From assembly GCF_002798015.1 (NCBI RefSeq), contig NZ_PGTZ01000009.1, positions 62,001 through 126,000 on the forward strand: 64,000 bases of DNA, given 5' to 3'. The notes below the pieces were generated by a model. The model was not told the DNA's origin. It made no database searches and saw nothing but the letters and a program-made list of their open reading frames with translations. The DNA is from Luteimicrobium subarcticum. GTDB lineage: Bacteria > Actinomycetota > Actinomycetes > Actinomycetales > Cellulomonadaceae. Positions 1-64,000 of the stretch are shown here, piece by piece (the first letter of the stretch is position 1; each line of letters begins with the position of its first letter). The translations under genes and the position numbers were made by a program.

Positions 1-681
1 CCCCGCGAGCGCGGCGCGCAGCGCGACCTCGTAGGCCTCCCTGGTCCCGGACCCCTGCTCGCGGGCGACGAGCGGCAGCGCGGCGAGCTCGTCGGGGCGG
101 ACGGGCCGTCGACGTCGTGCGAGGGCGTGGTCGGGCGGGACGACGAGGGCGAGCTCGTCCCACGCGACGACGCGGCTGCGCAGGCCGCCGACGTCGCCGG
201 GCGACTCGACGAAGCCGAGGTCGGCGGCGCCGTCCCGGACGAGCTCGAGCACGGTCCCGGAGTTGACGGCGACGAGCGTGCTCTCGGGCGGCACGCCTCG
301 GCCGGTACTGCGACCCGCGCGCAGCGCGACGAGCCACTTCGGCAGGAGGTGCTCGGCGACGGTGAGGCTCGCGGCGACCCGCAGCCGGGTGCTGTGGTCG
401 GCGCGCAGGGCGGCGAGGCCGAGGTCGAGCTCGGTGGCGGCGCCGACGACGCGCGCGGCCCACTGGGCGACGACCTCGCCGTCGGCAGTGAGGACGGATC
501 CTCGCCGCGTGCGGTCGAGGAGCTGCACTCCGACGAGCCCCTGGAGCGCGGTGATGCGCTGGGCGACGGCCTGTGGCGAGACGCCGAGCTCGCTGGCGGC
601 GGCGTGCTGCGACCCGGACGACGCGACGGCGAGCAGGGTCTCGAGCGCGGGCAGGTCGGGGGTGCGGGGGCTGAGGGGCAC
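1..681 (-). CDS. LysR-family transcriptional regulator (3' end cut by window edge)
   Basis: The first 227 codons of a LysR-type regulator are visible, read from a GTG at 681 to the window edge without a stop. An N-terminal winged helix-turn-helix of about 60 residues is clear (ASELGVSPQAVAQRITAL followed by LLDRT and LTADG, the usual LysR signature order). The effector-binding domain follows and is cut off. The gene is transcribed away from the TDT-family transporter starting at 777, which it probably controls, since LysR regulators usually act on the divergent neighbour. An inverted repeat CACAAGC-cgt-GCTTGTG at 704-720 in the gap is a good operator candidate. The inducer is unknown. Confidence 0.9.
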   Translation of the reverse strand, partial: MPLSPRTPDLPALETLLAVASSGSQHAAASELGVSPQAVAQRITALQGLVGVQLLDRTRRGSVLTADGEVVAQWAARVVGAATELDLGLAALRADHSTRLRVAASLTVAEHLLPKWLVALRAGRSTGRGVPPESTLVAVNSGTVLELVRDGAADLGFVESPGDVGGLRSRVVAWDELALVVPPDHALARRRRPVRPDELAALPLVAREQGSGTREAYEVALRAALAG

Positions 682-703
682 GCGGCCACGGTACGCCCTC
701 ACA

Positions 704-720
704 CACAAGCCGTGCTTGTG
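704..720. promoter_or_regulatory. Candidate LysR operator (CACAAGC-3-GCTTGTG)
   Basis: A perfect 7-bp inverted repeat with a 3-bp spacer lies in the 95-bp gap between the divergent LysR and transporter genes. LysR-type proteins commonly bind such interrupted palindromes in the shared intergenic region. The assignment rests on position and symmetry only. Confidence 0.5.
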
Positions 721-776
721 ACGCGGCAACGACGGGACGGCTACCGCGTCCACCGCTCGCCCGGCACGGTGTCAGG

Positions 777-1958
777 GTGACCACGACCCTCCCGGCACGT
801 CCCGCCCCGCAGCGCACCACGTCGCCGGCGCCGCGCCCAGGCACGTCCTTCCTGCGCGACCTCGGGGACCCCGGCCTCGTGGTGGCGCACGTCGGACCGA
901 ACTGGTTCTCCGCGGTCATGGGGACGGGGATCGTGGCGGTCGCGGCGGCGTCGCTGCCGATCCAGCCGCCGGGTCTGCGGGGTGCGGCGACGGCGGTGTG
1001 GGCGCTCGCGGCCGTGCTGCTCGTCGTCCTGGTGGTCGCGACCGCCGCCCACAGGGTCGCGCACCCGCTCGCTGCGCGCGGGCACGCGTCGGACCCCGCC
1101 ATGGCGCCCTCCTACGGCGCGGTGCCGATGGCGTTCCTCACCGTCGGCGCGGGCACGCTGCTGCTGGGTGGGGACGTCGTCGGGACGCGCGTCGCGGTGG
1201 ACGTCGACTGGGCGCTGTGGACGGTCGGGAGCCTGCTGGGCCTGGTGACGACGGTCGTGATCCCGCTCACGACGTTCGCGCACCCCGGCCGCCGCACCCC
1301 GACACAGGCCACCGCCTGGCGCCCCTCGGCGTCGTGGCTGCTGCCCGTGGTCCCCCCGGTGGTGTCCGCGACGACGGGGGCGCTGCTGCTACCCCACGCC
1401 GCGGCGGGCGCTGCGCGGCTCACGATGCTCGTGGTGTGCACGACGCTGCTCGGCGTCGGCCTGACGGCGACCGCGGCGATCCTGCCGGCGGTGCTGCGCG
1501 AGCTCGTCCGGTCGCGCGGCACCGGTGGCCACGCACCGGCGGTGTGGATCGTCCTGGGCCCGCTGGGCCAGTCGGCCACGGCGGCGTGCCTGCTGGGCGC
1601 GGCGGCAGCGGGCGTCGTGGGTGCGCCAGGGGGACGAGCTCTCCAGGAGATCGGGGTCGGCTACGCCCTCGTGGTCTGGGGCGTCGCGATGCTGTGGCTG
1701 GCCGTCGCGGCGACGCTCACCGTCCGCCAGCACCGCGACCCGACGCGCGGGATGCCGTTCGCGCTGTCGTGGTGGGCGTTCACGTTCCCGGTCGGGACGT
1801 GCGTCACGGCGTCGAGCCAGCTGTGGCTGCACACGGGTGGGGAGATGTTCCGGGTCGCGGCCGTCGCCCTGTACGGGCTGCTGATGGCGGCGTGGGTCAC
1901 CGTCGGCGCCCGGACGCTGCACGGCGCCTGGACGGGTCGGCTGCTCGCGCCGACCTGA
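777..1958 (+). CDS. TDT/SLAC1-family transporter (TehA-like)
   Basis: This 393-residue protein is an integral membrane transporter of the tellurite-resistance/dicarboxylate (TDT) family, which includes TehA, plant SLAC1 anion channels and C4-dicarboxylate or sulfite exporters. The N-terminal signature GPNWFSAVMGTG is at residues 40-51, followed by about ten hydrophobic segments alternating with short charged loops, a normal length for the family. The GTG at 777 is the first start in frame. The substrate cannot be read from the sequence; an anion such as a dicarboxylate or sulfite is a family-based guess. The divergent LysR gene probably regulates it. Confidence 0.85.
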   Translation: MTTTLPARPAPQRTTSPAPRPGTSFLRDLGDPGLVVAHVGPNWFSAVMGTGIVAVAAASLPIQPPGLRGAATAVWALAAVLLVVLVVATAAHRVAHPLAARGHASDPAMAPSYGAVPMAFLTVGAGTLLLGGDVVGTRVAVDVDWALWTVGSLLGLVTTVVIPLTTFAHPGRRTPTQATAWRPSASWLLPVVPPVVSATTGALLLPHAAAGAARLTMLVVCTTLLGVGLTATAAILPAVLRELVRSRGTGGHAPAVWIVLGPLGQSATAACLLGAAAAGVVGAPGGRALQEIGVGYALVVWGVAMLWLAVAATLTVRQHRDPTRGMPFALSWWAFTFPVGTCVTASSQLWLHTGGEMFRVAAVALYGLLMAAWVTVGARTLHGAWTGRLLAPT

Positions 1959-2015
1959 GCGTCATCCGCGGTCCCGCCTGCCTGTCGGTGGCTGTCGCTA
2001 ACCTGGGCCTCCGAC

Positions 2016-2080
2016 GCCGGGACGCCCCGGCACCACCGCGAAGCCTCTGCCTGGCATGTCCGCCAGGCAGGGGCTTCGTG
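2016..2080 (+). promoter_or_regulatory. Two-hairpin leader or terminator ahead of a small Cys-rich ORF
   Basis: A 6-bp hairpin (2016-2031, GCCGGG/CCCGGC, loop ACGC) is followed by a much stronger one at 2037-2080: a 19-bp stem with only two G-U pairs and a 6-nt loop. It sits 80 bp past the transporter stop and 8 bp before a GAGGAG ribosome-binding sequence. It can be read as the transporter terminator or as a leader/attenuator of the small ORF. A TAACCT box at 1999-2004 could be a -10 element placing transcription start inside this element, which favours the leader reading. Confidence 0.5.
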
Positions 2081-2100
2081 CATCTACGAGGAGATCTCCC

Positions 2101-2238
2101 CTGTGCGAGCACCCTGTCGTGACCCCCGAGGAGCCTGTCGTACGCGACTATGGCAGCTTCACCGCGACGATCGAACGACTCACGTGCCTGACGTGCGACG
2201 AGCAGGTCGCCTTCGTGACGGACCGAGACGCCTGTTAG
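2101..2238 (+). CDS. Small Cys-rich protein, zinc-ribbon-like, unknown function
   Basis: A 45-residue reading frame could start at CTG 2101, 7 bp after GAGGAG (2088-2093), or later at GTG 2119. An in-frame ATG lies at 2056, but inside the hairpin loop. The product has an N-terminal Cys-Glu-His, a central Cys-Leu-Thr-Cys and a C-terminal Cys, a spacing that could coordinate a metal. Third codon positions are mostly G or C, as in real genes here, and overlapping frames show no motif. I do not recognise a family. The strong upstream hairpin suggests post-transcriptional control. The non-standard start keeps confidence low. Confidence 0.4.
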   Translation: MCEHPVVTPEEPVVRDYGSFTATIERLTCLTCDEQVAFVTDRDAC

Positions 2239-2287
2239 GCCCTCACGGCCGGGGAGGACGGCCCGTGCATCGTGCGAGACTACGCGC

Positions 2288-5200
2288 GTGATCGCCCCCT
2301 CCGGCGGGGCGACGGCGCCCCGGCTCCGCACCGTCCTGCTCGTCGTGGTCGCGCTGCTCGCGCTGGGTGGCGTGGTCGCCTGGCAGGTGGGCGGCGTCCT
2401 CGGGCTGAGCCACACGGCGGCGGACGTCCCCGTCGAGCGGACCACCGCCCTCCCGGCCCGCGCCGACGTCGCGGCCCCGACCGTGCGGACCATCACGGCT
2501 CCCGCGGACCCCGCGGTGCGGCTCGCCGCCGACGCGGTCGCGGACGCGTACGCGGGCCGCGGGTTGACCCGTCCGACGGTGCAGGCGCGCGACACGACGC
2601 GCGGCCTCGCGGGCCGCGCGCTCACGGTGACGGTGGACGCGTCCTCCGACCTCGCCGGCGAGTCGTTCCGTCTCGCGCGCAGCGGCGCGCGCATCAGCGT
2701 GACGGCGGGGACGACGGCCGGCGCCGCCGCGGCCCTGTACACGGTGGCCGACAGGGTGCGGTCGGCCGAGGACGTGGTGCCCGCCGCGCAGGACGGCACC
2801 ACGCAGACGTCCCGCCTGGGCCTGCGGCTCACGGACGTCGGCGCGGTCGGCCTCGACGACGACCCGGCGAAGTTCGCCACCGGCGACGACTACTCGCTCA
2901 ACTCGGACGTCGTGGGGTCGGCGGTCCTGCCGTCCGCGCCCTGGGTCGACGAGGGCGCTGTCGCGACCATCTCCCAGCAGTTCCACGGCCTCGTGGACCA
3001 CGCACTGCGGCAGGGCTACAACGGCGTCGTGCTCCCGGGGTTCCTCGAGTACGTGACGTTCGCGGACCTCGGCGTGTACCCGGCGGGCGACCCGCACGTG
3101 GCGCGCGCCCGGGCGATGGTCGAGGCGTTCGGCCCCGTGTGGCAGTACGCGCACGACATGGGCATGAAGGTGTACCTCCAGACGGACATGCTGGCCGTCG
3201 ACCCGCCGCTCGAGTCGTACCTGTCGCAGCACTACGGGAACCTGGACGACCCGTCGACCCTGACGTCCCCGGACCTCTGGTCGGTCTACCAGGACGGCCT
3301 GCACGAGCTGTTCGGCAGCATGCCGTTCGTCGACGGGCTGATGATCCGCGTCGGGGAGGGCGGCTCGGCGTACCAGCTCGACGGCTGGGACTACGGCTCG
3401 AAGCTGGCCGTCACGACGCCCGCGGCGGTGCAGGCGATGCTGCACGCGTTCCTCGCGACCGCGGGCGACGCGGACAAGGACGTGATCTTCCGGACGTGGA
3501 CCGTCGGGATCGGCGCCGTCGGCGACCTGCACACGAACCCCGACTCGTACGACGAGGTGCTCGGCGCGATCCACGACCCCCACCTCGTCGTGTCGACCAA
3601 GTACTCCGCGGGCGACTTCTACAGCCACCTGCCGCTCAACCCGACGCTCGAGGTCGGTGACCAGCGCCGCATCGTCGAGCTGCAGGCGCGGCGCGAGTTC
3701 GAGGGCCAGGGCGCGCTGCCCGACGACCTCGGCGCCCTCGAGCAGGCGGCGCTGCAACGGTTCCTCGCCGCGAACCCGCACGTCGAGGGCGTGTGGGACT
3801 GGGCGCAGACCGGCGGGCCGCTCTACGCCGGGCCGCGCAACCTCTACCAGCGCGACGGCCTGTGGCAGCTCGAGGACCTCAACGCCTACCTCGCGGGGCG
3901 GCTCGCGACCGACCCCGGGACCGACGTCGCGCGCGCCCGCGCCGACTGGGTGCGGCAGACGTTCTCGTCCGACCCGCTGACCGTGGCCGCGCTGTCGCGG
4001 ATGTTCGCGCTGTCCCGCTCCGCGATCACCGACGGGCTGTACATCGGCCCGTACGCGAACCAGTCCGTCAAGGCGCTCGGGCTCGAGCCGCCGCCCATGA
4101 TGTGGATCTTCGAGTGGGACATCGTCTCGGGCGACACCGCGACGTTCGACACGATCTACACGCTCACCAAGAACGCGCCCGGGCAGGACGGGTCCGCGGT
4201 CGACGACGCGATCGCCCAGGGTCACGACGCCGTCGCCACCGCCGCGACGATGCACGACCTCGTCGCCGGCACCGCGCCGAGCACCTGGACCGACCCGGCA
4301 CAGCGCACCCAGCTCCTCGACGCCCTCGCCTACGAGCAGGACCTCCTCGGCATGCTCGCCGAGTACCGCGAGACCCGGCTGCGGCAGGCGCAGTGGCTCG
4401 ACACGGGGTCGTCGTCGGCACAGGACGCCTGGAAGGCCGCCGAGGCGCGGTTCCGGTCGGCGCTCGCCGCGCACGAGGCCCGGTACGGGGACGACGTGGA
4501 CCTGCCCGCGTACAACGCGACGGCCGCCGGGCTCGGGCTCGCGCGCGCCGACCGTGACGTCGCGATGGCGTGGCTGGCGCGCGGGCTGCTCGTCGTGGGC
4601 GTCGCCGCGCTCGGGCTCGGCGCGTGGTCGAGGCGACGCCCGCGGTTCCCCGGGCACCGCGCCCTGCAGGCCCTGTGGACCGGCGGGGTCACGCCCTGGC
4701 GTCTCGGACCGCCCGCCACACGGACCGACGCGCGGGCCGAGAACGGCGGTGCCGACGACGACGGTGCCGGCGGTCCCGGCCGGACCGACCGCGTCCTCGT
4801 GTGGGCGCTGCCCGCGGTGCTGCTCGTCGCGTCCCGGCTCGCGTACACGTGGTTCGTCGCACCCGTGCACCTCGCGCTGACGCTGGGCGCCTGGGCGGTG
4901 TTCGCGCTGGTCGTCCGCCTGCTGGTCGGGCGCCGCGCCGGCTTCGCGCTCTGGGGCGCGGTCGGCGGGGTCGTCGTGCTCCGCAGCGTGCTGCTGCTCG
5001 CCAGCCTGTCGTGGCGCGGCCCGGGCCGGTACTGGTTCGGGTTCTGGACGCTGCCGGGCCCGCGTGCGGCGTACGTGACGGTCGCATTCGCAGCGTTCTG
5101 CTGGCTGTTCGTCGCGACGTTCTTCGCGCTGCGCGCGGCGTACGGGGCGTCGCGGCGCCGGGCGGTGGGCGCGGTCGCGCTGGCGGTCGGCGCGGTGCTC

Positions 5201-5428
5201 GCCGTCGGGGGCGCGGTGGTCGCCGCGATCGGGCTGGAGACCGTCCTCACCGCCTGGAACGACCAGATGGCGCTGCTGCCGTGGGGGCTGCACCGGATCC
5301 TCGGGTTCTGCGTCTACCTGGGCATCCCGACGTCGCTGCCGACCGACGTCGCGATCGCGGGGGCGGCGGTCGCCGCCGTGGGCGCGGTCCTGCTCGTCGC
5401 GCGCCGGCGCGCCCAGGGTGCAGGATGA
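2288..5428 (+). CDS. Membrane-anchored GH67-like (alpha-glucuronidase fold) protein with C-terminal membrane domain
   Basis: This 1046-residue protein starts at GTG 2288. It has an N-terminal signal anchor (about residues 12-38), then an extracytoplasmic region resembling the N-terminal alpha/beta domain of family GH67 enzymes (ending near ALYTVADRV). A TIM-barrel-like region follows (GYNGVVLPGFLEY, MGMKVYLQTDML, DGLMIRVGEGG, VIFRTWTVGIG, VVSTKYSAGDFY). An alpha-helical region leads into about seven membrane segments from residue 755 to the end. GH67 enzymes are normally soluble, so the fused membrane domain is unusual. A carbohydrate-active role is an inference from fold resemblance; I could not assign catalytic residues. 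It is followed 34 bp later by an LLM oxidoreductase gene. Confidence 0.6.
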   Translation: MIAPSGGATAPRLRTVLLVVVALLALGGVVAWQVGGVLGLSHTAADVPVERTTALPARADVAAPTVRTITAPADPAVRLAADAVADAYAGRGLTRPTVQARDTTRGLAGRALTVTVDASSDLAGESFRLARSGARISVTAGTTAGAAAALYTVADRVRSAEDVVPAAQDGTTQTSRLGLRLTDVGAVGLDDDPAKFATGDDYSLNSDVVGSAVLPSAPWVDEGAVATISQQFHGLVDHALRQGYNGVVLPGFLEYVTFADLGVYPAGDPHVARARAMVEAFGPVWQYAHDMGMKVYLQTDMLAVDPPLESYLSQHYGNLDDPSTLTSPDLWSVYQDGLHELFGSMPFVDGLMIRVGEGGSAYQLDGWDYGSKLAVTTPAAVQAMLHAFLATAGDADKDVIFRTWTVGIGAVGDLHTNPDSYDEVLGAIHDPHLVVSTKYSAGDFYSHLPLNPTLEVGDQRRIVELQARREFEGQGALPDDLGALEQAALQRFLAANPHVEGVWDWAQTGGPLYAGPRNLYQRDGLWQLEDLNAYLAGRLATDPGTDVARARADWVRQTFSSDPLTVAALSRMFALSRSAITDGLYIGPYANQSVKALGLEPPPMMWIFEWDIVSGDTATFDTIYTLTKNAPGQDGSAVDDAIAQGHDAVATAATMHDLVAGTAPSTWTDPAQRTQLLDALAYEQDLLGMLAEYRETRLRQAQWLDTGSSSAQDAWKAAEARFRSALAAHEARYGDDVDLPAYNATAAGLGLARADRDVAMAWLARGLLVVGVAALGLGAWSRRRPRFPGHRALQALWTGGVTPWRLGPPATRTDARAENGGADDDGAGGPGRTDRVLVWALPAVLLVASRLAYTWFVAPVHLALTLGAWAVFALVVRLLVGRRAGFALWGAVGGVVVLRSVLLLASLSWRGPGRYWFGFWTLPGPRAAYVTVAFAAFCWLFVATFFALRAAYGASRRRAVGAVALAVGAVLAVGGAVVAAIGLETVLTAWNDQMALLPWGLHRILGFCVYLGIPTSLPTDVAIAGAAVAAVGAVLLVARRRAQGAG

Positions 5429-5462
5429 GGAGGAACCCTCCGCTCTGCTGAAAGGCCTTGCC

Positions 5463-6341
5463 ATGCGACTCGGTGTGCACTTCATGCGTTTCGACTCCGC
5501 GGCCCCGGCCGACATGCGGCGCGAGCTGGGTGACGCCGCGTCCTACGCGGACGACGCCGGCGTCGCCTGGGTCTCCGTCATGGACCACTACTGGCAGATG
5601 ATGCGCGCCGGGTTCCCGAAGTCGGACCCGATGCTCGAGGGTTACACGACGCTCGGCTTCCTGGCCGGTCGCACGGAGAACGTGCAGCTCGGCACGCTCG
5701 TCACGGGCGTGACCTACCGCTATCCGGGCCTGCTCGCGAAGATCGTGGCGTCCCTCGACGTCCTGTCGGGCGGCCGGGCGACGTACGGCATCGGCGCCGC
5801 CTGGTACGAGGAGGAGCACCGCGCGCTCGGCGTCCCGTACCCGCCGCTCTCCGAGCGGTTCGAGATGCTCGAGGAGGCCGTGCAGATCGCGCGGCAGATG
5901 TACGACCCGGAGAACGACGGGCCGTTCGAGGGGAAGCACTTCCAGCTCGCCGAGACGCTGTGCTCGCCGCTGCCCCTCAGCAAGCCGGAGATCATGATCG
6001 GCGGGTCGGGCGAGCGCAAGACCCTGCGGCTCGTCGCCCAGTACGCCGACGCGTGCAACCTTTTCGCCGCCACGCCCGACGAGCTGCGGCACAAGCTCGA
6101 CGTGCTCCACCGGCACTGCGAGGACGTCGGCCGCGACCCCGCGGAGATCCGGGTCACGACGCTCGCCGGGTCGGAGAAGCTCATCGACGGCGACGTCGCT
6201 GGATTCGTCGACGACATGCGGCCGTTCGCGGAGCTCGGCGTGGACATGGTGATCCTGCGGCCGCCGGCGACGTCCCTCGCGGCGTGGGTGCGCGACGCGG
6301 TGGCGCCGGGCGTGCCGGCCGTCGCCGAGCTCGGCGCGTAG
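5463..6341 (+). CDS. LLM-class F420-dependent oxidoreductase
   Basis: This 292-residue protein belongs to the luciferase-like monooxygenase superfamily, F420-dependent branch. It is a TIM barrel with the expected early DHYWQM segment, the LGTLVTGVTYRYPGLLAKIVASLD stretch split over residues 60-95, and the SGGRATYGIGAAWYEEEH cofactor loop. The ATG at 5463 follows GAAAGG at a good distance; an in-frame upstream extension would overlap the previous gene. The substrate is unknown. Family members reduce or oxidise small organics with deazaflavin F420, a cofactor typical of actinobacteria. Confidence 0.85.
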   Translation: MRLGVHFMRFDSAAPADMRRELGDAASYADDAGVAWVSVMDHYWQMMRAGFPKSDPMLEGYTTLGFLAGRTENVQLGTLVTGVTYRYPGLLAKIVASLDVLSGGRATYGIGAAWYEEEHRALGVPYPPLSERFEMLEEAVQIARQMYDPENDGPFEGKHFQLAETLCSPLPLSKPEIMIGGSGERKTLRLVAQYADACNLFAATPDELRHKLDVLHRHCEDVGRDPAEIRVTTLAGSEKLIDGDVAGFVDDMRPFAELGVDMVILRPPATSLAAWVRDAVAPGVPAVAELGA

Positions 6342-6357
6342 CCGCGGGCACCGCGGG

Positions 6358-6783
6358 TCAGGAGCGCAGGACCTGCTCGTCCTGCCCGAGCTCGCGGTCC
6401 CACAGCACGGCGTCGGCACCCGCGACCGCGGCGACCACGGGTGACGCCTCGGCGCGGTCCTCGGCGACGACGACGATCGCCGAGGTGCCCGGCCGCAGCG
6501 CGTCCTCGAGCTCGTCGGCGAGGTGGGTGTCCATGACGTGCTCGAGCAGGACGTCGCCGACCCCCGCGTACGCGGTGCCACGCGAGGTGCCCATCCCCAT
6601 GCCGATCCCCTGCAGCTAGTCGCGCGCGACGTCGCCGATCCCCCGGCTCTCCCGGACCGCGATGTGCGGGTGCTTCCACCCGTCTCGCCAGGTCACGACG
6701 TCGCGGCGCACGGACGACGCGTCGGGCAGGGCTCGCGCGGCGGTCGCCGCACCGTCCTCGCTGAGGTACGTCCAGACCTTCAT
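6358..6783 (-). pseudogene. DUF1269-family membrane protein gene broken by an in-frame amber codon
   Basis: Reading from ATG 6783, the frame gives a start like DUF1269 proteins (MKVWTYLSEDGA, then VTWRDGWKHPH resembling the family's VxWpxGkkkP). It stops at TAG (6618-6616) after 55 residues. The same frame resumes at once with a Gly-rich turn and the family's C-terminal pattern (GVGDVLLEHVMD, then ELEDALRPGTSAIVVVAED). The whole would be about 141 codons, slightly short because much of the Gly-rich membrane segment is missing. Both halves in one frame around a single TAG indicate a nonsense-mutated, probably partly deleted gene. The family's function is unknown. The downstream half alone could start at ATG 6600. 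Confidence 0.65.
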
Positions 6784-7127
6784 GCGTCCCACGCGCTTCT
6801 CCCGTCGGCGTGTCGGCTTTCAGCCGTCATGCCCTCTTTCGGCGACCTGTCGCCGATACGTGCCCGGGTGAAATATGCCCGGGTCACCAACTAAGCCGCG
6901 GAAATCCGCCTTTCCATGCCTTTGCATCGAGTACCTTCCTGCTCAGCGGCTCCCGAACCGGTTCGGTGCGCCGCCTACGACGCCCCGTGCGCGACCCGCA
7001 CCCCGTCGGAGTCGTGCCCACGCTCCCCTCTGCCGTCGTCCGACGCTGCCCGAAGACGGGTCGTCGCCGACGGCTCGCGTCCCGCACCCGCGGGACCGCA
7101 CCACCAGCACGCGCAAGGAGAACCACC
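6784..7127 (+). promoter_or_regulatory. Structured, less GC-rich leader region of the collagen-like gene
   Basis: No gene is seen in this gap. It is visibly more A+T-rich than its surroundings and carries a run of hairpins: CGGCGA/TCGCCG at 6840-6855; a 9-bp stem with one bulge at 6860-6887 (loop TGAAATATG, which also makes two direct TGCCCGGGT copies); GCGG/CCGC at 6898-6909; and ATGC/GCAT at 6916-6927. A 12-bp palindrome CGAACCGGTTCG follows near 6955. The strand and the position 200 bp or more before the next start suggest a long structured 5' leader. It matches no riboswitch consensus I know. Confidence 0.4.
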
Positions 7128-7817
7128 ATGCAGGTCAAGAGCAAGATCGCCGCCGGCCTCGTCGGCACCGGCATCGCCGCCGCACTCGTCATCGCCGCCG
7201 GCTCCTCGGCCGACGCCCGCTCGTACATCCACGGCTCGGACATCGCGACCGGCACCGTCACGGGCAAGAACGTCACGGACAGCTCGCTCACGGGCACCGA
7301 CGTGAAGAACGGCTCCCTCACGACTGCCGACCTGTCCGCCGGCACGGTCGCGGCACTCAAGGGCAAGACGGGCGCGACCGGCAAGACGGGCGCCACGGGC
7401 AAGACGGGCGCAACCGGCAAGCCCGGCGCAGACGGCAAGGACGGCGCCCCGGGCGCGACCGGCGCTACCGGCGTCGGCCTGCAGGACGCCGTCTACCGCG
7501 TCGAGAACTACAAGAACGGCGGCGGCGGATCCGCGACCGTCGCTTGCGCCGACGATGCCACCGAGTCGCAGAAGTACGTCGCCATCGCCGGTGGCGTCCA
7601 GGGCTCCGAGTCGGGCACGACCGAGACGCAGGACGGTTTCCTGGTCTCCTCGTCCTTCCCGGGCCGCATGGACTGGGAGACCGGCAAGCCGAAGCCCGGT
7701 CGTCTCGACGGGTGGATCGTGTTCGGCAACTCGCAGCACACCGACACCCTGAAGGTCTGGGCGCTGTGCGTCCCTGTCGCCTCGATCGACGTGCAGCAGG
7801 TTGACCTCGACAACTGA
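7128..7817 (+). CDS. Secreted collagen-like (Gly-X-Y repeat) protein
   Basis: This 229-residue protein begins at ATG 7128, 7 bp after AAGGAG. Residues 1-30 form a signal peptide ending in an Ala-rich region, so it is exported. A Thr/Ser/Gly-rich segment follows, then an uninterrupted collagen-like Gly-X-Y tract of about 13 triplets (residues 79-117, mostly GKT and GAT units). A C-terminal domain of about 110 residues contains two Cys (ACADD and ALCVP) that could form a disulfide. Bacterial proteins of this layout are often surface or extracellular trimeric fibres. The function of the C-terminal domain is unknown. A 52-bp palindrome lies 59 bp past the stop. Confidence 0.75.
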   Translation: MQVKSKIAAGLVGTGIAAALVIAAGSSADARSYIHGSDIATGTVTGKNVTDSSLTGTDVKNGSLTTADLSAGTVAALKGKTGATGKTGATGKTGATGKPGADGKDGAPGATGATGVGLQDAVYRVENYKNGGGGSATVACADDATESQKYVAIAGGVQGSESGTTETQDGFLVSSSFPGRMDWETGKPKPGRLDGWIVFGNSQHTDTLKVWALCVPVASIDVQQVDLDN

Positions 7818-7876
7818 GGTCTCGCGACCCGCTGACCGGCGTCAGCCCTTCTGAACGGGCGGTTGCTCCACCACCG

Positions 7877-7928
7877 ACGGGTGGTTGTTCACTCCCTGAC
7901 GCGCGTCAGGGAGTGAACAACCACCCGT
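7877..7928. terminator. 52-bp perfect palindrome between convergent genes, probable bidirectional terminator
   Basis: Bases 7877-7902 and 7903-7928 are exact reverse complements (26-bp arms, no spacer), centred on GCGC. The element lies between the convergent collagen-like gene and the glycosylase-like gene, where a bidirectional terminator is expected. The outer part of the right arm can also pair, with one mismatch, with GAACGGGCGGTTG at 7854-7866, giving an alternative larger fold. Confidence 0.65.
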
Positions 7929-7956
7929 TCGGCACGCCGGGTCCGTCCCGGTGCTC

Positions 7957-8748
7957 TCAGCTCGTCGCCGGTGCCTGCCACGTCAACGTGTGCAGGAAGT
8001 CGTCGGAGGGCCGGCTGACCGTGCCGCGCAGCGGCGGCGTCGCGGTCCGCGCCCACGCGTCGTCGCCGAGGAACGGCGGCACCCCGAACGGCAGGTCGCG
8101 CGCCGGGACGGGCGCGTAGTCACCCTCGAGGAACCGCGTGCCGTAGTTCGGCGCCGACGCGCCGGCGGTCCCGTCCGGGTCCGGCGTGACGACGGCTCGC
8201 AGCCGGACGACCGCGTCCCGCCACCCGTCGAGCAGCTTCCTCGGGTCGTGCGACGTCGGGTGCGGCACCTTCTCGACGGTGACGCCGTGGGGCACGGTCC
8301 ACCGGCTGAGCGCCTTCTGCGCCTGCGTCCCGAAGGCGACGACCGCCTCCAGCGCCGGACCGGTCACGAGGTCGAGCAGCGTGTTGCGCCACGCCACGTG
8401 CTCCGGGAGGCGCAGGACCGTCCGCTCGGCCTCGGCCGCCTTCGAGGGGAACATCGCGTACGCGGACGCGTTCACGCACACGTACGACGACGTCAGGCCG
8501 AGGCGCCGCAGGAACCCCTGGACCCGCTGGCCGGCGTCCCCGACGAGGGTGCGTCCGGCGATCCGCTCGGTCGCCCCGGGGTCGGACGCCAGGCACAGCA
8601 CCTTCGCGCTGCCGTCCAGACGGCCGCGGTAGAAGACGGGACCCCAGTCGAACCAGAACAGCTCGCGGTGGTCCGCGTAGGACGGGACGGCGGCGAGGTG
8701 CGCCGCGACCGCGTCCGGCGGGCCGGGGTCGAACTCGGGCGTGCTCAT
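7957..8748 (-). CDS. Uracil-DNA-glycosylase-superfamily protein
   Basis: This 263-residue protein resembles the uracil-DNA glycosylase fold. It has a beta-strand with a substrate-pocket-like loop (VLCLASDPGATERIAGRTLVGDAG in two adjoining pieces near residues 48-71), an asparagine after a strand (VCVNASAYAMFP), a VVAFGTQA strand and a late HPTSHDP loop that matches the family's DNA-contacting His motif. Removal of uracil or a related role in DNA repair is inferred. The ATG at 8748 overlaps the stop of the upstream S41 peptidase gene (ATGA), so the two are translationally coupled. A second, more typical family-5 glycosylase is encoded at 26977. Confidence 0.65.
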   Translation of the reverse strand: MSTPEFDPGPPDAVAAHLAAVPSYADHRELFWFDWGPVFYRGRLDGSAKVLCLASDPGATERIAGRTLVGDAGQRVQGFLRRLGLTSSYVCVNASAYAMFPSKAAEAERTVLRLPEHVAWRNTLLDLVTGPALEAVVAFGTQAQKALSRWTVPHGVTVEKVPHPTSHDPRKLLDGWRDAVVRLRAVVTPDPDGTAGASAPNYGTRFLEGDYAPVPARDLPFGVPPFLGDDAWARTATPPLRGTVSRPSDDFLHTLTWQAPATS

Positions 8749-10355
8749 GACGTGCCTCCTCGGTCGGCGGGCAGGATCTCGGGCGGCGTGCCGGCCGCGT
8801 CGAGCAGCCCGGTGCAGAACGTGAGCAGGTCGCGGTTCCCGTCGAGCAGGTCGGCGCGCGTGAGGTCGTACGGGATCCCGGCGACGCCGAGGTCCTCGAG
8901 GGGCACGCCGTCGGACGCGCCGGACCGCACCGCCCGCCGCACGGCCACCGTGAACCCGATCCCGGCGGGCAGGTCGGGCAGCGTCACGCCGGTGCCGACG
9001 AGGGCGTCCCGCACCTGGGTGTCGGTCCACACGTTGGCCCCGCCCCCGCCGGACGCCTGCCCGACCGTCACGAGCGGCCCCACCCGGTTGTCCACCCAGC
9101 CCGCGGCGAACAGGTCGCCGGACGAGTACGTCGTCGCGTCGACGACCGCGACCGCGGGGCCGGGGTACGCCCGGCCGCGATCGCCGCACCACGCGGGGTC
9201 GGTGAGCGGGAGCGGTCGGGAGTACGGGTCGCCCGTGGTGACGCTGTCCTGCAGCGACGCGGACCAGGCCTCGAGCTCGAGCCGGTTGAAAGGGCTGAGC
9301 GCCATCTGCCGGGTCAGCGGCGTCGCGGCGAGCTCGAACCGGACGGGCTGCACCGGACCGCCCGTCCGTCCGGGGTCCGCGAAGAGTTGGAGGAGACGCT
9401 CAGCGGCCCACACGAGACCGCCCGGGTTGGCGCGCAGGTCCACGACGACGCCGCAGGGCGGCAGCAGCCCGAGCAGCCGGGTCACCTCGTCGAGGTAGGC
9501 GTCGTCGTCGGCGACGTCGAACGACCAGAGGCGCAGGTACCCGTACCGGTCGTCGAGCGGACGGGCGGCCAGGACGTCGGGGAGCGACGTGTCGAGCCAG
9601 GCCCGCCGGGCCGCGTACCGGTCGCGCTTCGCGCGGCGGACGGCGTCGGCGGCCGGGTCGACAGCCAGCTTGAGCGCCTCGCGCGTGCGCGCGCTGACGG
9701 CCGTGCCGGCACGTCCGGGAGCGAGGACGCGCCAGTCGAAGCGCGCCTCGCGGACCTCGGTCGACCCGCCCCGCCGACCCGTCCGACGCGGACGGTAACC
9801 GAGGTCGACCCACAGCTCGTCGGGCGGCGGCGCGAAGTCGAGCGGGCGCGACGTCAACGACTCGAGCGCCCGTGCCCGCCGGGCGTCGGCGCGTCCGCCG
9901 GTCTCGCGGTCGGCGTGCACCTCGACGGCCCGCGCGACGGGCACGGCGTTCCACGTGACGACCTCGACGCCCTCCTCGAACCCGTCCGGAAGTCCGTCGG
10001 CGCCGGCGTCCGGGTCGACCTTCGTGACGACGAACGTGGGATCGGCCCACGGCCCGTACGCCTCGACGACGAACGGCAGGACGGCGACGTGCCCCCGCAG
10101 CACCGCCGGCCCGCGGTACCGCGTGTGGGCGTCGCGCAGCCCGAGCACGATCCCCGTGACCGCGAGGTGGAACTCCGCGTCGGTGAGGTCCGCAGCGCGG
10201 CGGCGCAGCAGCACGAGCGCCTGGACGGGGTCGGTCGCGTAAGCGGCGCGCTTGGCGGGCAGGTGGGCGTACAGGCCCGACAGGACGGTCACGAGGGCGT
10301 CGAGCACCTGGAGTCGCTGACCCCCGTCGAGGTGCGTGCCGGTCGTCCCGCCCAA
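8745..10355 (-). CDS. S41-family (tail-specific) serine peptidase
   Basis: This protein of about 536 residues has the S41 peptidase architecture: a long N-terminal region, a strand with VVVDLRANPGG, and the nucleophile motif TTYSSGDLFAAG in the C-terminal third, followed by GQASGGGG. No signal peptide is seen, so it may be cytoplasmic or processed differently from the usual Ctp proteases. The start is uncertain. No ATG or GTG lies between the upstream amidohydrolase stop (10402) and GTG 10307; candidates are CTG 10379, TTG 10355 (used here) and GTG 10307, suggesting reinitiation from the upstream gene. Its stop overlaps the next gene's start. Confidence 0.7.
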   Translation of the reverse strand: MGGTTGTHLDGGQRLQVLDALVTVLSGLYAHLPAKRAAYATDPVQALVLLRRRAADLTDAEFHLAVTGIVLGLRDAHTRYRGPAVLRGHVAVLPFVVEAYGPWADPTFVVTKVDPDAGADGLPDGFEEGVEVVTWNAVPVARAVEVHADRETGGRADARRARALESLTSRPLDFAPPPDELWVDLGYRPRRTGRRGGSTEVREARFDWRVLAPGRAGTAVSARTREALKLAVDPAADAVRRAKRDRYAARRAWLDTSLPDVLAARPLDDRYGYLRLWSFDVADDDAYLDEVTRLLGLLPPCGVVVDLRANPGGLVWAAERLLQLFADPGRTGGPVQPVRFELAATPLTRQMALSPFNRLELEAWSASLQDSVTTGDPYSRPLPLTDPAWCGDRGRAYPGPAVAVVDATTYSSGDLFAAGWVDNRVGPLVTVGQASGGGGANVWTDTQVRDALVGTGVTLPDLPAGIGFTVAVRRAVRSGASDGVPLEDLGVAGIPYDLTRADLLDGNRDLLTFCTGLLDAAGTPPEILPADRGGTS

Positions 10356-10401
10356 CGCGTCGCGCAGGGCGTCACGCAGGAGCCGGCCCGTGCCGGCCCG
10401 G

Positions 10402-11973
10402 TCAGTCGTAGTACACCCCCAGCCCGTCGAGGACGCCGTCGTGGAACCCCCGCCCGTGGACGGACGCGAGCCAGTCGGCGTCGTGCACGAGCGACTGGAG
10501 CGGCGGGACGACCACCTGGCCGAGGTCGTGCGGGAGCCCCCCGACCGGGCCTTCGCCCGTGGGCATGTCGAGCGCGAGCAGGAAGGGCTCCGCACCGGGC
10601 TCACTGGACGCCGTGCCGGACACTGCGCCGGACGCCTGCGCGCCTGACGCCTGCGCCGCGGTGATCGCGCCCCGCGGGTCGGCGCGCACCGCCTCGAGCC
10701 GCGCCACCACGGCGTCCCACGACAGCGGCGTGGTGCCGTCGTCCGGCCGGGTGAGGGACACGCGCATGGCCCGCGACCCCACCGTCACGGGCGTCGGGGT
10801 GGGCATGGCGGTCTCGTCGGCGAGCGCCGGCGTCGCGTACCGGGGCACGCCGTCGACGACGACGAGCTGCACGTCGTCCTCGACGGCCCGCAGGATCGTG
10901 CGGAACGGGTCGACCCGGGAGGACGACGCGTGGAGCACGACGACGTCCGCGACGGCACCCGCCTGGAGCCTGCCGACCTGGCGTCCCCAGGCGCGTGCGA
11001 GGACGTCCCCGGGGTTCGCGGTGACCATGCGGACGAGGTCCTCGTCGGTGAGGTGCCAGCCGAGGTGGTCGGCGACGATCCGCGCGACCTTGAGCTCCCC
11101 GAGGACGTGCTTGGTGCCGGACGGGGCCCAGTCGGCGCCGAGACAGACGGTGACCCCGGCGGCGCGCAGCGCGGGGACGTCCGTGGTCTGCCCGTAGAGC
11201 CACAGGTTGGAGAAGGGTGACCAGGCGACCGCGCCGGGGTCGTGGGACCAGTCGGCGTACCGGACGGGGTCGACGGCGTTGGCGTGCACGGCGACGAACC
11301 GCGACTGGAGGCAGCCGGCCGCGGTCGCGTCGGCGTACTCGCGCGCGACGAGGCTCCCCCGCTGTCCCTCGCCGCAGTGGTAGACGAAGAGCGACCCCGA
11401 CCGCATGGCGTTGGCGCGCGTCGCGAGCGCGGCGGGGGTCGCGGTGAGCACGGACGCGTAGACCATGTCGCGGTTCCCTGTGCCGAACGACTCGTCGTCG
11501 ACGTTGCGGACGAGCCACCCGTCCCGCGGACGGTTCATGGGCGGCGACCCCTGGATCGTCGTCGTGCCGCCGACGAGGGCCTTCGTCTCGACGTACGCCA
11601 GCAGCTCCTGCGGGGCGGCGGTGATGAACGCGTACGCCGGCCAGGTCGTCGAGGCGGCGTACGTGGCGGCGCGGGGCCACGAGTCGTGGTGCGCGAAGGG
11701 GACCTTCTGCGCCGGCTCGGTCCACAGCGGCAGGGTGTCGTAGGCGAGGTGGTTGTGCAGGTCGACGAGCCCGGGCACCACGAGGGAGCTCCCGACGTCG
11801 ACGACCTGGGCGTCGTGCGCTCCGGCCGGGCGGGCGCGTCGACCCCGGGTGACGGCCGCGACGGTCCCGTCGCCATCGATCCACACCGTGCCGACGAAGG
11901 CTCCGCTGCTGCCGGCGCGCACGGGCGCGGTGTCGGCGGCGAGCGGGACGACTCGTCCTCGGATCCCCCACAT
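10402..11973 (-). CDS. Amidohydrolase-family (TRZ/ATZ-type) metal-dependent hydrolase
   Basis: This 523-residue protein is a cytoplasmic amidohydrolase-superfamily enzyme. The composite N-terminal beta-domain leads into the metal-binding motif DLHNHL at residues 71-76. Later come the expected HAN (VAVHANAVDP), a strand with LGADWAPSG that supplies the catalytic Asp, and the C-terminal VTANPGDVLARA and GAVADVVVL segments typical of cytosine deaminase-like enzymes. The substrate is unknown. The gene begins at ATG 11973 and is the first of three minus-strand genes (amidohydrolase, S41 peptidase, glycosylase-like protein) packed without gaps. Confidence 0.8.
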   Translation of the reverse strand: MWGIRGRVVPLAADTAPVRAGSSGAFVGTVWIDGDGTVAAVTRGRRARPAGAHDAQVVDVGSSLVVPGLVDLHNHLAYDTLPLWTEPAQKVPFAHHDSWPRAATYAASTTWPAYAFITAAPQELLAYVETKALVGGTTTIQGSPPMNRPRDGWLVRNVDDESFGTGNRDMVYASVLTATPAALATRANAMRSGSLFVYHCGEGQRGSLVAREYADATAAGCLQSRFVAVHANAVDPVRYADWSHDPGAVAWSPFSNLWLYGQTTDVPALRAAGVTVCLGADWAPSGTKHVLGELKVARIVADHLGWHLTDEDLVRMVTANPGDVLARAWGRQVGRLQAGAVADVVVLHASSSRVDPFRTILRAVEDDVQLVVVDGVPRYATPALADETAMPTPTPVTVGSRAMRVSLTRPDDGTTPLSWDAVVARLEAVRADPRGAITAAQASGAQASGAVSGTASSEPGAEPFLLALDMPTGEGPVGGLPHDLGQVVVPPLQSLVHDADWLASVHGRGFHDGVLDGLGVYYD

Positions 11974-12104
11974 GCGGCCACGCTCCTTCCGGAGGCGTCC
12001 GACGTCCGTGCGGACGGGGGCGCTACGAGGAGGGAGGACGCAGACGGCGGGTTCGTGACCGGTGCCGCGGTCGGGTCGCGGTCGAGGTCGCGGGCGCGGT
12101 CGCC

Positions 12105-12767
12105 TCAGTCCGGCGGGGACAGCATCTTCCGGAGCTGTGCCGCGACGTCGGGGTCCTGCACCTGCGACCTGACGAAGTCGAGCACCCCCGTCGCGAGCGT
12201 GCGCACGGGCACGTTGCTGCGGTTCGAGGCGTCGCGCAGCAGCGCGAAGGCCTCGTCCTCGTCGAGGTCCAGGACGGTGATGATCACGCCCTTGGCCTGC
12301 TCGATCGCCGCGCGGCTCTCCGCGGCCGTGCGGATCGACGCCGCGGCCTCACGCATCCCGGCCCGGCGGTGGCTGTCGGTCAGGTCGATGAAGTAGCCGA
12401 CGAGCTCCGTGACCTGGCCGTCCTGCGCGCGGCGCCCCTGGCCGACGACCCCGAGCACACGGGTCTCGCCGTCTCCGCCGATGACGCGGTGGACGCTGCT
12501 GAAGGGCAGACCGGTTCGTGCCGCCTCCTGCCAGGTGCGGTCGACGCGCTCGCGGTCGTCGGGGTGCTTGTGCGCGAGCATCAACGCCGTGCTCGGGGCG
12601 ACGTCGCCGCGCTCGAACCCGTGCATGGCGTAGATCTCGTCGGACCACCACCACTGCCCGGTGGCGAGGTCGACCCGGTAGCGCCCGACGGCCTGCGCCT
12701 GCCCCGCGGCGAGCGAGCTGACGACGTCCTGCAGGTCGAGGCGTGCGGAGGTGTCGGCATCCGTCAT
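12105..12767 (-). CDS. PAS and ANTAR domain protein (paralogue 1)
   Basis: This 220-residue protein has an N-terminal PAS fold of the PAS_3 type (WWWSDEIYAMHGFERGD, then HKHPDDRERV) and a C-terminal ANTAR RNA-binding domain (IEQAKGVIITVLDLDEDEAFALLRDAS). ANTAR domains bind paired hexaloop hairpins in transcripts and usually prevent termination; the PAS domain presumably senses a ligand. It lacks the LOV-type flavin cysteine motif. ATG 12767 was chosen because the paralogue at 13739 begins at an equivalent point. It is very similar to that paralogue and less so to the one at 12840. Confidence 0.88.
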   Translation of the reverse strand: MTDADTSARLDLQDVVSSLAAGQAQAVGRYRVDLATGQWWWSDEIYAMHGFERGDVAPSTALMLAHKHPDDRERVDRTWQEAARTGLPFSSVHRVIGGDGETRVLGVVGQGRRAQDGQVTELVGYFIDLTDSHRRAGMREAAASIRTAAESRAAIEQAKGVIITVLDLDEDEAFALLRDASNRSNVPVRTLATGVLDFVRSQVQDPDVAAQLRKMLSPPD

Positions 12768-12839
12768 GGCAGTCCGTCCGTGGTGCTGAAGGGTCGCCAC
12801 TCGACCCAGGACCAGGGTAACGGCGCGGCAGGGACGGTC

Positions 12840-13460
12840 CTACGCATCCGTCGACCGACCGAGCACGCCGTCGAGGCGTTGTTCGAGGCCGTCCCGGGCT
12901 GGCACGGCCGCACCGACCACCTGTTCGGCGAGTGCGCGCAGCCGGCGCTGACCCCGCTGGGACGCGGCGCGCAGCGCGTCGAAGGCCTCGTCCTCGTCGT
13001 AGCCGTAGACGGCAGCGAGCACCCCCTTCGCCTGGTCGACGACCGAGCGAGAGCTCAGCGCGTCGGCGAGCTGGGTGTTGACGCCCCGTCGCACGGACTC
13101 GACGAAGGCATCGCCCAGCAGGACGAAGCGGCCCACGAGCGCGTCACCGTGATGTTCCACGTGAAACAGGACGACCTGCTCGACGCCGTCGAACCCGACG
13201 ACGCGGACGATCCGCGCGTCCCCGTCGGGGGCCTCCCGAGCATCTGCGGCCGCCGGGGCAGGATGCAGCGCCGCCCGGACGGCGGGGCGGTCGTGCGGGG
13301 CGACGTGCGCGAGGAGTGCGTCCTCCGCGGGCACGACGTCCCCGGGCTCGAGACCGAGCAGCGCGAACACGCCGGCGGTCCACGTCCAGGTGCCGTCGGG
13401 GTCGCGGCGGCACGTCCCCACGGGCAGGGGGACGGTCCACGGCAGGTAGTCGGGTGTCAT
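12840..13460 (-). CDS. PAS-like and ANTAR domain protein (paralogue 2, contains parS)
   Basis: This 206-residue protein keeps the layout of its two neighbours, but its N-terminal PAS region is more diverged (WTWTAGVFALLGLEPGDVVPAEDALLAHVAPHDR). The ANTAR helix pattern is well kept (VVDQAKGVLAAVYGYDEDEAFDALRAAS). It starts at ATG 13460. A complete ParB-binding parS sequence is embedded at 13153-13168, encoding the Phe-His-Val-Glu-His segment. That may have constrained the protein here, since the motif is not part of the PAS or ANTAR signatures. Its RNA targets are unknown. Confidence 0.8.
   Translation of the reverse strand: MTPDYLPWTVPLPVGTCRRDPDGTWTWTAGVFALLGLEPGDVVPAEDALLAHVAPHDRPAVRAALHPAPAAADAREAPDGDARIVRVVGFDGVEQVVLFHVEHHGDALVGRFVLLGDAFVESVRRGVNTQLADALSSRSVVDQAKGVLAAVYGYDEDEAFDALRAASQRGQRRLRALAEQVVGAAVPARDGLEQRLDGVLGRSTDA
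13153..13168. other. parS centromere-like site (ParB binding)
   Basis: The 16 bases TGTTCCACGTGAAACA fit the known parS consensus TGTTNCACGTGAAACA exactly, including the central CACGTG. Actinobacterial parS sites share the core GTTTCACGTGAAAC, from which this differs at one base. Such sites load ParB and usually cluster around the replication origin, and occurrence inside a coding sequence is common. Chance occurrence of a 16-mer this specific is very unlikely in a 64-kb GC-rich window. Confidence 0.85.
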
Positions 13461-13738
13461 CCGGTGGCCTCGGAGCCGACGTCGTCGGCGGGTCCTCGCC
13501 TCCGAGCGGGTTGCTGCTTAACCCGCGGGGCGTCCCGAGCATCGCTCGATCGGACATATCGTAACCTGGCGTCGACCGATGCCGGAGCGGCCCCCGGCGC
13601 CACCCAGGCGTCCCCGCGCAGGTCACGCACCGGATCCGGTGCCCGGGCGCACCGCCCCCACGGTCCCGCCCTCGCTCAGGCACCGGTGCGGCGGGCCCGA
13701 CGCACCACGGCACGCCCGGTTTCAGTACCCTTCTGCCC
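13461..13738. promoter_or_regulatory. Intergenic region between divergent PAS-ANTAR genes
   Basis: This 278-bp gap has no convincing gene. It contains a hairpin GCGGGTT-7-AACCCGC at 13506-13526 near the minus-strand gene and a TACCCT box at 13726-13731, 7 bp before the ATG at 13739, which fits a leaderless -10 element for the plus-strand gene. Confidence 0.45.
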
Positions 13739-14434
13739 ATGAGCAGCCAGGACGACGACGCCGCACGCGAGGCGGGCGAGAACGAGGTCGCGCTCGCGGT
13801 CGGCGACGTGCAGGACGCCGGCCGGTTCCGGCTCGACCTCACGACAGGCCGCTGGTGGTGGTCCGACGAGATCTACGCCATGCACGGGTTCGAGCGCGGC
13901 GAGGTGGTCCCCAGCACGGAGGTGCTGATCGCCCACAAGCACCCGGACGACCGGACGCAGGTGGACCACGTGCTGCGCGGGGCGCAGCAGTCGGGCGAGC
14001 CGTTCAGCGCGGTGCACCGCATCATCGACGCGGACGACAGGACCCGGACGATCGCGATCGTCGGGCAGGGGCTGCGCGACGAGTCGGGCGAGGTCACCCG
14101 CATCACGGGCTACTTCATCGATCTCACGGGCGCCCAGAGCCGCAGCACGCAGGAGCAGGCGACCGCGGCGATCGAGGCCGCTGCGGCGAGCCGCGGGTCG
14201 ATCGAGCAGGCGAAGGGCATCGTGATGGCCGTGCTGGGCGGCGACGCCGACGCGGCGTTCGAGGTGCTGCGCGAGGCGTCGAACGCACGCAACCAGCGGC
14301 TGCGGGCCGTCGCCGCCGAGCTCGTGTCGGACGTCGCCCAGCGTGCCCCCGACGCCGGGGCGCTGACCGTCGAGGAGCTCGTCCAGGTGCTGGGGTCCGC
14401 CGCCGACCGACCGGGGCCCGCCGACCGCTCCTGA
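13739..14434 (+). CDS. PAS and ANTAR domain protein (paralogue 3)
   Basis: This 231-residue protein has a PAS_3-type domain (WWWSDEIYAMHGFERGE, then IAHKHPDDRTQV) followed by an ANTAR domain (SIEQAKGIVMAVLGGDADAAFEVLREAS). It is so similar to the product of 12105-12767 that the two are recent duplicates, now on opposite strands. The start at ATG 13739 lies 7 bp after a TACCCT -10-like box, so the transcript is probably leaderless. Likely role: ligand-responsive transcription antitermination, targets unknown. The downstream phosphatase and photolyase genes are on the same strand but have their own start signals. Confidence 0.88.
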   Translation: MSSQDDDAAREAGENEVALAVGDVQDAGRFRLDLTTGRWWWSDEIYAMHGFERGEVVPSTEVLIAHKHPDDRTQVDHVLRGAQQSGEPFSAVHRIIDADDRTRTIAIVGQGLRDESGEVTRITGYFIDLTGAQSRSTQEQATAAIEAAAASRGSIEQAKGIVMAVLGGDADAAFEVLREASNARNQRLRAVAAELVSDVAQRAPDAGALTVEELVQVLGSAADRPGPADRS

Positions 14435-14491
14435 CCTGCGACGACGGCGCCCACCGCGCGGCTCGTCGGCCGCGCGCCGACCATGGAGTGC

Positions 14492-15136
14492 GTGACACCT
14501 TCCCCTGCGCAGCTCGTCCTGGTGCGCCACGGCGAGACCGCCTGGACCCTCTCGGGGCAGCACACCGGCACCACCGACCTCCCGCTCACCGCCGCCGGCG
14601 AGGACCAGGCGCGGGCCGTCGGCAGGCGGCTCGAGGACCAGGCGGAGAAGGGCCAGACGTTCGCCACCGTCCTGACGAGCCCCCGCGCGCGGGCACGCCG
14701 GACCGCGTCGCTCGCCGGCTTCCCCGACGCGCTGGTCGTGCCGGACCTCGTCGAGTGGGACTACGGCCCCGTCGAGGGTCGGACGAGCGACGAGGTGAGC
14801 GACGAGCTCGGGCACGACTGGGACATCTTCCGGGAGGGCGTCCAGGTGGTCAGCACCGACAACGCCGTCGTCGAGAACCCCACACCCGGTGAGACGCTCG
14901 ACGAGGTGGCCGCCCGCGCCAGGCGCGTGATCGCGTCCGTGCAGGCGACGCTCGCCGGCGGCGAGAGCGTGATCGTGTTCGCGCACGGGCACCTGCTGCG
15001 CGTGCTCTGCGCGGTCTGGCTCGGTCTGCCGCCCACGTCGGGCGAGCTCTTCGAGCTCGACACCGCGGCGACCTGCCTGCTGGGCTCCACGCACGACCGC
15101 CGGTCTGTGCAGGCCTGGAACCTCCCCCCTGCATGA
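14492..15136 (+). CDS. Histidine phosphatase (phosphoglycerate-mutase-like) family protein
   Basis: This protein of about 214 residues carries the phosphohistidine signature LVRHGETAW at its start, a TSPRARARRTA segment, the second conserved region EWDYGPVEG, and a late VIVFAHGHLLRVL with the second catalytic His. It is a branch-1 histidine phosphatase of unknown substrate. An in-frame ATG lies at 14483, but GTG 14492 sits 7 bp after a GACCAT box, matching the leaderless geometry of neighbouring genes, so I prefer it. The stop overlaps the photolyase start (ATGA at 15133-15136), which implies coupled translation. Confidence 0.85.
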   Translation: MTPSPAQLVLVRHGETAWTLSGQHTGTTDLPLTAAGEDQARAVGRRLEDQAEKGQTFATVLTSPRARARRTASLAGFPDALVVPDLVEWDYGPVEGRTSDEVSDELGHDWDIFREGVQVVSTDNAVVENPTPGETLDEVAARARRVIASVQATLAGGESVIVFAHGHLLRVLCAVWLGLPPTSGELFELDTAATCLLGSTHDRRSVQAWNLPPA

Positions 15137-16545
15137 CGGCGCCCGACGCCCGCCCGACCGTCGCCTGGTTCCGCCGCGACCTGCGGCTCGCGGACAACCC
15201 CGCGCTCGTCGCCGCGGTCGAGGAAGCCCGGGAGGCGCGCGGCGGCGTGGTCCCGCTGTTCATCCTCGACCCGCGGCTCGAACGGGCCTCGGGGGCACCC
15301 CGTGCCGCCCACCTCGCCCGGAGCGTCGCAGCGCTGTCCGAAGCGACCGGTGGCCGGCTCGTCGTGCGCCGCGGCGCCCCGCAGGACGTCCTGGCCGGTG
15401 TCGTCCGGGACGTGGGCGCGACGTCCGTGCACGTCGCCGCGTCGTTCGAGCCGTTCGGCGCACGGCGCGACGCGGCGGTCGAGGCGGCGCTGGCGGAGAC
15501 CGGCGCGCGCCTGGTCCGGACGGGCTCGCCGTACGCCGTCGCGCCAGGTCGCGTGCTCAACCGTGCGGGCGAGCCGTTCCAGGTGTTCACCCCGTTCCGG
15601 GACGCGTGGCTCGCGCACGGCTGGCGAGCGCCCGTCGCCCGACCCCGCGAGATCCCCTGGGCGGACGTCCCGCCCGACCGGACGCGCGACGGTCTTCCCG
15701 AGGTGCCCGTCACCGATGCCGACCTGCCCGCCGCGGGCGAGCGCGCGGCGCGCGACCGGTGGCACCGGTTCCTGCGCGAGCACCTGCGCGGCTACGCGGC
15801 CGAGCGCGAGCGCCCGGACCGGCCCGGGACGTCCCGGGCGTCCGTCGCGCTCAAGTGGGGCGAGCTGCACCCCCGCACCCTGCTCGCCGACCTGCACGCC
15901 GCCGTCACGGACGACCGGACGCTCGCCGACGACGCCGTCCGGTTCCGCACCGAGCTCGCGTGGCGCGAGTTCCACGCGGACGTCCTGCACCACCACCCTG
16001 GCGCGGCGTCGCGGTCGCTGCGCCAGATCCTTCCCGAGGACGCCTGGGCCACGGGCGCGGCCGAGCGCGACGCCCTCGCCGCCTGGACGGCGGGGCGGAC
16101 GGGGTACCCGCTCGTCGACGCCGGCATGCGCCAGCTGCTCGGCGAGGGCTGGGTGCACAACCGGGTGCGGATGGTCGTCGCGTCGTTCCTCGTCAAGGAC
16201 CTGCACGTCCGTTGGCAGCGCGGCGCCGAGCACTTCATGGCGCACCTCGTCGACGGCGACGTCCCGCAGAACCAGCTCAACTGGCAGTGGGTCGCCGGCA
16301 CCGGACGCGACGCCGCGCCGTACTTCCGCATCTTCAACCCGGTGAAGCAGGGCAAGGACTTCGATCCCGACGGCGACTACGTCCGCCGCTGGGTGCCCGA
16401 GCTCCGGGGCATCCCGGGCACAGCGGTGCACGAGCCGTGGCTGGTCGGCGACGCGCTCCCGGGCGGATACCCGGAGCGCGTCGTCGACCACGCCGTCGAG
16501 CGCAAGGTCGCCCTGGACGACTTCGCGCGGGGACGCGCCTCCTGA
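15133..16545 (+). CDS. phr: Deoxyribodipyrimidine photolyase (DNA photolyase)
   Basis: This 470-residue enzyme belongs to the cryptochrome/photolyase family and repairs cyclobutane pyrimidine dimers with blue light and FAD. The N-terminal antenna domain starts with VAWFRRDLRLADNPAL. The C-terminal FAD-binding half contains LAWREFHADVLHH, TGYPLVDAGMRQL, VHNRVRMVVASFLVKDL, and QLNWQWVAGTGRDAAPYFRIFNPVKQ in two adjoining stretches. These include the conserved Trp and Asn contacts. Length and motif order are normal. It overlaps the upstream phosphatase gene by 4 bp. Confidence 0.93.
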   Translation: MTAPDARPTVAWFRRDLRLADNPALVAAVEEAREARGGVVPLFILDPRLERASGAPRAAHLARSVAALSEATGGRLVVRRGAPQDVLAGVVRDVGATSVHVAASFEPFGARRDAAVEAALAETGARLVRTGSPYAVAPGRVLNRAGEPFQVFTPFRDAWLAHGWRAPVARPREIPWADVPPDRTRDGLPEVPVTDADLPAAGERAARDRWHRFLREHLRGYAAERERPDRPGTSRASVALKWGELHPRTLLADLHAAVTDDRTLADDAVRFRTELAWREFHADVLHHHPGAASRSLRQILPEDAWATGAAERDALAAWTAGRTGYPLVDAGMRQLLGEGWVHNRVRMVVASFLVKDLHVRWQRGAEHFMAHLVDGDVPQNQLNWQWVAGTGRDAAPYFRIFNPVKQGKDFDPDGDYVRRWVPELRGIPGTAVHEPWLVGDALPGGYPERVVDHAVERKVALDDFARGRAS

Positions 16546-16548
16546 CGG

Positions 16549-17254
<706 letters not shown>

Positions 17255-17268
<14 letters not shown>

Positions 17269-18262
17269 CGTCGGGGACCCCCAGATAGGCAGCGATGACG
17301 GCGGGGTTCTGAGCGATCTCCTGCGGGAGACCCTCGGCGATCTTGCGCCCGAACTCCAGGACGACGATCCGGTCGGTCACACCCATGACCAGGCGCATGT
17401 CGTGCTCGATGAGCAGCACGGTGAACCCGTCGTCGCGGATCTTGCGGATGAGGTCCTGCAGCTGTTCCTTCTCGGCCGGGTTGAAGCCGGCCGCCGGCTC
17501 GTCGAGGCACAGGAGCTTCGGCTCGGTCGCGAGCGCCCGCGCGATCTCCAGGCGCCGCTGGTCGCCGTACGGGAGGTTGCGCGCCTGGTGCGTGGCCCGC
17601 GACCCGATCCCCACGAACTCCAGCAGCGCCATCCCGCGGTCGATCGCGTCCTTCTCCTCACGACGGTGCCGCGGGAGCCGCAGGATCGCTCCCGGGACCG
17701 ACGTGCGGTGCCGGGCGTCCGTCCCGACGACGACGTTCTCCAGCGCCGTCATGTCGGAGAACAGGCGGATGTTCTGGAACGTGCGGGCGATGCCGCGGCG
17801 CGTGATCTCGTTCCGCTTGATGCTCCCGAGCGCGCGCCCGTCGAACTCCACGCTGCCCGACGACGGCCGGTACACGCCCGTCATCGCGTTGAACGCCGTC
17901 GTCTTGCCGGCGCCGTTCGGTCCGATGAGCCCGAGGATCTCACCCCGGTTGATCGTGAACGACACGTCGTCGAGGGCGGTCAGGCCCCCGAACTGCATCG
18001 TCACACTTTTCATCTCGAGCAACGGGGCGCCGACCTCGGCCCGGATCTCCCGGTCCGCGGCGACGATCTCCGCGACCGTCCCCGCGTCGGCGAGGTCCGG
18101 GTTGACCGACGCCAGGTCGACGTCGACCTCGATCACCTCGCCGTCGGGCAGGTCCTGCTCCCTGGAGTCCTCGGACGTGCTGATCGAACCGTCCGGCGAC
18201 AGGAACTGCTCGTTGCTCTCCGCGCCCGCGCGCAGCGAGTCGGGGCTGTTGGGCTCGCTCAT
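17255..18262 (-). CDS. livG: Branched-chain amino-acid ABC transporter, ATP-binding protein LivG with N-terminal extension
   Basis: This 335-residue ATPase has the LivG layout: Walker A GPNGAGKTT (114-122), the LivG-specific RGIARTFQNIRLF, signature-like LPYGDQRRLEIARAL, Walker B LLCLDEPAAGFNP, and the terminal IAYLGVP-type ending. An acidic, low-hydrophobicity extension of about 79 residues precedes the ABC domain. It is unusual and has no motif I recognise. The ATG at 18262 follows GGAGGAG closely, so the extension is probably translated. The start overlaps the livM stop by 4 bp. Confidence 0.92.
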
Positions 18263-19557
18263 CGGTCTCCTCCGTCCTTCGTCCCTGCTCCCGGTACGTC
18301 GCTGGAGGCGTCCGCGGGGCCGTCCGCCAGGACGGCTGCGGCTGACGTGGCCCGGTCGCCGCCGAGCGCTGCCCGACGTGCCGCCTGGTAGAGGCCACGC
18401 GAGTACGCGAGCAGCTTCTGCCGCGCAGGAAACAGGCCCTGTGGCCGGAAGATCATCAGGACGATCAGCGCGATGCCGAAGAACAGGTACTTGTAACCGG
18501 CGATGTCGTTCCCGTCGATCGGGATGCCGAACAGGCTCGTGCGTCCCTGGAAGAAGTTCGGCAGGTACACGATGATGAACGCCCCGAGGATCACCCCGAG
18601 CTTGTTCCCCTGGCCGCCGAGCACGACGGCGCACAGGAAGAACATCGAGTTGATCACGTTGAAGTTGGTCGGCACGACGAACTGCACCTGGCCGGCGTAG
18701 AGCGCCCCGGAGAGCCCGCCGATCGCGGCACCGATCATGAACGCCCACAGCTTGAACTTGAACGTCGGGACGCCCATGATCTCGGCCGCGTCCTCGTCCT
18801 CACGGATCGCGATCCACGCGCGCCCGACCCGAGACCGCTCGAGGTTCCCGACGACGAGCAGCACGATCACGATGAGCACGATCGAGAGCCAGAACCACCA
18901 CAGGCCGGAGTTCCACGGCGCGTCCGAGTTGCCGGCCGAGAAGACGCCGTCCGGGTTCTTGTCGGTGCCGCCGAAGTACGGGAACGCGACACCCTGGAGG
19001 CCTCGGCCGCCCTGCGTGATCGTCGTGAGGTTGTCGGCGAGCAGTCGCACGATCTCACCGAAGCCCAGCGTGACGATCGCGAGATAGTCGCCACGCAGCC
19101 GCAGCGTCGGCGAGCCCAGGATCAGGCCGGATATCGCCGTGATCGCGATGGCGATCGGCACGCAGAACAGCCACGCCCAACGCTGTGAGAGCCACTGGTC
19201 GGTGAGGTTCCACGGGCTGTCGGGACTCGTCAGCAGGGCGACGGTGTAGGCGCCGATCGCATAGAAGCCGACGTACCCGAGATCCAGCAGGCCGGCTGAG
19301 CCCACGACGACGTTCAGGCCGATCGCGACGAGCGCGATCATGCCGAACTGCGCCATGACACCCCCGAAGTCGGTGCCCACGGTCGTGAGCACCGGGATGC
19401 GGAGCACCGGCAGGAACGCGATGAAGACGATGAAGGGGACGCCGATGAGCCACTGCGTGGGCCGCGCCTGCGCGTCCCACCAGAGCCGGAGGCGGTCGCC
19501 CGTCCCGGAGTACGGCCGGTTCTTGCCGGCGGGCACGGATGCGGTCGTGGTCGTCAT
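18259..19557 (-). CDS. livM: Branched-chain amino-acid ABC transporter permease LivM
   Basis: This 432-residue membrane protein has about ten hydrophobic segments and the LivM signatures NVVVGSAGLLDLGYVGFYAIGAY, split over two helices, and SPTLRLRGDYLAIVTLGFGEI. The cytoplasmic EAA-like loop (GRAWIAIREDEDAAEIMG) contacts the ATPases. The C-terminal tail of about 45 residues is Ala- and Asp-rich and probably cytoplasmic. ATG 19557 overlaps the livH stop by 4 bp, and the livM stop overlaps the livG start, giving tight coupling. Confidence 0.93.
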   Translation of the reverse strand: MTTTTASVPAGKNRPYSGTGDRLRLWWDAQARPTQWLIGVPFIVFIAFLPVLRIPVLTTVGTDFGGVMAQFGMIALVAIGLNVVVGSAGLLDLGYVGFYAIGAYTVALLTSPDSPWNLTDQWLSQRWAWLFCVPIAIAITAISGLILGSPTLRLRGDYLAIVTLGFGEIVRLLADNLTTITQGGRGLQGVAFPYFGGTDKNPDGVFSAGNSDAPWNSGLWWFWLSIVLIVIVLLVVGNLERSRVGRAWIAIREDEDAAEIMGVPTFKFKLWAFMIGAAIGGLSGALYAGQVQFVVPTNFNVINSMFFLCAVVLGGQGNKLGVILGAFIIVYLPNFFQGRTSLFGIPIDGNDIAGYKYLFFGIALIVLMIFRPQGLFPARQKLLAYSRGLYQAARRAALGGDRATSAAAVLADGPADASSDVPGAGTKDGGDR

Positions 19558-20609
19558 GCGCGGGCCCTCCCGAGCGACTCGCCGAGGATGCCGGTCGGCC
19601 GGACCAGGAGCACCAGCACGAGGACGACGAACGCCACGACGTCCCGCCACTGCGGTCCGAAGTACGCCTGGCCGTAGAGCTCCATCACACCGAGCAGCAG
19701 GCCGCCGAGCAGCGCGCCGCGCAGGTTGCCGATGCCGCCCAGCACCGCGGCGGCGAAGGCCTTGATCCCGAGGATGAACCCGCCGGAGTAGATCACCGCG
19801 TTGGGGATCTTCAGCGTGTAGAGCGTCGCGGCCGCCCCCGCGAGCAGGCCGCCGACCAAGAACGTGAGCATGATGATCCGTTCACGGGAGACACCCATGA
19901 GCGTGGCCGTGACCGGGTCCTGCGCGACCGCGCGGATGCCGCGCCCGAACTTGGTCGCGTTCACGAACCGGTCCACCGCGAACGCCAGCACCAGGGCCGC
20001 GACGACGATCACGAGGTCGACGTTCGTGACGTCCGCTCCGAAGAACGTGAAGACCGTGGTCTCCTGGACGAGCCGGATGGGCTGTTGCGCGTTGAGACCA
20101 CCGAACTTGTGGTCGGTCAGCAACGGGAGCACGAAGTGCACGAACTCCTGGAGGACGAACGACGCGCCGATGGCAGTGATGAGGAACGTCAGCGACGGGG
20201 CCCCGCGCTTGCGCAGCGGGCGGTAGGCGACCCGTTCGAGCCCGACGGCCGCGCCGCCCGAGACGAGCATGCCGCCGAGCATCGCGATCCCGATGTACAT
20301 CACGGTGAGGGCGATGCCCTCGTCGTACGCGTTACCGCGGGGGAGGAAGCCCATGCCCCACAGGACGGCGTACTGCCCGAACATCCCGAGCATGAAGATC
20401 TCGGAGTGGGCGAAGTTGATGAGCCGCAGGACGCCGTAGACCAGCGTGTACCCGACGGCGACCAGCGCGTAGATCGCGCCGTACGACAATCCCTCGACGG
20501 TGAGGGCCCAGAAGTTGGAGAACAAGCGGTGGCTGTCGAAGTCGATGACGTCCGTGGCGATCGCGGCGTGCACCGAGCCGACGGCCTCGTGGAGGAGGAC
20601 GGCGCTCAT
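19554..20609 (-). CDS. livH: Branched-chain amino-acid ABC transporter permease LivH
   Basis: This 351-residue membrane protein has the LivH signatures GLSYGAIYALVAVGYTLVYG and LRLINFAHSEIFMLG near the first helices, and the ATPase-contact loop GRGIRAVAQDPVTATLMG. It forms the translocation channel with LivM. ATG 20609 follows AAGGAG. An 11-bp-stem hairpin lies between the end of the binding-protein gene (20690) and this start, probably reducing expression of the membrane and ATPase genes relative to the binding protein. Confidence 0.93.
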   Translation of the reverse strand: MSAVLLHEAVGSVHAAIATDVIDFDSHRLFSNFWALTVEGLSYGAIYALVAVGYTLVYGVLRLINFAHSEIFMLGMFGQYAVLWGMGFLPRGNAYDEGIALTVMYIGIAMLGGMLVSGGAAVGLERVAYRPLRKRGAPSLTFLITAIGASFVLQEFVHFVLPLLTDHKFGGLNAQQPIRLVQETTVFTFFGADVTNVDLVIVVAALVLAFAVDRFVNATKFGRGIRAVAQDPVTATLMGVSRERIIMLTFLVGGLLAGAAATLYTLKIPNAVIYSGGFILGIKAFAAAVLGGIGNLRGALLGGLLLGVMELYGQAYFGPQWRDVVAFVVLVLVLLVRPTGILGESLGRARA

Positions 20610-20648
20610 GGAGCTCCTTGCGTGCGGGGCTGATCCAGGTCACGGCGA

Positions 20649-20682
20649 GGTGGCCGGTCACCCGTGCGGGCGACCGGCCACC
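20649..20682 (-). terminator. Intra-operon attenuator hairpin between livK and livH
   Basis: GGTGGCCGGTC (20649-20659) and GACCGGCCACC (20672-20682) form an 11-bp stem with a 12-nt loop, starting 8 bp after the binding-protein stop. There is no T-run, as is usual for high-GC actinobacteria. Placed right after the first gene, it probably acts as partial terminator or 3' stabiliser, giving an excess of binding protein. Confidence 0.6.
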
Positions 20683-20689
20683 GGCAGTG

Positions 20690-21925
20690 CTACTTCACCT
20701 GGTAGACCCACGTCGTGGTCGAGGCGAGCTCGCCGCTCGAGTCCCACTTGTAGTGCTTGGCCACGCCCTGGCCGTCGTAGCCCGCGAAGAACTTGACCAT
20801 GTCTGCCCGGTCGGTCACGCCCGAGTCGATCGCCTTGAGCATGATCGTGACCAGGTCGTAGGCCTCGACCGAGTACACGCCCGGCGCCTTGCCGGCAGAC
20901 GCCTGGTACTTGGTCGCGAAGTCCGACGGCGCCGGACCGCAGGGGCACGTCAGGTAGGCGTCCTTCGACGCGTCACCGGCCTGCTTCACGAACTCGGGGT
21001 CGTTGGTCCCGTCGTCCGAGATGAAGGGGAGCGTCACCCCGCTGGACCGAAGCTGCGACACGAAGGGCGCGGCCTCCTGGTAGTAGCCCGCGTAGTAGAC
21101 CGCGTCGGCCTGCGCCGACTTGACGATCTGGACCGTGGCCGAGAAGTCGGTGTCGCCCTGCTTGACGCTCGCTGCGCAGTCCTTGTCGGCGGCCGAGCCG
21201 AGGGTCTTCGTGACGACGTCGGCGAGCCCGACGCTGTAGTCCTGGTTGTCGGCGACGACGCAGACCTTCTTGTAGCCGAGCGTGTCGGTCATGTACTTGG
21301 CGATCGCGGCGCCCTGCGAGTTGTCGTTGCCGAGGCCGCGGAAGAAGTTGGACCACCCGTTCGTCGTGAGTCCGGGGTTGGTGGCCGACGCGGTCGCGGA
21401 CAGGAGGCCCGCCTGCTTGAAGATGCCGCCGGTGGCCTTCGTCTCGCCCGAGAACGCCGGGCCGAGGAGCCCGAGGACGGTCTTGTCGGAGACGATCGTC
21501 GGCGCGACCTGGGTCGCCTTCTGCGGGTCGCCCTCGGTGTCGAACTTCTTCAGGGTGACCTGGCAGTCCGCGTTCGCCTTGTTGTGCTCGTCGACGGCGA
21601 GCTTGGCGCCGTTGTAGATGTTGAGGCCCAGGGCGGCGTTCCCCCCCGTCAGGGCGCCCGCCATCGCGAGGCTGACGTCTGAGCACTTCGCCGAGCCGTC
21701 TCCGGCGGGATCGGCAGCACCGGACGCGTCGCTCGCCGCGACCTCCTTGCCGGTGTTGTCGATCTGCACGAGCGGCTGGATCGACAGGGCGCTCGAGCCG
21801 CCCGTGCTGCCGCCCGTCGCCCCGCCGCCTCCGCCGCCGGAGTCGTCCTTCGACGAGCAGCCGGCGACCACAAGGGTCGATGCGAGTGCCGCCGCGACGG
21901 CGACGGTCGTCAAGCTACGACGCAT
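20690..21925 (-). CDS. livK: Branched-chain amino-acid ABC transporter substrate-binding lipoprotein LivK-like
   Basis: This 411-residue protein has a lipoprotein signal peptide ending VVAGC (Cys about residue 23) and a Ser/Gly linker. A periplasmic-binding-fold type 1 domain follows (VSLAMAGALTGGNAALGLNIYNGAKLAVDEHN over residues 80-115, VLGLLGPAFSGETKA, KVCVVADNQDYSVGLADVV, DAVYYAGYYQEAAPFVSQL, PFISDDGTNDPEFV). This matches the peripheral-membrane LivJ/LivK group; the ligand could be an amino acid or an amide. It is the first gene of the livKHMGF operon. Confidence 0.9.
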   Translation of the reverse strand: MRRSLTTVAVAAALASTLVVAGCSSKDDSGGGGGGATGGSTGGSSALSIQPLVQIDNTGKEVAASDASGAADPAGDGSAKCSDVSLAMAGALTGGNAALGLNIYNGAKLAVDEHNKANADCQVTLKKFDTEGDPQKATQVAPTIVSDKTVLGLLGPAFSGETKATGGIFKQAGLLSATASATNPGLTTNGWSNFFRGLGNDNSQGAAIAKYMTDTLGYKKVCVVADNQDYSVGLADVVTKTLGSAADKDCAASVKQGDTDFSATVQIVKSAQADAVYYAGYYQEAAPFVSQLRSSGVTLPFISDDGTNDPEFVKQAGDASKDAYLTCPCGPAPSDFATKYQASAGKAPGVYSVEAYDLVTIMLKAIDSGVTDRADMVKFFAGYDGQGVAKHYKWDSSGELASTTTWVYQVK

Positions 21926-22223
21926 GTCTCGTACCTCCACAGTTCCTGGCTGCGGCGGGTCACGCCTCCCCCGAGGACGGACGCACGCCGCGTCACCGCC
22001 GACGGCGTCGGCAGTGACCGGAAAACTACGCCCCGACACCCCCCGAGTCGCGGTGAACCGGAAACTTGTGTCGAAATCTTGACTGACTGGTAACTCTCGG
22101 GAAATGCTTCGCGCCCGCGTCGACACCGCTAGGCTCGCGCCACGCGGTCCCCGGGGGCTTGCACCACCAGGGGGAACACGTGCCGAGCCTGCCCAGAACC
22201 AGGTCCGTCCGCCGTGCGCAGGT
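21926..22223. promoter_or_regulatory. Divergent intergenic region upstream of the liv operon
   Basis: No intact gene is visible in this roughly 300-bp gap between the liv operon and the decayed lipoprotein gene. A TTGACT box around 22078 and a TAGGCT box near 22131 are possible promoter elements for the plus strand, but spacing is not convincing. The stretch 22050-22110 is locally less GC-rich, as promoters often are here. Confidence 0.3.
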
Positions 22224-22721
22224 GTGCACCGCGCCGCCGCGCTGGCACTGACCACCGCGCTGGGGCTGACCGCCTGCACCGGCGGATCGCACGCCGTCCC
22301 GGGCCGGGCCACGGCGCAGGCGCCGGGCGCTCCACCGACGCCGACGGGGTGCGGGTCGGGCGACACGGCTGTCGAGGCCGGCTGGGACCTGTCGACGCTG
22401 CCGGCTCGCGCGCCGCGGGCGGCGGCCTCGTCGCGGCGGGCCTCGACACCGACCACCCGACGGTCGAGGAGACCCGCGCTCGGTACTCGGTCCCTGCGGG
22501 GACCGAGGCGGCCCTCTACCGGGGTGCCCTCGTGACGCGCGGGACGTGGACCATGGACCGGTCGTCGACGGCAGCGTGAGCGCGGGGTCCGGCACCTGGC
22601 AGAGCTACGTCGAGGTCGGGACCAGCACGGCGCGCTGCCGCGTGGACGGCAGCGACGTCGGCGCGCGTGACGAGAAGGCATCCCTGAGTCGACAAGCCTG
22701 CGACCAGGTGGCGGCGAATTG
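22224..22721 (+). pseudogene. Decayed lipoprotein gene with at least two frame breaks
   Basis: A lipoprotein signal peptide is read from GTG 22224 (RAAALALTTALGLTACTGG). The frame carries coherent residues to about 22390, then turns into Arg/Ser-rich shadow. Coherent coding continues in a second frame (GLVAAGLDTDHPTVEETRAR to ALVTRGTWTMD) until about 22555, and then in the third frame (VVDGSVSAGSGTWQSYVEV to CDQVAAN) up to TGA 22719-22721. The pieces join into about 165 residues of a small exported lipoprotein with several Cys. An earlier start at GTG 22180, after GGGGGA, would need one more shift. No family recognised. Sequencing error is the alternative to decay. Confidence 0.6.
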
Positions 22722-22774
22722 ACGACTTCATCCACAAACCCGTGGGAACTCTGGGCGTGACGCGCATCCTCCGG

Positions 22775-22780
22775 TACCCT
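22775..22780 (+). promoter_or_regulatory. Candidate -10 box of the cold-shock gene
   Basis: TACCCT lies about 108 bp before the cold-shock ATG, giving a leader of about 100 nt. Long leaders are usual for cspA-type genes and often fold differently in the cold. No clear -35 is seen. The same hexamer precedes the PAS-ANTAR gene at 13739. Confidence 0.4.
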
Positions 22781-22887
22781 TGTAGGTGCGTGCTTGCTTG
22801 TCTGCTTCACAGGAGTCGACGACGAACACCGTGCATGCGTCCCCGAAGGCCGGGGGCGTGTACCCGACTCCCCTGAAGGAGATTGCT

Positions 22888-23091
22888 ATGGCTACCGGAA
22901 TCGTGAAGTGGTTCAACGCTGAGAAGGGCTACGGCTTCATCGCCCCCGAGGACGGCTCTGCTGACGTCTTCGCCCACTACTCGGCCATCCAGTCGAACGG
23001 CTACCGTTCGCTCGAGGAGAACCAGCGCGTCGAGTTCGACGTGACGCAGGGCCCGAAGGGCCCGCAGGCGGAGAACATCCGCCCCGTCTGA
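22888..23091 (+). CDS. Cold-shock domain protein (CspA family)
   Basis: This 67-residue protein is one cold-shock domain, with the RNA-binding motifs KGYGFI (RNP1) and VFAHYS (RNP2) and the typical start [12 protein letters not shown]. Such proteins bind single-stranded RNA and act as RNA chaperones. ATG 22888 follows GAAGGAG at a good distance. The gene stands alone, with its own leader and a strong terminator at 23133-23163. It is the A-type actinobacterial length and sequence. Confidence 0.95.
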
Positions 23092-23132
23092 TCCGACCTG
23101 CAGCTCCTCGTGAGCAGCTGATCGACCAGGCG

Positions 23133-23163
23133 AGAGCCCGGCACCGTCATGGTGCCGGGCTCT
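23133..23163 (+). terminator. Rho-independent-type terminator of the cold-shock gene
   Basis: A 13-bp perfect stem (AGAGCCCGGCACC with its complement) and a 5-nt loop GTCAT end in TCTT, starting 41 bp after the stop. It is the strongest classical terminator in the window. The right arm and tail are the first copy of the 16-bp tandem repeat that follows. Confidence 0.85.
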
Positions 23164-23236
23164 TGTGCGTCCGGGCTCTTGTGCGTCCGGGCTCTTGTGC
23201 GTCCGGGTTCTTGTGCGTCCAGGTTCTTGTGCGTCC
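23157..23236. repeat. Five tandem copies of a 16-bp unit derived from a terminator arm
   Basis: The unit GGGCTCTTGTGCGTCC occurs at 23157, 23173 and 23189 without change, then as GGGTTCTTGTGCGTCC at 23205 and AGGTTCTTGTGCGTCC at 23221. The first copy overlaps the right arm of the cold-shock terminator. The unit length is not a multiple of three and no gene spans it. A further hairpin AGGGTGAGC/GCTCACCCT follows at 23237-23273. Confidence 0.9.
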
Positions 23237-23357
23237 AGGGTGAGCAACCGCGTGCCGACCAGGCGCTCACCCTGCGCCGACCAGGGCCCTGTCCACCGGA
23301 AACCGGGTCAGAGCGTGGACAACCACCTGTTCGGCGGGGCGGGCGGAAGAGTGCGGC

Positions 23358-24140
23358 TCAGAGGACGGACGCCAGGAAGTCCTTCGTACGCGCCTCCTGC
23401 GGGTTGCCCAGCACCTCGGCGGGGCTGCCCTGCTCGACCACGACGCCGTCGGCCATGAAGACGACCTGATCGGCCACCTCGCGCGCGAACCCGATCTCGT
23501 GCGTCACGACGATCATCGTCATGCCGGACGCCGCCAGGTCGCGCATGACGCCCAGCACCTCGCCGACGAGCTCGGGGTCGAGCGCGGACGTCGGCTCGTC
23601 GAACAGCATGAGCTCGGGGTCCATGGCGAGGGCGCGCGCGATCGCGACGCGCTGCTGCTGACCGCCCGACAGCTGGGAGGGGTAGTGGTCAGAACGGTCG
23701 GCGAGGCCCACCCGCTGCAAGAGCTCTTCGGCGCGGGCCGTGGCGTCCCGCTTCGAGCGCTTGAGGACCTGGACCTGCGCCTCGACGACGTTGTCGAGCG
23801 CGGTCATGTGGGGGAACAGGTTGAACCGCTGGAACACCATGCCGATGCGGGACCGCTGGCGCGCGATGTCCTTGTCGGTGCGCCGGAACAGCGCCGGCGC
23901 ACCACGCCGGACACCCTCGCGGTAGCCCATGAGCTCCCCGCCGACGCGGATGCGGCCCGCGGTGAGGTCTTCGAGCTCGTTGATGCAGCGCAGGACGGTG
24001 GACTTGCCCGACCCGGACGGTCCCAGCACGACGCACACCGACCCGGTGGGCACGACGAGGTCGACGCCGCGCAGCACGTGCAGGTGCCCGAACTCCTTGT
24101 GGAGGTCGGTGATCTCGACCATCGGCGTGTCGTCGGTCAT
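23358..24140 (-). CDS. Polar amino-acid ABC transporter ATP-binding protein
   Basis: This 260-residue ATPase has Walker [10 protein letters not shown] (40-48), the amino-acid-importer segment [18 protein letters not shown], signature [15 protein letters not shown] and Walker [17 protein letters not shown], and it ends in the usual [11 protein letters not shown]. It powers uptake with the adjacent permease and binding protein. The region after the Q-loop start carries an extra Arg-rich insertion ([21 protein letters not shown]) seen in some actinobacterial members. ATG 24140 overlaps the permease stop by 4 bp. Confidence 0.9.
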
Positions 24141-25114
24141 GCCGTGCCTCCCGGGGTGGTGCCGCCCTGCGGTCGGCCCATGTCGTCGAACGTGGGGGCC
24201 TCGGGTGTGGTGCCGGCCGCGTTGATCGCCGCCTGCTTGCCGCCCGGCTTCGCGTTCTTGCCGTGCGCGTCGAACCCGCGCCCGTAGTACCGCTCGACGT
24301 AGAACTGCCCGACCATGAGGATGCTCGTGATCGCGAGGTACCAGATGGCCGCGACGACGAGCAGCGGGATCGGCTGGAAGATGCGCGTCCCGACCGCGGA
24401 GGTCGCGTAGTTGAGGTCGAGCGTGAACGGCACGGCGAGCACCAGCGACGTGGTCTTGAGCATCGAGATGGTCTCGTTGCCCGTCGGCGGCACGATGACC
24501 CGCATCGCCTGCGGGAGCACGATGCGACGCAGGATCACGCTGCCCTTCATGCCCAGCGCCCGCGCCGCCTCGTCCTGCCCGGCGTCGACCGACTGGAGCC
24601 CTGCACGCACGATCTCCGCGAGGTAGGCGGCCTCGTTGAGCGCGAGCCCGAGGATCGCCGCGCGGGACGCCGTGACGAGGTCCGTCGTCGTGAAGCTGAC
24701 CCACTCGGGCCCGAACGGGACCCCGAGCGAGATCTTCGGGTAGAGCACCGAGAGCAGGCCCCAGAACACGAGCTGGGTGTAGACCGGGGTCCCGCGGAAC
24801 ACCCAGATGTACACCCAGCTCACGGACCGCATGACCGGGTTGTCCGACCGCCGCATGATCGCGAGCAGGATCGCGAGGACGATCGCGATGACCATCGACG
24901 CGACGGTGAGCCACAGCGTCCAGCCGACGCCCCGGACCACCTGCTCGTTGAACAGGTACTTCCAGACCGTCGGCCACTGGAACTTGTCGTTCGTGACGAG
25001 CCCGTGCACGGCCATCGCGGCCAGCACGAGCACGATCACCGCCGACACCCAGCGGCCGGGGTGCCGGACGGGGACCGCGTGGATGCGGCCGGGGACCTGG
25101 TCGTGGTCGCTCAT
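24137..25114 (-). CDS. Polar amino-acid ABC transporter permease
   Basis: This 325-residue membrane protein is a HisM/GlnP-type permease. It has the conserved [18 protein letters not shown] after the first helices and the ATPase-contact loop [23 protein letters not shown] split across residues 190-215, followed by the last helices. The C-terminal tail of about 60 residues is hydrophilic. A single permease gene suggests a homodimeric channel. It lies between the binding-protein and ATPase genes in one minus-strand operon. Confidence 0.9.
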
Positions 25115-25193
25115 GCGGTGTCACCCATGGGGGTCAGTCTGCTCTCGGTGAGGGCTCGTGGCAGCCGGATGCTCGGTCAGACGGTACGCAGGG

Positions 25194-26117
25194 TCACTCG
25201 GCGACGGCGGGGTTGACGTCAGCCGACTGGACCGCGCCGACCTCGTTGCCCCAGGCCGTGAGGATCTTGACGTAGTCGCCGTCGTCGATGAGCTTCTGCA
25301 CGGTCTTCTGGATCACCGTGGTGAGTGCCTGGTCGTCCTTCGAGACGACGATTCCCTGCGGCGCGGTCGCGATGACGTCGCCGGCCTGCTCGAGCTGGCC
25401 ACCGGTCTGGCTGATCGCGTACGCGATGATCGGCGAGTCGGCGTACATGACGTCGGCCTTGCCGCCCACGAGGTTCGTGGTCACGTCGGCCTGCGACTTG
25501 TACTTCAGCGCGTCGATCGCGGGCTTGCCGGCATCGGTGCACTTCTTGGACAGGTCGCCCAGCTCGTCGTCCTCGACGGTGCCGGTCTGGACGCCGACGG
25601 TCTTGCCGCACAGGTCCGTCGTGTCGATGTTCTTCGGGTTGCCCTTCGCGACCGCGAACGCCTCGCCGGCCTGGAAGTACTGGACCATGTTGACCTGCTT
25701 CTCACGGTCCGGGTTGATCGTGAACGACGAGATGCCGATGTCGTAGCGCGACCCGATGGACGGGATGATGCTGTCGAACGATGCGGTCTGGACGTCGACC
25801 TTCAGGCCGAGGGTCGCGGCGATCGCCTTCGCGATGTCGACGTCGTAGCCGACCGCGGTCTTGCCGTCGTCGCCGATGTACTCGGCGGGCGCGTACGTGG
25901 TGTCGGACCCGACGGTCAGGGTGCCCTTGCTCTTGATGGCGTCCGGCACGGCCGCCGCCAGCGTGTCGTCCTTCGCGACGGTCGACGGGTCGAACTTCGC
26001 GGCGGACGTCGAGCCGCCGGTCGAGCCGGAGTCGGAGTCGTCCGAGCAGCCGGCGACCAGGGCGGTCACGGCGAGGGTGGCGGCCAGCGCGGCGCCGAGG
26101 GTGCGAGTACGTCGCAT
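25194..26117 (-). CDS. Polar amino-acid ABC transporter substrate-binding lipoprotein
   Basis: This 307-residue protein has a lipoprotein signal ending LVAGC (Cys about residue 24), an acidic Ser/Gly linker, and a type 2 periplasmic binding domain of the SBP_3 family (LTVGSDTTYAPAEYIGDDGKTAVGYDVDIAKAIA in two adjoining stretches, SRYDIGISSFTINPDREKQV, GKTVGVQTGTVEDDEL). ATG 26117 follows TCAGGAGAG. An amino acid is the likely ligand; side-chain preference is not readable. First gene of the three-gene importer operon. Confidence 0.9.
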   Translation of the reverse strand: MRRTRTLGAALAATLAVTALVAGCSDDSDSGSTGGSTSAAKFDPSTVAKDDTLAAAVPDAIKSKGTLTVGSDTTYAPAEYIGDDGKTAVGYDVDIAKAIAATLGLKVDVQTASFDSIIPSIGSRYDIGISSFTINPDREKQVNMVQYFQAGEAFAVAKGNPKNIDTTDLCGKTVGVQTGTVEDDELGDLSKKCTDAGKPAIDALKYKSQADVTTNLVGGKADVMYADSPIIAYAISQTGGQLEQAGDVIATAPQGIVVSKDDQALTTVIQKTVQKLIDDGDYVKILTAWGNEVGAVQSADVNPAVAE

Positions 26118-26222
26118 GGGTCTCTCCTGAGGTCCGTCCACCGCGGAGGGGGCAGTGGTTGCGGCAAGTTACCGCGCTGATGTTACGCGGCGGTATCCGG
26201 CCGTCCCGCACCGGTCCGCGAG

Positions 26223-26924
26223 TCAGGACGTCGCGAGGTCCGCCAGGGGGACGTCCTGCGCGGCCGCGGAGACCCGCACGCCGCCGTCGTCGCCCGTGAC
26301 GACGGTCGCACCGGTGAGCCGCACGCCGTCGGGCAGGTCGAGGGGCACGGAGATGCCCGACACCTGGTCACGCACCACGGACGGCAGCCGTGAGGTGCCG
26401 ACGTTCAGACCCCCGACCTTCAGCCCGGTGATGTCGACCGTCAGTCGGTCGCCCGAGACCTTCGGCTCGACGATCACCGCCGCGTCGACCCCGAGCACCG
26501 TGACGTGCGCGGCCAGCCCGTCGTCCTCGGCGCTCAACGTCACCGGCGTGGAGACCTTCTGGTCGACCTGCTCCTGCAGCGTCGCGAGCGGGACGAGGAC
26601 GTCCACCGTGGCGTCCTGGACGACGTTCGGGGACGTCGTCGCGACGTCGTGGCCCACCGCGTGCACGTCACGCACCCCGACCCCGCCGAACTGCGCCGAC
26701 GCGGCGTCGAGGGTGACCTCGTCGAGCGTGCCGCGCGCCAGCTGGGTCAGGTACGGGAACCCGCCGACCGTGACGTCGACGCCCGTCCCGTGCGCCTGCT
26801 CGGCCACCTGCTTCTCGAGCCGGGACTCGGTGGCGTGCGCGGCGACACGGTCGACGACGACCGCCGCGACCGCCACCACGGCGAGGACGACGACGAGGAC
26901 CACGAGGTTCCGGGCGAGGCGCAC
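26223..26924 (-). CDS. DUF2993 (LmeA-like) phospholipid-binding-family protein
   Basis: This 233-residue protein has an N-terminal signal anchor (ARNLVVLVVVLAVVAVAAVVV) followed by a DUF2993 domain. The family pattern is visible in VGGFPYLTQLARGTLDEVTLDA (residues 47-68) and later VEPKVSGDRLTVDITGLKVGG. Mycobacterial LmeA, the best-studied relative, is a periplasmic mannan-related, lipid-binding factor; a similar envelope role here is inference. It starts at GTG 26924, 52 bp from the divergent glycosylase gene. Confidence 0.75.
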   Translation of the reverse strand: MRLARNLVVLVVVLAVVAVAAVVVDRVAAHATESRLEKQVAEQAHGTGVDVTVGGFPYLTQLARGTLDEVTLDAASAQFGGVGVRDVHAVGHDVATTSPNVVQDATVDVLVPLATLQEQVDQKVSTPVTLSAEDDGLAAHVTVLGVDAAVIVEPKVSGDRLTVDITGLKVGGLNVGTSRLPSVVRDQVSGISVPLDLPDGVRLTGATVVTGDDGGVRVSAAAQDVPLADLATS

Positions 26925-26976
26925 GCCCGTACCGTACGCGGTCGCCCTGGACGTCCGCCGGGGACACGATGGGGAC

Positions 26977-27750
26977 GTGCCCGACCCGACCGACGCCGCC
27001 GACGACGCAGCCGCGGTGGTCGCCGCCGCAGCCGGCGCGGACGACCTCGACGCGCTCGGCCACGCCGTCGTCACGTGCCGGGCGTGCCCGCGGCTCGTCG
27101 CGTGGCGCGAGCAGGTCGGGCGCGAGCGGCGCGCCGCGTTCGCGGACGAGGAGTACTGGGCGCGACCCGTGCCGAGCTTCGGGGACCCCGACGCGCGGGT
27201 GCTGCTCGTCGGGCTCGCGCCCGCTGCGCACGGCGGCAACCGGACCGGCCGGATGTTCACGGGCGACCGGTCCGGGGACTTCCTCGTCGCGGCGCTGCAC
27301 CGGACCGGGTTCGCGAACCAGGGGACGTCGGTCGCGCGCGACGACGGCCTCGTCCTCACGGGTCTGCGGATGGCGGCACCCGTGCACTGCGTGCCGCCCG
27401 AGAACAAGCCGACGCCCGCGGAGCGCGTCACGTGCGCGCCGTACCTGGCGCGGGAGCTCGAGCTCGTGCGGCCGCGCGTCGTCGTGACGCTCGGCGCGTT
27501 CGGGTGGGGTGCGGTGCTCGACGTCCTGACGGGGGCCGGGTGGGACGTGCCGCGACCCCGGCCGCGGTTCGCGCACGGCGCCGAGGTGACGATCGGGTCG
27601 CTCGTCCTGCTGGGCTGCTACCACCCGAGCCCGCACAACACGTTCACCGGGCGTCTCACCCCGGACGGTGTGGACGCGCTGCTGCTCCGGGCCCGCGCGC
27701 TGGCGTCGGGCGCTGCGCCTGCTCCGTCCGTCACACCGCGCCCGTCCTGA
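26977..27750 (+). CDS. Family-5 uracil-DNA glycosylase (UdgB-like)
   Basis: This 257-residue enzyme shows the iron-sulfur-type uracil-DNA glycosylase pattern: VTCRACPRLVAWRE (first Cys pair), the catalytic loop VGLAPAAHGGNRTGRMFTGD typical of family 5, further Cys at HCVPPENKPTPAE and TCAPYL, and the late GCYHPSPHNTFTG loop. It removes uracil and other damaged bases from DNA. GTG 26977 lies 6 bp after CACGAT, so it is probably leaderless. It is distinct from the glycosylase-superfamily protein at 7957. Confidence 0.88.
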   Translation: MPDPTDAADDAAAVVAAAAGADDLDALGHAVVTCRACPRLVAWREQVGRERRAAFADEEYWARPVPSFGDPDARVLLVGLAPAAHGGNRTGRMFTGDRSGDFLVAALHRTGFANQGTSVARDDGLVLTGLRMAAPVHCVPPENKPTPAERVTCAPYLARELELVRPRVVVTLGAFGWGAVLDVLTGAGWDVPRPRPRFAHGAEVTIGSLVLLGCYHPSPHNTFTGRLTPDGVDALLLRARALASGAAPAPSVTPRPS

Positions 27751-27829
27751 GCGCGCTCCTGGGAGATCGCTGCCACGATGGGCAGAGGTCGGGGCAGAAG
27801 GGCAGAGATGTCCAGGTTCGGGAGGCGCG

Positions 27830-28975
27830 ATGACGCAGGGTCCGGTGGATGGTCCGGCGGACGGGCCCTCTGTGGGGACGGTCGCGGAGGCCGGACGCCG
27901 TGTGGCGCTCGTGCCGGACGTCGTCGCCCGCCTCGTCGCCGAGGGCTGGGAGGTCCGCGTCGAGCGCGGCGCGGGCGCGGGTGCCGACGCCGACGACGCC
28001 GCCTACGAGAAGGCCGGGGCAGCGCTCGTCGACCGGTCCACCGCGCTGGGTTCCGACGTCGTCGCGCTCGTCCGGCCGCCGGACCCCGAGGTGGTGGCGG
28101 CGCTACGGCCCGGGGCCGTGGTCGTCGGGCTGCTCGGGCTCGCCACCGCGCCCGCGAGCGCCGAGGCCCTCGCGGCCCGGGACGTGACGGCCCTGGACCT
28201 CGCCCGGCTCCCCCGCACCCTGTCCCGGGCGCAGACGATGGACGCGCTGACGTCGCAGGCGTCGGTGGCGGGCTACCGGGCCGCGGTGCTCGCGGCGGCG
28301 ACGTTCGCGCGCTTCTTCCCGATGATGATCACGGCCGCCGGGACGGCGAAGCCCGCGCAGGTGATCGTCCTCGGCACCGGCGTCGCGGGCCTGCAGGCCA
28401 TCGGGACGGCGCGTCGTCTGGGCGCACAGGTCACCGGGTACGACATCCGGCCGACGTCGGCCGACGAGGTCCGGTCGCTCGGCGCGACGTTCCTCGAGCT
28501 GTCGGCCGGCCCGCAGGTCGCGAGCGAGGGCGGGTACGCGCGCGAGCTCACCGCCGCCGAACGGGACGCGCAGCAGGCCGAGCTGGCCGGGCACGTCGCC
28601 CGGTTCGACGTCGTGATCACGACGGCCCAGGTCCCTGGCCGCCGGCCCCCGGTGCTCGTCACCGCGGCCACCGTCGCGGCGATGCGGCGCGGGAGCGTCG
28701 TGATCGACCTGGCCGCGTCCGACCTCGGCGGCAACGTCGAGGGGTCGCGTCCCGACGAGACCGTCGTCACCGACGGCGGGGTGACCCTGATCGGCGCGGG
28801 CTCGCTCGCCGACGACATGGCCGCGGCCGCCTCGACGGCCTACGCACGCAACGTCGCCGCCCTGCTGCGCACCCTGGTGCACGACGGCCGCGTGGTGCTC
28901 GACCCGGACGACGGGGTGCACGCCGCGCTCGCCGTGCCGCCCCTGACCGAACCCACCGCGGAGGACGCCCGATGA
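27830..28975 (+). CDS. pntA: Proton-translocating NAD(P) transhydrogenase, subunit alpha part 1
   Basis: This 381-residue protein is the soluble NAD(H)-binding domain (dI). Signatures are GRRVALVPDVVARL, LDLARLPRTLSRAQTMDALTSQASVAGY in two adjoining stretches, the Rossmann loop VLGTGVAGLQAIGTARRLGA, and the ITTAQVPGRRPPVLVT segment. Compared with usual PntA, the first strand (normally RIGVPRE) is replaced by a Gly/Pro/Asp-rich start, giving a slightly odd N-terminus. ATG 27830 follows GGGAGG. It overlaps the next subunit by 4 bp in a three-gene operon. Confidence 0.93.
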   Translation: MTQGPVDGPADGPSVGTVAEAGRRVALVPDVVARLVAEGWEVRVERGAGAGADADDAAYEKAGAALVDRSTALGSDVVALVRPPDPEVVAALRPGAVVVGLLGLATAPASAEALAARDVTALDLARLPRTLSRAQTMDALTSQASVAGYRAAVLAAATFARFFPMMITAAGTAKPAQVIVLGTGVAGLQAIGTARRLGAQVTGYDIRPTSADEVRSLGATFLELSAGPQVASEGGYARELTAAERDAQQAELAGHVARFDVVITTAQVPGRRPPVLVTAATVAAMRRGSVVIDLAASDLGGNVEGSRPDETVVTDGGVTLIGAGSLADDMAAAASTAYARNVAALLRTLVHDGRVVLDPDDGVHAALAVPPLTEPTAEDAR

Positions 28976-29310
28976 CCCCCGAGCTCGCGTCGTCGATCAG
29001 CATCTTCGTGCTGGCCCTGCTGGTCGGCTTCGAGGTCATCTCGAAGATCCCCACGACCCTGCACACGCCCATGATGTCGGGGGCCAACTCGATCCACGGC
29101 GTCGTGCTCGTCGGCGCGCTGCTGGTCGGGGGCCTGGCCGACTCGCCCGTCGGGTACGTCTTGACGTTCCTCGCCGCCGCGTTCGCGTCGATGAACGTCG
29201 TGGGCGGGTACGTCGTGACGGACCGCATGCTGGGGATGTTCCGGCGGCGGCCAGAGCCGCCTGACCGCACCGCCGCACGGGCGCCCGACGCGCCGGAGGA
29301 CCACCGGTGA
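28972..29310 (+). CDS. NAD(P) transhydrogenase, subunit alpha part 2 (membrane)
   Basis: This 112-residue protein carries the alpha-chain membrane helices of the split transhydrogenase (PntAB type). The signature GFEVISKIPTTLHTPMMSGANSIHG is present over residues 19-43, with three or four hydrophobic segments and a hydrophilic Pro/Arg-rich tail. It overlaps pntA by 4 bp upstream and pntB by 4 bp downstream. Together the three subunits couple proton flow to hydride transfer between NADH and NADP+. Confidence 0.93.
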   Translation: MTPELASSISIFVLALLVGFEVISKIPTTLHTPMMSGANSIHGVVLVGALLVGGLADSPVGYVLTFLAAAFASMNVVGGYVVTDRMLGMFRRRPEPPDRTAARAPDAPEDHR

Positions 29311-30758
29311 GCGCCGTCGCGACGACCACGTGGCTCGTCTACCTCGCCGCGGCCGTGTGCTTCGTCCTGGGCCTGCACCTCATGCGCTCCCCCGGCACGG
29401 CCCGGCGCGGCAACCTGCTGTCCGCGGGTGGCATGGCCGCGGCCGTCCTCGCGACCGTCCTGCTGCTCGTCGACGACGGGGACGCGCCCGCCGTGGGGTG
29501 GCACGGCGGGTGGTGGGCCGCGGTCGCGCTCGTCGGCGGGATCGTCGTGGGCGGCGGGTACGGGTGGTACTCGGCCCGGCGCGTGAAGATGACCGCGATG
29601 CCGCAGCTCGTGTCCCTGTTCAACGCGGTCGGTGGCGGCGCCGCGACCGCCGTCGCGCTCGCCGACTTCCTCCGGTTCGCGTCCGAGGGGACCGGCAGCG
29701 GCCCGGCGCTCGCGTTCGGGGTGCCCGTCGCGCTGGACGTCCTCATCGGGTCGGTGACGTTCTCCGGGTCGCTCGTCGCGGCCGGCAAGCTCCAGGGGAT
29801 CGTGCGCGGGGCGCCCATCGTCTTCCGTGGCGCGCGGGTCGCGCTCGTCGCCGCGGCCGTCGTGGCCACGGGGTGCGCCGTCGTGACCGTCGCGAGCGGT
29901 GCCGTGTGGGCGCTGTGGGTGCTGCTCGTCGCCGCGCTCGTCTTCGGCGTCCTCATGGTGCTGCCGATCGGCGGCGCCGACATGCCCGTCGTCATCTCGC
30001 TGCTCAACGCCTTCACCGGGCTGGCTGTCGCGATGGCCGGGTTCGTCGTCGACAACCAGGTGATGATCGTCGCCGGCGCGCTCGTCGGGGCGTCCGGCTC
30101 GATCCTCACCAAGCTCATGGCCGACGCCATGAACCGGTCCATCGTGTCGATCCTCGTCGGCGGGTTCGGGACGGGCGACGCCGGCCCGGGCGGAGCGGGG
30201 CCGGGTGGCCCGGGTGGCGACGGGACCGTCCGCAGCATCGACGCGGACGACGTCGCGATCCAGCTCGCCTACGCGTCGTCCGTCGTGCTCGTCCCCGGGT
30301 ACGGGCTCGCCGCCGCGCAGGCCCAGCACGAGCTCGCGGCGCTTGCCGCCGTGCTCGCGGACCACGGCGTGCGGGTCGGGTACGCCATCCACCCGGTCGC
30401 GGGACGCATGCCCGGCCACATGAACGTGCTGCTCGCCGAGGCGAACGTGCCGTACGAGCAGATGCTCGAGCTGGACGCTGCGAACACCGAGCTCGACACG
30501 TGCGACGTCGCCCTCGTGGTCGGCGCGAACGACGTCACCAACCCCGCGGCACGCCGGCCCGGCACCGCGATCTCCGGGATGCCGATCCTCGACGTCGACC
30601 ACGCCCGCTCGGTCGTCGTCATCAAGCGCTCGATGGGGCACGGGTACGCCGGCATCGAGAACGAGCTCTACACCGACGAGAAGACCGGCATGTTCTTCAC
30701 CGACGCGAAGCAGGGTCTCGCCGCGCTCGTCGGCGCGGTCGAGCAGTACGTGAGCTGA
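29307..30758 (+). CDS. pntB: NAD(P) transhydrogenase subunit beta
   Basis: This 483-residue protein has about eight or nine membrane segments (KMTAMPQLVSLFNAVGGGAA is the conserved channel stretch, and LPIGGADMPVVISLLNAFTG follows). Its C-terminal NADP(H)-binding domain has VLVPGYGLAAAQAQHELA, HPVAGRMPGHMNVLLAEA, GANDVTNPAA and the terminal VVIKRSMGHGYAGIENEL. A Gly/Pro-rich linker near residues 291-304 joins the two parts. The GTG start overlaps the upstream subunit. Confidence 0.95.
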   Translation: MSAVATTTWLVYLAAAVCFVLGLHLMRSPGTARRGNLLSAGGMAAAVLATVLLLVDDGDAPAVGWHGGWWAAVALVGGIVVGGGYGWYSARRVKMTAMPQLVSLFNAVGGGAATAVALADFLRFASEGTGSGPALAFGVPVALDVLIGSVTFSGSLVAAGKLQGIVRGAPIVFRGARVALVAAAVVATGCAVVTVASGAVWALWVLLVAALVFGVLMVLPIGGADMPVVISLLNAFTGLAVAMAGFVVDNQVMIVAGALVGASGSILTKLMADAMNRSIVSILVGGFGTGDAGPGGAGPGGPGGDGTVRSIDADDVAIQLAYASSVVLVPGYGLAAAQAQHELAALAAVLADHGVRVGYAIHPVAGRMPGHMNVLLAEANVPYEQMLELDAANTELDTCDVALVVGANDVTNPAARRPGTAISGMPILDVDHARSVVVIKRSMGHGYAGIENELYTDEKTGMFFTDAKQGLAALVGAVEQYVS

Positions 30759-30800
30759 CGGTCCGCCTGACAGCAGAAGCGACGGGTGCGGGCGTCAGGC

Positions 30801-31103
30801 TCAGGCGGCGGGCGCGGGCGGCGTCGCGGGACGCAGGACGGGAGCCACCACGACGTGCCGCACCGGCCGGCGGGCACGCCGCGTCGCCTCGAGCTGCGCG
30901 ATCACGGTCATGCGGCGCAGCTCACGCTCGAGCGCGGCAGGCAGCGGCGCGACGGGGCGCGGGGCGGGCGCGGCGACCGGGGCGGGCGCGGCCACGGTCG
31001 CGTCGCGCCCCCAGGACGACGGCAGCCCGGGCAGCACCGCGCGGATCGCGGTGCCGAGCTCGGGGACGGTGCGGGGCGGACGGGCCAGGGTCGCTGCGCT
31101 CAC
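30801..31103 (-). CDS. Small hypothetical protein, Ala/Pro/Arg-rich
   Basis: This 100-residue protein starts at GTG 31103, 7 bp after a strong GGAGGAG, which makes it likely to be translated despite the lack of a recognised domain. It has a Pro/Arg start, a central Ala-Pro-rich stretch and a basic amphipathic helix (LPAALERELRRMTVIAQLEATRRARR over two turns). It has no membrane segment or signal peptide. Its leader (31149-31187) contains a 10-bp inverted repeat CGTCACAGGA/TCCTGTGACG. Confidence 0.55.
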   Translation of the reverse strand: MSAATLARPPRTVPELGTAIRAVLPGLPSSWGRDATVAAPAPVAAPAPRPVAPLPAALERELRRMTVIAQLEATRRARRPVRHVVVAPVLRPATPPAPAA

Positions 31104-31148
31104 GGGTGCTCTCCTCCGGACGTTGTCGACGGCGCCTTTCGCGGGCGC

Positions 31149-31261
31149 CGTCACAGGAGGAGACGGACGTGGCGGCGTCCTGTGACGCCGGTCACCGGGT
31201 GAAGACGCTGGTCACCGGGTGAAAGTCGGCGGTGGCGAGCGTCAGGCAGCGAGCGTCAGGC
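31149..31261. repeat. Cluster of short inverted and direct repeats
   Basis: The gap between 31104 and 31255 holds an inverted repeat CGTCACAGGA (31149) / TCCTGTGACG (31178), two direct copies of GGTCACCGGGTGAA (31190 and 31210, 20 bp apart) and two copies of GCGAGCGTCAGGC (31235 and 31249, 14 bp apart). The second pair runs into the end of the phosphotransferase-family gene. They could be operator sites for the small gene at 31103 or simple local duplications. Confidence 0.55.
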
Positions 31262-32005
31262 GGTGAGCAGGGCCGCGATGCGCTCACGGTCGGCGCGGTA
31301 GAGCGCGACGTGGGCCAAGAACTCGTCCCGGCCCGTGTCGGTGGCGCGCTGCTCGGTGAACGTGGCGAGCTCGTCGAGCCGTGCGGTCATCGCCTCCAGC
31401 ACGTCGGTCCGCTCGAACGGCATGTCGTACGCCGCGACGAGCACGTCGAGACGGCGCAGCCGGTCGTCGAGCGACAGGTCGGGCGCGTCCTCGCCGATGA
31501 ACGGCGCCAGCCGGTACGCGAGGTACGCCAGGTCCCACACGCGCGGCCCGGGCGAGCAGGTGTCGAAGTCGATGAGACCCACGAGCCGACCGTCGCGGAA
31601 CACCATGTTGTAGGGCGCGACGTCGTTGTGGCAGATCACCTCGGCGGGCTCGTGCGCCGGCATCCGCCAGGCAGGGCGCCGCGGCTCGAATCCGACGCTC
31701 GCGTCGTGCAGCCGCCGCAGGAAGCGTCCCGCCTCGACCAGCACGCCGTCGGACCACAGCCACGCCGCGCCGGGGGCGGCCGTGTCGTGCGGGACGTCGC
31801 CGTCCAGGTAGGACACGATCTCGCGGCCGCGGTCGTCGACGCCGAACGGCTCCGGGATCCCGACGACCCCGTGCGCGCGGAGATGCCGCAGGTACCCCTG
31901 CACGGTCGTGGTCCATGGACCCGCCGCGCGGCGCACCGTGTCGCCGATCCGCACCACGGACGTGGTGTTCCCTCCCGGCAGGTGCTCTTCGATCACCCGG
32001 CCCAT
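31256..32005 (-). CDS. Aminoglycoside phosphotransferase-family (APH) protein
   Basis: This protein of about 249 residues has the kinase-like APH fold: VVRIGDTVRRAAG, then the catalytic loop VICHNDVAPYNMVFRDG with the conserved Asp and Asn, and the metal-binding IDFDTCSPGPRVWDLAYLAYR. Such proteins phosphorylate small molecules; no resistance role can be claimed, because most chromosomal members act on unknown metabolites. ATG 32005 is used; an in-frame TTG at 32032 is possible. Confidence 0.8.
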   Translation of the reverse strand: MGRVIEEHLPGGNTTSVVRIGDTVRRAAGPWTTTVQGYLRHLRAHGVVGIPEPFGVDDRGREIVSYLDGDVPHDTAAPGAAWLWSDGVLVEAGRFLRRLHDASVGFEPRRPAWRMPAHEPAEVICHNDVAPYNMVFRDGRLVGLIDFDTCSPGPRVWDLAYLAYRLAPFIGEDAPDLSLDDRLRRLDVLVAAYDMPFERTDVLEAMTARLDELATFTEQRATDTGRDEFLAHVALYRADRERIAALLTA

Positions 32006-32213
32006 CGTGCCCGACGTGCCGCGGATCCCCAAGCCTCGCCCCGGCGCTGGTCGGGTGGTGACCGTGCCTTGACCTGCGCCGATGCCTAAAGATCGGTACC
32101 CGACCCCCGGCGTAACGGTTCACGGTCGTGCACCGACCGTCGTCGACGACGTCCGTCCCCGGGCGCGGGCGCACGGTGGCGCCTCGTCCCCACGACCCCC
32201 GACGCTGGGCGCC

Positions 32214-32996
32214 GTGTCCCCACGACCGTCCGGTGCCACGCACCGCCACTTCGCCGCCCCGAGACGCGACCGCGCGCCGTCCGCGGCCGTCCGGCGCGTC
32301 CTGCTGCTCGCGCTCGCGACGGCCCTCGTCGCGGCACTGGTGGCCGTCGTCTCGACCGTCGCGGGCGTCCGGCACCGGGCGTCCGCCGCCCGCTATCCCG
32401 TCACGACGACCGACCTCGCGGCGGCACAGGCCGCGCTCGCGGGCCTTCCCGAGCGCCCGCCCGCCTCGTCCGACGGGTACACGCGCGAGCGGTTCGGCCA
32501 GGCGTGGGCGGACGTCGACGGCAACGGCTGCGACACCCGGGACGACGTCCTCGCCCGCGACCTGACCGACGTCGTGACGCGGGACGGGTGCGTCGTCCAG
32601 TCAGGGCAGCTGCGCGACCCGTACGGCGGAGGCCGCATCGCGTTCACCCGTGGCAAGGAGTCGTCCGCGGTGCAGATCGACCACGTCGTCGCGCTCGCCG
32701 ACGCGTGGCGCACCGGCGCGCAGGACCTCTCCGCGGACGTCCGGGAGCGCCTCGCCAACGACCCCGCGAACCTGCTGGCCGTCGACGGGCCGCTCAACCA
32801 GGAGAAGAGCGCGTCGGACGCGTCGCAGTGGCTCCCGCCGAACCGCGGCTTCCGGTGCGCGTACGTGGTCCGTCAGGTGCGCGTGAAGGCCGCGTACGGG
32901 CTGTGGATGACCCCGCCGGAGGCCGCGGCGGTGCGCCGCGAGCTGGACCGGTGCGTCGTCGTCCGCGGCCCCGCGTCAGCCCCGGACGGTCGCGCG
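32214..32996 (+). CDS. Membrane-anchored or secreted HNH (DUF1524/GmrSD C-terminal-like) nuclease lacking an in-frame stop
   Basis: Reading from GTG 32214 gives an N-terminal signal anchor (VLLLALATALVAALVAVV, residues 29-46) and then a DUF1524 HNH-type domain: AWADVDGNGCDTRDDVLARDL, AVQIDHVVALADAWRTGAQ (catalytic His 157), NLLAVDGPLNQEKSASDASQ and WLPPN. Homologues end soon after the AYVVRQVRVKAAYGLWMTP and Arg/Cys segment, about residue 247. Here no stop follows in frame, and the frame stays open through the antisense of downstream genes to 39338. The 3' end was therefore probably lost or shifted. The end given is just before the convergent lipoprotein gene. Likely an exported DNase-type nuclease. 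Confidence 0.6.
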
Positions 32997-33794
32997 TCAG
33001 CCCGCGGTGCCGAGCTTGTCGGCCGTGGTGAGGTCGTCGTCGGACGGCTTCTCGACGGTGACCTTCTCGCCGATCTTCGAGAACTCGACCGTCGACGTGG
33101 TCGACCCGATGTCCGTCGTCGTCTTGCGCACCCGGTCCTCGCCGTCGACCCAGAAGTGGTACGTCAACGTCGTCGGGAGGCTCGCGGACGCGCCAGCCTG
33201 CTTGATCTGGTCGCCGATCACGCCCGAGACCTTCGACGTGTCCGCGACGAGGACGTACTCCTGGACGCCGTCGGCGTCCGGGCCGCCCTGGGCGTCGAGG
33301 CTCTGCACCGCGCCCTGGAACGCGGAGACCGAGGCGGTCGGGTCGGCCTGCTTGCCGAGCGACGTGAAGGTGCTGCCGAGCTCACCGAGAGCTCCCGGGT
33401 CCTTCGGGTCGTACTTGAGGAACTTGTCGCTGCTGAGCGACCCCATGTCGATGTAGTACGTGCTGTCGAGGTAGCGGACGTCCCAGCCGTCCATCTCGGG
33501 GTACTTCAGCGTCATCGCGAAGTCGTAGCCGTCGCCCTTGCGGACGAGGTCGGTGGTCACGCTGATGTCGTTGCCGCCCGAGGTGGCCGTCACGACCATC
33601 CGCTCGCTCTCGACCTTCTGCTGCGCGGCCGTCACCCGGTCCACGAAGTTGGCGGCCGTCAGACTGCCTGCTGCCGGCTGCGCCGCCTGGGCGTCGTCGT
33701 CGGACGACCCGCAGCCCGCGAGGACGGAGGCGGCGGCGAGCGCGACGACCGGCGCGAGGAGGGCGACACGGTGGGTACGGCGGACGTTCGGCAC
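32997..33794 (-). CDS. LppX/LprG-like or DUF6612-type lipoprotein
   Basis: This 265-residue protein has a lipoprotein signal ending VLAGC (Cys about residue 28), a short linker, and a beta-rich domain (FVDRVTAAQQKVESERMVV, TLKYPEMDGWDVRYLDSTYYIDMG over two stretches, YVLVADTSKVSG, YHFWVDGEDRVRKTT). The pattern resembles LppX/LprG-type lipid-binding or uncharacterised sensor-like lipoproteins. The function is unknown. It is the last of a minus-strand series (Pls-like synthetase, M1 peptidase, lipoprotein), though 78 bp separate it from the peptidase gene. It converges on the nuclease gene. Confidence 0.7.
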   Translation of the reverse strand: MPNVRRTHRVALLAPVVALAAASVLAGCGSSDDDAQAAQPAAGSLTAANFVDRVTAAQQKVESERMVVTATSGGNDISVTTDLVRKGDGYDFAMTLKYPEMDGWDVRYLDSTYYIDMGSLSSDKFLKYDPKDPGALGELGSTFTSLGKQADPTASVSAFQGAVQSLDAQGGPDADGVQEYVLVADTSKVSGVIGDQIKQAGASASLPTTLTYHFWVDGEDRVRKTTTDIGSTTSTVEFSKIGEKVTVEKPSDDDLTTADKLGTAG

Positions 33795-33872
33795 GGGGAT
33801 CTCCGGGTCACGAGGGCGAAGCGGGGCGTGAGCAGGGGTCAGGCTAGCCGACCGACCTGGTGGCCGAGGTGG

Positions 33873-35159
33873 TCAGGGCAGCGCCGGCAGGGCCGGGTCG
33901 AGGAGCCACGCGTCCAGCAGCGCGTCGTGCCCGACGAGCGCCCGCAGGTCGGCGGTCGACGCGGACGCGTGCCGGTGGCTCCGCGTCCACTCGCGCACGG
34001 CGTCGAAGAACGCGTCGTCGCCGAGCACGGTGCGCAGCGCGTGCAGGGTCAGGGCGCCGCGCTTGTAGAGGCGGTCGTCGAACATGTTCTCCGGGCCCGG
34101 GTCGCCCACGACGAGGTCCTGCGGCAGCGCGGCGAGCCGGGCGTGCGCCTCGCGCGCGAGGCGGTCGGCCGTCGGGCCCCCGGACGCCTCGGACCACAGC
34201 CACTCGGCGTAGCAGGCGAAGCCCTCGTTGAGCCAGATGTCGGACCACCGGGCGACGGACACGCTGTTGCCGAACCACTGGTGCGCGAGCTCGTGCGCGA
34301 CGAGCCGGTCCCACGACCCGGTGCCGTCGAGGTGCTGCGCACCGAACACGGACATGCCCTGCGCCTCGAGCGGGATCTCGAGCGGGTCGGCCGTCACGAC
34401 CAGCCGGTACGACGTGAACGGGTACGGCCCGAACAGGTCCTCGAACGTCCGCATCAGCTGGTCGTGCCGGACGAGGTCGGCCGCGACGGCGTGGTGCTGC
34501 GCGCGCGGCGCGTGCGCGACCTGCGGCACCCGGCTGCTCGCGAGCACGAGCGGCTCGTACCGCCCGACGTGGACCGCTGCCAGGTAGGTGCACATGGGGT
34601 CGGTGCGGCCGAAGCGCCACACGCGCGTCGAGCCCTTGCGCGCCACGTGCTCGAGCTCGCCGTTCGTGACGACCGCGTAGTCGGCCTCGGTCGTGACGGT
34701 GATCCGGAAGGTGGCGCGGTGCGACGGGTGGTCGTTGCACGGGAACCACGTGGGCGCGCCGTCGGGCTGGTTGGCGCACAGCGACCCGTCGGTCAGCTCC
34801 TCCCAGCCGACATCCCCCCAGGTGCCCATCGCGGGAGCCGGACGCCCGGAGTAGCGCACCGCCAGGGTGAGGCGGGTGCCCGCGCGCCGGACACGTCCGA
34901 GCCGGACGCGCACCCGCCCACCCGAGTGCTTGTACGGCGCACGCTGCCGCTCGACCGTCACGTGCTCCACGCGCAGGCGCACGAGGTCGAGCTCGACGAC
35001 GTCGGTGTCCTCCAGCAGCCGCAGCTCGAGCGTCGCAGCACCGTCGAGACGGTTCGACGCGACCTTGTACTCGAGGTCGAGGTCGTAGTGGTCGACGGTG
35101 TACGCGGACGACCCGCGGTGGGGCACGTACGGGTCGAGCGCGGGCTCGCGCACGGACAC
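33873..35159 (-). CDS. M1-family zinc metallopeptidase with altered exopeptidase motif
   Basis: This 428-residue protein has the M1 zinc site HELAH (289-293) and NEGFACY (Glu 312), preceded by an N-terminal beta-domain. Where aminopeptidases have GAMEN, it has EAQGMS (265-270), so it lacks the usual amino-terminus-recognising Glu and may be specialised. It lacks the long C-terminal helical domain of large members, as is typical of short actinobacterial M1 proteins. It lies directly downstream of the Pls/PosA-type synthetase. In poly-epsilon-lysine producers an M1 peptidase sits beside pls and degrades the polymer; a similar self-protection or trimming role is inferred. Confidence 0.85.
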   Translation of the reverse strand: MSVREPALDPYVPHRGSSAYTVDHYDLDLEYKVASNRLDGAATLELRLLEDTDVVELDLVRLRVEHVTVERQRAPYKHSGGRVRVRLGRVRRAGTRLTLAVRYSGRPAPAMGTWGDVGWEELTDGSLCANQPDGAPTWFPCNDHPSHRATFRITVTTEADYAVVTNGELEHVARKGSTRVWRFGRTDPMCTYLAAVHVGRYEPLVLASSRVPQVAHAPRAQHHAVAADLVRHDQLMRTFEDLFGPYPFTSYRLVVTADPLEIPLEAQGMSVFGAQHLDGTGSWDRLVAHELAHQWFGNSVSVARWSDIWLNEGFACYAEWLWSEASGGPTADRLAREAHARLAALPQDLVVGDPGPENMFDDRLYKRGALTLHALRTVLGDDAFFDAVREWTRSHRHASASTADLRALVGHDALLDAWLLDPALPALP

Positions 35160-35237
35160 TCCTCTCCGGCCGGGACGATCCGGCGATGCTACGTGACCGT
35201 GCGGCCCGACGCCGTCAGGGCCGTGGGTCGGGGGGCG

Positions 35238-38200
35238 TCAGGGACGAGGGGGCAGAACCGGCCCGTCCGTCCACGCGGCGATCGGGTTGCCGCGCCAGCG
35301 CGTCCCCGCCGGGACGACCTCGCCGCGCATGACGAGCGAGCCGGGGCCCACGCTCGCGCCCCGCTCGATCCGGGCGGCGGGCAGGACGACACCGTGCGGG
35401 CCGAGCGTCGCGCCAGGCTCGAGCTCGACCCGGGACAGGCTCATGACACGGTCGTGGAACAGGTGGGTCTGCACGACGCACCCGCGGCCCACGGTGGCAC
35501 CGTCACCGAGGGTCACGAGGTCGGCCTCGGGCAGCCAGTACGTCTCGCACCACACGCCGCGCCCGACGCGCGCTCCCATGAGCCGCAGCCAGCCGGACAT
35601 GAGGGGCGAGCCGGCCACACGGTCCGCGAACCAGGGAGCGGCGACGGTCTCGGTGAACGTGTCGGCGAGCTCGCCGCGCCACACGAACCCGCTCCACAGC
35701 GGGTGGTCGTGCTCGCCCACGCGCCCCGCGAGGACCCACTTGGCGAGCGCGGTGACGGAGGCACCGAGGACGCCCACGGCGAGCAGCACGACGCCGGTGG
35801 TGAGCGCCGCCCAGCCCCAGCCGACGGTGCTCACGACGCGCTGCACGACGACCAGCGCGAGGGTCGCCAGGTACGCGGCGGTGATCGGGGCGAGCAGCCG
35901 GCACGCCTCGACGAGCCCGCGCGCGACGACGAGCCGACGGGGCGGCGCGAACGTCAGCCCTTCGTCGACGTCCGACTGGACGACGCGACGCAGCCGCGTG
36001 GGCGGGCTGCCGAGCCACGACGTGCCCGCCTTGGCCTTGGTCGGCGCGGCGGACAGGACGGCGACGAGACCGTTCTTCGGGACGGAGCGGCCCGGCGCGG
36101 TGATGCCGGAGTTCCCGAGGAACGCCCGCTTGCCGACGCGCGCCCGAGCGACGCGGACCCACCCGCCGCCCAGCTCGTACGGGGCGACCATCGTGTCGTC
36201 GGCGAGGAACGCGCCATGGGCGATGTCCATCATCGCGGGGATGCCGACGACGGTGGAGATCTCGACGTCGCGCCCGACCCGCGCGCCGAGCAGCCGCAGC
36301 CACACGGGGGTCACGACGCTGCAGTAGATCGGGAAGAGGACCGTCCGGGCGTGGTCCATGAGCCGCTCGGTCGCCCACGCCGCCCAGCCGGTGGCGCTCT
36401 CCGCGGGGTGGTACCCCTCGTGCACCAGCAGCCCGAGCGTCCGGACGAGGGCCCAGACGAGCACAGCGTGCACGAAGAACGCGACGAGCGCGGCCACGGG
36501 CACCCAGAGGGCCAGGGTCAGGAGCTCGTGCCGCACCGCGGAGTCGATCGCGCCGGTGGTCGCGCTGCCGTCGAGATCGCCCAGCCACCCGGCCCCGGCG
36601 ACGAGCACGAGCAGGCCGACCGCGACGGAGACCACGGGCAGCAGGCTCAGCCCGATCCCCCCGAGCACGTACGCGAGCGCCCAGCCGCGCGACCGGGGCG
36701 GCCGCTCGTCGGGCCACGGGTGGTGGGTCTCGGCGCGCACCCGGACGGCGGGCGAGCCGGCCCAGTACTCGTCGGGACCGACCTCGCCCCAGACGGCGGA
36801 CCCGGCCGCGACGTCCGCTCCGGCACCGACCCGGGCACCCGGCAGGAGGGTGCTCCGGGCCCCGACGGTCGCGCCCGCCCCCACGTGGACGTGCCCGACG
36901 TGGACGACGTCCCCCTCGACCCAGTAGCCCGACAGGTCGACCTCCGGCTCGACGGCGCTGCCGCGGCCGAGCGTGAGGAGCCCGGTCACGGGCGGCAGGG
37001 CGTGCAGGTCGACGCCGCGGCCCACCTTCGCACCGAGCAGCCGCGCGTACAGGCCGACGAGCGGGGCGCCCGCCGCCGTGACGGCCCCGGCCGAGCCGAC
37101 GAGCTGCTCCACCGCCCAGATGCGCAGGTGGACGCTGCCGCCGCGCGGGTGGTCTCCGGCGCGCACCCCACGCAGCAGGAGGCGCGCGGCGGCGACGGAC
37201 AGCAGCATCCGGCCGGGCGGGCTGACCAGGACGACCCAGCCCGCGGCGACCCACCACCACGACACCGGGCGCACCCAGCCGAGCGACGTGGTCGCCGCGA
37301 GGACGGTGTCGACCGCCGCGAGCCACGTGAGCCAGCGCAGGCCGGCGAGGGTCCGCACGAGGACGACGACGGCCACCTGGACCGCCTGCGCGCGCCGTGG
37401 CACGGGGCGGACCGGCGCCCGCCCGGTGCCGCCCGCGAGACCGGCCGTGCCCGACGTGCCGTGCGCCGGGTCGGTGCCCGGGTCTGCCCCCTCGCCCGCG
37501 GGCGACCCGGCGGGCGCGTGCTCGTCGAGCCAGATCGCGAGGTCCCCCACGGACGGGTTGTCGTACAGGTCGGCGACCGTGAGGTGCGGGACGCGCGCCC
37601 GCAGCGCGGACACGACCTGCGCGGCCGTGAGGCTGCCGCCGCCGAGCTCGAAGAAGTCGTCGTCCGCGCTCGTCGGCGCCGTGCCGAGCACGCGCTGCCA
37701 CACGTCGGCGACGTGCGCCTCGGTGGGCGACGCGCTCGTCCACGACTCCGCCGCTGCGTCCGCGCCGTCCCCACCGTCTCGGGCGGCGGCAGCGCCGACG
37801 GCGGCGGCCGGGAGCGGCCACGGCAGCCCGTCCCGGTCGACCTTCCCGGACGTCCGGGTGGGGATCTCGTCGACGACGGCGAGCAGCGGGACGAGGGCCG
37901 CCGGGAGGGTCCGTCGCAGCGACGCGGTCGCGGCCCGCGCGTCGAACGCCTCGCCCGCGGCCGGGACGACGTACCCGACGAGGAGGCTCGTCCCCGAGTC
38001 GCTCCGGCGCACCGCGGCGGCCGCGGCGACCACGCCCGGCAGCTCGAGGAGAGTCGCGTCGATCTCGCCCAGCTCGATGCGGCGGCCGCCCACCTTGACC
38101 TGGTCGTCGGCACGGCCCACGAACAGCAGGCCCGCGGGGTCGCGGACGACGAGGTCGCCGCTGCGGTACGCGCGCTCCCACCCGAGCGTCGGGGCGGGGG

Positions 38201-39281
38201 CGTACTTCTCGGCGTCCTTGGCAGGGTCGAGGTAGCGCGCGAGCCCCACGCCGCCGATGAACAGCTCGCCGGTCTCGCCCTCCGCCACCGGGGTGCCGTC
38301 CGGGCCCACGACCGCGAGGTCCCACCCGTCGAGCGGCAGGCCGATGCGGACCGGGCCCTCGCCGTCCAGCAGCGCCGCGCAGGCGACGACGGTCGCCTCC
38401 GTCGGCCCGTACGTGTTCCAGACCTCGCGGCCGGGCACCGCGAGGCGGGCCGCGAGCTCGGGCGGGCACGCCTCGCCACCGAAGATCAGGAGCCGCACGC
38501 GGTCGAGCGTGTCGGGCGGCAGGAGACCCGCCAGCGTCGGGACGGTCGACACCACGGTGATGCGCTGCGCCGCGACCCACGGGCCCAGGTCGAGCCCCGC
38601 GCGGACGAGCGAGCGCGGCGCCGGGACGAGGCACGCGCCGTGTCCCCACGCGAGCCACATCTCCTCGCACGACGCGTCGAACGCGACCGACAGCCCCGCG
38701 AGCACCCGGTCCCCCGGCCCCAGCGGCGCCGCCTGCAGGAACAGGCGCGCCTCCGCGTCGACGAACGCCGCCGCGTTGCGGTGGCGCACCGCGACACCCT
38801 TCGGCTTGCCGGTCGAGCCCGACGTGAAGATGACCCACGCGTCGTCGTCGGGGCCCGGCCGCGCGGGCCTGCGCGGCGCACGGGTCGCGACGGCCACGAT
38901 CCCCTCGTCCTCGATGACGGCCGCGACGTCCGCCTCGGAGAAGACCAGGTCGGCCCGCTCGTCCGGGTCGTCGCGGTCCACCGGCACGTAGGCGGCGCCC
39001 GCCGCGAGGACGCCGAGGATCGACAGGTACAGGTCCGCGCGGCCCGACGTCGCCCGCACCCCGACCCGGTCACCCGACCCGAGGCCCAGGTCGGCGAGCT
39101 CGCGGGCACGGCTCCGGATCTCCGTGAGGAGCTCCCGGTAGCTCAGCACCCACGAGCCGTCGTCCAGCGCCGGGGCGTCCGGGTGCCGGCGGGCCACGTC
39201 CTCGAGGACGTCGAGCAGCGTCCGCGGCGCGGGCGCACGGTCCCCGGCGAGCAACGGGTCACGGTCGGTCTGGATGGCCAC
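35238..39281 (-). CDS. Pls/PosA-family non-ribosomal peptide synthetase-like membrane protein
   Basis: This 1347-residue protein has an adenylation domain (FTSGSTGKPKG 152-162, NTYGPTEA 289-296, Asp 202 in FDAS at the amino-group-binding position, catalytic Lys 480), and a carrier domain with phosphopantetheine Ser 550 (FFELGGGSL). A terminal region of about 700 residues has six membrane segments in clusters and three stretches of hexapeptide-like repeats, the terminal domain unique to the Pls/PosA group. Members make homopolymers such as epsilon-poly-lysine at the membrane; the monomer here is not readable with confidence. ATG 39281. An M1 peptidase gene follows, as in pls loci. Confidence 0.85.
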   Translation of the reverse strand: MAIQTDRDPLLAGDRAPAPRTLLDVLEDVARRHPDAPALDDGSWVLSYRELLTEIRSRARELADLGLGSGDRVGVRATSGRADLYLSILGVLAAGAAYVPVDRDDPDERADLVFSEADVAAVIEDEGIVAVATRAPRRPARPGPDDDAWVIFTSGSTGKPKGVAVRHRNAAAFVDAEARLFLQAAPLGPGDRVLAGLSVAFDASCEEMWLAWGHGACLVPAPRSLVRAGLDLGPWVAAQRITVVSTVPTLAGLLPPDTLDRVRLLIFGGEACPPELAARLAVPGREVWNTYGPTEATVVACAALLDGEGPVRIGLPLDGWDLAVVGPDGTPVAEGETGELFIGGVGLARYLDPAKDAEKYAPAPTLGWERAYRSGDLVVRDPAGLLFVGRADDQVKVGGRRIELGEIDATLLELPGVVAAAAAVRRSDSGTSLLVGYVVPAAGEAFDARAATASLRRTLPAALVPLLAVVDEIPTRTSGKVDRDGLPWPLPAAAVGAAAARDGGDGADAAAESWTSASPTEAHVADVWQRVLGTAPTSADDDFFELGGGSLTAAQVVSALRARVPHLTVADLYDNPSVGDLAIWLDEHAPAGSPAGEGADPGTDPAHGTSGTAGLAGGTGRAPVRPVPRRAQAVQVAVVVLVRTLAGLRWLTWLAAVDTVLAATTSLGWVRPVSWWWVAAGWVVLVSPPGRMLLSVAAARLLLRGVRAGDHPRGGSVHLRIWAVEQLVGSAGAVTAAGAPLVGLYARLLGAKVGRGVDLHALPPVTGLLTLGRGSAVEPEVDLSGYWVEGDVVHVGHVHVGAGATVGARSTLLPGARVGAGADVAAGSAVWGEVGPDEYWAGSPAVRVRAETHHPWPDERPPRSRGWALAYVLGGIGLSLLPVVSVAVGLLVLVAGAGWLGDLDGSATTGAIDSAVRHELLTLALWVPVAALVAFFVHAVLVWALVRTLGLLVHEGYHPAESATGWAAWATERLMDHARTVLFPIYCSVVTPVWLRLLGARVGRDVEISTVVGIPAMMDIAHGAFLADDTMVAPYELGGGWVRVARARVGKRAFLGNSGITAPGRSVPKNGLVAVLSAAPTKAKAGTSWLGSPPTRLRRVVQSDVDEGLTFAPPRRLVVARGLVEACRLLAPITAAYLATLALVVVQRVVSTVGWGWAALTTGVVLLAVGVLGASVTALAKWVLAGRVGEHDHPLWSGFVWRGELADTFTETVAAPWFADRVAGSPLMSGWLRLMGARVGRGVWCETYWLPEADLVTLGDGATVGRGCVVQTHLFHDRVMSLSRVELEPGATLGPHGVVLPAARIERGASVGPGSLVMRGEVVPAGTRWRGNPIAAWTDGPVLPPRP

Positions 39282-39399
39282 GGTTCTCCTTGCTCGGCGG
39301 CGCGCCGTACGACGTGCGGGCGCCGGGACACACGCTAACCGTGCCGCACCGCGCGACCGCCGCCCGCCGCATGCCGGACGCCCGACGTTCCCCGAACAT

Positions 39400-39870
39400 T
39401 CATCGCGGCGCCTCCGGGTCGGTGACGTCCGCGACGGTCGCCCCCAGGACGCGGAGCGCGTCCGCCGCGTCGACCGTGACGCCGACCCCGTGGTCGCCTC
39501 CCCCGAGCGAGATCGTCCCGGAGATGCGCTCGTCCGCGACGACCGGCCACGCGCGCGCCGACCCGAACGGGGTGATCGTGCCGCGCTCGTAGCCCGTGAC
39601 GTCCTTCGCGACCGCGGCGTCCGGCATCGACATGCGCGACACCCCCAGCAGCGCGCGGAGGCGTGGCCACGAGATGGTCCGGTCGCCCGGGACGAGGACG
39701 AACAGGAAGTCGTCGTCCCCGCGTCGCACCACGATCGTCTTCACGAGCTCGTGCGGTGCCACGCCCCGCGCGGCCGCCGCCTCGGCGAGCGACCCGACGC
39801 GGCCGTGCCGCGTCACCGTGTAGGCGATGCCGAACCCGTCCAGGGCCTCCGTGACACGCTCGCTGCTCAT
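39400..39870 (-). CDS. ybaK: YbaK/EbsC-family aminoacyl-tRNA deacylase
   Basis: This 156-residue protein matches the YbaK/ProX editing-domain family in length and pattern: VKTIVVRRGDDDFLFVLVPGD, the RAL.GVSRMSMPDAA segment, and DVTGYERGTITPFG with the conserved Gly-x-x-x-P substrate loop. It hydrolyses mischarged tRNA such as Cys-tRNA(Pro). It starts at ATG 39870. The neighbouring synthetase gene suggests no link beyond orientation. Confidence 0.9.
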   Translation of the reverse strand: MSSERVTEALDGFGIAYTVTRHGRVGSLAEAAAARGVAPHELVKTIVVRRGDDDFLFVLVPGDRTISWPRLRALLGVSRMSMPDAAVAKDVTGYERGTITPFGSARAWPVVADERISGTISLGGGDHGVGVTVDAADALRVLGATVADVTDPEAPR

Positions 39871-39960
39871 GCAGCGACCCTAGGACGGCCTCCGCGGACG
39901 CGCCCGTCGCCCTCCGGCAACGCACCGGGTGCCGAGCGGACCGGGCGGGGACGACCTGCG

Positions 39961-42414
39961 TCAGCCCTCGTCGCCCTTGCCGGACTCCGAGGACGCGGTG
40001 GGCGTCGCGGCCGACGCCGTGTCGGACGTCTCTCCGGTCGGCGACCCGCTCGGCGTCCGCGCTGCCGTCGCGGTCGGCTCCGGCGTCGGCGTGGGGTCGT
40101 CCGCAGGAGACGACGTGGCCCCGGGCGTCGGGGTCGGGGTGGACGTCGGCTTCGGCGTGGGCGTCGGAGTGGACGTCGGCTTCGGCGTGGGCGTCGGAGT
40201 GGACGTCGGCTTCGGCGTGGGCGTCGGGGTGGACGTCGGCTTCGGGGTGGGCGTCGGGGTGGACGTCGGCTTCGGGGCGGACGTCGGCCTCGACGTGACG
40301 GCGGGCCGCGGCGACGCGGTCGGCTTCGGCGTGGACGTCGGCTTCGGGGTGGCGGTGGGCTTCGCGTCGCCGCCCTCGTCGTCCCCGTCGTGGCGACCCG
40401 CGGCCAGCGTGGCGTACCACTCGGCCGAGTGCCCGGACCCCGGGCTCGTCGGCGAGATCCCTCCGGCGAAGAACTCGAAGTGCCACGGCTCGGGCTTCGA
40501 CCCGTCGAGCCGGGCCCACGTCGGGTTGTCCCAGCCGTAGTCCGGCGCGTTCGCGCGGAGCCAGTAGTACTCCGCCGACAGACCCGACGAGATCGGCGAC
40601 CCCAGGTCCAGCGCCAGCCCCCAACCGTGGTTGGACGTGCCAGGGATCGCGGCGAGCCTCGGCTTCGCCGCGTAGACCGCGACCTGCTCGGAGAACGAGC
40701 GGTACGAGTCCGTGATGGGGATGTGGTGCCCGAACTTCTTGACGAACGCCGCGTCGAGAGCGACGAGACGTTCCTCCGCGTCGCACCGCAGCTCCTGTCC
40801 CGGGGAGAACGGGACCGCGCACAGGGCAGAAGCGGGGATCTCACCGTTCGCGTAGTGCGACGTCGAGGACGCGAACTTGTCGACCACCCGCTGGAGCGCG
40901 TCCGCGAGCGACGTGTTCGCCCGCGCGTCGGCCTTCTCGGCAGACTGGAGGACCTTCTGCAGGCGCACGGCGGACGCCGCCACCTCGTCCCACGTGACGT
41001 CGGTGCGCCCGTCGGGGGAGGTGACCGTCGTGACCGCGTCCGGGTCGACGGGTGCGAGCAGGCCGGCGGGTGCCGGGACGCCGCCGTCCGGGAGGTCCGC
41101 CGACGCCGTGACGCCCGTCGAGCCGGTCGACGTGCCCGCCGGCGCCTCGGTCGGTGCCGTCGTCGGCGTCGGCGCGGGGGTCGTCGCAGCCGCAGCCGTG
41201 GGTTCCGTGGCCGGGGTCGTCGGCTCGCCGGTGGGCTCGCCCGTGGGTTCGGTGGTCGGCGCGGTCGGCTCGGTCGGCTCGGTCGTGGGCGCCGAGGGGG
41301 TCGTCGCCGGGACGGTCGGCTCCGCTGCCGGCTCGGTGGCGACGCACGGGTCGTCCTTCGCCGTGGTGCCGGCAGTGGACGTCCCCTCGGTCGACGTGCC
41401 GTCGACGCTGTCGGTGGCCTGGTCCGGCAGCGCCTGGTCCGGCAGCGCCTGGTCCGGCAGAGCGACATCGGTCTCGGCGGCGGTGCCCGGCTGCGCCTGC
41501 CAGGCGGCCGTGAGGCTTCCCGGTGCCCGGACCAGCGCGGCGGTCGAGTCGGGCGCCGCCACCCCGACCACGGGCGTGGTCGCGCCGACGAACGCCGACG
41601 CGGCCGACCACGACGAGACGGCGGGGGCCGTCGGGTCGGACGGGGTGCTGGTCGGCGTCCCGGCGGTGGGCGCCACGCACACGTCCGACGACACCCGGGC
41701 GTCGTCCGCGACGGCGGGCGAGATCGCGGGCGACGCGCTCACGGTCGCGCCCGCGGCGGGCGACGCACCCTGCGACGTGGTCGGCGCGGCCGTGCCTGTC
41801 GTCGTCCCCGTGGTCGGCGCCGCCGTGTCAGCCGGCGCCGTCGGCGCAGCCGTCGGGGTGGACGCCGTGCCGGCCGCCGGTGCGCCGGTCGGCTCGGGCG
41901 CTGCGGACGCCGCGGGGGCGGTCGCGGCGGTCGTCGGAACCGCGGCAGAGGGCACCGCAGCGGGCGTCGGCACCGCGTCGGCCACCGGGTCCGCGGACGT
42001 CGTCGCACCGTCAGCGGACGTGTCGCCCGTGGCGCTCTGCTGCGCGTCGTACGTCGCGAGCAGGGCACCCGTCTCGCCTGCGGCCTGCGCGAGCGCGGAC
42101 GTCGACGACGAGGGGTGCGCCGAGAGGTACTCGTCCGCCTCGCGGAGCAGGCCCACGACGTCGGACCGGTCCAGCGTCGCGGCGGCGGTCGTGGTGGAGG
42201 TCTCCGGGGTGGCGGGCGCCACGGGCGTCGCAGCGGCTGCCTGGTCGGCGGCGCGCGGTGCGACGGAGGCGGCCGCCGTGCTGGGGACGTCGTCGGCGAC
42301 GGGCGCGGGGTCGTCGTGCGGCTGTGCGCTCGCGACGCCCATCGCGGCGACGGCGAGACTCGCCGTCATCGCACCTGCGAGCGCGCCGGCACGTCCCGGA
42401 GCGCGGCGCTTCAC
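39961..42414 (-). CDS. Secreted M15 D-alanyl-D-alanine carboxypeptidase with long repeat-rich regions
   Basis: This protein of about 817 residues has a signal peptide ([20 protein letters not shown]) and a very long Ala/Thr/Pro/Val-rich region (to about residue 490) holding three tandem LPDQA units. A VanY-type M15 domain follows ([41 protein letters not shown], with His, Asp and Glu-x-x-His zinc-site pattern). A C-terminal tail has five [10 protein letters not shown] repeats. Peptidoglycan trimming at the cell wall is the family role; the tails look like cell-wall-spanning stalks. GTG 42414 follows GAAGGA; an in-frame ATG at 42459 is an alternative. Confidence 0.8.
40127..40280 (-). repeat. 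Five tandem 30-bp repeats encoding [10 protein letters not shown]
   Basis: Units starting at 40141, 40171, 40201, 40231 and 40261 are nearly identical on the plus strand (GGACGTCGGCTTCGGCGTGG...), with the first partial unit before 40141. They are in frame in the carboxypeptidase gene, so copy number changes the length of the Pro/Thr stalk by 10 residues each. A separate 15-bp triplicate at about 41415-41460 encodes LPDQA three times. Confidence 0.9.
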
Positions 42415-42769
42415 GCGTCCCGTCCTTCGGTCGTCACGGACCAGCCCCCTGGTGCCCAACCCACAGCCTTGCCTCGCCTCCCGCCGTCGCCGGCGTCACC
42501 ACGTGTCCCTGCAGCGGTCACCCGCCGACCCGGAGGTGGTGGTGTGACCCCCACCACGCTACGTCACAGATGTGGTGGACGGTCGACCGGATGGCGAAGT
42601 CACCCCCCGGTGTGCGGAGTCGTCGACCGGAGGTCGTCGACCGGACGCCCGGTGTACGCCCGGGCGATGCGCAGAGGACGCCCGGACGACTTCCGGTCTG
42701 CACGGAACCTCCACGTGCGCGAAACCTGGCGCCCGGCGACTTCCCAGGATCGGTCGGCAGACTGTCCGC
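42415..42769. promoter_or_regulatory. Intergenic region with three GTCGACCGGA copies
   Basis: No gene is seen in this 355-bp gap between the divergent carboxypeptidase and membrane-protein genes. GTCGACCGGA occurs at 42582, 42622 and 42636; the last two are part of a 13-bp direct repeat (GTCGTCGACCGGA, 14 bp apart). A GGTGGTG/CACCACG inverted arrangement lies near 42535-42560. A CAGACT box at 42758-42763 stands 6 bp before the ATG at 42770 and could be its -10. The repeats may bind a regulator of either gene. Confidence 0.45.
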
Positions 42770-43258
42770 ATGATGTCGCCGGAGACCTCGGCCCCGATGG
42801 AGTGGCGAGACGACAAGGCACCGACCTCGCACGCCGCGCGGTACACCGCGGCGGGGCTGCTCGCGCTCGCCGCGATGCTGTTCCTGGGGGGCGGGACCGC
42901 CTTGCACGCCGTCGTCTCGGAGGCTACGGACCACACGACCGCGCTCGGTGTCGACCTCGACCGCGTGGACGACTCGCTCAGCGCCCTGGGTGACGGCGTG
43001 GACGAGCAGGTCGCGGACGCGGTCGACTCGGCCCGCGCGGCGACGGCCGCGGCGGAGGCCGCGCTCGCCGACGTCGACGACACCTTGGTCGACCAGGCCC
43101 GCACCGCGCTCGCCCTGTCGGACGCCCAGGTGGCGCTGGACGCCGCGTCGGCGCAGGTGCGCCACGTCCGGGAGCGGGTGGACGGCACCGTCGGTGACGC
43201 GCTCGCGTCGCTCCAGCAGCACCTCGACGCGTTGCGCCAGTCCCCCGGCGAGGTGTGA
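42770..43258 (+). CDS. Small single-span membrane protein with coiled-coil region
   Basis: This 162-residue protein starts at ATG 42770 (a second ATG follows directly). It has a short polar N-terminus, one membrane helix (YTAAGLLALAAMLFLGGGTAL, residues 25-45) and a long Ala/Asp-rich helical region with heptad-like spacing of Val, Ala and Leu, so probably a coiled coil outside the cell. No enzyme motif is visible. The divergent carboxypeptidase could suggest a cell-wall link; that is only positional. The start is 6 bp after CAGACT and may be leaderless. Confidence 0.55.
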   Translation: MMSPETSAPMEWRDDKAPTSHAARYTAAGLLALAAMLFLGGGTALHAVVSEATDHTTALGVDLDRVDDSLSALGDGVDEQVADAVDSARAATAAAEAALADVDDTLVDQARTALALSDAQVALDAASAQVRHVRERVDGTVGDALASLQQHLDALRQSPGEV

Positions 43259-43297
43259 CCCGCCGGTCGTCCCCGTCCTGGGTGGGATCCTGGGTCC

Positions 43298-44428
43298 ATG
43301 TCGACGCCACCGCCCAGCCCTGCCGCCCACGCCGACCACGGCGACGCCGTCGTCGGCGCGTCCGTGAGCGAACGCCCGCGGCGGCTCGAGCTCGGGCTCG
43401 ACACGTTCGGTGACGTGACCCACGCCGACGACGGCACGCCCAAGGCCTACCCGGAGGTGCTGCGGGACGTCGTCGAGGAGGGCGTCCTCGCCGACCGCGT
43501 CGGGCTCGACTTCTTCGGCGTCGGCGAGCACCACCGCGAGGACTTCGCCGTCTCTGCCCCCGACGTTGTGCTCGCGGCCATCGCCGGGCGCACCTCCCGC
43601 ATCCGCCTCGGCTCCGCCGTCACCGTCCTGTCGTCCGACGACCCGGTGCGCGTGTACGAGCGCTTCGCGACGCTCGACGGGGTGTCGGGCGGTCGCGCCG
43701 AGGTGATCCTGGGCCGCGGCTCGTTCGTCGAGTCGTTCGCCCTGTTCGGGTTCGACCTCGACGACTACGCCGTGCTGTTCGAGGAGAAGCTCGAGCTGTT
43801 CGACGCCCTGCGCCACGAGAAGCCCGTGTCGTGGATGGGCACGAAGCGTGCGGCTCTCAAGAACCAGCCCGTCTTCCCGCGGACGGCCGGTGGCTCGCTG
43901 CCGACGTGGGTGGGCGTCGGCGGGTCGCCCGAGTCGGTCGTGCGGACCGCCCGGTACGGCCTGCCGATGATGCTGGCGATCATCGGCGGCGAGCCCGCGC
44001 GCTTCGCGCCGTACGTCGACCTGTACCACCGCGCGCTCGCGGAGTTCGGTTGGCCGGCGGCGGCCGACGGCGGGCCGGGACGCGTCGGCATCCACTCCCC
44101 CGGGCACGTCGCCGAGACGGACGAGCAGGCGCGCGACGAGGTCTACGAGCACTTCCGGGCCATGAACGACCGCATCGGCGCGGAGCGCGGCTGGCCGCCC
44201 TACTCACGCGGCCGGTTCGAGCACGACGCCGGACCGGAAGGGTCGCTGTACGTCGGCTCGCCTGAGACGGTCGCCCAGAAGATCGCCCGGACGGTGCGGA
44301 TGCTCGGTGCGGACCGCTTCGACCTCAAGTACTCGTCAGGCACGCTCCCGCACACCACGCTCCTGCGGTCGATCGAGCTGTACGGGACCGAGGTCGCCCC
44401 GCGCGCCCGCGAGCTCCTCGCCGACTGA
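43298..44428 (+). CDS. LLM-class (luciferase-like) flavin oxidoreductase
   Basis: This 376-residue protein has the bacterial luciferase-like barrel: FFGVGEHHREDFAVSAP, IRLGSAVTVLSSDDPVRVYERFATLDGVSGGRAE over residues 100-135, and the AEVILGRGSFVESFALFG loop. It resembles the group of proteins seen near LLM monooxygenases with FMN or F420, larger than the 292-residue enzyme at 5463. ATG 43298 lies 6 bp after GATCCT, suggesting a leaderless transcript. It ends before a 16-bp-stem terminator. The substrate is unknown. Confidence 0.85.
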   Translation: MSTPPPSPAAHADHGDAVVGASVSERPRRLELGLDTFGDVTHADDGTPKAYPEVLRDVVEEGVLADRVGLDFFGVGEHHREDFAVSAPDVVLAAIAGRTSRIRLGSAVTVLSSDDPVRVYERFATLDGVSGGRAEVILGRGSFVESFALFGFDLDDYAVLFEEKLELFDALRHEKPVSWMGTKRAALKNQPVFPRTAGGSLPTWVGVGGSPESVVRTARYGLPMMLAIIGGEPARFAPYVDLYHRALAEFGWPAAADGGPGRVGIHSPGHVAETDEQARDEVYEHFRAMNDRIGAERGWPPYSRGRFEHDAGPEGSLYVGSPETVAQKIARTVRMLGADRFDLKYSSGTLPHTTLLRSIELYGTEVAPRARELLAD

Positions 44429-44450
44429 CCCACCGCGAGCCCGGACGCGC

Positions 44451-44486
44451 CCCGGCGCCCGCCCGACGGATCGGGCGGGCGCCGGG
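44451..44486. terminator. Bidirectional terminator hairpin between LLM gene and sulfatase gene
   Basis: A 16-bp perfect stem (44451-44466 with 44471-44486) and a CGGA tetraloop sit between the convergent stops at 44428 and 44508. It can serve both genes. No T-run is present, as is common at this base composition. Confidence 0.8.
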
Positions 44487-44507
44487 ACGTCCGACGTCAG
44501 ACAGCCG

Positions 44508-46400
44508 TCACGGGGTGACGATGGAGAAGTCCGGGTCGCCCGGGTCGAGCACCGCCGTCAGCCGGCCGAGGACGGACGTGTCTCCGTCGAGCTGGATGCC
44601 GGCCTCCGCGAGCGCCTCCGGCGTCGGGCTGCCGAGCGCGAGCGCCGGCAGGGCGTGAGACGTCGTCGTGATCGTGGCGTCCGCGTCTCCCTGCTGCGGC
44701 TTGGCGCTGTAGGTCAGGGCGCCGTTGTTGAGCCGGAGCCGGTACCGCGCGTCGGAGTCCGTGAGCACGACGTCGATCGTCAGGCTCAGGTCGAACGCCT
44801 CGGGCCCGTTGACCTGGATGGCGATGGCGTCGAACAACATCTCCGGCGTCAGCGCGGAGATGACGTCGGCCGACGCCGAGGTCAGCGGGGTGCCGAAGTT
44901 GCCGTCGCGCAGCTCCGTCGCGCCGGACAGGTACGCGCTGCGCCAGGTCCCGTTCTCCGCCCCGTACCCGAGCTGCTCGTAGGTGTCCGCGAGGAGCTCG
45001 CGGGCGGCGGCGTGGTCGGGCTCGGCGAACACGACGTGGTTGAGCAGCTCCGCCACCCACCGGAAGTCGCCCGTGTCGAACGCGGCGCGCGCCTTCTCCA
45101 CGACCGCGTCGGCGCCACCGCCGAGGTCGACGTAGCGCTTTCCGGCCTCGGCGGGCGTGTGCTTCCACAGGCTCGACGGGTTGCCGTCGTACCAGCCCAT
45201 GTAGCGCTGGTAGATCGCCTTGACGTTGTGGCTCACGGACCCGTAGTAGCCCCGGGCGTGCCAGGCGTTCTCCAGGGCCGGGGGGAGGACGATCTCCTCA
45301 GCGATCTCGATGCCCGTGTACCCCTTGTTGAGCAGGCGCAGCGTCTGGTCGTGCAGGTACGCGTACAGGTCCCGCTGCAGCGAGAGGTACTCGACGACCC
45401 GCTCCTGGCCCCAGGTGGGCCAGTGGTGCGACGCGAAGATGACGTCGGTGTCGTCGCCGAACAGGTCGATCGCCTCGGTGAGGTAGTTCGACCAGGCGTG
45501 CGGGTCGCGGACGACGGCGCCGCGGATCGTCAGGATGTTGTGCAGGGTGTGCGTCGCGTCCTCGGCCGCGCACAGCGCCTTGTGGTCCGGGAAGTAGACG
45601 AGCATCTCGGCGGGCGCCTCGGTGCCGGGCGCCATCTGGAAGATGATCCGGACCCCGTCGACGACCTCCTCCTGTCCCGTCGTCGTGATGTCGACCGTCG
45701 GTGAGATGAGCGTGACCTCACCCGTGGACGTCGTCTGCCCGAGGCCGGCACCCACCTGCCCCTGCGGGCCGCGAGCCAGGGCCGCGCCGTACATGTAGGC
45801 CGAACGGCGCGCCATCGCGGTGCCCGCGTACACGTTCTCCGCGACGGCGTGCTCGGTGAAGTCCGCCGGCGCGAGGATCGGCACCCGGCCCGCGTCGACG
45901 TCCTCCTGGGTCGTGACCCCCTTGACGCCGCCGAAGTGGTCGACGTGGCAGTGGGTGTAGATCACGCCGGTGACAGGGCGGTCGCCCCGGTGCTCGCGGT
46001 ACAGCGCGATCGCGGCGGCCGCGGTCTCCTTGGTGAGGAGCGGGTCGAGCACGATGACACCCGTCTCGCCCTCGATGAAGGTCACGTTCGACAGGTCGAA
46101 CCCGCGCACCTGGTAGATGCCCTCGGTGACCTCGAACAGGCCGCTCTCGGCCACGAGCCTGCCCTGACGCCACAGGCTCGGGTTGACCGTGTCCGGCGCA
46201 TCGCCGTCGAGGAAGTCGTAGGTGTCGTTGTCCCACACGACCTGGCCGGCGTCGTCCCGCACCGCGTTGGGCGTGCGGCGACCGACGAGGCCGCGCTGCG
46301 CGTCCTCGAAGTCCTGGGTGTCGGAGAACGGGAGACGGGCGAGGAGGTCCGCCTGCTGCTGGACGATGGACGGCTGAGCCGCCTTGGGTGTCGTAGCCAT
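44508..46400 (-). CDS. Alkyl sulfatase (SdsA1/BDS1-type metallo-beta-lactamase-fold hydrolase)
   Basis: This 630-residue protein has the metallo-beta-lactamase metal site THCHVDH (149-155), and later DATHTLHNILTIRG, DVIFASHHWPTWG and the dimerisation region found in SdsA1 and yeast BDS1. A C-terminal SCP2-like domain (about residues 505-630) completes the family layout. Members hydrolyse alkyl sulfates such as SDS, releasing sulfate. No signal peptide is visible from ATG 46400, so it may be cytoplasmic. It lies downstream of the GH3 gene, 53 bp apart, and could be co-transcribed. Confidence 0.87.
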   Translation of the reverse strand: MATTPKAAQPSIVQQQADLLARLPFSDTQDFEDAQRGLVGRRTPNAVRDDAGQVVWDNDTYDFLDGDAPDTVNPSLWRQGRLVAESGLFEVTEGIYQVRGFDLSNVTFIEGETGVIVLDPLLTKETAAAAIALYREHRGDRPVTGVIYTHCHVDHFGGVKGVTTQEDVDAGRVPILAPADFTEHAVAENVYAGTAMARRSAYMYGAALARGPQGQVGAGLGQTTSTGEVTLISPTVDITTTGQEEVVDGVRIIFQMAPGTEAPAEMLVYFPDHKALCAAEDATHTLHNILTIRGAVVRDPHAWSNYLTEAIDLFGDDTDVIFASHHWPTWGQERVVEYLSLQRDLYAYLHDQTLRLLNKGYTGIEIAEEIVLPPALENAWHARGYYGSVSHNVKAIYQRYMGWYDGNPSSLWKHTPAEAGKRYVDLGGGADAVVEKARAAFDTGDFRWVAELLNHVVFAEPDHAAARELLADTYEQLGYGAENGTWRSAYLSGATELRDGNFGTPLTSASADVISALTPEMLFDAIAIQVNGPEAFDLSLTIDVVLTDSDARYRLRLNNGALTYSAKPQQGDADATITTTSHALPALALGSPTPEALAEAGIQLDGDTSVLGRLTAVLDPGDPDFSIVTP

Positions 46401-46452
46401 GCGGCCAGCGTGCCAGCGTGCCCCGGGGTCCGCACCCGGGGCGCGCAACCTC

Positions 46453-48747
46453 TCAGGCGTCGTCCAGGACTGGCGCCGCGAGCGTCACGGTGGTGGACCG
46501 CGGGTCGGCAGGGGTGACCGCGTGGACGACGCCCACGAGGGTCGTCCGCGCCTCGACGACGCGATCGGCGCTCGAACCGCACCAGAGCTCCAGGTCACCG
46601 GGCTCGACGACGCGCCGGAGCGCCCGGTCGCTGAACGCGAGACGGGCCGGCGGGACGGACAGCGTGACGGTGACCGACTCGCCGGGGCCGAGGTCCACGC
46701 GAGCGAACCCGAGGAGCTGCGCCACGGGCCGCGTCACGGACGCCACCACGTCGTGCCCGTAGAGCTGGACGACGTCCGCGCCCGCCCGGTCGCCCGTGTT
46801 GGTGACGCGCACCGACACGTCGAGCGGACAGCCCGTGGGGGACTCGGGTACGACGACCAGGTCGTCGTACGCGAACGTGGTGTACGACAGCCCGTGCCCG
46901 AAGGGTGCCGCGGGCACCGTCGCCAGGTTGGACACCTCGTCGCCCGCGCCGAGCGCCGGGTGCAGGTAGGAGTACGGCTGGGCGCCCGCGGGCCGGGGCA
47001 GGCTCACGGGCAGGTGCCCGGACGGGTTGACGCGCCCGGACAGCACGCCCGCGACCGCACCGCCGCCCTCCTCGCCCGGGAAGAACGCCTGGACGACGGC
47101 GGCGCACCGTTCGAGCGCCCACCCGACCGCGTACGGGCGACCGGTCACGAGCACGAGCACGACCGGCGTCCCGGTCCCGAGGACGGCCTCGACGAGCTCG
47201 CGCTGCACGCCGGGGAGCTCGAGGTCGTCGCGGTCGCACCCCTCGCCCGAGGTCCCGCGGCCGAACAGCCCGGCCTTGTCGCCGACGACCACCACCGCGA
47301 CGTCCGCACCGGACGCGGCGGCGACGGCGCCCGCGAACCCGGACCGGTCGTCGTCGTCCACCGCGCAGCCCGGCACGCCCACGACCTCGGAGCCCGCGAG
47401 CTCGGCCCGCAGCGCGTCGAGCAGCGTCGGGGCCACGAGGCCCCGGGGGACGTCCGGGTGCTGCTCGAGCACGTGGTTGACGAACGAGTAGCACCCGAAG
47501 AGCGCATCGACGCTGTCGGCGTTGGGCCCGATGACCGCGACCCGACCGGGCACCTCCCCGCGATCGCCGAGCGGAAGCGTCCCGTCGTTGCTCACGAGGA
47601 CGACGGACTCCTCCGCGAGCCGGCGTGCGACGTCGCGGTGCGCGGGGGTGTCGAGGTCGACGCTCGTGGGCGGGGCGCAGTCGAACCGGGCGTCGAGCAG
47701 GCCGAGCTCGTCCTTCTGCCGCAGCGCCCGCAGGACGGCGCGGTCGAGCAGCGCCTCGTCGACCCGTCCGTCACGGATCGCGCGGGCCAGCGGGCCGGTG
47801 AACGCGTCGCCCGTCGGGAGCTCGATGTCGACCCCGGCCGCGAGCGCCAGGCCCGCGGCCTCCCCGAGGTCGCCGGCGACGTGGTGCAGCAGGTGCAGGA
47901 ACGCGACGCCGAAGTAGTCGGCGACGACGGTCCCGTCGAACCCCCACCGTTCGCGCAGGACGCCGGTCAGCAGCGTCGGGTCGGACGCGACGGGCACCCC
48001 GTCGATCTCGGTGTACGCGTGCATGACCGATCGAGCGCCCCCGTCGAGCAGCGCCATCTCGAACGGGACGAGAAGGACGTCCGCGAGCTCGCGCGGGCCG
48101 ACGTGCACGGGAGCGAAGTTGCGGCCCGCCTGCGACGCCGAGTACCCGACGAAGTGCTTGAGCGTCGCGTGGACGCCCGCGGACTGCAGGCCGCGGACGT
48201 ACGACGCCCCGACGGAGCCCACGAGGTACGGGTCCTCGGCGATGCACTCCTCGACCCGTCCCCACCGGGGGTCGCGGACGACGTCGAGCACGGGCGCGAG
48301 CCCCTGGTGGATGCCGAGCGCCCGCATCGACCCGCCGATGAGAGCGCCCATCTCCTCGACGAGCGCGGGGTCGAACGACGCACCCCACGCGACCGGCGTC
48401 GGGAACGTGGCGGCCTTCCAGGCGGACAGCCCGGTGAGGCACTCCTCGTGGACGAGCGCGGGGATGCCGAGCCGGGTCTCCTCGACGAGGCGGCGCTGGA
48501 AGCGCCACAACCAGGCGGCGCGCTCGTCCGGGTCGACGGGTCGGGTGCCGTAGGGCCGTGTGAGGTGCCCGAGGCCGTGCCGCGCGAACGCATCGAGCCC
48601 GGAGACCTCCGCGAACGCTCCCTGGAGGGGGGCGACGGCCTCGCCGTCCTCCTTCTCCCAGAAGCCGACGACCTGGCCGATCTTCTCCTCGAGCGTCATC
48701 TGCGCGAGGAGCTCCTCGGGCCGTGTGCTCGTGCTGTGCTGTGTCAT
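46453..48747 (-). CDS. GH3-family beta-glycosidase (beta-glucosidase/xylosidase type)
   Basis: This 764-residue enzyme has the GH3 two-domain catalytic unit: DVVRDPRWGRVEE (158-167), LKHFVGYSASQAGRN, and nucleophile Asp 277 in ADYFG. The second domain (VAVIGPNADS, VVVVGDKAG with the acid/base Glu loop) and a C-terminal fibronectin-type III-like region follow. No signal peptide is seen, so it probably acts inside the cell on oligosaccharides imported by the ABC system encoded upstream. The gene begins 17 bp after the end of the importer permease gene, on the same strand, and is probably in that operon. Confidence 0.88.
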   Translation of the reverse strand: MTQHSTSTRPEELLAQMTLEEKIGQVVGFWEKEDGEAVAPLQGAFAEVSGLDAFARHGLGHLTRPYGTRPVDPDERAAWLWRFQRRLVEETRLGIPALVHEECLTGLSAWKAATFPTPVAWGASFDPALVEEMGALIGGSMRALGIHQGLAPVLDVVRDPRWGRVEECIAEDPYLVGSVGASYVRGLQSAGVHATLKHFVGYSASQAGRNFAPVHVGPRELADVLLVPFEMALLDGGARSVMHAYTEIDGVPVASDPTLLTGVLRERWGFDGTVVADYFGVAFLHLLHHVAGDLGEAAGLALAAGVDIELPTGDAFTGPLARAIRDGRVDEALLDRAVLRALRQKDELGLLDARFDCAPPTSVDLDTPAHRDVARRLAEESVVLVSNDGTLPLGDRGEVPGRVAVIGPNADSVDALFGCYSFVNHVLEQHPDVPRGLVAPTLLDALRAELAGSEVVGVPGCAVDDDDRSGFAGAVAAASGADVAVVVVGDKAGLFGRGTSGEGCDRDDLELPGVQRELVEAVLGTGTPVVLVLVTGRPYAVGWALERCAAVVQAFFPGEEGGGAVAGVLSGRVNPSGHLPVSLPRPAGAQPYSYLHPALGAGDEVSNLATVPAAPFGHGLSYTTFAYDDLVVVPESPTGCPLDVSVRVTNTGDRAGADVVQLYGHDVVASVTRPVAQLLGFARVDLGPGESVTVTLSVPPARLAFSDRALRRVVEPGDLELWCGSSADRVVEARTTLVGVVHAVTPADPRSTTVTLAAPVLDDA

Positions 48748-48764
48748 GGATCCTGTGTCCCCGT

Positions 48765-49652
48765 CTAGCCCTTGACCGCGCCCTGGAGGCCGCCGACGAT
48801 CCGGCGCTCGAAGATCGTGAAGAACACGAGCGCGGGAAGCATCGACAGCGACGTGAACGCGAGGACCTTCGCGGTGTCGACGGAGTACTGCGACGAGAAG
48901 GCCTGCACGCCGAGCGGCAGGGTGTACTTCTCGAGGTCGTTGAGGACGAACAGCGGCAGGACGTAGCTGTTCCAGCTCGCGACGAACGCCAGGATCCCGG
49001 TGGTCAGGACGCCGGGCAGCGACAGGCGCAGGACCATCCGGAAGAAGAAACCGAGCCGGCCGCAGCCATCGAGCCAGGCGGCCTCCTCGATCTCGTCAGG
49101 GATGGCCCGCAGGAAGGGCACGAGGATGATGATCGTGGTCGGCAGCGCGAACGCGATCTGCGGCAGGATCACGCCGAACAGGTTGTTGATGAGCCCGATG
49201 TTCTTGATGAGGATGTACAGCGGCGTGATGGCCACGGTGATCGGGAACATGAGCCCGGCCGCGAAGAGCGAGTACATCGCGCCGCGCCCGCGGAACCGGT
49301 AGCGAGCGAGCACGTAGCTCGCCATCACGCCGAGGACGACCACGCCGACCGTCGTGACGAGCGCGACGAACGTCGAGTTGCCGAGCTGGCGCCAGAAGAT
49401 CGAGCTGGTGAGCACGTCCACGTAGTTGGCGCCGACCCACGGGGACGGCAGCCCGGAGGGGCTGTCGGTGATCTGCGCGTTGGTGCGGAAGCCGCCGAGC
49501 ACGATGTAGGCGACGGGGGCGAGCGTCAGCGCGACGAGGACGAGCGCGACGAAGTACGTCGTCGGGCTGCCCCAGGGGGTCTTTGCCTTGTCGCGCGACG
49601 GGGCGGTGCGGGCCTGCGCGGGCTCGAGGCCGGGGGACTGGACGACCGTCAT
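48765..49652 (-). CDS. Carbohydrate ABC transporter permease (MalG-like)
   Basis: This 295-residue membrane protein has six hydrophobic segments and the sugar-permease ATPase-contact loop EEAAWLDGCGRLGFFFRMVLRLSLPG, seen over residues 191-216 in two pieces. It pairs with the upstream permease to form the importer channel for an oligosaccharide. ATG 49652 shares one base with the preceding gene's stop (TGATG). No dedicated ATPase gene is in the locus, so it likely uses a shared MsiK-type ATPase encoded elsewhere, as is usual in actinobacteria. Confidence 0.9.
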   Translation of the reverse strand: MTVVQSPGLEPAQARTAPSRDKAKTPWGSPTTYFVALVLVALTLAPVAYIVLGGFRTNAQITDSPSGLPSPWVGANYVDVLTSSIFWRQLGNSTFVALVTTVGVVVLGVMASYVLARYRFRGRGAMYSLFAAGLMFPITVAITPLYILIKNIGLINNLFGVILPQIAFALPTTIIILVPFLRAIPDEIEEAAWLDGCGRLGFFFRMVLRLSLPGVLTTGILAFVASWNSYVLPLFVLNDLEKYTLPLGVQAFSSQYSVDTAKVLAFTSLSMLPALVFFTIFERRIVGGLQGAVKG

Positions 49653-50716
49653 CACTTGCTCCTTCCGGTGAGCGCGCCCTCGGTGTCCCGGCGGAGCACG
49701 AAGCGCTGGTACACGAGCGCGACGATCATCGAGATGATGAACAGGACGACGGCGACGGCCGAGCCGTAGCCGAAGTTCCCGGCGTTGCGGCCGTACTGGA
49801 CCATGTAGGTCGCCATCGTCGAGACGCCGGCGGTGCCGGCGACGTACTGGCCCCAGATGATGTAGACGAGGTCGAACAGCTGCAGGGCGCCGATGATCGA
49901 CAGGAAGCCCCAGATCCGGATCGTCGGCCCGAGCAGCGGGAGCGTGATGCGGCGCTGTGTCTGCCAGTAGCTCGCGCCGTCGAGGGCGGCGGCCTCGTAG
50001 AGCTCCTCGGGGATGTTCTGCAGGCCGGCCATGAAGAGGATCACGGCGAACCCGATGTACTTCCACGTGAGGATCGCCATGAGCGACCAGAGCGCGAGGT
50101 GCGGGTCGGACAGCCAGTCGGCCGTGAAGTGTCCGAGCCCGACCTTCTCGAGGAGGTCGTTGACGGCGCCGTCGGTCTGGAGCATGAGGCTCCAGCCGGT
50201 GCCCGCGATGACCTCGGAGACCACCCAGGGCACGAAGACCAGGACGCGGATGATCGAGCGTCCGCGCATCTTGCGGTTCAGCAGGAGCGCGAGGAGCAGG
50301 CCGACCGGTCCCTGGATGACGAGGGACAGCACCACGATGAGCCCGTTGTGCAGCAGGGCGGCGTGGAACTCCGGGTCCTGGAGGATCACCGTGTAGTTGT
50401 GGAAGCCCACGAAGTCGGTGGGGCGGCCGAAGCCCTTCCACCGGTAGAAGCCGTAGTACGCGGCGAGCGCCACCGGGAAGATGACGAAGCCGACGAACAC
50501 GACGATGGCGGGCCCGGACAGCAGGGTGATCTCGAGCCGCTGGCGCCACCCGATGCCCCGGGACGGGCGGCGGGCCGGGCGGCGGGCCGGGCGGCGGGCC
50601 GCCGGGGACGACGCGGCGCGCGCGCCGCCCCCGGACCTGCCGTGGTCTGCCTGCGCCCCGCGCTCCCCGGTCGAGCTCTGCACCGCCAACGAGTTGTCGA
50701 CCGAAGAGTCGCTCAT
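49652..50716 (-). CDS. Carbohydrate ABC transporter permease (MalF-like)
   Basis: This 354-residue membrane protein has the MalF-type pattern with six hydrophobic segments and the contact loop ELYEAAALDGASYWQTQRRITLPLLGP (in two adjoining pieces). An N-terminal cytoplasmic tail of about 55 residues carries three imperfect Arg-Arg-Pro-Ala repeats, encoded by a 12-bp DNA repeat near 50565-50600; such tails vary and may be dispensable. It begins at ATG 50716, just after the binding-protein gene. Confidence 0.9.
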   Translation of the reverse strand: MSDSSVDNSLAVQSSTGERGAQADHGRSGGGARAASSPAARRPARRPARRPSRGIGWRQRLEITLLSGPAIVVFVGFVIFPVALAAYYGFYRWKGFGRPTDFVGFHNYTVILQDPEFHAALLHNGLIVVLSLVIQGPVGLLLALLLNRKMRGRSIIRVLVFVPWVVSEVIAGTGWSLMLQTDGAVNDLLEKVGLGHFTADWLSDPHLALWSLMAILTWKYIGFAVILFMAGLQNIPEELYEAAALDGASYWQTQRRITLPLLGPTIRIWGFLSIIGALQLFDLVYIIWGQYVAGTAGVSTMATYMVQYGRNAGNFGYGSAVAVVLFIISMIVALVYQRFVLRRDTEGALTGRSK

Positions 50717-50725
50717 GGGATCAGA

Positions 50726-52033
50726 TCACCCCTTCGCCGCGGCCGAGTCGACGGACGAGACGATGTCCGCCACCGAGCCCTTGCCCGCGAGCAGGTTGAC
50801 GACCGCGGTGTTGAGCGCGTTGCCCACGTTCGCCCCGTAGAGCGTGTCGAGCCACAGCGAGACGTAGGGCGCCTCGTTGTACGCCGCGATGGCCGTCTTG
50901 AGGTACGGCTCGGTGATGACCGCCTGGGCGGCCTTGTTGACCGGCGGGGCGTCGAACGCCTTGTAGAACTGCTCCTGGGTGTCCTGCGTGACGAGGAAGT
51001 TCAGGAGGTCGCCGCAGGCCTGCTTGGGCGCCTTGGCCGAGCACGAGAAGCCGTCGACGCCGCCCATGATCGCCTTCGGGTCGCCCTGGCCGCCGGTGAC
51101 GGCCGGGAAGGCGTAGAACGACAGGTCGGGCAGCGGCTTCTTGTCGGTGGTCAGCGACGCGACGACGCCGGGCTCCCAGGCGCCCATGAGCTCCTGGGCG
51201 GCCTTGTGGCTGGCGAGCATGCCGGCGGAGCTGTTCGCGCCCTGCTGCGCCGACGTCGTGAGGAAGCCGTCGTTGAAGGGCTTGGTGGCTGCGAACGCCT
51301 GGAGGTCGTCGCCGGCCTTGGTCCAGCAGGGGTCGTCGAACTTGAGGCTCTTCGCGGTCGAGTCCAAGGTGTCCTTCGAGCACTCGCGCAGCGCGAACCA
51401 GTAGTACCAGTGGGCGGCCGGCCAGGCGTCCTTGCCGCCCAGCGCCACGGGCGCCACACCGGTCGCCTTGAGCTGCGTGACGGCCGTGTTCAGGTCGTCG
51501 ATCGTCGTCGGGGGCGTCGTGACCCCCGCCTTGTCGAACAGGTCGGTCGAGTACCACATGCCGCCCGGCGTCACGGTGTACGGCATGGCGTAGGTCTTGC
51601 CGTCGATCTGCTCGGAGGTCAGGACGCCCTCGCCGATCGCGGTCTTCGTCTCGTCCGTGATGAGGTCGGACAGGTCGAGCAGCTGGCCGGCGTCGACCAT
51701 GTCGCCCATCTTGCCGCCGCCACGCTGGTAGAAGACGTCCGGCGCCGACCCCGAGTTGATCGCGGTCTGGAGCTTGCCGTCGTAGTCCTCGTTCTGGATG
51801 TTCTGGATCTTGAGCGTGACGTCCGGGTACTTGGCGTGGAAGTCCTTGGCCATCTGGGCGAAGTAGGCGGTGCCCGGGCCGGTCGACGCGTTCGTCCACA
51901 TGGTGAGGGTGACGGGGCCGCCGTCGGATCCCTGGTCGCCGCTGTCGTCCGAGCCGCCGGAACAGGCGGAGAGGGCGAGGGTCGCGGCCGCAGAGAGGGC
52001 GACGAGTGCCGCGCCTCGCATCTTCCTGGTCAT
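50726..52033 (-). CDS. Extracellular sugar-binding lipoprotein (ABC importer)
   Basis: This 435-residue protein has a lipoprotein signal ending LALSAC (Cys about residue 24) and an acidic Ser/Gly linker. A family-1 sugar-binding domain follows (LTMWTNASTGPGTAYFAQMAKDFH, QNIQNEDYDGKLQTAINSGSAPDVF over residues 78-102, MPYTVTPGGMWYSTDLFDKAG, GAWEPGVVASL). Likely ligands are plant-derived oligosaccharides, given the neighbouring GH3 gene and LacI regulator. A promoter with a perfect -35 TTGACA (52114-52109 on the minus strand) lies in the divergent region. Confidence 0.9.
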   Translation of the reverse strand: MTRKMRGAALVALSAAATLALSACSGGSDDSGDQGSDGGPVTLTMWTNASTGPGTAYFAQMAKDFHAKYPDVTLKIQNIQNEDYDGKLQTAINSGSAPDVFYQRGGGKMGDMVDAGQLLDLSDLITDETKTAIGEGVLTSEQIDGKTYAMPYTVTPGGMWYSTDLFDKAGVTTPPTTIDDLNTAVTQLKATGVAPVALGGKDAWPAAHWYYWFALRECSKDTLDSTAKSLKFDDPCWTKAGDDLQAFAATKPFNDGFLTTSAQQGANSSAGMLASHKAAQELMGAWEPGVVASLTTDKKPLPDLSFYAFPAVTGGQGDPKAIMGGVDGFSCSAKAPKQACGDLLNFLVTQDTQEQFYKAFDAPPVNKAAQAVITEPYLKTAIAAYNEAPYVSLWLDTLYGANVGNALNTAVVNLLAGKGSVADIVSSVDSAAAKG

Positions 52034-52084
52034 CGTTGAACCTTTCGTCGTCGTCGACGGGTGCGCTCTCGCGCGGTCGGTGTG

Positions 52085-52160
52085 AGTCTTGCGCGCTGTC
52101 GCAGTTGATGTCAATCGTTGTCGATAACGTTTTCGATACGTTGGTCGAGCCGCCTATGAT
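52085..52160. promoter_or_regulatory. Divergent promoters and LacI operator (TCGATAACGTTTTCGA)
   Basis: The near-palindrome TCGATAACGTTTTCGA (52121-52136, centre AACGTT, two mismatches) is a typical LacI-family operator. On the minus strand a perfect -35 TTGACA (52114-52109) and weak -10 AAGACT (52090-52085) are spaced 18 bp. On the plus strand TTCGAT (52132-52137) and TATGAT (52155-52160), 17 bp apart, place the start at or near the GTG at 52167. The operator overlaps the lacI -35 and abuts the transporter -35, so binding should repress both. Confidence 0.7.
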
Positions 52161-52166
52161 CGGGGC

Positions 52167-53165
52167 GTGGACTTCCTGCCCCGCGTCAAGATGGCCGACG
52201 TCGCCCGCGAGGCCGGCGTGTCGGTCGCGACCGTCTCCAAGGTCGTCAACGGCCGGTACGGCGTCGCGCAGGCCACCGTCGACCGCGTCCAGCAGGTCAT
52301 CGACACCCTCGGGTACGAGGCGAGCCTCGGCGCGCAGTCCCTGCGGTCGCACCGCACCAACGTCCTCGGGATCCTCGTCGCCGAGTTCGAGCCCTTCTCC
52401 ACCGAGCTCCTCAAGGGCGCGTCCGCCGCCGTCGCGTCCACCGGGTACGAGCTCCTCGCGTACTCCGGCGGCGGTCGCGGCGCCGACGTCGGGTGGGAGC
52501 GACGCAACCTGTCCCGCCTCTCCGGGACGCTCATCGACGGCGCGATCCTCGTCACCCCGACCGTCGTCGAGACCAACCACGGCGTCCCCGTCGTCGCGGT
52601 CGACCCGCACACCGGGCCCACCGGCATGCCGACGGTCGACTCCGACAACCTCGCCGGCGCCGTCCTCGCGACCGAGTACCTCCTCGGGCTCGGGCACCGC
52701 AGCATCGCGTTCCTCGGCGGCCGGGCCGACCTCGAGTCCGCCCGGCTGCGCGAGGAGGGCTTCCGGCGGGCCATGGCGTCCGCAGGCGTCGCCGTCGACG
52801 AGGACCTCGTGCGCGTGGGCGGTTACGCACGCGACGCCGCCCGCACCCCCGCCCACGAGATCCTCGACCGGCCCGACCGGCCCACCGCCGTCTTCGCCGC
52901 CAACGACCTCTCCGCGCTCGGCGTCATGGACGTCGCCCGCGACCTCGGGCTCGACGTCCCCGGCGACGTGTCCGTGATCGGGTTCGACAACGTGCCCGAG
53001 TCCGCGCTCGCGTCACCGCCCCTGACGACCGTCGCGCAACCGCTCCAGGAGATGGGGGCCGCAGCCCTGCGCATGCTGGTCCAGGTGATCGACGGGACGC
53101 TCGACGAGCCGCACCTGCGCCTGCCGACCACGCTGGTCGAGCGCGCCACCTGCCGCCCCCTCTGA
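52167..53165 (+). CDS. LacI-family transcriptional repressor
   Basis: This 332-residue protein has a LacI helix-turn-helix (MADVAREAGVSVATVSKVVNGRYGV), and a hinge-helix with YEASLGAQSLRS. A sugar-binding core follows (NVLGILVAEFEPF, VPVVAVDPHTGPTG, SIAFLGGRADLESARLREEGFRRAM split, AVFAANDLSALGVM, VSVIGFDNVPES). It probably represses the divergent sugar-importer/GH3 operon and itself. GTG 52167 lies 6 bp after the -10 TATGAT, so the mRNA is probably leaderless. Confidence 0.92.
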   Translation: MDFLPRVKMADVAREAGVSVATVSKVVNGRYGVAQATVDRVQQVIDTLGYEASLGAQSLRSHRTNVLGILVAEFEPFSTELLKGASAAVASTGYELLAYSGGGRGADVGWERRNLSRLSGTLIDGAILVTPTVVETNHGVPVVAVDPHTGPTGMPTVDSDNLAGAVLATEYLLGLGHRSIAFLGGRADLESARLREEGFRRAMASAGVAVDEDLVRVGGYARDAARTPAHEILDRPDRPTAVFAANDLSALGVMDVARDLGLDVPGDVSVIGFDNVPESALASPPLTTVAQPLQEMGAAALRMLVQVIDGTLDEPHLRLPTTLVERATCRPL

Positions 53166-53196
53166 CCCCTCCCCTTTCCCCTCCCGCGGGGGGTGG

Positions 53197-53811
53197 TCAG
53201 GCGTCCGGGTCGGAGACCGGAGAACCGGCGTCCTGGTGCTCCGCGACGAACCGCTCGACACGACGGTCCGGCACCAACCACACCAGCGCGACGGCGACGT
53301 ACAGCGCCACCCCGACGTACGGCTCCCAGAACGACGCCGCGATGCCCAGCAGGTACAGCACCGGCGACGCCTTGCCCTTCCAGTCGCCCCCGACGGCCTG
53401 CGCGAGCGGCCCGTCGTGCCCCTGCCGCCTGACGAGCGACGCCTGGAGCAGCCAGTACGCGACGGCCGCGAGCAGCAGGTCGATGCCGTACACCGCCGTC
53501 GGGACGGGGTCGAACCCGGTCTCGTCCATCCATCCCGTGGTGAACGGGAACAGCGACAACCAGAAAAGCAGGTGCAGGTTCGCCCACAGGACGACGCCGT
53601 CCACCCGGTCGGCGAGCTGCAGCATGTGGTGATGGTTGTTCCAGTAGATGCCGACGTACACGAACGACAGCAGGTACGTGAGGAACGTGGGCGCGACCTC
53701 GCGCAGCGCCTCCCAGGTCGATCCCTCGGGGGTCCGCAGCTCGAGGACCATGATCGTGATGACGATCGCGAGCACGCCGTCGCTGAACGCCTCGAGCCGG
53801 CCCTTGTTCAT
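53197..53811 (-). CDS. TMEM175/DUF1211-family membrane protein (possible potassium channel)
   Basis: This 204-residue protein has six hydrophobic segments, with the family signature RLEAFSDGVLAIVITIMVLEL in helix 1 and a YVGIYWNNHHHML stretch after helix 2. Bacterial members form tetrameric potassium channels that lack the usual TVGYG filter. The length is typical. It starts at ATG 53811, divergent from the HrpA gene. Confidence 0.88.
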   Translation of the reverse strand: MNKGRLEAFSDGVLAIVITIMVLELRTPEGSTWEALREVAPTFLTYLLSFVYVGIYWNNHHHMLQLADRVDGVVLWANLHLLFWLSLFPFTTGWMDETGFDPVPTAVYGIDLLLAAVAYWLLQASLVRRQGHDGPLAQAVGGDWKGKASPVLYLLGIAASFWEPYVGVALYVAVALVWLVPDRRVERFVAEHQDAGSPVSDPDA

Positions 53812-53886
53812 GCGTCGAGGATCCCACGAGGGACTTTCGCACCGCCGCGCGAATCGGGTTGCCAAGACTTGAGAGGATGGAACCCC

Positions 53887-56800
53887 GTGAGCACCGAACC
53901 CCGTCCCGACGCGCGCCCCGAGGGCGCTCCCCGCGCTGCGGCGCGCCCGGACACGTCGTCCGACGGGGCGCCGCGACGCCGCCGGTCGGGGCGAGGACGC
54001 GGCCGGGGCCCCGGACGTCCCGCGACGCGTGTGAGCGACGCCCACCTGACGCGCATGCGCGAGCGGCGCGAAGCGGTCGAGCTCGGCACGATCCGCTACC
54101 CCGAGCAGCTCCCCGTGAGCGCGCACCGGGACGAGATCGCGGCCGCGATCCGCGACCACCAGGTCGTGATCGTCGCGGGCGAGACCGGTTCGGGCAAGAC
54201 GACCCAGCTCCCGAAGATCCTGCTCGACCTGGGCCGCGGACGCGCCGGTCAGATCGCGCACACCCAGCCCCGGCGGATCGCCGCCCGCTCCGTCGCGGAG
54301 CGCGTCGCGGAGGAGCTCGGCAGCCCGCTCGGCGAGGTCGTCGGGTACCAGGTGCGGTTCACCGACGAGTCGTCGGACTCGACCCTCGTCAAGGTCATGA
54401 CCGACGGCATCCTGCTGGCCGCGATCCAGCGCGACCCGCAGCTCCTCGCCTACGACACGATCGTCGTCGACGAGGCGCACGAGCGGTCCCTGAACATCGA
54501 CTTCCTGCTGGGCTACCTCTCGCGGCTGCTGCCGCAGCGCCCGGACCTCAAGCTCGTCATCACGTCCGCGACGATCGACTCCGCCCGGTTCGCGCGCCAC
54601 TTCGGGACGCCGGCGCCCGCCGGCGTCGCCGCGGTTGCCGCCGCGGACACCGCGGGAGCCGCCGCCGACGACGTCGTCCCCGCGCCCGTCATCGAGGTCT
54701 CCGGACGCACGTTCCCCGTCGAGATCCGGTACCGCCCGCTGGTCGCGGACGCGGAGACGCCCGACGACGGCGCCCCAGGCGGTGCGCGCGCGGGCAAGGG
54801 CGGCAAGGGACCCGCCCCGAAGAAGCCCCGCGAGGACCGCGACCTCGTGACGGGCATCGTCGACGCGGTCGACGAGCTGATCGCGCTGGACCGCACGCGC
54901 CGCGACCCGGGTCCGGGCGACATCCTCGTGTTCCTGTCGGGCGAGCGGGAGATCCGGGACGCCGCCGACGCCCTGACCGGTCACTTCGGGGAGCGCGGCC
55001 GCGACCCGCGCGACCCGGGCTACGTCGAGGTGCTGCCGCTGTTCGCGCGACTGTCCGCGGCCGAGCAGCACCGCGTCTTCGCGGCGCACGCGGGCCGCCG
55101 GATCGTGCTGGCGACCAACGTCGCGGAGACGTCGCTGACGGTCCCGGGCATCCGGTACGTCGTCGACCCGGGCACGGCACGCATCTCGCGCTACTCGAAG
55201 GCGACGAAGGTCCAGCGCCTCCCCATCGAGCCGGTGAGCCAGGCGTCGGCGAACCAGCGCTCGGGACGCTGCGGCCGCCTGTCGGACGGCGTCGCGATCC
55301 GCCTGTACTCCGAGGACGACTTCGCGGCCCGCGAGCCGTTCACCGAGCCGGAGATCCTGCGGACGTCGCTCGCGTCCGTGATCCTGCAGATGATCTCGGT
55401 GGGCGTGGTCGGCTCGCCCGACGACGTGGCCCGGTTCCCGTTCGTGGACCAGCCCGACACGCGGGCCATCCGGGACGGCGTCCAGCTCCTCACCGAGCTG
55501 GGTGCGCTCGAGCAGGTGCACGACGACGGCGCCTCGCGCACCCGCCTCACCGAGACGGGCCGACAGCTCGCGCAGCTCCCCATGGACCCGCGCCTGGCGC
55601 GGATGATCGTCGAGGGCTCGCGCCGCGGCGTGGCGCGCGAGGTCACGATCGTCGCCGCCGCACTCTCCATCCAGGACCCCCGCGAGCGCCCGACGGAGGA
55701 GCGCGCGCAGGCGGACCAGATGCACGCGCGCTTCGCGGACCCGACGTCCGACTTCCTGAGCTACCTGAACCTGTGGCGGTACGTCCGCGAGCTGCAGCGC
55801 GACCTGTCGGGCAACCAGTTCCGTCGCCGCGTCCGCTCGGAGCACCTGAACTTCCTGCGGATCCGCGAGTGGCAGGACCTGGTCTCCCAGCTCCGCGACA
55901 CCTCCAAGCCCCTGGGCATCCGCTGGGGCAGCTCGGCGCACGCGCAGGACCACCGGGAGGCGGCGGGGGGGCCCGGGGACGCGAAGGCCGTGGCGGGCCT
56001 GGCGGGAGGCGCCCGAGGAACGAGGGCGCCGGATGGAAGGCCGAGCACCCCGGGCTCCCCCGCCGCCGACCCCACGACCGACCCCCACGACGAGCACACC
56101 ACCGACCCCCACCGTCACGCCTGGGACGCCGACACCATCCACCAGGCCCTCCTCTCCGGCCTCCTGTCACAGGTCGGGATGCAGCAGACGGCGGACATCA
56201 AGGCGTCCGCACGCCAGGGCCGCGACCAGGGCCAGCTGAAGCGGATGGCCCGGCAGGCGCGCAACGAGTACCTCGGTGCGCGGGGCATCCGGTTCGCCGT
56301 GTTCCCGGGGTCGCCGCTGAGCAAGAAGCCGCCGGCGTGGGTCATGGCGGGCGAGCTGGTGGAGACGAGCCGCCTGTGGGCGCGCGACGTGGCGCGGATC
56401 CAGCCGGAGTGGGTCGAGGAGGTCGGCGCGCACCTCGTGAAGCGCACGTACTCGGAGCCGACGTGGTCGTCGCGGCGCGGCGCAGCCACCGTGGTCGAGA
56501 AGGTGCTGCTGTACGGGGTGCCGGTCGTCGCGGACCGGCAGGTCCTGTACGCCAAGGTCGACGCGGAGGCGGCGCGCGAGATGTTCGTGCGGCACGCGCT
56601 CGTCGAGGGCCAGTGGTCGACCCATCACGCGTTCTGGAAGCAGAACCGGACGGTGCTCGACGAGGCCGAGGAGCTGGAGGCGCGCTCGCGTCAGCGGGGG
56701 CTCGTCGTCGACGACGACGTCCTGTTCGCGTTCTACGACGCCCGCGTGCCGGCGTCCGTGGTGTCGGCCCGCCACTTCGACCAGTGGTGGAAGACAGCGC

Positions 56801-58512
56801 GACGTCGCACCCCCGACCTGCTGGACCTCACGCTCGACCTGCTCGTCCCGCAGGCCGGCGAGATCGACACCACCCAGTTCCCCGAGTCGTGGCCGCAGAG
56901 CGACCTGACGCTCCCGCTGACGTACCAGTTCTCCCCCGGCACGGACGCGGACGGCGTGACCGTCCACGTGCCCGTGTCGGTCCTCGCGCGCGTGACGCCC
57001 GACGGGTTCGACTGGATGGTCCCCGGGCTCCTCGACGAGCTCACCACCGCGACGATCCGCTCGCTGCCCAAGCCCGTCCGTGTGCAGCTCGTCCCGGCCC
57101 CCGACGCCGGGCGCGACGTCGCCGACTGGCTCCGCGCGAACACGCCCACCTGGGCCGACATGGCCCGCGCCGGCGACATGGCCGAACCGTTCCGCGCCGC
57201 GTTCACGCGCGCAGTCCGCGCCGTGCGAGGCGTCGACATCCCCGACGACGCGTGGGCCGGGCAAGCCGCGCGGCTGCCCGCGCACCTACGCATGACCTTC
57301 CGTGTCGTGTCCGAGCCCGAGCGCGGCGTCGCACAGGTGCTCGGCGAGGACAAGGACCTCCTGGGGTTGCAGCGGAAGCTGGCGGGGCGGGCCGAGGCGG
57401 CGGTACGGACGGCGGTGCGGGCGGCGTTGGAGGCGGCTCGGGCGTCGGCGGGGGTCGACACCGTGGCTGGGGCACAGGCCCGCCTCGCGCCGCCTTCTTC
57501 CGAACGGTCCGGTTCCGCGTCCGCAGGCGCTCCGAGTGAGGGGCTCCCGGGGCGGTTGGTGGCCGAGGTCGGCGTGCTCGACGGGTGGCCCCCGGTCGAC
57601 GTGCTCGGCGGGGATGCCGGGCGGTCGTTGCCCGACGTCGTGGAGACGCGGGTGGGCGCCGGTGCGGTGGTGCGCGGGTATCCCGGGCTGGTGGTCGAGC
57701 CGGGCGCGAAGGGCGGGGACGTCGTCGCGCTGCGCGTGCACGCGGACCGCGACCGCCGCGACGCCGAGCACGCCGACGGTGTGCGGACGCTCCTGCTGCG
57801 CGAGGTCGCGCTGCCCGTGGGCCGGGTGACGTCGCGGTGGACGGGGACGCAGGCGCTCACGCTCGCGTCGAGCCCCTACCGGACCACGGACGCGCTCGTC
57901 GACGACGTGCAGCGCGCGGCCGTCCGGTCGCTCACGAGCGGGCCGACGGCGGTGCACCCCGACGCCCCCGACGCCGGGGCCGTCCGCGACCTGGCGGCGT
58001 TCGACGCGGCGCGCGGGTTCGTGCGCGAGCACCTGGAGGACGAGGTGCACCGGGTCGTCGGGCACGTCGTCGCCGCCCTGAGCGCCGCGCGCACCCTGGA
58101 CGGCGAGATCCGTGCGACGTCCAGCCTGGCGCTGCTCAACACCTTGACGGACCTGCGGGAGCAGCAGGCCGCGCTGGTTCCGGCGGGGTTCGTGTCCCGG
58201 ACGCCCGCGCACCGGCTCCCGCACCTCACGCGGTACCTGCGGGCCGCGTCAGCGCGTCTCGACAAGGCGCGGTCGAACCCGCACCGGGACGCCGAGCTGG
58301 CGTGGCACGTCCACGACGTCGAGCAGGCGTACGAGCGGGCGCGGGCCGCGTACACGGCCGGACGCCGCGACCCGGCGCGGGCGGCCGAGCTCGCGGACGT
58401 GCGCTGGCAGATCGAGGAGCTGCGGGTGTCGTTGTTCGCGCAGCAGCTCGGGACCGACGGCCCCGTGAGCGAGAAGCGGATCCGGAAGGCGCTCGACCCG
58501 TCGGGCTGGTGA
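53887..58512 (+). CDS. hrpA: ATP-dependent RNA helicase HrpA (DEAH-box)
   Basis: This 1541-residue helicase has an Arg/Gly-rich N-terminal tail (about 50 residues), motif I GETGSGKTT (98-106), DEAH (195-198), SAT (227-229), a helicase C domain, and the OB-fold/DUF3418 region typical of HrpA. Its length exceeds the usual 1300 residues because of low-complexity insertions, one after helicase motif III (about residues 240-330) and one around residues 690-750 (Gly/Ala/Pro/Asp-rich). It probably unwinds structured RNA in mRNA processing. GTG 53887 has no clear ribosome-binding sequence and lies 8 bp after GAGGAT. Confidence 0.93.
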   Translation: MSTEPRPDARPEGAPRAAARPDTSSDGAPRRRRSGRGRGRGPGRPATRVSDAHLTRMRERREAVELGTIRYPEQLPVSAHRDEIAAAIRDHQVVIVAGETGSGKTTQLPKILLDLGRGRAGQIAHTQPRRIAARSVAERVAEELGSPLGEVVGYQVRFTDESSDSTLVKVMTDGILLAAIQRDPQLLAYDTIVVDEAHERSLNIDFLLGYLSRLLPQRPDLKLVITSATIDSARFARHFGTPAPAGVAAVAAADTAGAAADDVVPAPVIEVSGRTFPVEIRYRPLVADAETPDDGAPGGARAGKGGKGPAPKKPREDRDLVTGIVDAVDELIALDRTRRDPGPGDILVFLSGEREIRDAADALTGHFGERGRDPRDPGYVEVLPLFARLSAAEQHRVFAAHAGRRIVLATNVAETSLTVPGIRYVVDPGTARISRYSKATKVQRLPIEPVSQASANQRSGRCGRLSDGVAIRLYSEDDFAAREPFTEPEILRTSLASVILQMISVGVVGSPDDVARFPFVDQPDTRAIRDGVQLLTELGALEQVHDDGASRTRLTETGRQLAQLPMDPRLARMIVEGSRRGVAREVTIVAAALSIQDPRERPTEERAQADQMHARFADPTSDFLSYLNLWRYVRELQRDLSGNQFRRRVRSEHLNFLRIREWQDLVSQLRDTSKPLGIRWGSSAHAQDHREAAGGPGDAKAVAGLAGGARGTRAPDGRPSTPGSPAADPTTDPHDEHTTDPHRHAWDADTIHQALLSGLLSQVGMQQTADIKASARQGRDQGQLKRMARQARNEYLGARGIRFAVFPGSPLSKKPPAWVMAGELVETSRLWARDVARIQPEWVEEVGAHLVKRTYSEPTWSSRRGAATVVEKVLLYGVPVVADRQVLYAKVDAEAAREMFVRHALVEGQWSTHHAFWKQNRTVLDEAEELEARSRQRGLVVDDDVLFAFYDARVPASVVSARHFDQWWKTARRRTPDLLDLTLDLLVPQAGEIDTTQFPESWPQSDLTLPLTYQFSPGTDADGVTVHVPVSVLARVTPDGFDWMVPGLLDELTTATIRSLPKPVRVQLVPAPDAGRDVADWLRANTPTWADMARAGDMAEPFRAAFTRAVRAVRGVDIPDDAWAGQAARLPAHLRMTFRVVSEPERGVAQVLGEDKDLLGLQRKLAGRAEAAVRTAVRAALEAARASAGVDTVAGAQARLAPPSSERSGSASAGAPSEGLPGRLVAEVGVLDGWPPVDVLGGDAGRSLPDVVETRVGAGAVVRGYPGLVVEPGAKGGDVVALRVHADRDRRDAEHADGVRTLLLREVALPVGRVTSRWTGTQALTLASSPYRTTDALVDDVQRAAVRSLTSGPTAVHPDAPDAGAVRDLAAFDAARGFVREHLEDEVHRVVGHVVAALSAARTLDGEIRATSSLALLNTLTDLREQQAALVPAGFVSRTPAHRLPHLTRYLRAASARLDKARSNPHRDAELAWHVHDVEQAYERARAAYTAGRRDPARAAELADVRWQIEELRVSLFAQQLGTDGPVSEKRIRKALDPSGW

Positions 58513-58525
58513 CCTGCCCGGACGT

Positions 58526-58579
58526 CTTCGAAATCGATTTCGAAGAATCGTTGACGGGGGCGCTCGACGTCTTTAGTTT
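58526..58579 (+). promoter_or_regulatory. Xylanase promoter with 20-bp perfect palindromic operator
   Basis: CTTCGAAATCGATTTCGAAG at 58526-58545 is a perfect palindrome directly upstream of -35 TTGACG (58551-58556), spaced 17 bp from TAGTTT (58574-58579). The arrangement is a well-formed regulated promoter. CGAAA/TTTCG symmetry recalls operators reported for xylan-utilisation repressors, though I infer this from memory of the motif shape. Confidence 0.75.
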
Positions 58580-58659
58580 AGTGATTGCACTCAATGTGCC
58601 CGCGTGGCAGGCGCACCGTCGCGCCCGCCGCCGGCGTCCCGAGACGAAGGAGTATCGGC

Positions 58660-59865
58660 ATGCCCGCAGCACCCCGGATCACCCCCTCCGACGCACGCCC
58701 GCGCCACCGGCGCCGCACCGCCATCGCCGTCGGCGCGGGAGTCGTCGCGCTCGGCCTGGCCGTCACCCCCGCGGTCGCGACCGCCCACGGGGCGTCGCCC
58801 TGGGCCGGCCACGCCTCCCCCGGCCAGCCGTCCCACGGACACCCGGCCAAGCCCACCAAGCCCACCAAGCCGCAGGCCGACGACAGCCTCCGCGCTCTCG
58901 CCGCACCGTCCGGCCTGCGCATCGGGGCCGCGCTCAACACCGACCGCCTCGCGGACGACGCCACCTACGCCTCGATCGCCGCCGACCAGTTCTCCACCGT
59001 GACCCCCGAGAACGTCATGAAGTGGGAGGTCGTCGAGCCGGCGCAGGGCACCTACGACTTCACCGCGGCCGACCAGCTCGTGCGCTTCGCGCAGCAGCAC
59101 GGCCAGCTCGTGCGCGGTCACACCCTCGTGTGGCACAACCAGCTGCCGTCGTGGCTGACCGCCCAGGCGAGCACGCTGTCCGCGACGCAGCTCCGCGCGA
59201 TCCTCAAGCAGCACGTCCAGGCCGAGGTCAAGCACTTCAAGGGCAAACTCTGGCAGTGGGACGTCGTCAACGAGGCGTTCGCCGACGACGGCACGCTGCG
59301 CGACGACATCTGGTCGCAGAAGCTCGGCGACTCGTACATCGCCGACGCGTTCCGCTGGGCCCACGAGGCCGACCCGCAGGCCAAGCTGTTCTACAACGAC
59401 TACAACATCGAGTACACGGGCGCGAAGAGCGACGCCGTCTACGCCATGGTCACAAGGCTCCAGGCGCAGGGCGTCCCGATCGACGGCGTCGGCTTCCAGG
59501 ACCACCTGGACACGCAGTACGGCACCCCGAACCTGCAGGACAACCTGCAGCGCTTCGCCGACCTGGGCCTCGACGTCGCCGTCACCGAGGCCGACGTCCG
59601 CACCACGCTGCCCGTGACGTCCGTCGAGCAGACCGCGCAGAACAGCATGTGGTCGCAGTCGCTGAGCGCCTGCCTGCTCGTGAAGCGGTGCATCTCGTTC
59701 ACCGTGTGGGGGATCGACGACGGGTCGTCGTGGGTCCCGAGCACGTTCCCCGGCGAGGGCGCCGCCCTCCTGTACGACGACGCGTACCAGCCGAAGGCGC
59801 AGTACGGCGTCCTGCAGCAGACCCTCGAGCTGGCCGCCGGCGCGCCGCGACGCAGCGGGCGCTGA
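58660..59865 (+). CDS. Secreted GH10 endo-1,4-beta-xylanase
   Basis: This 401-residue enzyme has a signal peptide with a long N-region (residues 1-43), a His/Pro/Lys-rich linker (about 45-75) and one GH10 domain. The acid/base Glu 205 (WDVVNEAF) and nucleophile Glu 310 (VAVTEADV) are both present, with VTPENVMKWE, GHTLVWHNQLPSW and GVGFQDHL motifs. No carbohydrate-binding module is attached. The second motif reads TEADV where TELDI/V is more common. ATG 58660 follows GAAGGAG. A promoter with a palindromic operator precedes it and a hairpin terminator follows. Confidence 0.95.
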   Translation: MPAAPRITPSDARPRHRRRTAIAVGAGVVALGLAVTPAVATAHGASPWAGHASPGQPSHGHPAKPTKPTKPQADDSLRALAAPSGLRIGAALNTDRLADDATYASIAADQFSTVTPENVMKWEVVEPAQGTYDFTAADQLVRFAQQHGQLVRGHTLVWHNQLPSWLTAQASTLSATQLRAILKQHVQAEVKHFKGKLWQWDVVNEAFADDGTLRDDIWSQKLGDSYIADAFRWAHEADPQAKLFYNDYNIEYTGAKSDAVYAMVTRLQAQGVPIDGVGFQDHLDTQYGTPNLQDNLQRFADLGLDVAVTEADVRTTLPVTSVEQTAQNSMWSQSLSACLLVKRCISFTVWGIDDGSSWVPSTFPGEGAALLYDDAYQPKAQYGVLQQTLELAAGAPRRSGR

Positions 59866-59887
59866 CCGGCTCCCACCACCGTCGGTG

Positions 59888-59931
59888 CGACGCCCCGGGA
59901 CGCTGCCACCCAGGCCGCGCCCGGGGCGTCG
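59888..59931 (+). terminator. Terminator hairpin after the xylanase gene
   Basis: CGACGCCCCGGG (59888-59899) and CCCGGGGCGTCG (59920-59931) form a 12-bp stem with a 20-nt loop, 22 bp after the stop. It separates the xylanase gene from the DoxX-like gene. Confidence 0.65.
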
Positions 59932-59958
59932 GGGTTCACCGGGACCTACGATCGCCCG

Positions 59959-60357
59959 ATGACATCCCGACGGACGACCGTGCTTGCCGGAGCCCTCGCG
60001 GCGCTCCTCGCCACGTCAGGCACGATCCACCTGGTGCGCCCGCGCGTGTACGAGCCGTTGATCCCGCGGCGCCTCGGGTCGCCGCGCGCGTGGGTGGTGG
60101 GTTCGGGTGTCGCGGAGCTCGGCTGCGCGGCAGCCCTGGCGCTCCCCCGGACGCGGCGGGCCGGCGCCGTCGCGACCGCGGCGCTGCTCGTCGGCGTCTT
60201 CCCGGGCAACGTGCAGATGGCGCTCGACGCGCACCCCGGTGCCCGGTCGTGGGCCCGCAAGCCCGCCGTCGCCTGGGGACGCCTCCCGCTGCAGGTCCCG
60301 CTCGTCGCGGCGGCGTGCGCCGTCGCCCGCGACACCTCGGCCCGCGTCAGCGGGTGA
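59959..60357 (+). CDS. DoxX-like small membrane protein
   Basis: This 132-residue protein has about four hydrophobic segments and the DoxX-type features HLVRPRVYEPLIPRRLG, an acidic GVAELGCAAAL segment and PGNVQMALDAH with a later Lys/Arg-rich loop. Such proteins are of uncertain role (often linked to redox). ATG 59959 sits 6 bp after TACGAT. Its end overlaps the convergent LuxR-type gene by 11 bp. Confidence 0.7.
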   Translation: MTSRRTTVLAGALAALLATSGTIHLVRPRVYEPLIPRRLGSPRAWVVGSGVAELGCAAALALPRTRRAGAVATAALLVGVFPGNVQMALDAHPGARSWARKPAVAWGRLPLQVPLVAAACAVARDTSARVSG

Positions 60358-63283
60358 GGTCGAGCAGCCCGCGCTCGTGCGCGAGCGTGACCGCCTCGGT
60401 GCGGGTGCCCGCGCCGAGCTTCGCGAGCACGTTCGACACGTGGACGCTCACGGTCTTGCCCGAGATGAACAGCACCTCGCCGACCTGGCGGTTGGACAGG
60501 CCGCGCGCGACGAGCCCCAGCACCTCCGCCTCGCGGTCCGTGAGCACACCTGCCGTCGGGGCACGCACGCCCCCGACGTCGAGCCGGGCGCGGCGTGCGA
60601 GGGCACGGCACGCGTCCGCGAGCGGACGGGCTCCCATCGCGTCGGCCTCGTCCACGGCAACCGTGAGCTCCCGGGCACCCGCGTCGCGGTCGCCCGACAC
60701 CACGAGGGCCTCGGCCCAGCGGAACCGCGACCTCGCCACCTCGTAGCGGTACCCGTAGCCGAACTCCTCGACGACGGTCGCCCACGCACGAGGGTCGACG
60801 GGCGGGCCACCCGCGGCGGCGGCCAGCCGCGCGTGCTCGGCGCGTACCCGCGCCAGCCAGCCGCGCGCCTCGGGCCCGAGCCGACCGCCGCGCGGCCGTC
60901 CCCGTTCCGCGGACCGCGTCGCCGCGTCGCAGAAGGTCTCGCCACGGGCCACGAGCGGCCCGACGTCCCTGCCGAGCAGGGCCTCGCGCTCGGCCTCGTC
61001 CGCGAGCGCAGCCAGGGCGAGCGCGCTGATCCAGATCTGCCCGAGGAACACGTCGGTCCACTCCGCGCTCAGATACGCCACGACCTCGGACGCGATCTCG
61101 ACGGCCTCGCCGGTCCGGCCGGCGAGGGTCAGCGCGTCGACGGCGCACCCGCCGGCGATGAGCGCAGCAGACGTGTCGACGTGCCACTCGGGACGCAGGG
61201 CCAGCGCGCGCTCGACGACGTCCTCGTCGCCCCGCGCGACCGCGGAGTACAGCCGGACGGCACGGAAGACCACGCTGGACGGCGCCGGGACGCGGTCGTC
61301 GGGTGCGGCGTGCAGATCGCCCAGGACGTACGCGGTCAGCTCGCGGAAGAACTGGATCTCGGTCCCGTACGCGCTCCACGTGCGACCGGTCCGGCGGGCG
61401 TAGTCGGCGGCCTCGTCCAACGCGGCGCGCGCGTCGTCGAGCCGGCCGCCGTAGTACCAGGTCGCACCGAGGTTCCACCAGGCGCGGACCGCGGTGTCGA
61501 CGTCCCCGGCGGCGAGCGCCCGGTCCCGTGCCTCGCGGACGAGCTCGGCCGCGTCCTCCGGCTCGTCCACCGAGAGGATCGCGAGCGTGTTGAGCGCGTT
61601 GGCCTCGATGGCGGGCGCGTCGACGGCTTGGGCGACGGCGACCGCCTCGGTCGCGGACCGTCGCCCGACCTCGTCGAGATCGCCGTTCAGGGCGGCCCGT
61701 GCGTGCGCTGCGAGCGTGGCGGCGCGCGCCCGCGACGGCGGGTCGACCGGCAGCACCGCGAGCGCCTCCTCGGTGCGCCGCAGCGCAGCCGGGCCGTCCT
61801 CGACCGCGAGCAGGTATCCCGCGACGACGTGCTGGAGGGCGGCGCGCTCGAGCTCGTCGGGCACGGCGTCGACCGCGGCGCGCGCGAGCGCGACCGCACG
61901 CTGCGGGTCGCCGGAGCGTTCGGCCGCGGAGGCGGCGTCGAGCGCGACGTCGCTGCGTCCGCGTCCGACGAGGCCGGCCGGGTCGGGGACGCCGTCCCAC
62001 AGCTCGAGGACCTGCTCGAGGTGCCGCAGCTCTTCCGTGGGGGCGAGCAGCCGGCGCGCCTCGAGCGCGGCCTGGTGCGCTGCCACGAGCGTGGTGGGCA
62101 GGTCGTGGGCCCGGGCGGCGTGCGAGGCACGCTGCGCCGCCGACCCGAGCGTGGGGTCGGCGGCCATCGCCTCGAGATAGGCCCGGTGGACGGCGACCTG
62201 CTCGCCGGGCAGCAGGTCGGCGTACACCGCCTCGGCGAGCAGGGCGTGGTGGAACCCGAGCCGGCCGTCGGGCTCGGTGCGCAGGACCTGCTGGGCGACG
62301 GTCTCGCGGAGTGCGGCGTCCGCCGTGCCGCTCCCGCCGCCCGCCGATGCGCCCGCTGTCCCGGTCAGCGGCAGCACACCCGTCTCGAGCACCGCGCGCA
62401 GCAGACGCTCCTGGACCACGCGTCCGTCCGCAGAGGCGGCGCGCACCACCCGCTGGGACGCCGGGTCGAGGGCGTCGACACGGGACTGGAGGGCTTCGGC
62501 GAGCGACCACGGCAGCTCGCCCCGCGCGACCCCGGACGCCACGAGCTCCTCGGCGAAGTAGGCGTTCCCCTCGGACCGTTCGCGGACCGTCTCGAACGCG
62601 GCGGGCGGGAGCGGCCGGCCCGCGACCGCCGTCGTGAAGACGCGGAGCTCGGCGGCGCTGAACGGCGCGAGGTCGATCCGTGAGACGCGGGGGTGCCGCC
62701 CGAGCTCTGCGAGCACGGGCCGGAGCGGGTGCCGACGGTGGAGGTCGTCGGAGCGGAACGTCGCGATGACGGCGAGGTGCTCGTCGCGCATGCGCGCGAC
62801 GAGGAAACGCAGCACGTCGAGCGTCGACGGGTCGGCCCAGTGCAGGTCCTCGACGAGCAGGACGAGCGGTGCCCCGGGCGACCCGGCCCGCGCGAGCACG
62901 GTGGCCAGCCCGTCGAAGAGCTGGAGCCGGTCGTCAGGCGCCGCGGACGCGTCGGCGTCGAGGAGCCGCGCGAGGGCGGGCCGCTGCTGGGCGACCTCCT
63001 CGACGATCTCGCACTGACCACGCAGCAGGGCGAGAGCCTCGACGAAGGGGAGGTACGGCAGCCCGACGGCGCCCAGGTCGACGCAGTGGCTCTCGACGAC
63101 GGCCGCTCCGCGGTCGCGCGCCCGTTCGGCCGCTCGGCCGAGCAGGCGCGTCTTGCCGACGCCGGCGTCGCCCCCGACGAGCAGGAGCGACGGGACGCCC
63201 CGGCCCGCGTCGTCCACCGCGGCGGCGAGCAGATCGAGCTCGGGCTCGCGCGCGACGAAGGGTGCGACAGGGGTCGTGGGCAC
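60347..63283 (-). CDS. LuxR-family AAA ATPase regulator (LAL/MalT-like)
   Basis: This 978-residue protein has an N-terminal ATPase module (Walker A GGDAGVGKT, 37-45; Walker B LVLLVEDLHWADPS), a long helical TPR-like middle (residues about 350-850), and a C-terminal LuxR helix-turn-helix (LTDREAEVLGLVARGLSNRQ and VGEVLFISGKTVSVHVSNVLAKLG). It is a large ATP-binding regulator of the LAL type, often activating operons in response to a ligand. GTG 63283 is the first reasonable start. The target is not evident from the neighbours. Confidence 0.87.
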   Translation of the reverse strand: MPTTPVAPFVAREPELDLLAAAVDDAGRGVPSLLLVGGDAGVGKTRLLGRAAERARDRGAAVVESHCVDLGAVGLPYLPFVEALALLRGQCEIVEEVAQQRPALARLLDADASAAPDDRLQLFDGLATVLARAGSPGAPLVLLVEDLHWADPSTLDVLRFLVARMRDEHLAVIATFRSDDLHRRHPLRPVLAELGRHPRVSRIDLAPFSAAELRVFTTAVAGRPLPPAAFETVRERSEGNAYFAEELVASGVARGELPWSLAEALQSRVDALDPASQRVVRAASADGRVVQERLLRAVLETGVLPLTGTAGASAGGGSGTADAALRETVAQQVLRTEPDGRLGFHHALLAEAVYADLLPGEQVAVHRAYLEAMAADPTLGSAAQRASHAARAHDLPTTLVAAHQAALEARRLLAPTEELRHLEQVLELWDGVPDPAGLVGRGRSDVALDAASAAERSGDPQRAVALARAAVDAVPDELERAALQHVVAGYLLAVEDGPAALRRTEEALAVLPVDPPSRARAATLAAHARAALNGDLDEVGRRSATEAVAVAQAVDAPAIEANALNTLAILSVDEPEDAAELVREARDRALAAGDVDTAVRAWWNLGATWYYGGRLDDARAALDEAADYARRTGRTWSAYGTEIQFFRELTAYVLGDLHAAPDDRVPAPSSVVFRAVRLYSAVARGDEDVVERALALRPEWHVDTSAALIAGGCAVDALTLAGRTGEAVEIASEVVAYLSAEWTDVFLGQIWISALALAALADEAEREALLGRDVGPLVARGETFCDAATRSAERGRPRGGRLGPEARGWLARVRAEHARLAAAAGGPPVDPRAWATVVEEFGYGYRYEVARSRFRWAEALVVSGDRDAGARELTVAVDEADAMGARPLADACRALARRARLDVGGVRAPTAGVLTDREAEVLGLVARGLSNRQVGEVLFISGKTVSVHVSNVLAKLGAGTRTEAVTLAHERGLLDLTR

Positions 63284-63327
63284 GTCGCCAGTGTTCCACC
63301 GCCCCCCGACAGCCGGCCTGCGGCCCG

Positions 63328-63486
63328 TCAGGGCCGGCCCGTGGCGCGACGGGACCGGCTGCGGAGCGCGATCCAGGCGCTGCGCCGCGGGTGGTGTCGC
63401 GCGGGTGCGGGGCGGAAGTCCTCGCGGGCACGCTCCTGGCGGTAGGCGATCTCCGCCTCGACCGCGGGGCCCAGGTACTCGCTCAT
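63328..63486 (-). CDS. Small basic hypothetical protein
   Basis: This 52-residue protein starts at ATG 63486, 7 bp after AGAGGAG. The ribosome-binding sequence and uniform codon use support expression. It has an acidic start (SEYLGPAVEAEIAYRQERARED) and a strongly basic Arg-rich end. No family is recognised. It sits 44 bp upstream of the LuxR-type gene on the same strand and may be co-transcribed with it. Confidence 0.5.
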   Translation of the reverse strand: MSEYLGPAVEAEIAYRQERAREDFRPAPARHHPRRSAWIALRSRSRRATGRP

Positions 63487-63780
63487 CGTCCGTCTCCTCT
63501 GCGTGGCGGGCCGTCCTGCCCGGCGGGCCGCGCTGTCGGCGGGCCGCATCGTCGTCGTCCTCGACGGTCGGCCTGAGGTGGCCGGTGCGGGATCCGGCGA
63601 TCGCCCGCCTTTCCTGCCTGCGCGGAGGTGGACGAGCCCGCTGAGGTGCGTGCGGGGTGGGCTGAGGTAGGCCGAGCGCCCGCTGAGGTGGGCGCGGCAC
63701 AGAGATACCGATACCGGGGGTATCATGTAGAACCCCGCTCCGACGCGGGACCCCATGCAGCGGACGACGAGGTGCAACGC
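63487..63780. promoter_or_regulatory. Regulatory region upstream of the acyl-CoA ligase-like gene
   Basis: CTGAGGTG-type octamers occur at 63573, 63641, 63662 and 63683, the last three exactly 21 bp apart, so on one helix face. Next are GATACC copies at 63704 and 63710, the second part of a GATACC-3-GGTATC inverted repeat (63710-63724), overlapping TATCAT at 63721-63726, which could be the -10. This looks like an activator array plus a TetR-like repressor operator. No protein-coding frame in it is convincing. Confidence 0.55.
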
Positions 63781-64000
63781 ATGACCGCCACGGCCCCCCA
63801 GACGGCCTCCTCCCCCACGTTCCTCGACGGCACGGACGTCGACCTTCGGATCGACCGGTCCATCGCGACGATGTACCGCGACCGGCTCGCGACGTCGCCC
63901 GCGAACCTCGCGTTCCGTGAACCCGACGGCTCCGGGGGCTGGACCGACCACACGTGGCGCCAGGTGGACGACCGCGTGCGTCCGCTCGCCGCCGGGCTGC
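63781..64000 (+). CDS. AMP-dependent synthetase/ligase (acyl-CoA synthetase-like), 3' end cut by window edge
   Basis: The first 73 codons of an adenylate-forming enzyme are visible from ATG 63781. The residues (SIATMYRDRLATSPANLAFREPDG and WRQVDDRVRPLAAGL) match the N-terminal start of long-chain acyl-CoA ligases of the FadD15 type. The AMP-binding motifs lie beyond the window. The elaborate upstream region suggests tight control, fitting fatty-acid-responsive regulation. Confidence 0.65.
   Translation, partial: MTATAPQTASSPTFLDGTDVDLRIDRSIATMYRDRLATSPANLAFREPDGSGGWTDHTWRQVDDRVRPLAAGL

What the first reader, a model, noticed from the sequence alone, without database searches (positions are those of the whole stretch)
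33873..39281. Pls/PosA-type synthetase with adjacent M1 peptidase: possible poly-amino-acid locus
A 1347-residue adenylation-carrier-membrane synthetase is followed directly by an M1 zinc peptidase. In poly-epsilon-lysine producers a peptidase of this family lies next to pls and hydrolyses the polymer. The pair may therefore make and trim a cationic homopolymer, a product not expected of a plant-polymer degrader. The downstream lipoprotein may belong to the set.
Basis: partly seen in the sequence, partly recalled or inferred. Interest (0 to 1): 0.7.

Follow-up and report, generated by a model that had tools for sequence, protein, structure and literature searches.

The report
Poly-lysine synthetase with its paired peptidase
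This is a two-gene unit, already known from other actinobacteria, in which one enzyme is predicted to string lysines into the antimicrobial polymer epsilon-poly-lysine and the next gene to cut that polymer; finding it here is a solid but ordinary extension of a known system.

Summary
On the minus strand the window holds a 1347-aa Pls-type synthetase (35238-39281) and, 78 nt downstream, a 428-aa M1 zinc peptidase (33873-35159). The synthetase passes the curated Pls/PosA model (710.6 bits, cut-off 423.1). Its closest solved relative is the epsilon-poly-lysine synthase A-domain 7wew (1e-191), and its ten-residue pocket, DAESIGTVVK, is identical to that enzyme's. The peptidase keeps the M1 zinc and catalytic residues. 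The pairing is old: a peptidase orthologue lies downstream on the same strand in 80 of 80 best-match named loci. In a 101-genome family sample the close peptidase occurs in 34 genomes, 33 with Pls and one with a broken Pls. It is missing beside 5 Streptomyces-type copies, whose genomes hold another, paired copy. The operon is published for S. albulus (PMC4361855) and Corynebacterium (PMC8117764). Verdict: new member of a known kind. Open point: no export signal was seen, though S. albulus PldII is reported outside the membrane.

The parts
35238..39281 (-). pls-type synthetase gene, 1347 aa: adenylation, carrier and membrane/tandem-domain terminal part
37803..39236 (-). adenylation domain (residues 16-493); pocket residues 202, 203, 206, 245, 266, 268, 290, 298, 299, 480 = DAESIGTVVK
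   Evidence: 7wew match E 1e-191; pocket read-out; pocket positions placed by motif, GrsA positions recalled
37527..37712 (-). carrier (PP-binding) domain, residues 524-585
   Evidence: PF00550, 46.5 bits
35280..37382 (-). Pls/PosA terminal domain, residues 634-1334: three beta-strand-rich (hexapeptide-type) blocks between long hydrophobic helices
   Evidence: TIGR02353 whole profile; AlphaFold2 model, mean pLDDT 83.3; hydropathy scan
33873..35159 (-). PldII-like two-domain M1 zinc peptidase gene, 428 aa (426 if the second GTG is the start)
34281..34295 (-). zinc site HELAH, residues 289-293 (with E312 and Y365 further on)
   Evidence: H289, E290, H293, E312, Y365 invariant in 132 aligned sequences, window included; their roles recalled from the M1 family

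Best explanation
This is an epsilon-poly-L-lysine (or very close poly-lysine) biosynthesis unit of the pls-pldII kind. Pls adenylates L-lysine, loads it on its carrier domain, and its membrane-embedded tandem domains join the loaded lysine to the epsilon-amino group of free lysine or of the growing chain, giving a short polycation that leaves the cell. The adjacent M1 peptidase cuts the polymer, so that the producer survives it and can take the lysine back. Shown here: gene identity, domain order, pocket identity, catalytic residues, conserved pairing. Inferred from relatives: substrate, polymerisation mechanism, export, peptidase substrate, self-protection.
For: TIGR02353 at 710.6 bits. A-domain closest to 7wew. 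Pocket identical to 7wew, as in 131 of 139 loci read. Published rule: lysine-activating members have Ala at the second pocket position, PDAP/PDAB enzymes Phe, PosA Met (PMC10522769, passages). A divergent member, L184 (34% identity), has the Phe-type pocket DFEYNGTVTK and no same-strand M1 neighbour. M1 orthologue downstream of Pls in 80 of 80 named loci, which are the best matches only; in 32 of 33 family loci over the cut-off other than the window, the exception cut by a contig end; and in 8 of 8 lysine-pocket loci newly fetched from a phylum sample, against 0 of 6 other loci with a related terminal domain. Family co-occurrence in 101 genomes: both 33, Pls only 1 (contig end), close M1 only 1 (broken Pls), neither 66. 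Pls and M1 distances correlate (Spearman 0.69, 0 of 300 permutations as high, n 126). Published: S. albulus pls and pldII overlap by 4 nt and form an operon (PMC4361855, passages); C. variabile pls made epsilon-PL in S. [quoted passage not shown]
Against: No chemistry was done. Five Streptomyces-type Pls loci with lysine-type pockets have no M1 match in the roughly 5 kb downstream; four of them are 72-74% identical to 7wew in the A-domain, among the highest, the fifth 67%. Each lies in a genome whose other Pls copy does have the M1. The window peptidase has no hydrophobic export or anchor segment in a simple scan, whereas PldII of S. albulus is reported outside the membrane (PMC9205021, passages). 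The two other genomes of the genus, one of them 81% complete, lack Pls. The window peptidase was not compared with the PldII sequence itself, which I did not find.
Confidence: 0.88

Rival explanations
1. The synthetase makes a different cationic homopolymer (poly-ornithine, poly-diaminobutyrate, poly-diaminopropionate or poly-beta-lysine), and the peptidase is tuned to that.
For: TIGR02353 is named for the whole Pls/PosA family, and pocket codes alone do not prove substrates.
Against: The pocket is identical to 7wew. The published PosA code is DMEHNGTVSK; PDAP/PDAB enzymes have Phe at position 2; poly-beta-lysine enzymes branch with the PDAP/PDAB group (PMC10522769, passages and one section). 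The peptidase neighbour is published as a context of pls and not of the PDAP and poly-DAB synthetases (PMC8117764, Results).
Confidence: 0.05
2. The pair is silent in nature: the genes are intact but this strain makes no polymer.
For: C. variabile made no detectable epsilon-PL although its pls works in S. coelicolor (PMC8117764, Results). Pls is patchy: 34 of 101 family genomes, and one family genome, G095, has a broken Pls.
Against: Both window frames are open with the diagnostic residues kept, and both proteins share their nearest relatives in the Cellulosimicrobium group.
Confidence: 0.05
3. The peptidase is a housekeeping aminopeptidase that merely lies next to pls.
For: It is an M1 enzyme by Pfam, and its best solved relative is a Deinococcus two-domain M1 peptidase whose record titles name no link to poly-lysine.
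Against: It tracks Pls across the family and is distinct from another M1-like gene of the genome (35% over residues 141-406, in a frame of 863 aa).
Confidence: 0.02

Closest known systems
S. albulus pls-pldII operon
   Same: Same ten-residue pocket as 7wew, same enzyme family, peptidase gene directly downstream (PMC4361855, PMC9223678, passages).
   Different: 78 nt gap instead of the published 4-nt overlap (PMC4361855); 7wew lies outside the clade that holds the window; no export signal seen in the window peptidase, PldII reported on the cell surface (PMC9205021, passages).
Corynebacterium variabile pls-peptidase operon
   Same: Non-streptomycete actinobacterium with pls and a peptidase gene in one operon and a lysine-type pocket (PMC8117764, Results).
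   Different: Other lineage; that enzyme was shown to make epsilon-PL in S. coelicolor, this one is untested.
PosA, delta-poly-L-ornithine synthetase of Acinetobacter baumannii
   Same: Same enzyme family: adenylation, carrier, terminal membrane part (PMC10522769, passages).
Deinococcus two-domain M1 zinc peptidase (6a8z, 6iff)
   Same: Fold of the window peptidase: model TM-score 0.87-0.90, 30-31% identity over the whole length.
   Different: No Pls link is named in those record titles.

Membership tests
Pls/PosA cationic homopoly-amino-acid synthetases | Adenylation and carrier domain followed by the NRPS terminal domain, no condensation or thioesterase domain | tested here: met
   Pfam and TIGR02353 hits; no condensation or thioesterase domain among the five Pfam hits
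Pls/PosA cationic homopoly-amino-acid synthetases | Three tandem acetyltransferase-like domains separated by six membrane helices | tested here: met
   AlphaFold2 model shows three beta-strand-rich blocks between long helices; matches are hexapeptide acetyltransferases, at low TM-score. The hydropathy scan alone gave five hydrophobic segments, not six
epsilon-poly-L-lysine synthetase (Pls) | Lysine-type ten-residue pocket | tested here: met
   DAESIGTVVK, identical to 7wew
epsilon-poly-L-lysine synthetase (Pls) | Peptidase gene in operon with pls | tested here: met
   Same strand, 78 nt apart, no terminator-like site in the gap, arrangement conserved in relatives; co-transcription itself not tested
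epsilon-poly-L-lysine synthetase (Pls) | Makes epsilon-linked lysine polymer | not testable with these tools
   needs expression and mass spectrometry
PldII epsilon-poly-lysine-degrading peptidase | M1 zinc site and catalytic residues | tested here: met
   HExxH, E312 and Y365 invariant in 132 aligned sequences. That PldII itself is of family M1 is recalled; the papers seen call it a zinc aminopeptidase or metallopeptidase
PldII epsilon-poly-lysine-degrading peptidase | Orthology to S. albulus PldII by sequence | not tested
   PldII sequence not found: the best match to 7wew was 74%, so no S. albulus genome; the paper describing PldII is not held
PldII epsilon-poly-lysine-degrading peptidase | Located on the outside of the membrane | tested here: inconclusive
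   No hydrophobic segment in the window protein; 123 of 132 sequences have none by a simple Kyte-Doolittle scan, nine have one
PldII epsilon-poly-lysine-degrading peptidase | Cleaves epsilon-poly-lysine | not testable with these tools
   needs an enzyme assay

The most novel reading that the evidence does not exclude
The fixed synthetase-peptidase pair is a make-and-recycle module rather than an antibiotic gene with a resistance gene: a cytoplasmic, export-signal-free peptidase takes back the lysine of a polymer held at or in the cell, as cyanophycinase does for cyanophycin (recalled). This would explain why most lysine-type Pls loci examined keep the peptidase, in genera as different as Nocardia, Rhodococcus, Mycobacterium, Arthrobacter and Cellulosimicrobium.
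Probability: 0.15. Interest if true: 0.55.

Novelty: new member of a known kind. Interest (0 to 1): 0.25.

Why it matters
It adds another lineage to a module published for Streptomyces and coryneform bacteria. It also gives counts showing that the peptidase is a nearly constant partner of lysine-type Pls, with a named set of exceptions. About a third of the sampled genomes of this family (34 of 101) may be able to make a polymer that is used as a food preservative.

Tried and rejected
Lipoprotein as a third component: not supported; no tblastn match at 1e-5 in 80 named loci or 40 stretches of family and order genomes. Downstream flanks were as short as about 1.4 kb in some loci, and a fast-changing lipoprotein could be missed. 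NCBIfam names it an SCO4651 family lipoprotein. The YbaK-like gene upstream likewise had no match (the stretches hold little upstream sequence). Any other conserved third gene: in 80 loci the widest flanking ORF cluster spans 18 loci; ORF calling was crude and some of those ORFs may be spurious. Other homopolymers: disfavoured by the pocket. Promoter and terminator scan: no sigma-70-like site, one terminator-like site inside pls, none between the genes; uninformative at this G+C. Finding S. albulus PldII: 35 genomes of the genus of G123 searched, no near-identical match to 7wew. Papers on poly-lysine in this family: 285 papers held two of the terms, 20 were listed, and none of these 20 holds the word polylysine; weak evidence of absence. 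Literature listings were otherwise used only to choose papers. The Mantel correlation has no control for shared species phylogeny, nor has the Fisher test.

Rows dropped: L082 was left out because its translation holds a stop. In one search, L082 and rows at least 97% identical in Pls were dropped. In one search, L167 could not be read because the frame chosen misses the A-domain. In one search, only same-strand M1 frames over 350 aa were used. Sets overlap: L070/L153, L113/L160, L137/L166 and L067/L173 are identical in the A-domain, so counts from the named and family sets must not be added.

Full report
Observation. The window carries two minus-strand genes as described: 35238-39281 (1347 aa) and 33873-35159 (428 aa), 78 nt apart. 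Reading down the minus strand the order is a VanY-domain protein (42459-39961), a YbaK-like protein (39870-39400), the synthetase, the M1 peptidase and a lipoprotein (33794-32997).

The synthetase. Pfam finds an AMP-binding domain, a carrier domain and hexapeptide repeats. NCBIfam finds the Pls/PosA terminal domain over the whole profile at 710.6 bits against a cut-off of 423.1. The closest solved chain is 7wew, the epsilon-poly-L-lysine synthase A-domain (E 1e-191). That 7wew is the S. albulus enzyme is recalled; the call names only the molecule. The specificity pocket, placed by motif (GrsA numbering recalled), is DAESIGTVVK and equals that of 7wew. In one search, 133 of 141 rows (139 loci, the window and 7wew) had exactly this code; six differed by one residue, one row was unreadable (L167), and one, L184, had DFEYNGTVTK. 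AlphaFold2 on the terminal 747 residues with 30 sequences gave mean pLDDT 83.3 and pTM 0.85, with three beta-strand-rich blocks separated by long helices. Foldseek matches were mostly hexapeptide acetyltransferases at low TM-score. This fits the published architecture of three acetyltransferase-related domains and six membrane segments (PMC8117764, Results), though a plain hydropathy scan found five segments.

The peptidase. It has both M1 domains. Its fold is that of the Deinococcus two-domain M1 zinc peptidase (AlphaFold2 mean pLDDT 93.0; Foldseek TM 0.87-0.90). H289, E290, H293, E312 and Y365 are invariant in 132 aligned sequences, window included. Where other M1 enzymes have GAMEN (recalled) it has PLEAQ, with an invariant E265. 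No hydrophobic segment was found in it; 123 of 132 sequences have none and nine have one. Sequences were trimmed to about 15 residues before the aligned start, but the short gaps to pls in most loci leave little room for a longer N-terminus.

Conservation of the pair. All 80 have an M1 orthologue (44-65% identity) downstream on the same strand. In 73 the projected gap lies between -100 and 250 nt; in five (Tsukamurella and Williamsia) it is 607-2148 nt; two projected values (-115 and -1314) fall outside and were not examined one by one. In a family sample of 101 genomes, the window's own included, 34 have a Pls over the cut-off; of 14 well-known control genomes one does, Corynebacterium glutamicum. 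A close M1 match (E below 1e-80) occurs in 34 genomes: 33 of those 34, and G095, whose Pls is split over several frames. The one Pls genome without it, G102, ends at a contig edge. Of the remaining 66 genomes none reaches that level; the best are 42% over part of the protein in G004 and 32-34% in G006 and G030, and G036 holds an 88-residue fragment (63%) at a contig edge. Fisher's p is 2.6e-24, without correction for relatedness. In a phylum sample of 198 genomes, 10 have a match over the cut-off. Of 14 stretches then fetched, all 8 with the lysine pocket have the M1; the 6 others (codes such as DIWQSTANHK in four, unread in two) do not, but four of these six stretches are short or lie at contig ends or hold fragments of the domain.

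Exceptions. In the genus of G123 (the genome of Streptomyces locus L144), 20 of 35 genomes gave 26 A-domain matches. I fetched 20 of the 26: 14 have the M1, 5 do not, 1 is cut by a contig end. The five (L202, L203, L206, L211, L216) have lysine-type pockets. With 7wew they fall outside the 99%-supported clade that holds all paired loci; how 7wew relates to them is unresolved. Four of the five are 72-74% identical to 7wew, L216 67%; the paired L204 is also 72%. Each of the five lies in a genome whose other fetched Pls copy is paired (G143, G130, G144, G142, G133). So the pairing is very strong but not absolute per gene. S. albulus itself is reported to have pldII next to pls (PMC4361855).

History in this lineage. 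The window Pls groups with Cellulosimicrobium and other members of its family (SH-aLRT 94), and the peptidase has its nearest relatives in the same group, as expected of a jointly inherited pair. The two other genomes of its genus lack Pls; one of them is only 81% complete.

Literature. PMC9223678 (passages): pldII follows pls, is translationally coupled to it, and its repression lowers tolerance and lengthens the polymer. PMC4361855 (passages): pls and pldII overlap by 4 nt and form an operon. PMC8117764 (outline, Results and Discussion): C. [quoted passage not shown] coelicolor, though not detectably in C. variabile or C. glutamicum; homologues occur in several coryneform genera with identical or highly similar pockets; the other synthetases have a different gene context. 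PMC10522769 (passages and one section): pocket rules and family tree. PMC9205021 (passages): bond formation and PldII activity on the cell surface. The original PldII paper is not held.

Mechanism. Lysine is adenylated, tethered and polymerised through its epsilon-amino group, as described for Pls (PMC9205021, passages); the peptidase cuts the product. For this strain these steps are inferred. Self-protection is the published role. The absence of an export signal leaves room for an intracellular recycling role, the most novel reading left.

Verdict. A well-supported, intact pls-pldII-type unit: a new member of a known kind, interest 0.25.

Noticed in passing
L202, L203, L206, L211, L216: Streptomyces-type copies of lysine-pocket Pls without the M1 neighbour, in genomes whose other Pls copy has it.
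   Followed up: partly
L226, L229, L232, L235: NRPS-like genes with a terminal domain related to Pls/PosA but with pocket read-outs DIWQSTANHK, DI-QSTANHK, DI-QSTAVMK and DIWQHGTVHK and no M1 neighbour in the stretch fetched; product unknown.
   Followed up: no
L179 (G095): A family member whose Pls and neighbouring M1 are both split over several frames, either decay or assembly error.
   Followed up: no
window 39961-42459 (-): 832-aa protein with a VanY-type carboxypeptidase domain between long Pro/Thr/Ala-rich low-complexity stretches.
   Followed up: no
L097, L099, L108, L109, L110: Tsukamurella and Williamsia loci in which the M1 gene is separated from pls by about 600 to 2150 nt; ORFs were called in the gap in three of the four loci checked (L097, L108, L109, not L099).
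   Followed up: no
window 53236-58512 (+): 1758-aa DEAH-type helicase ORF with a nearly complete DUF3418 domain.
   Followed up: no
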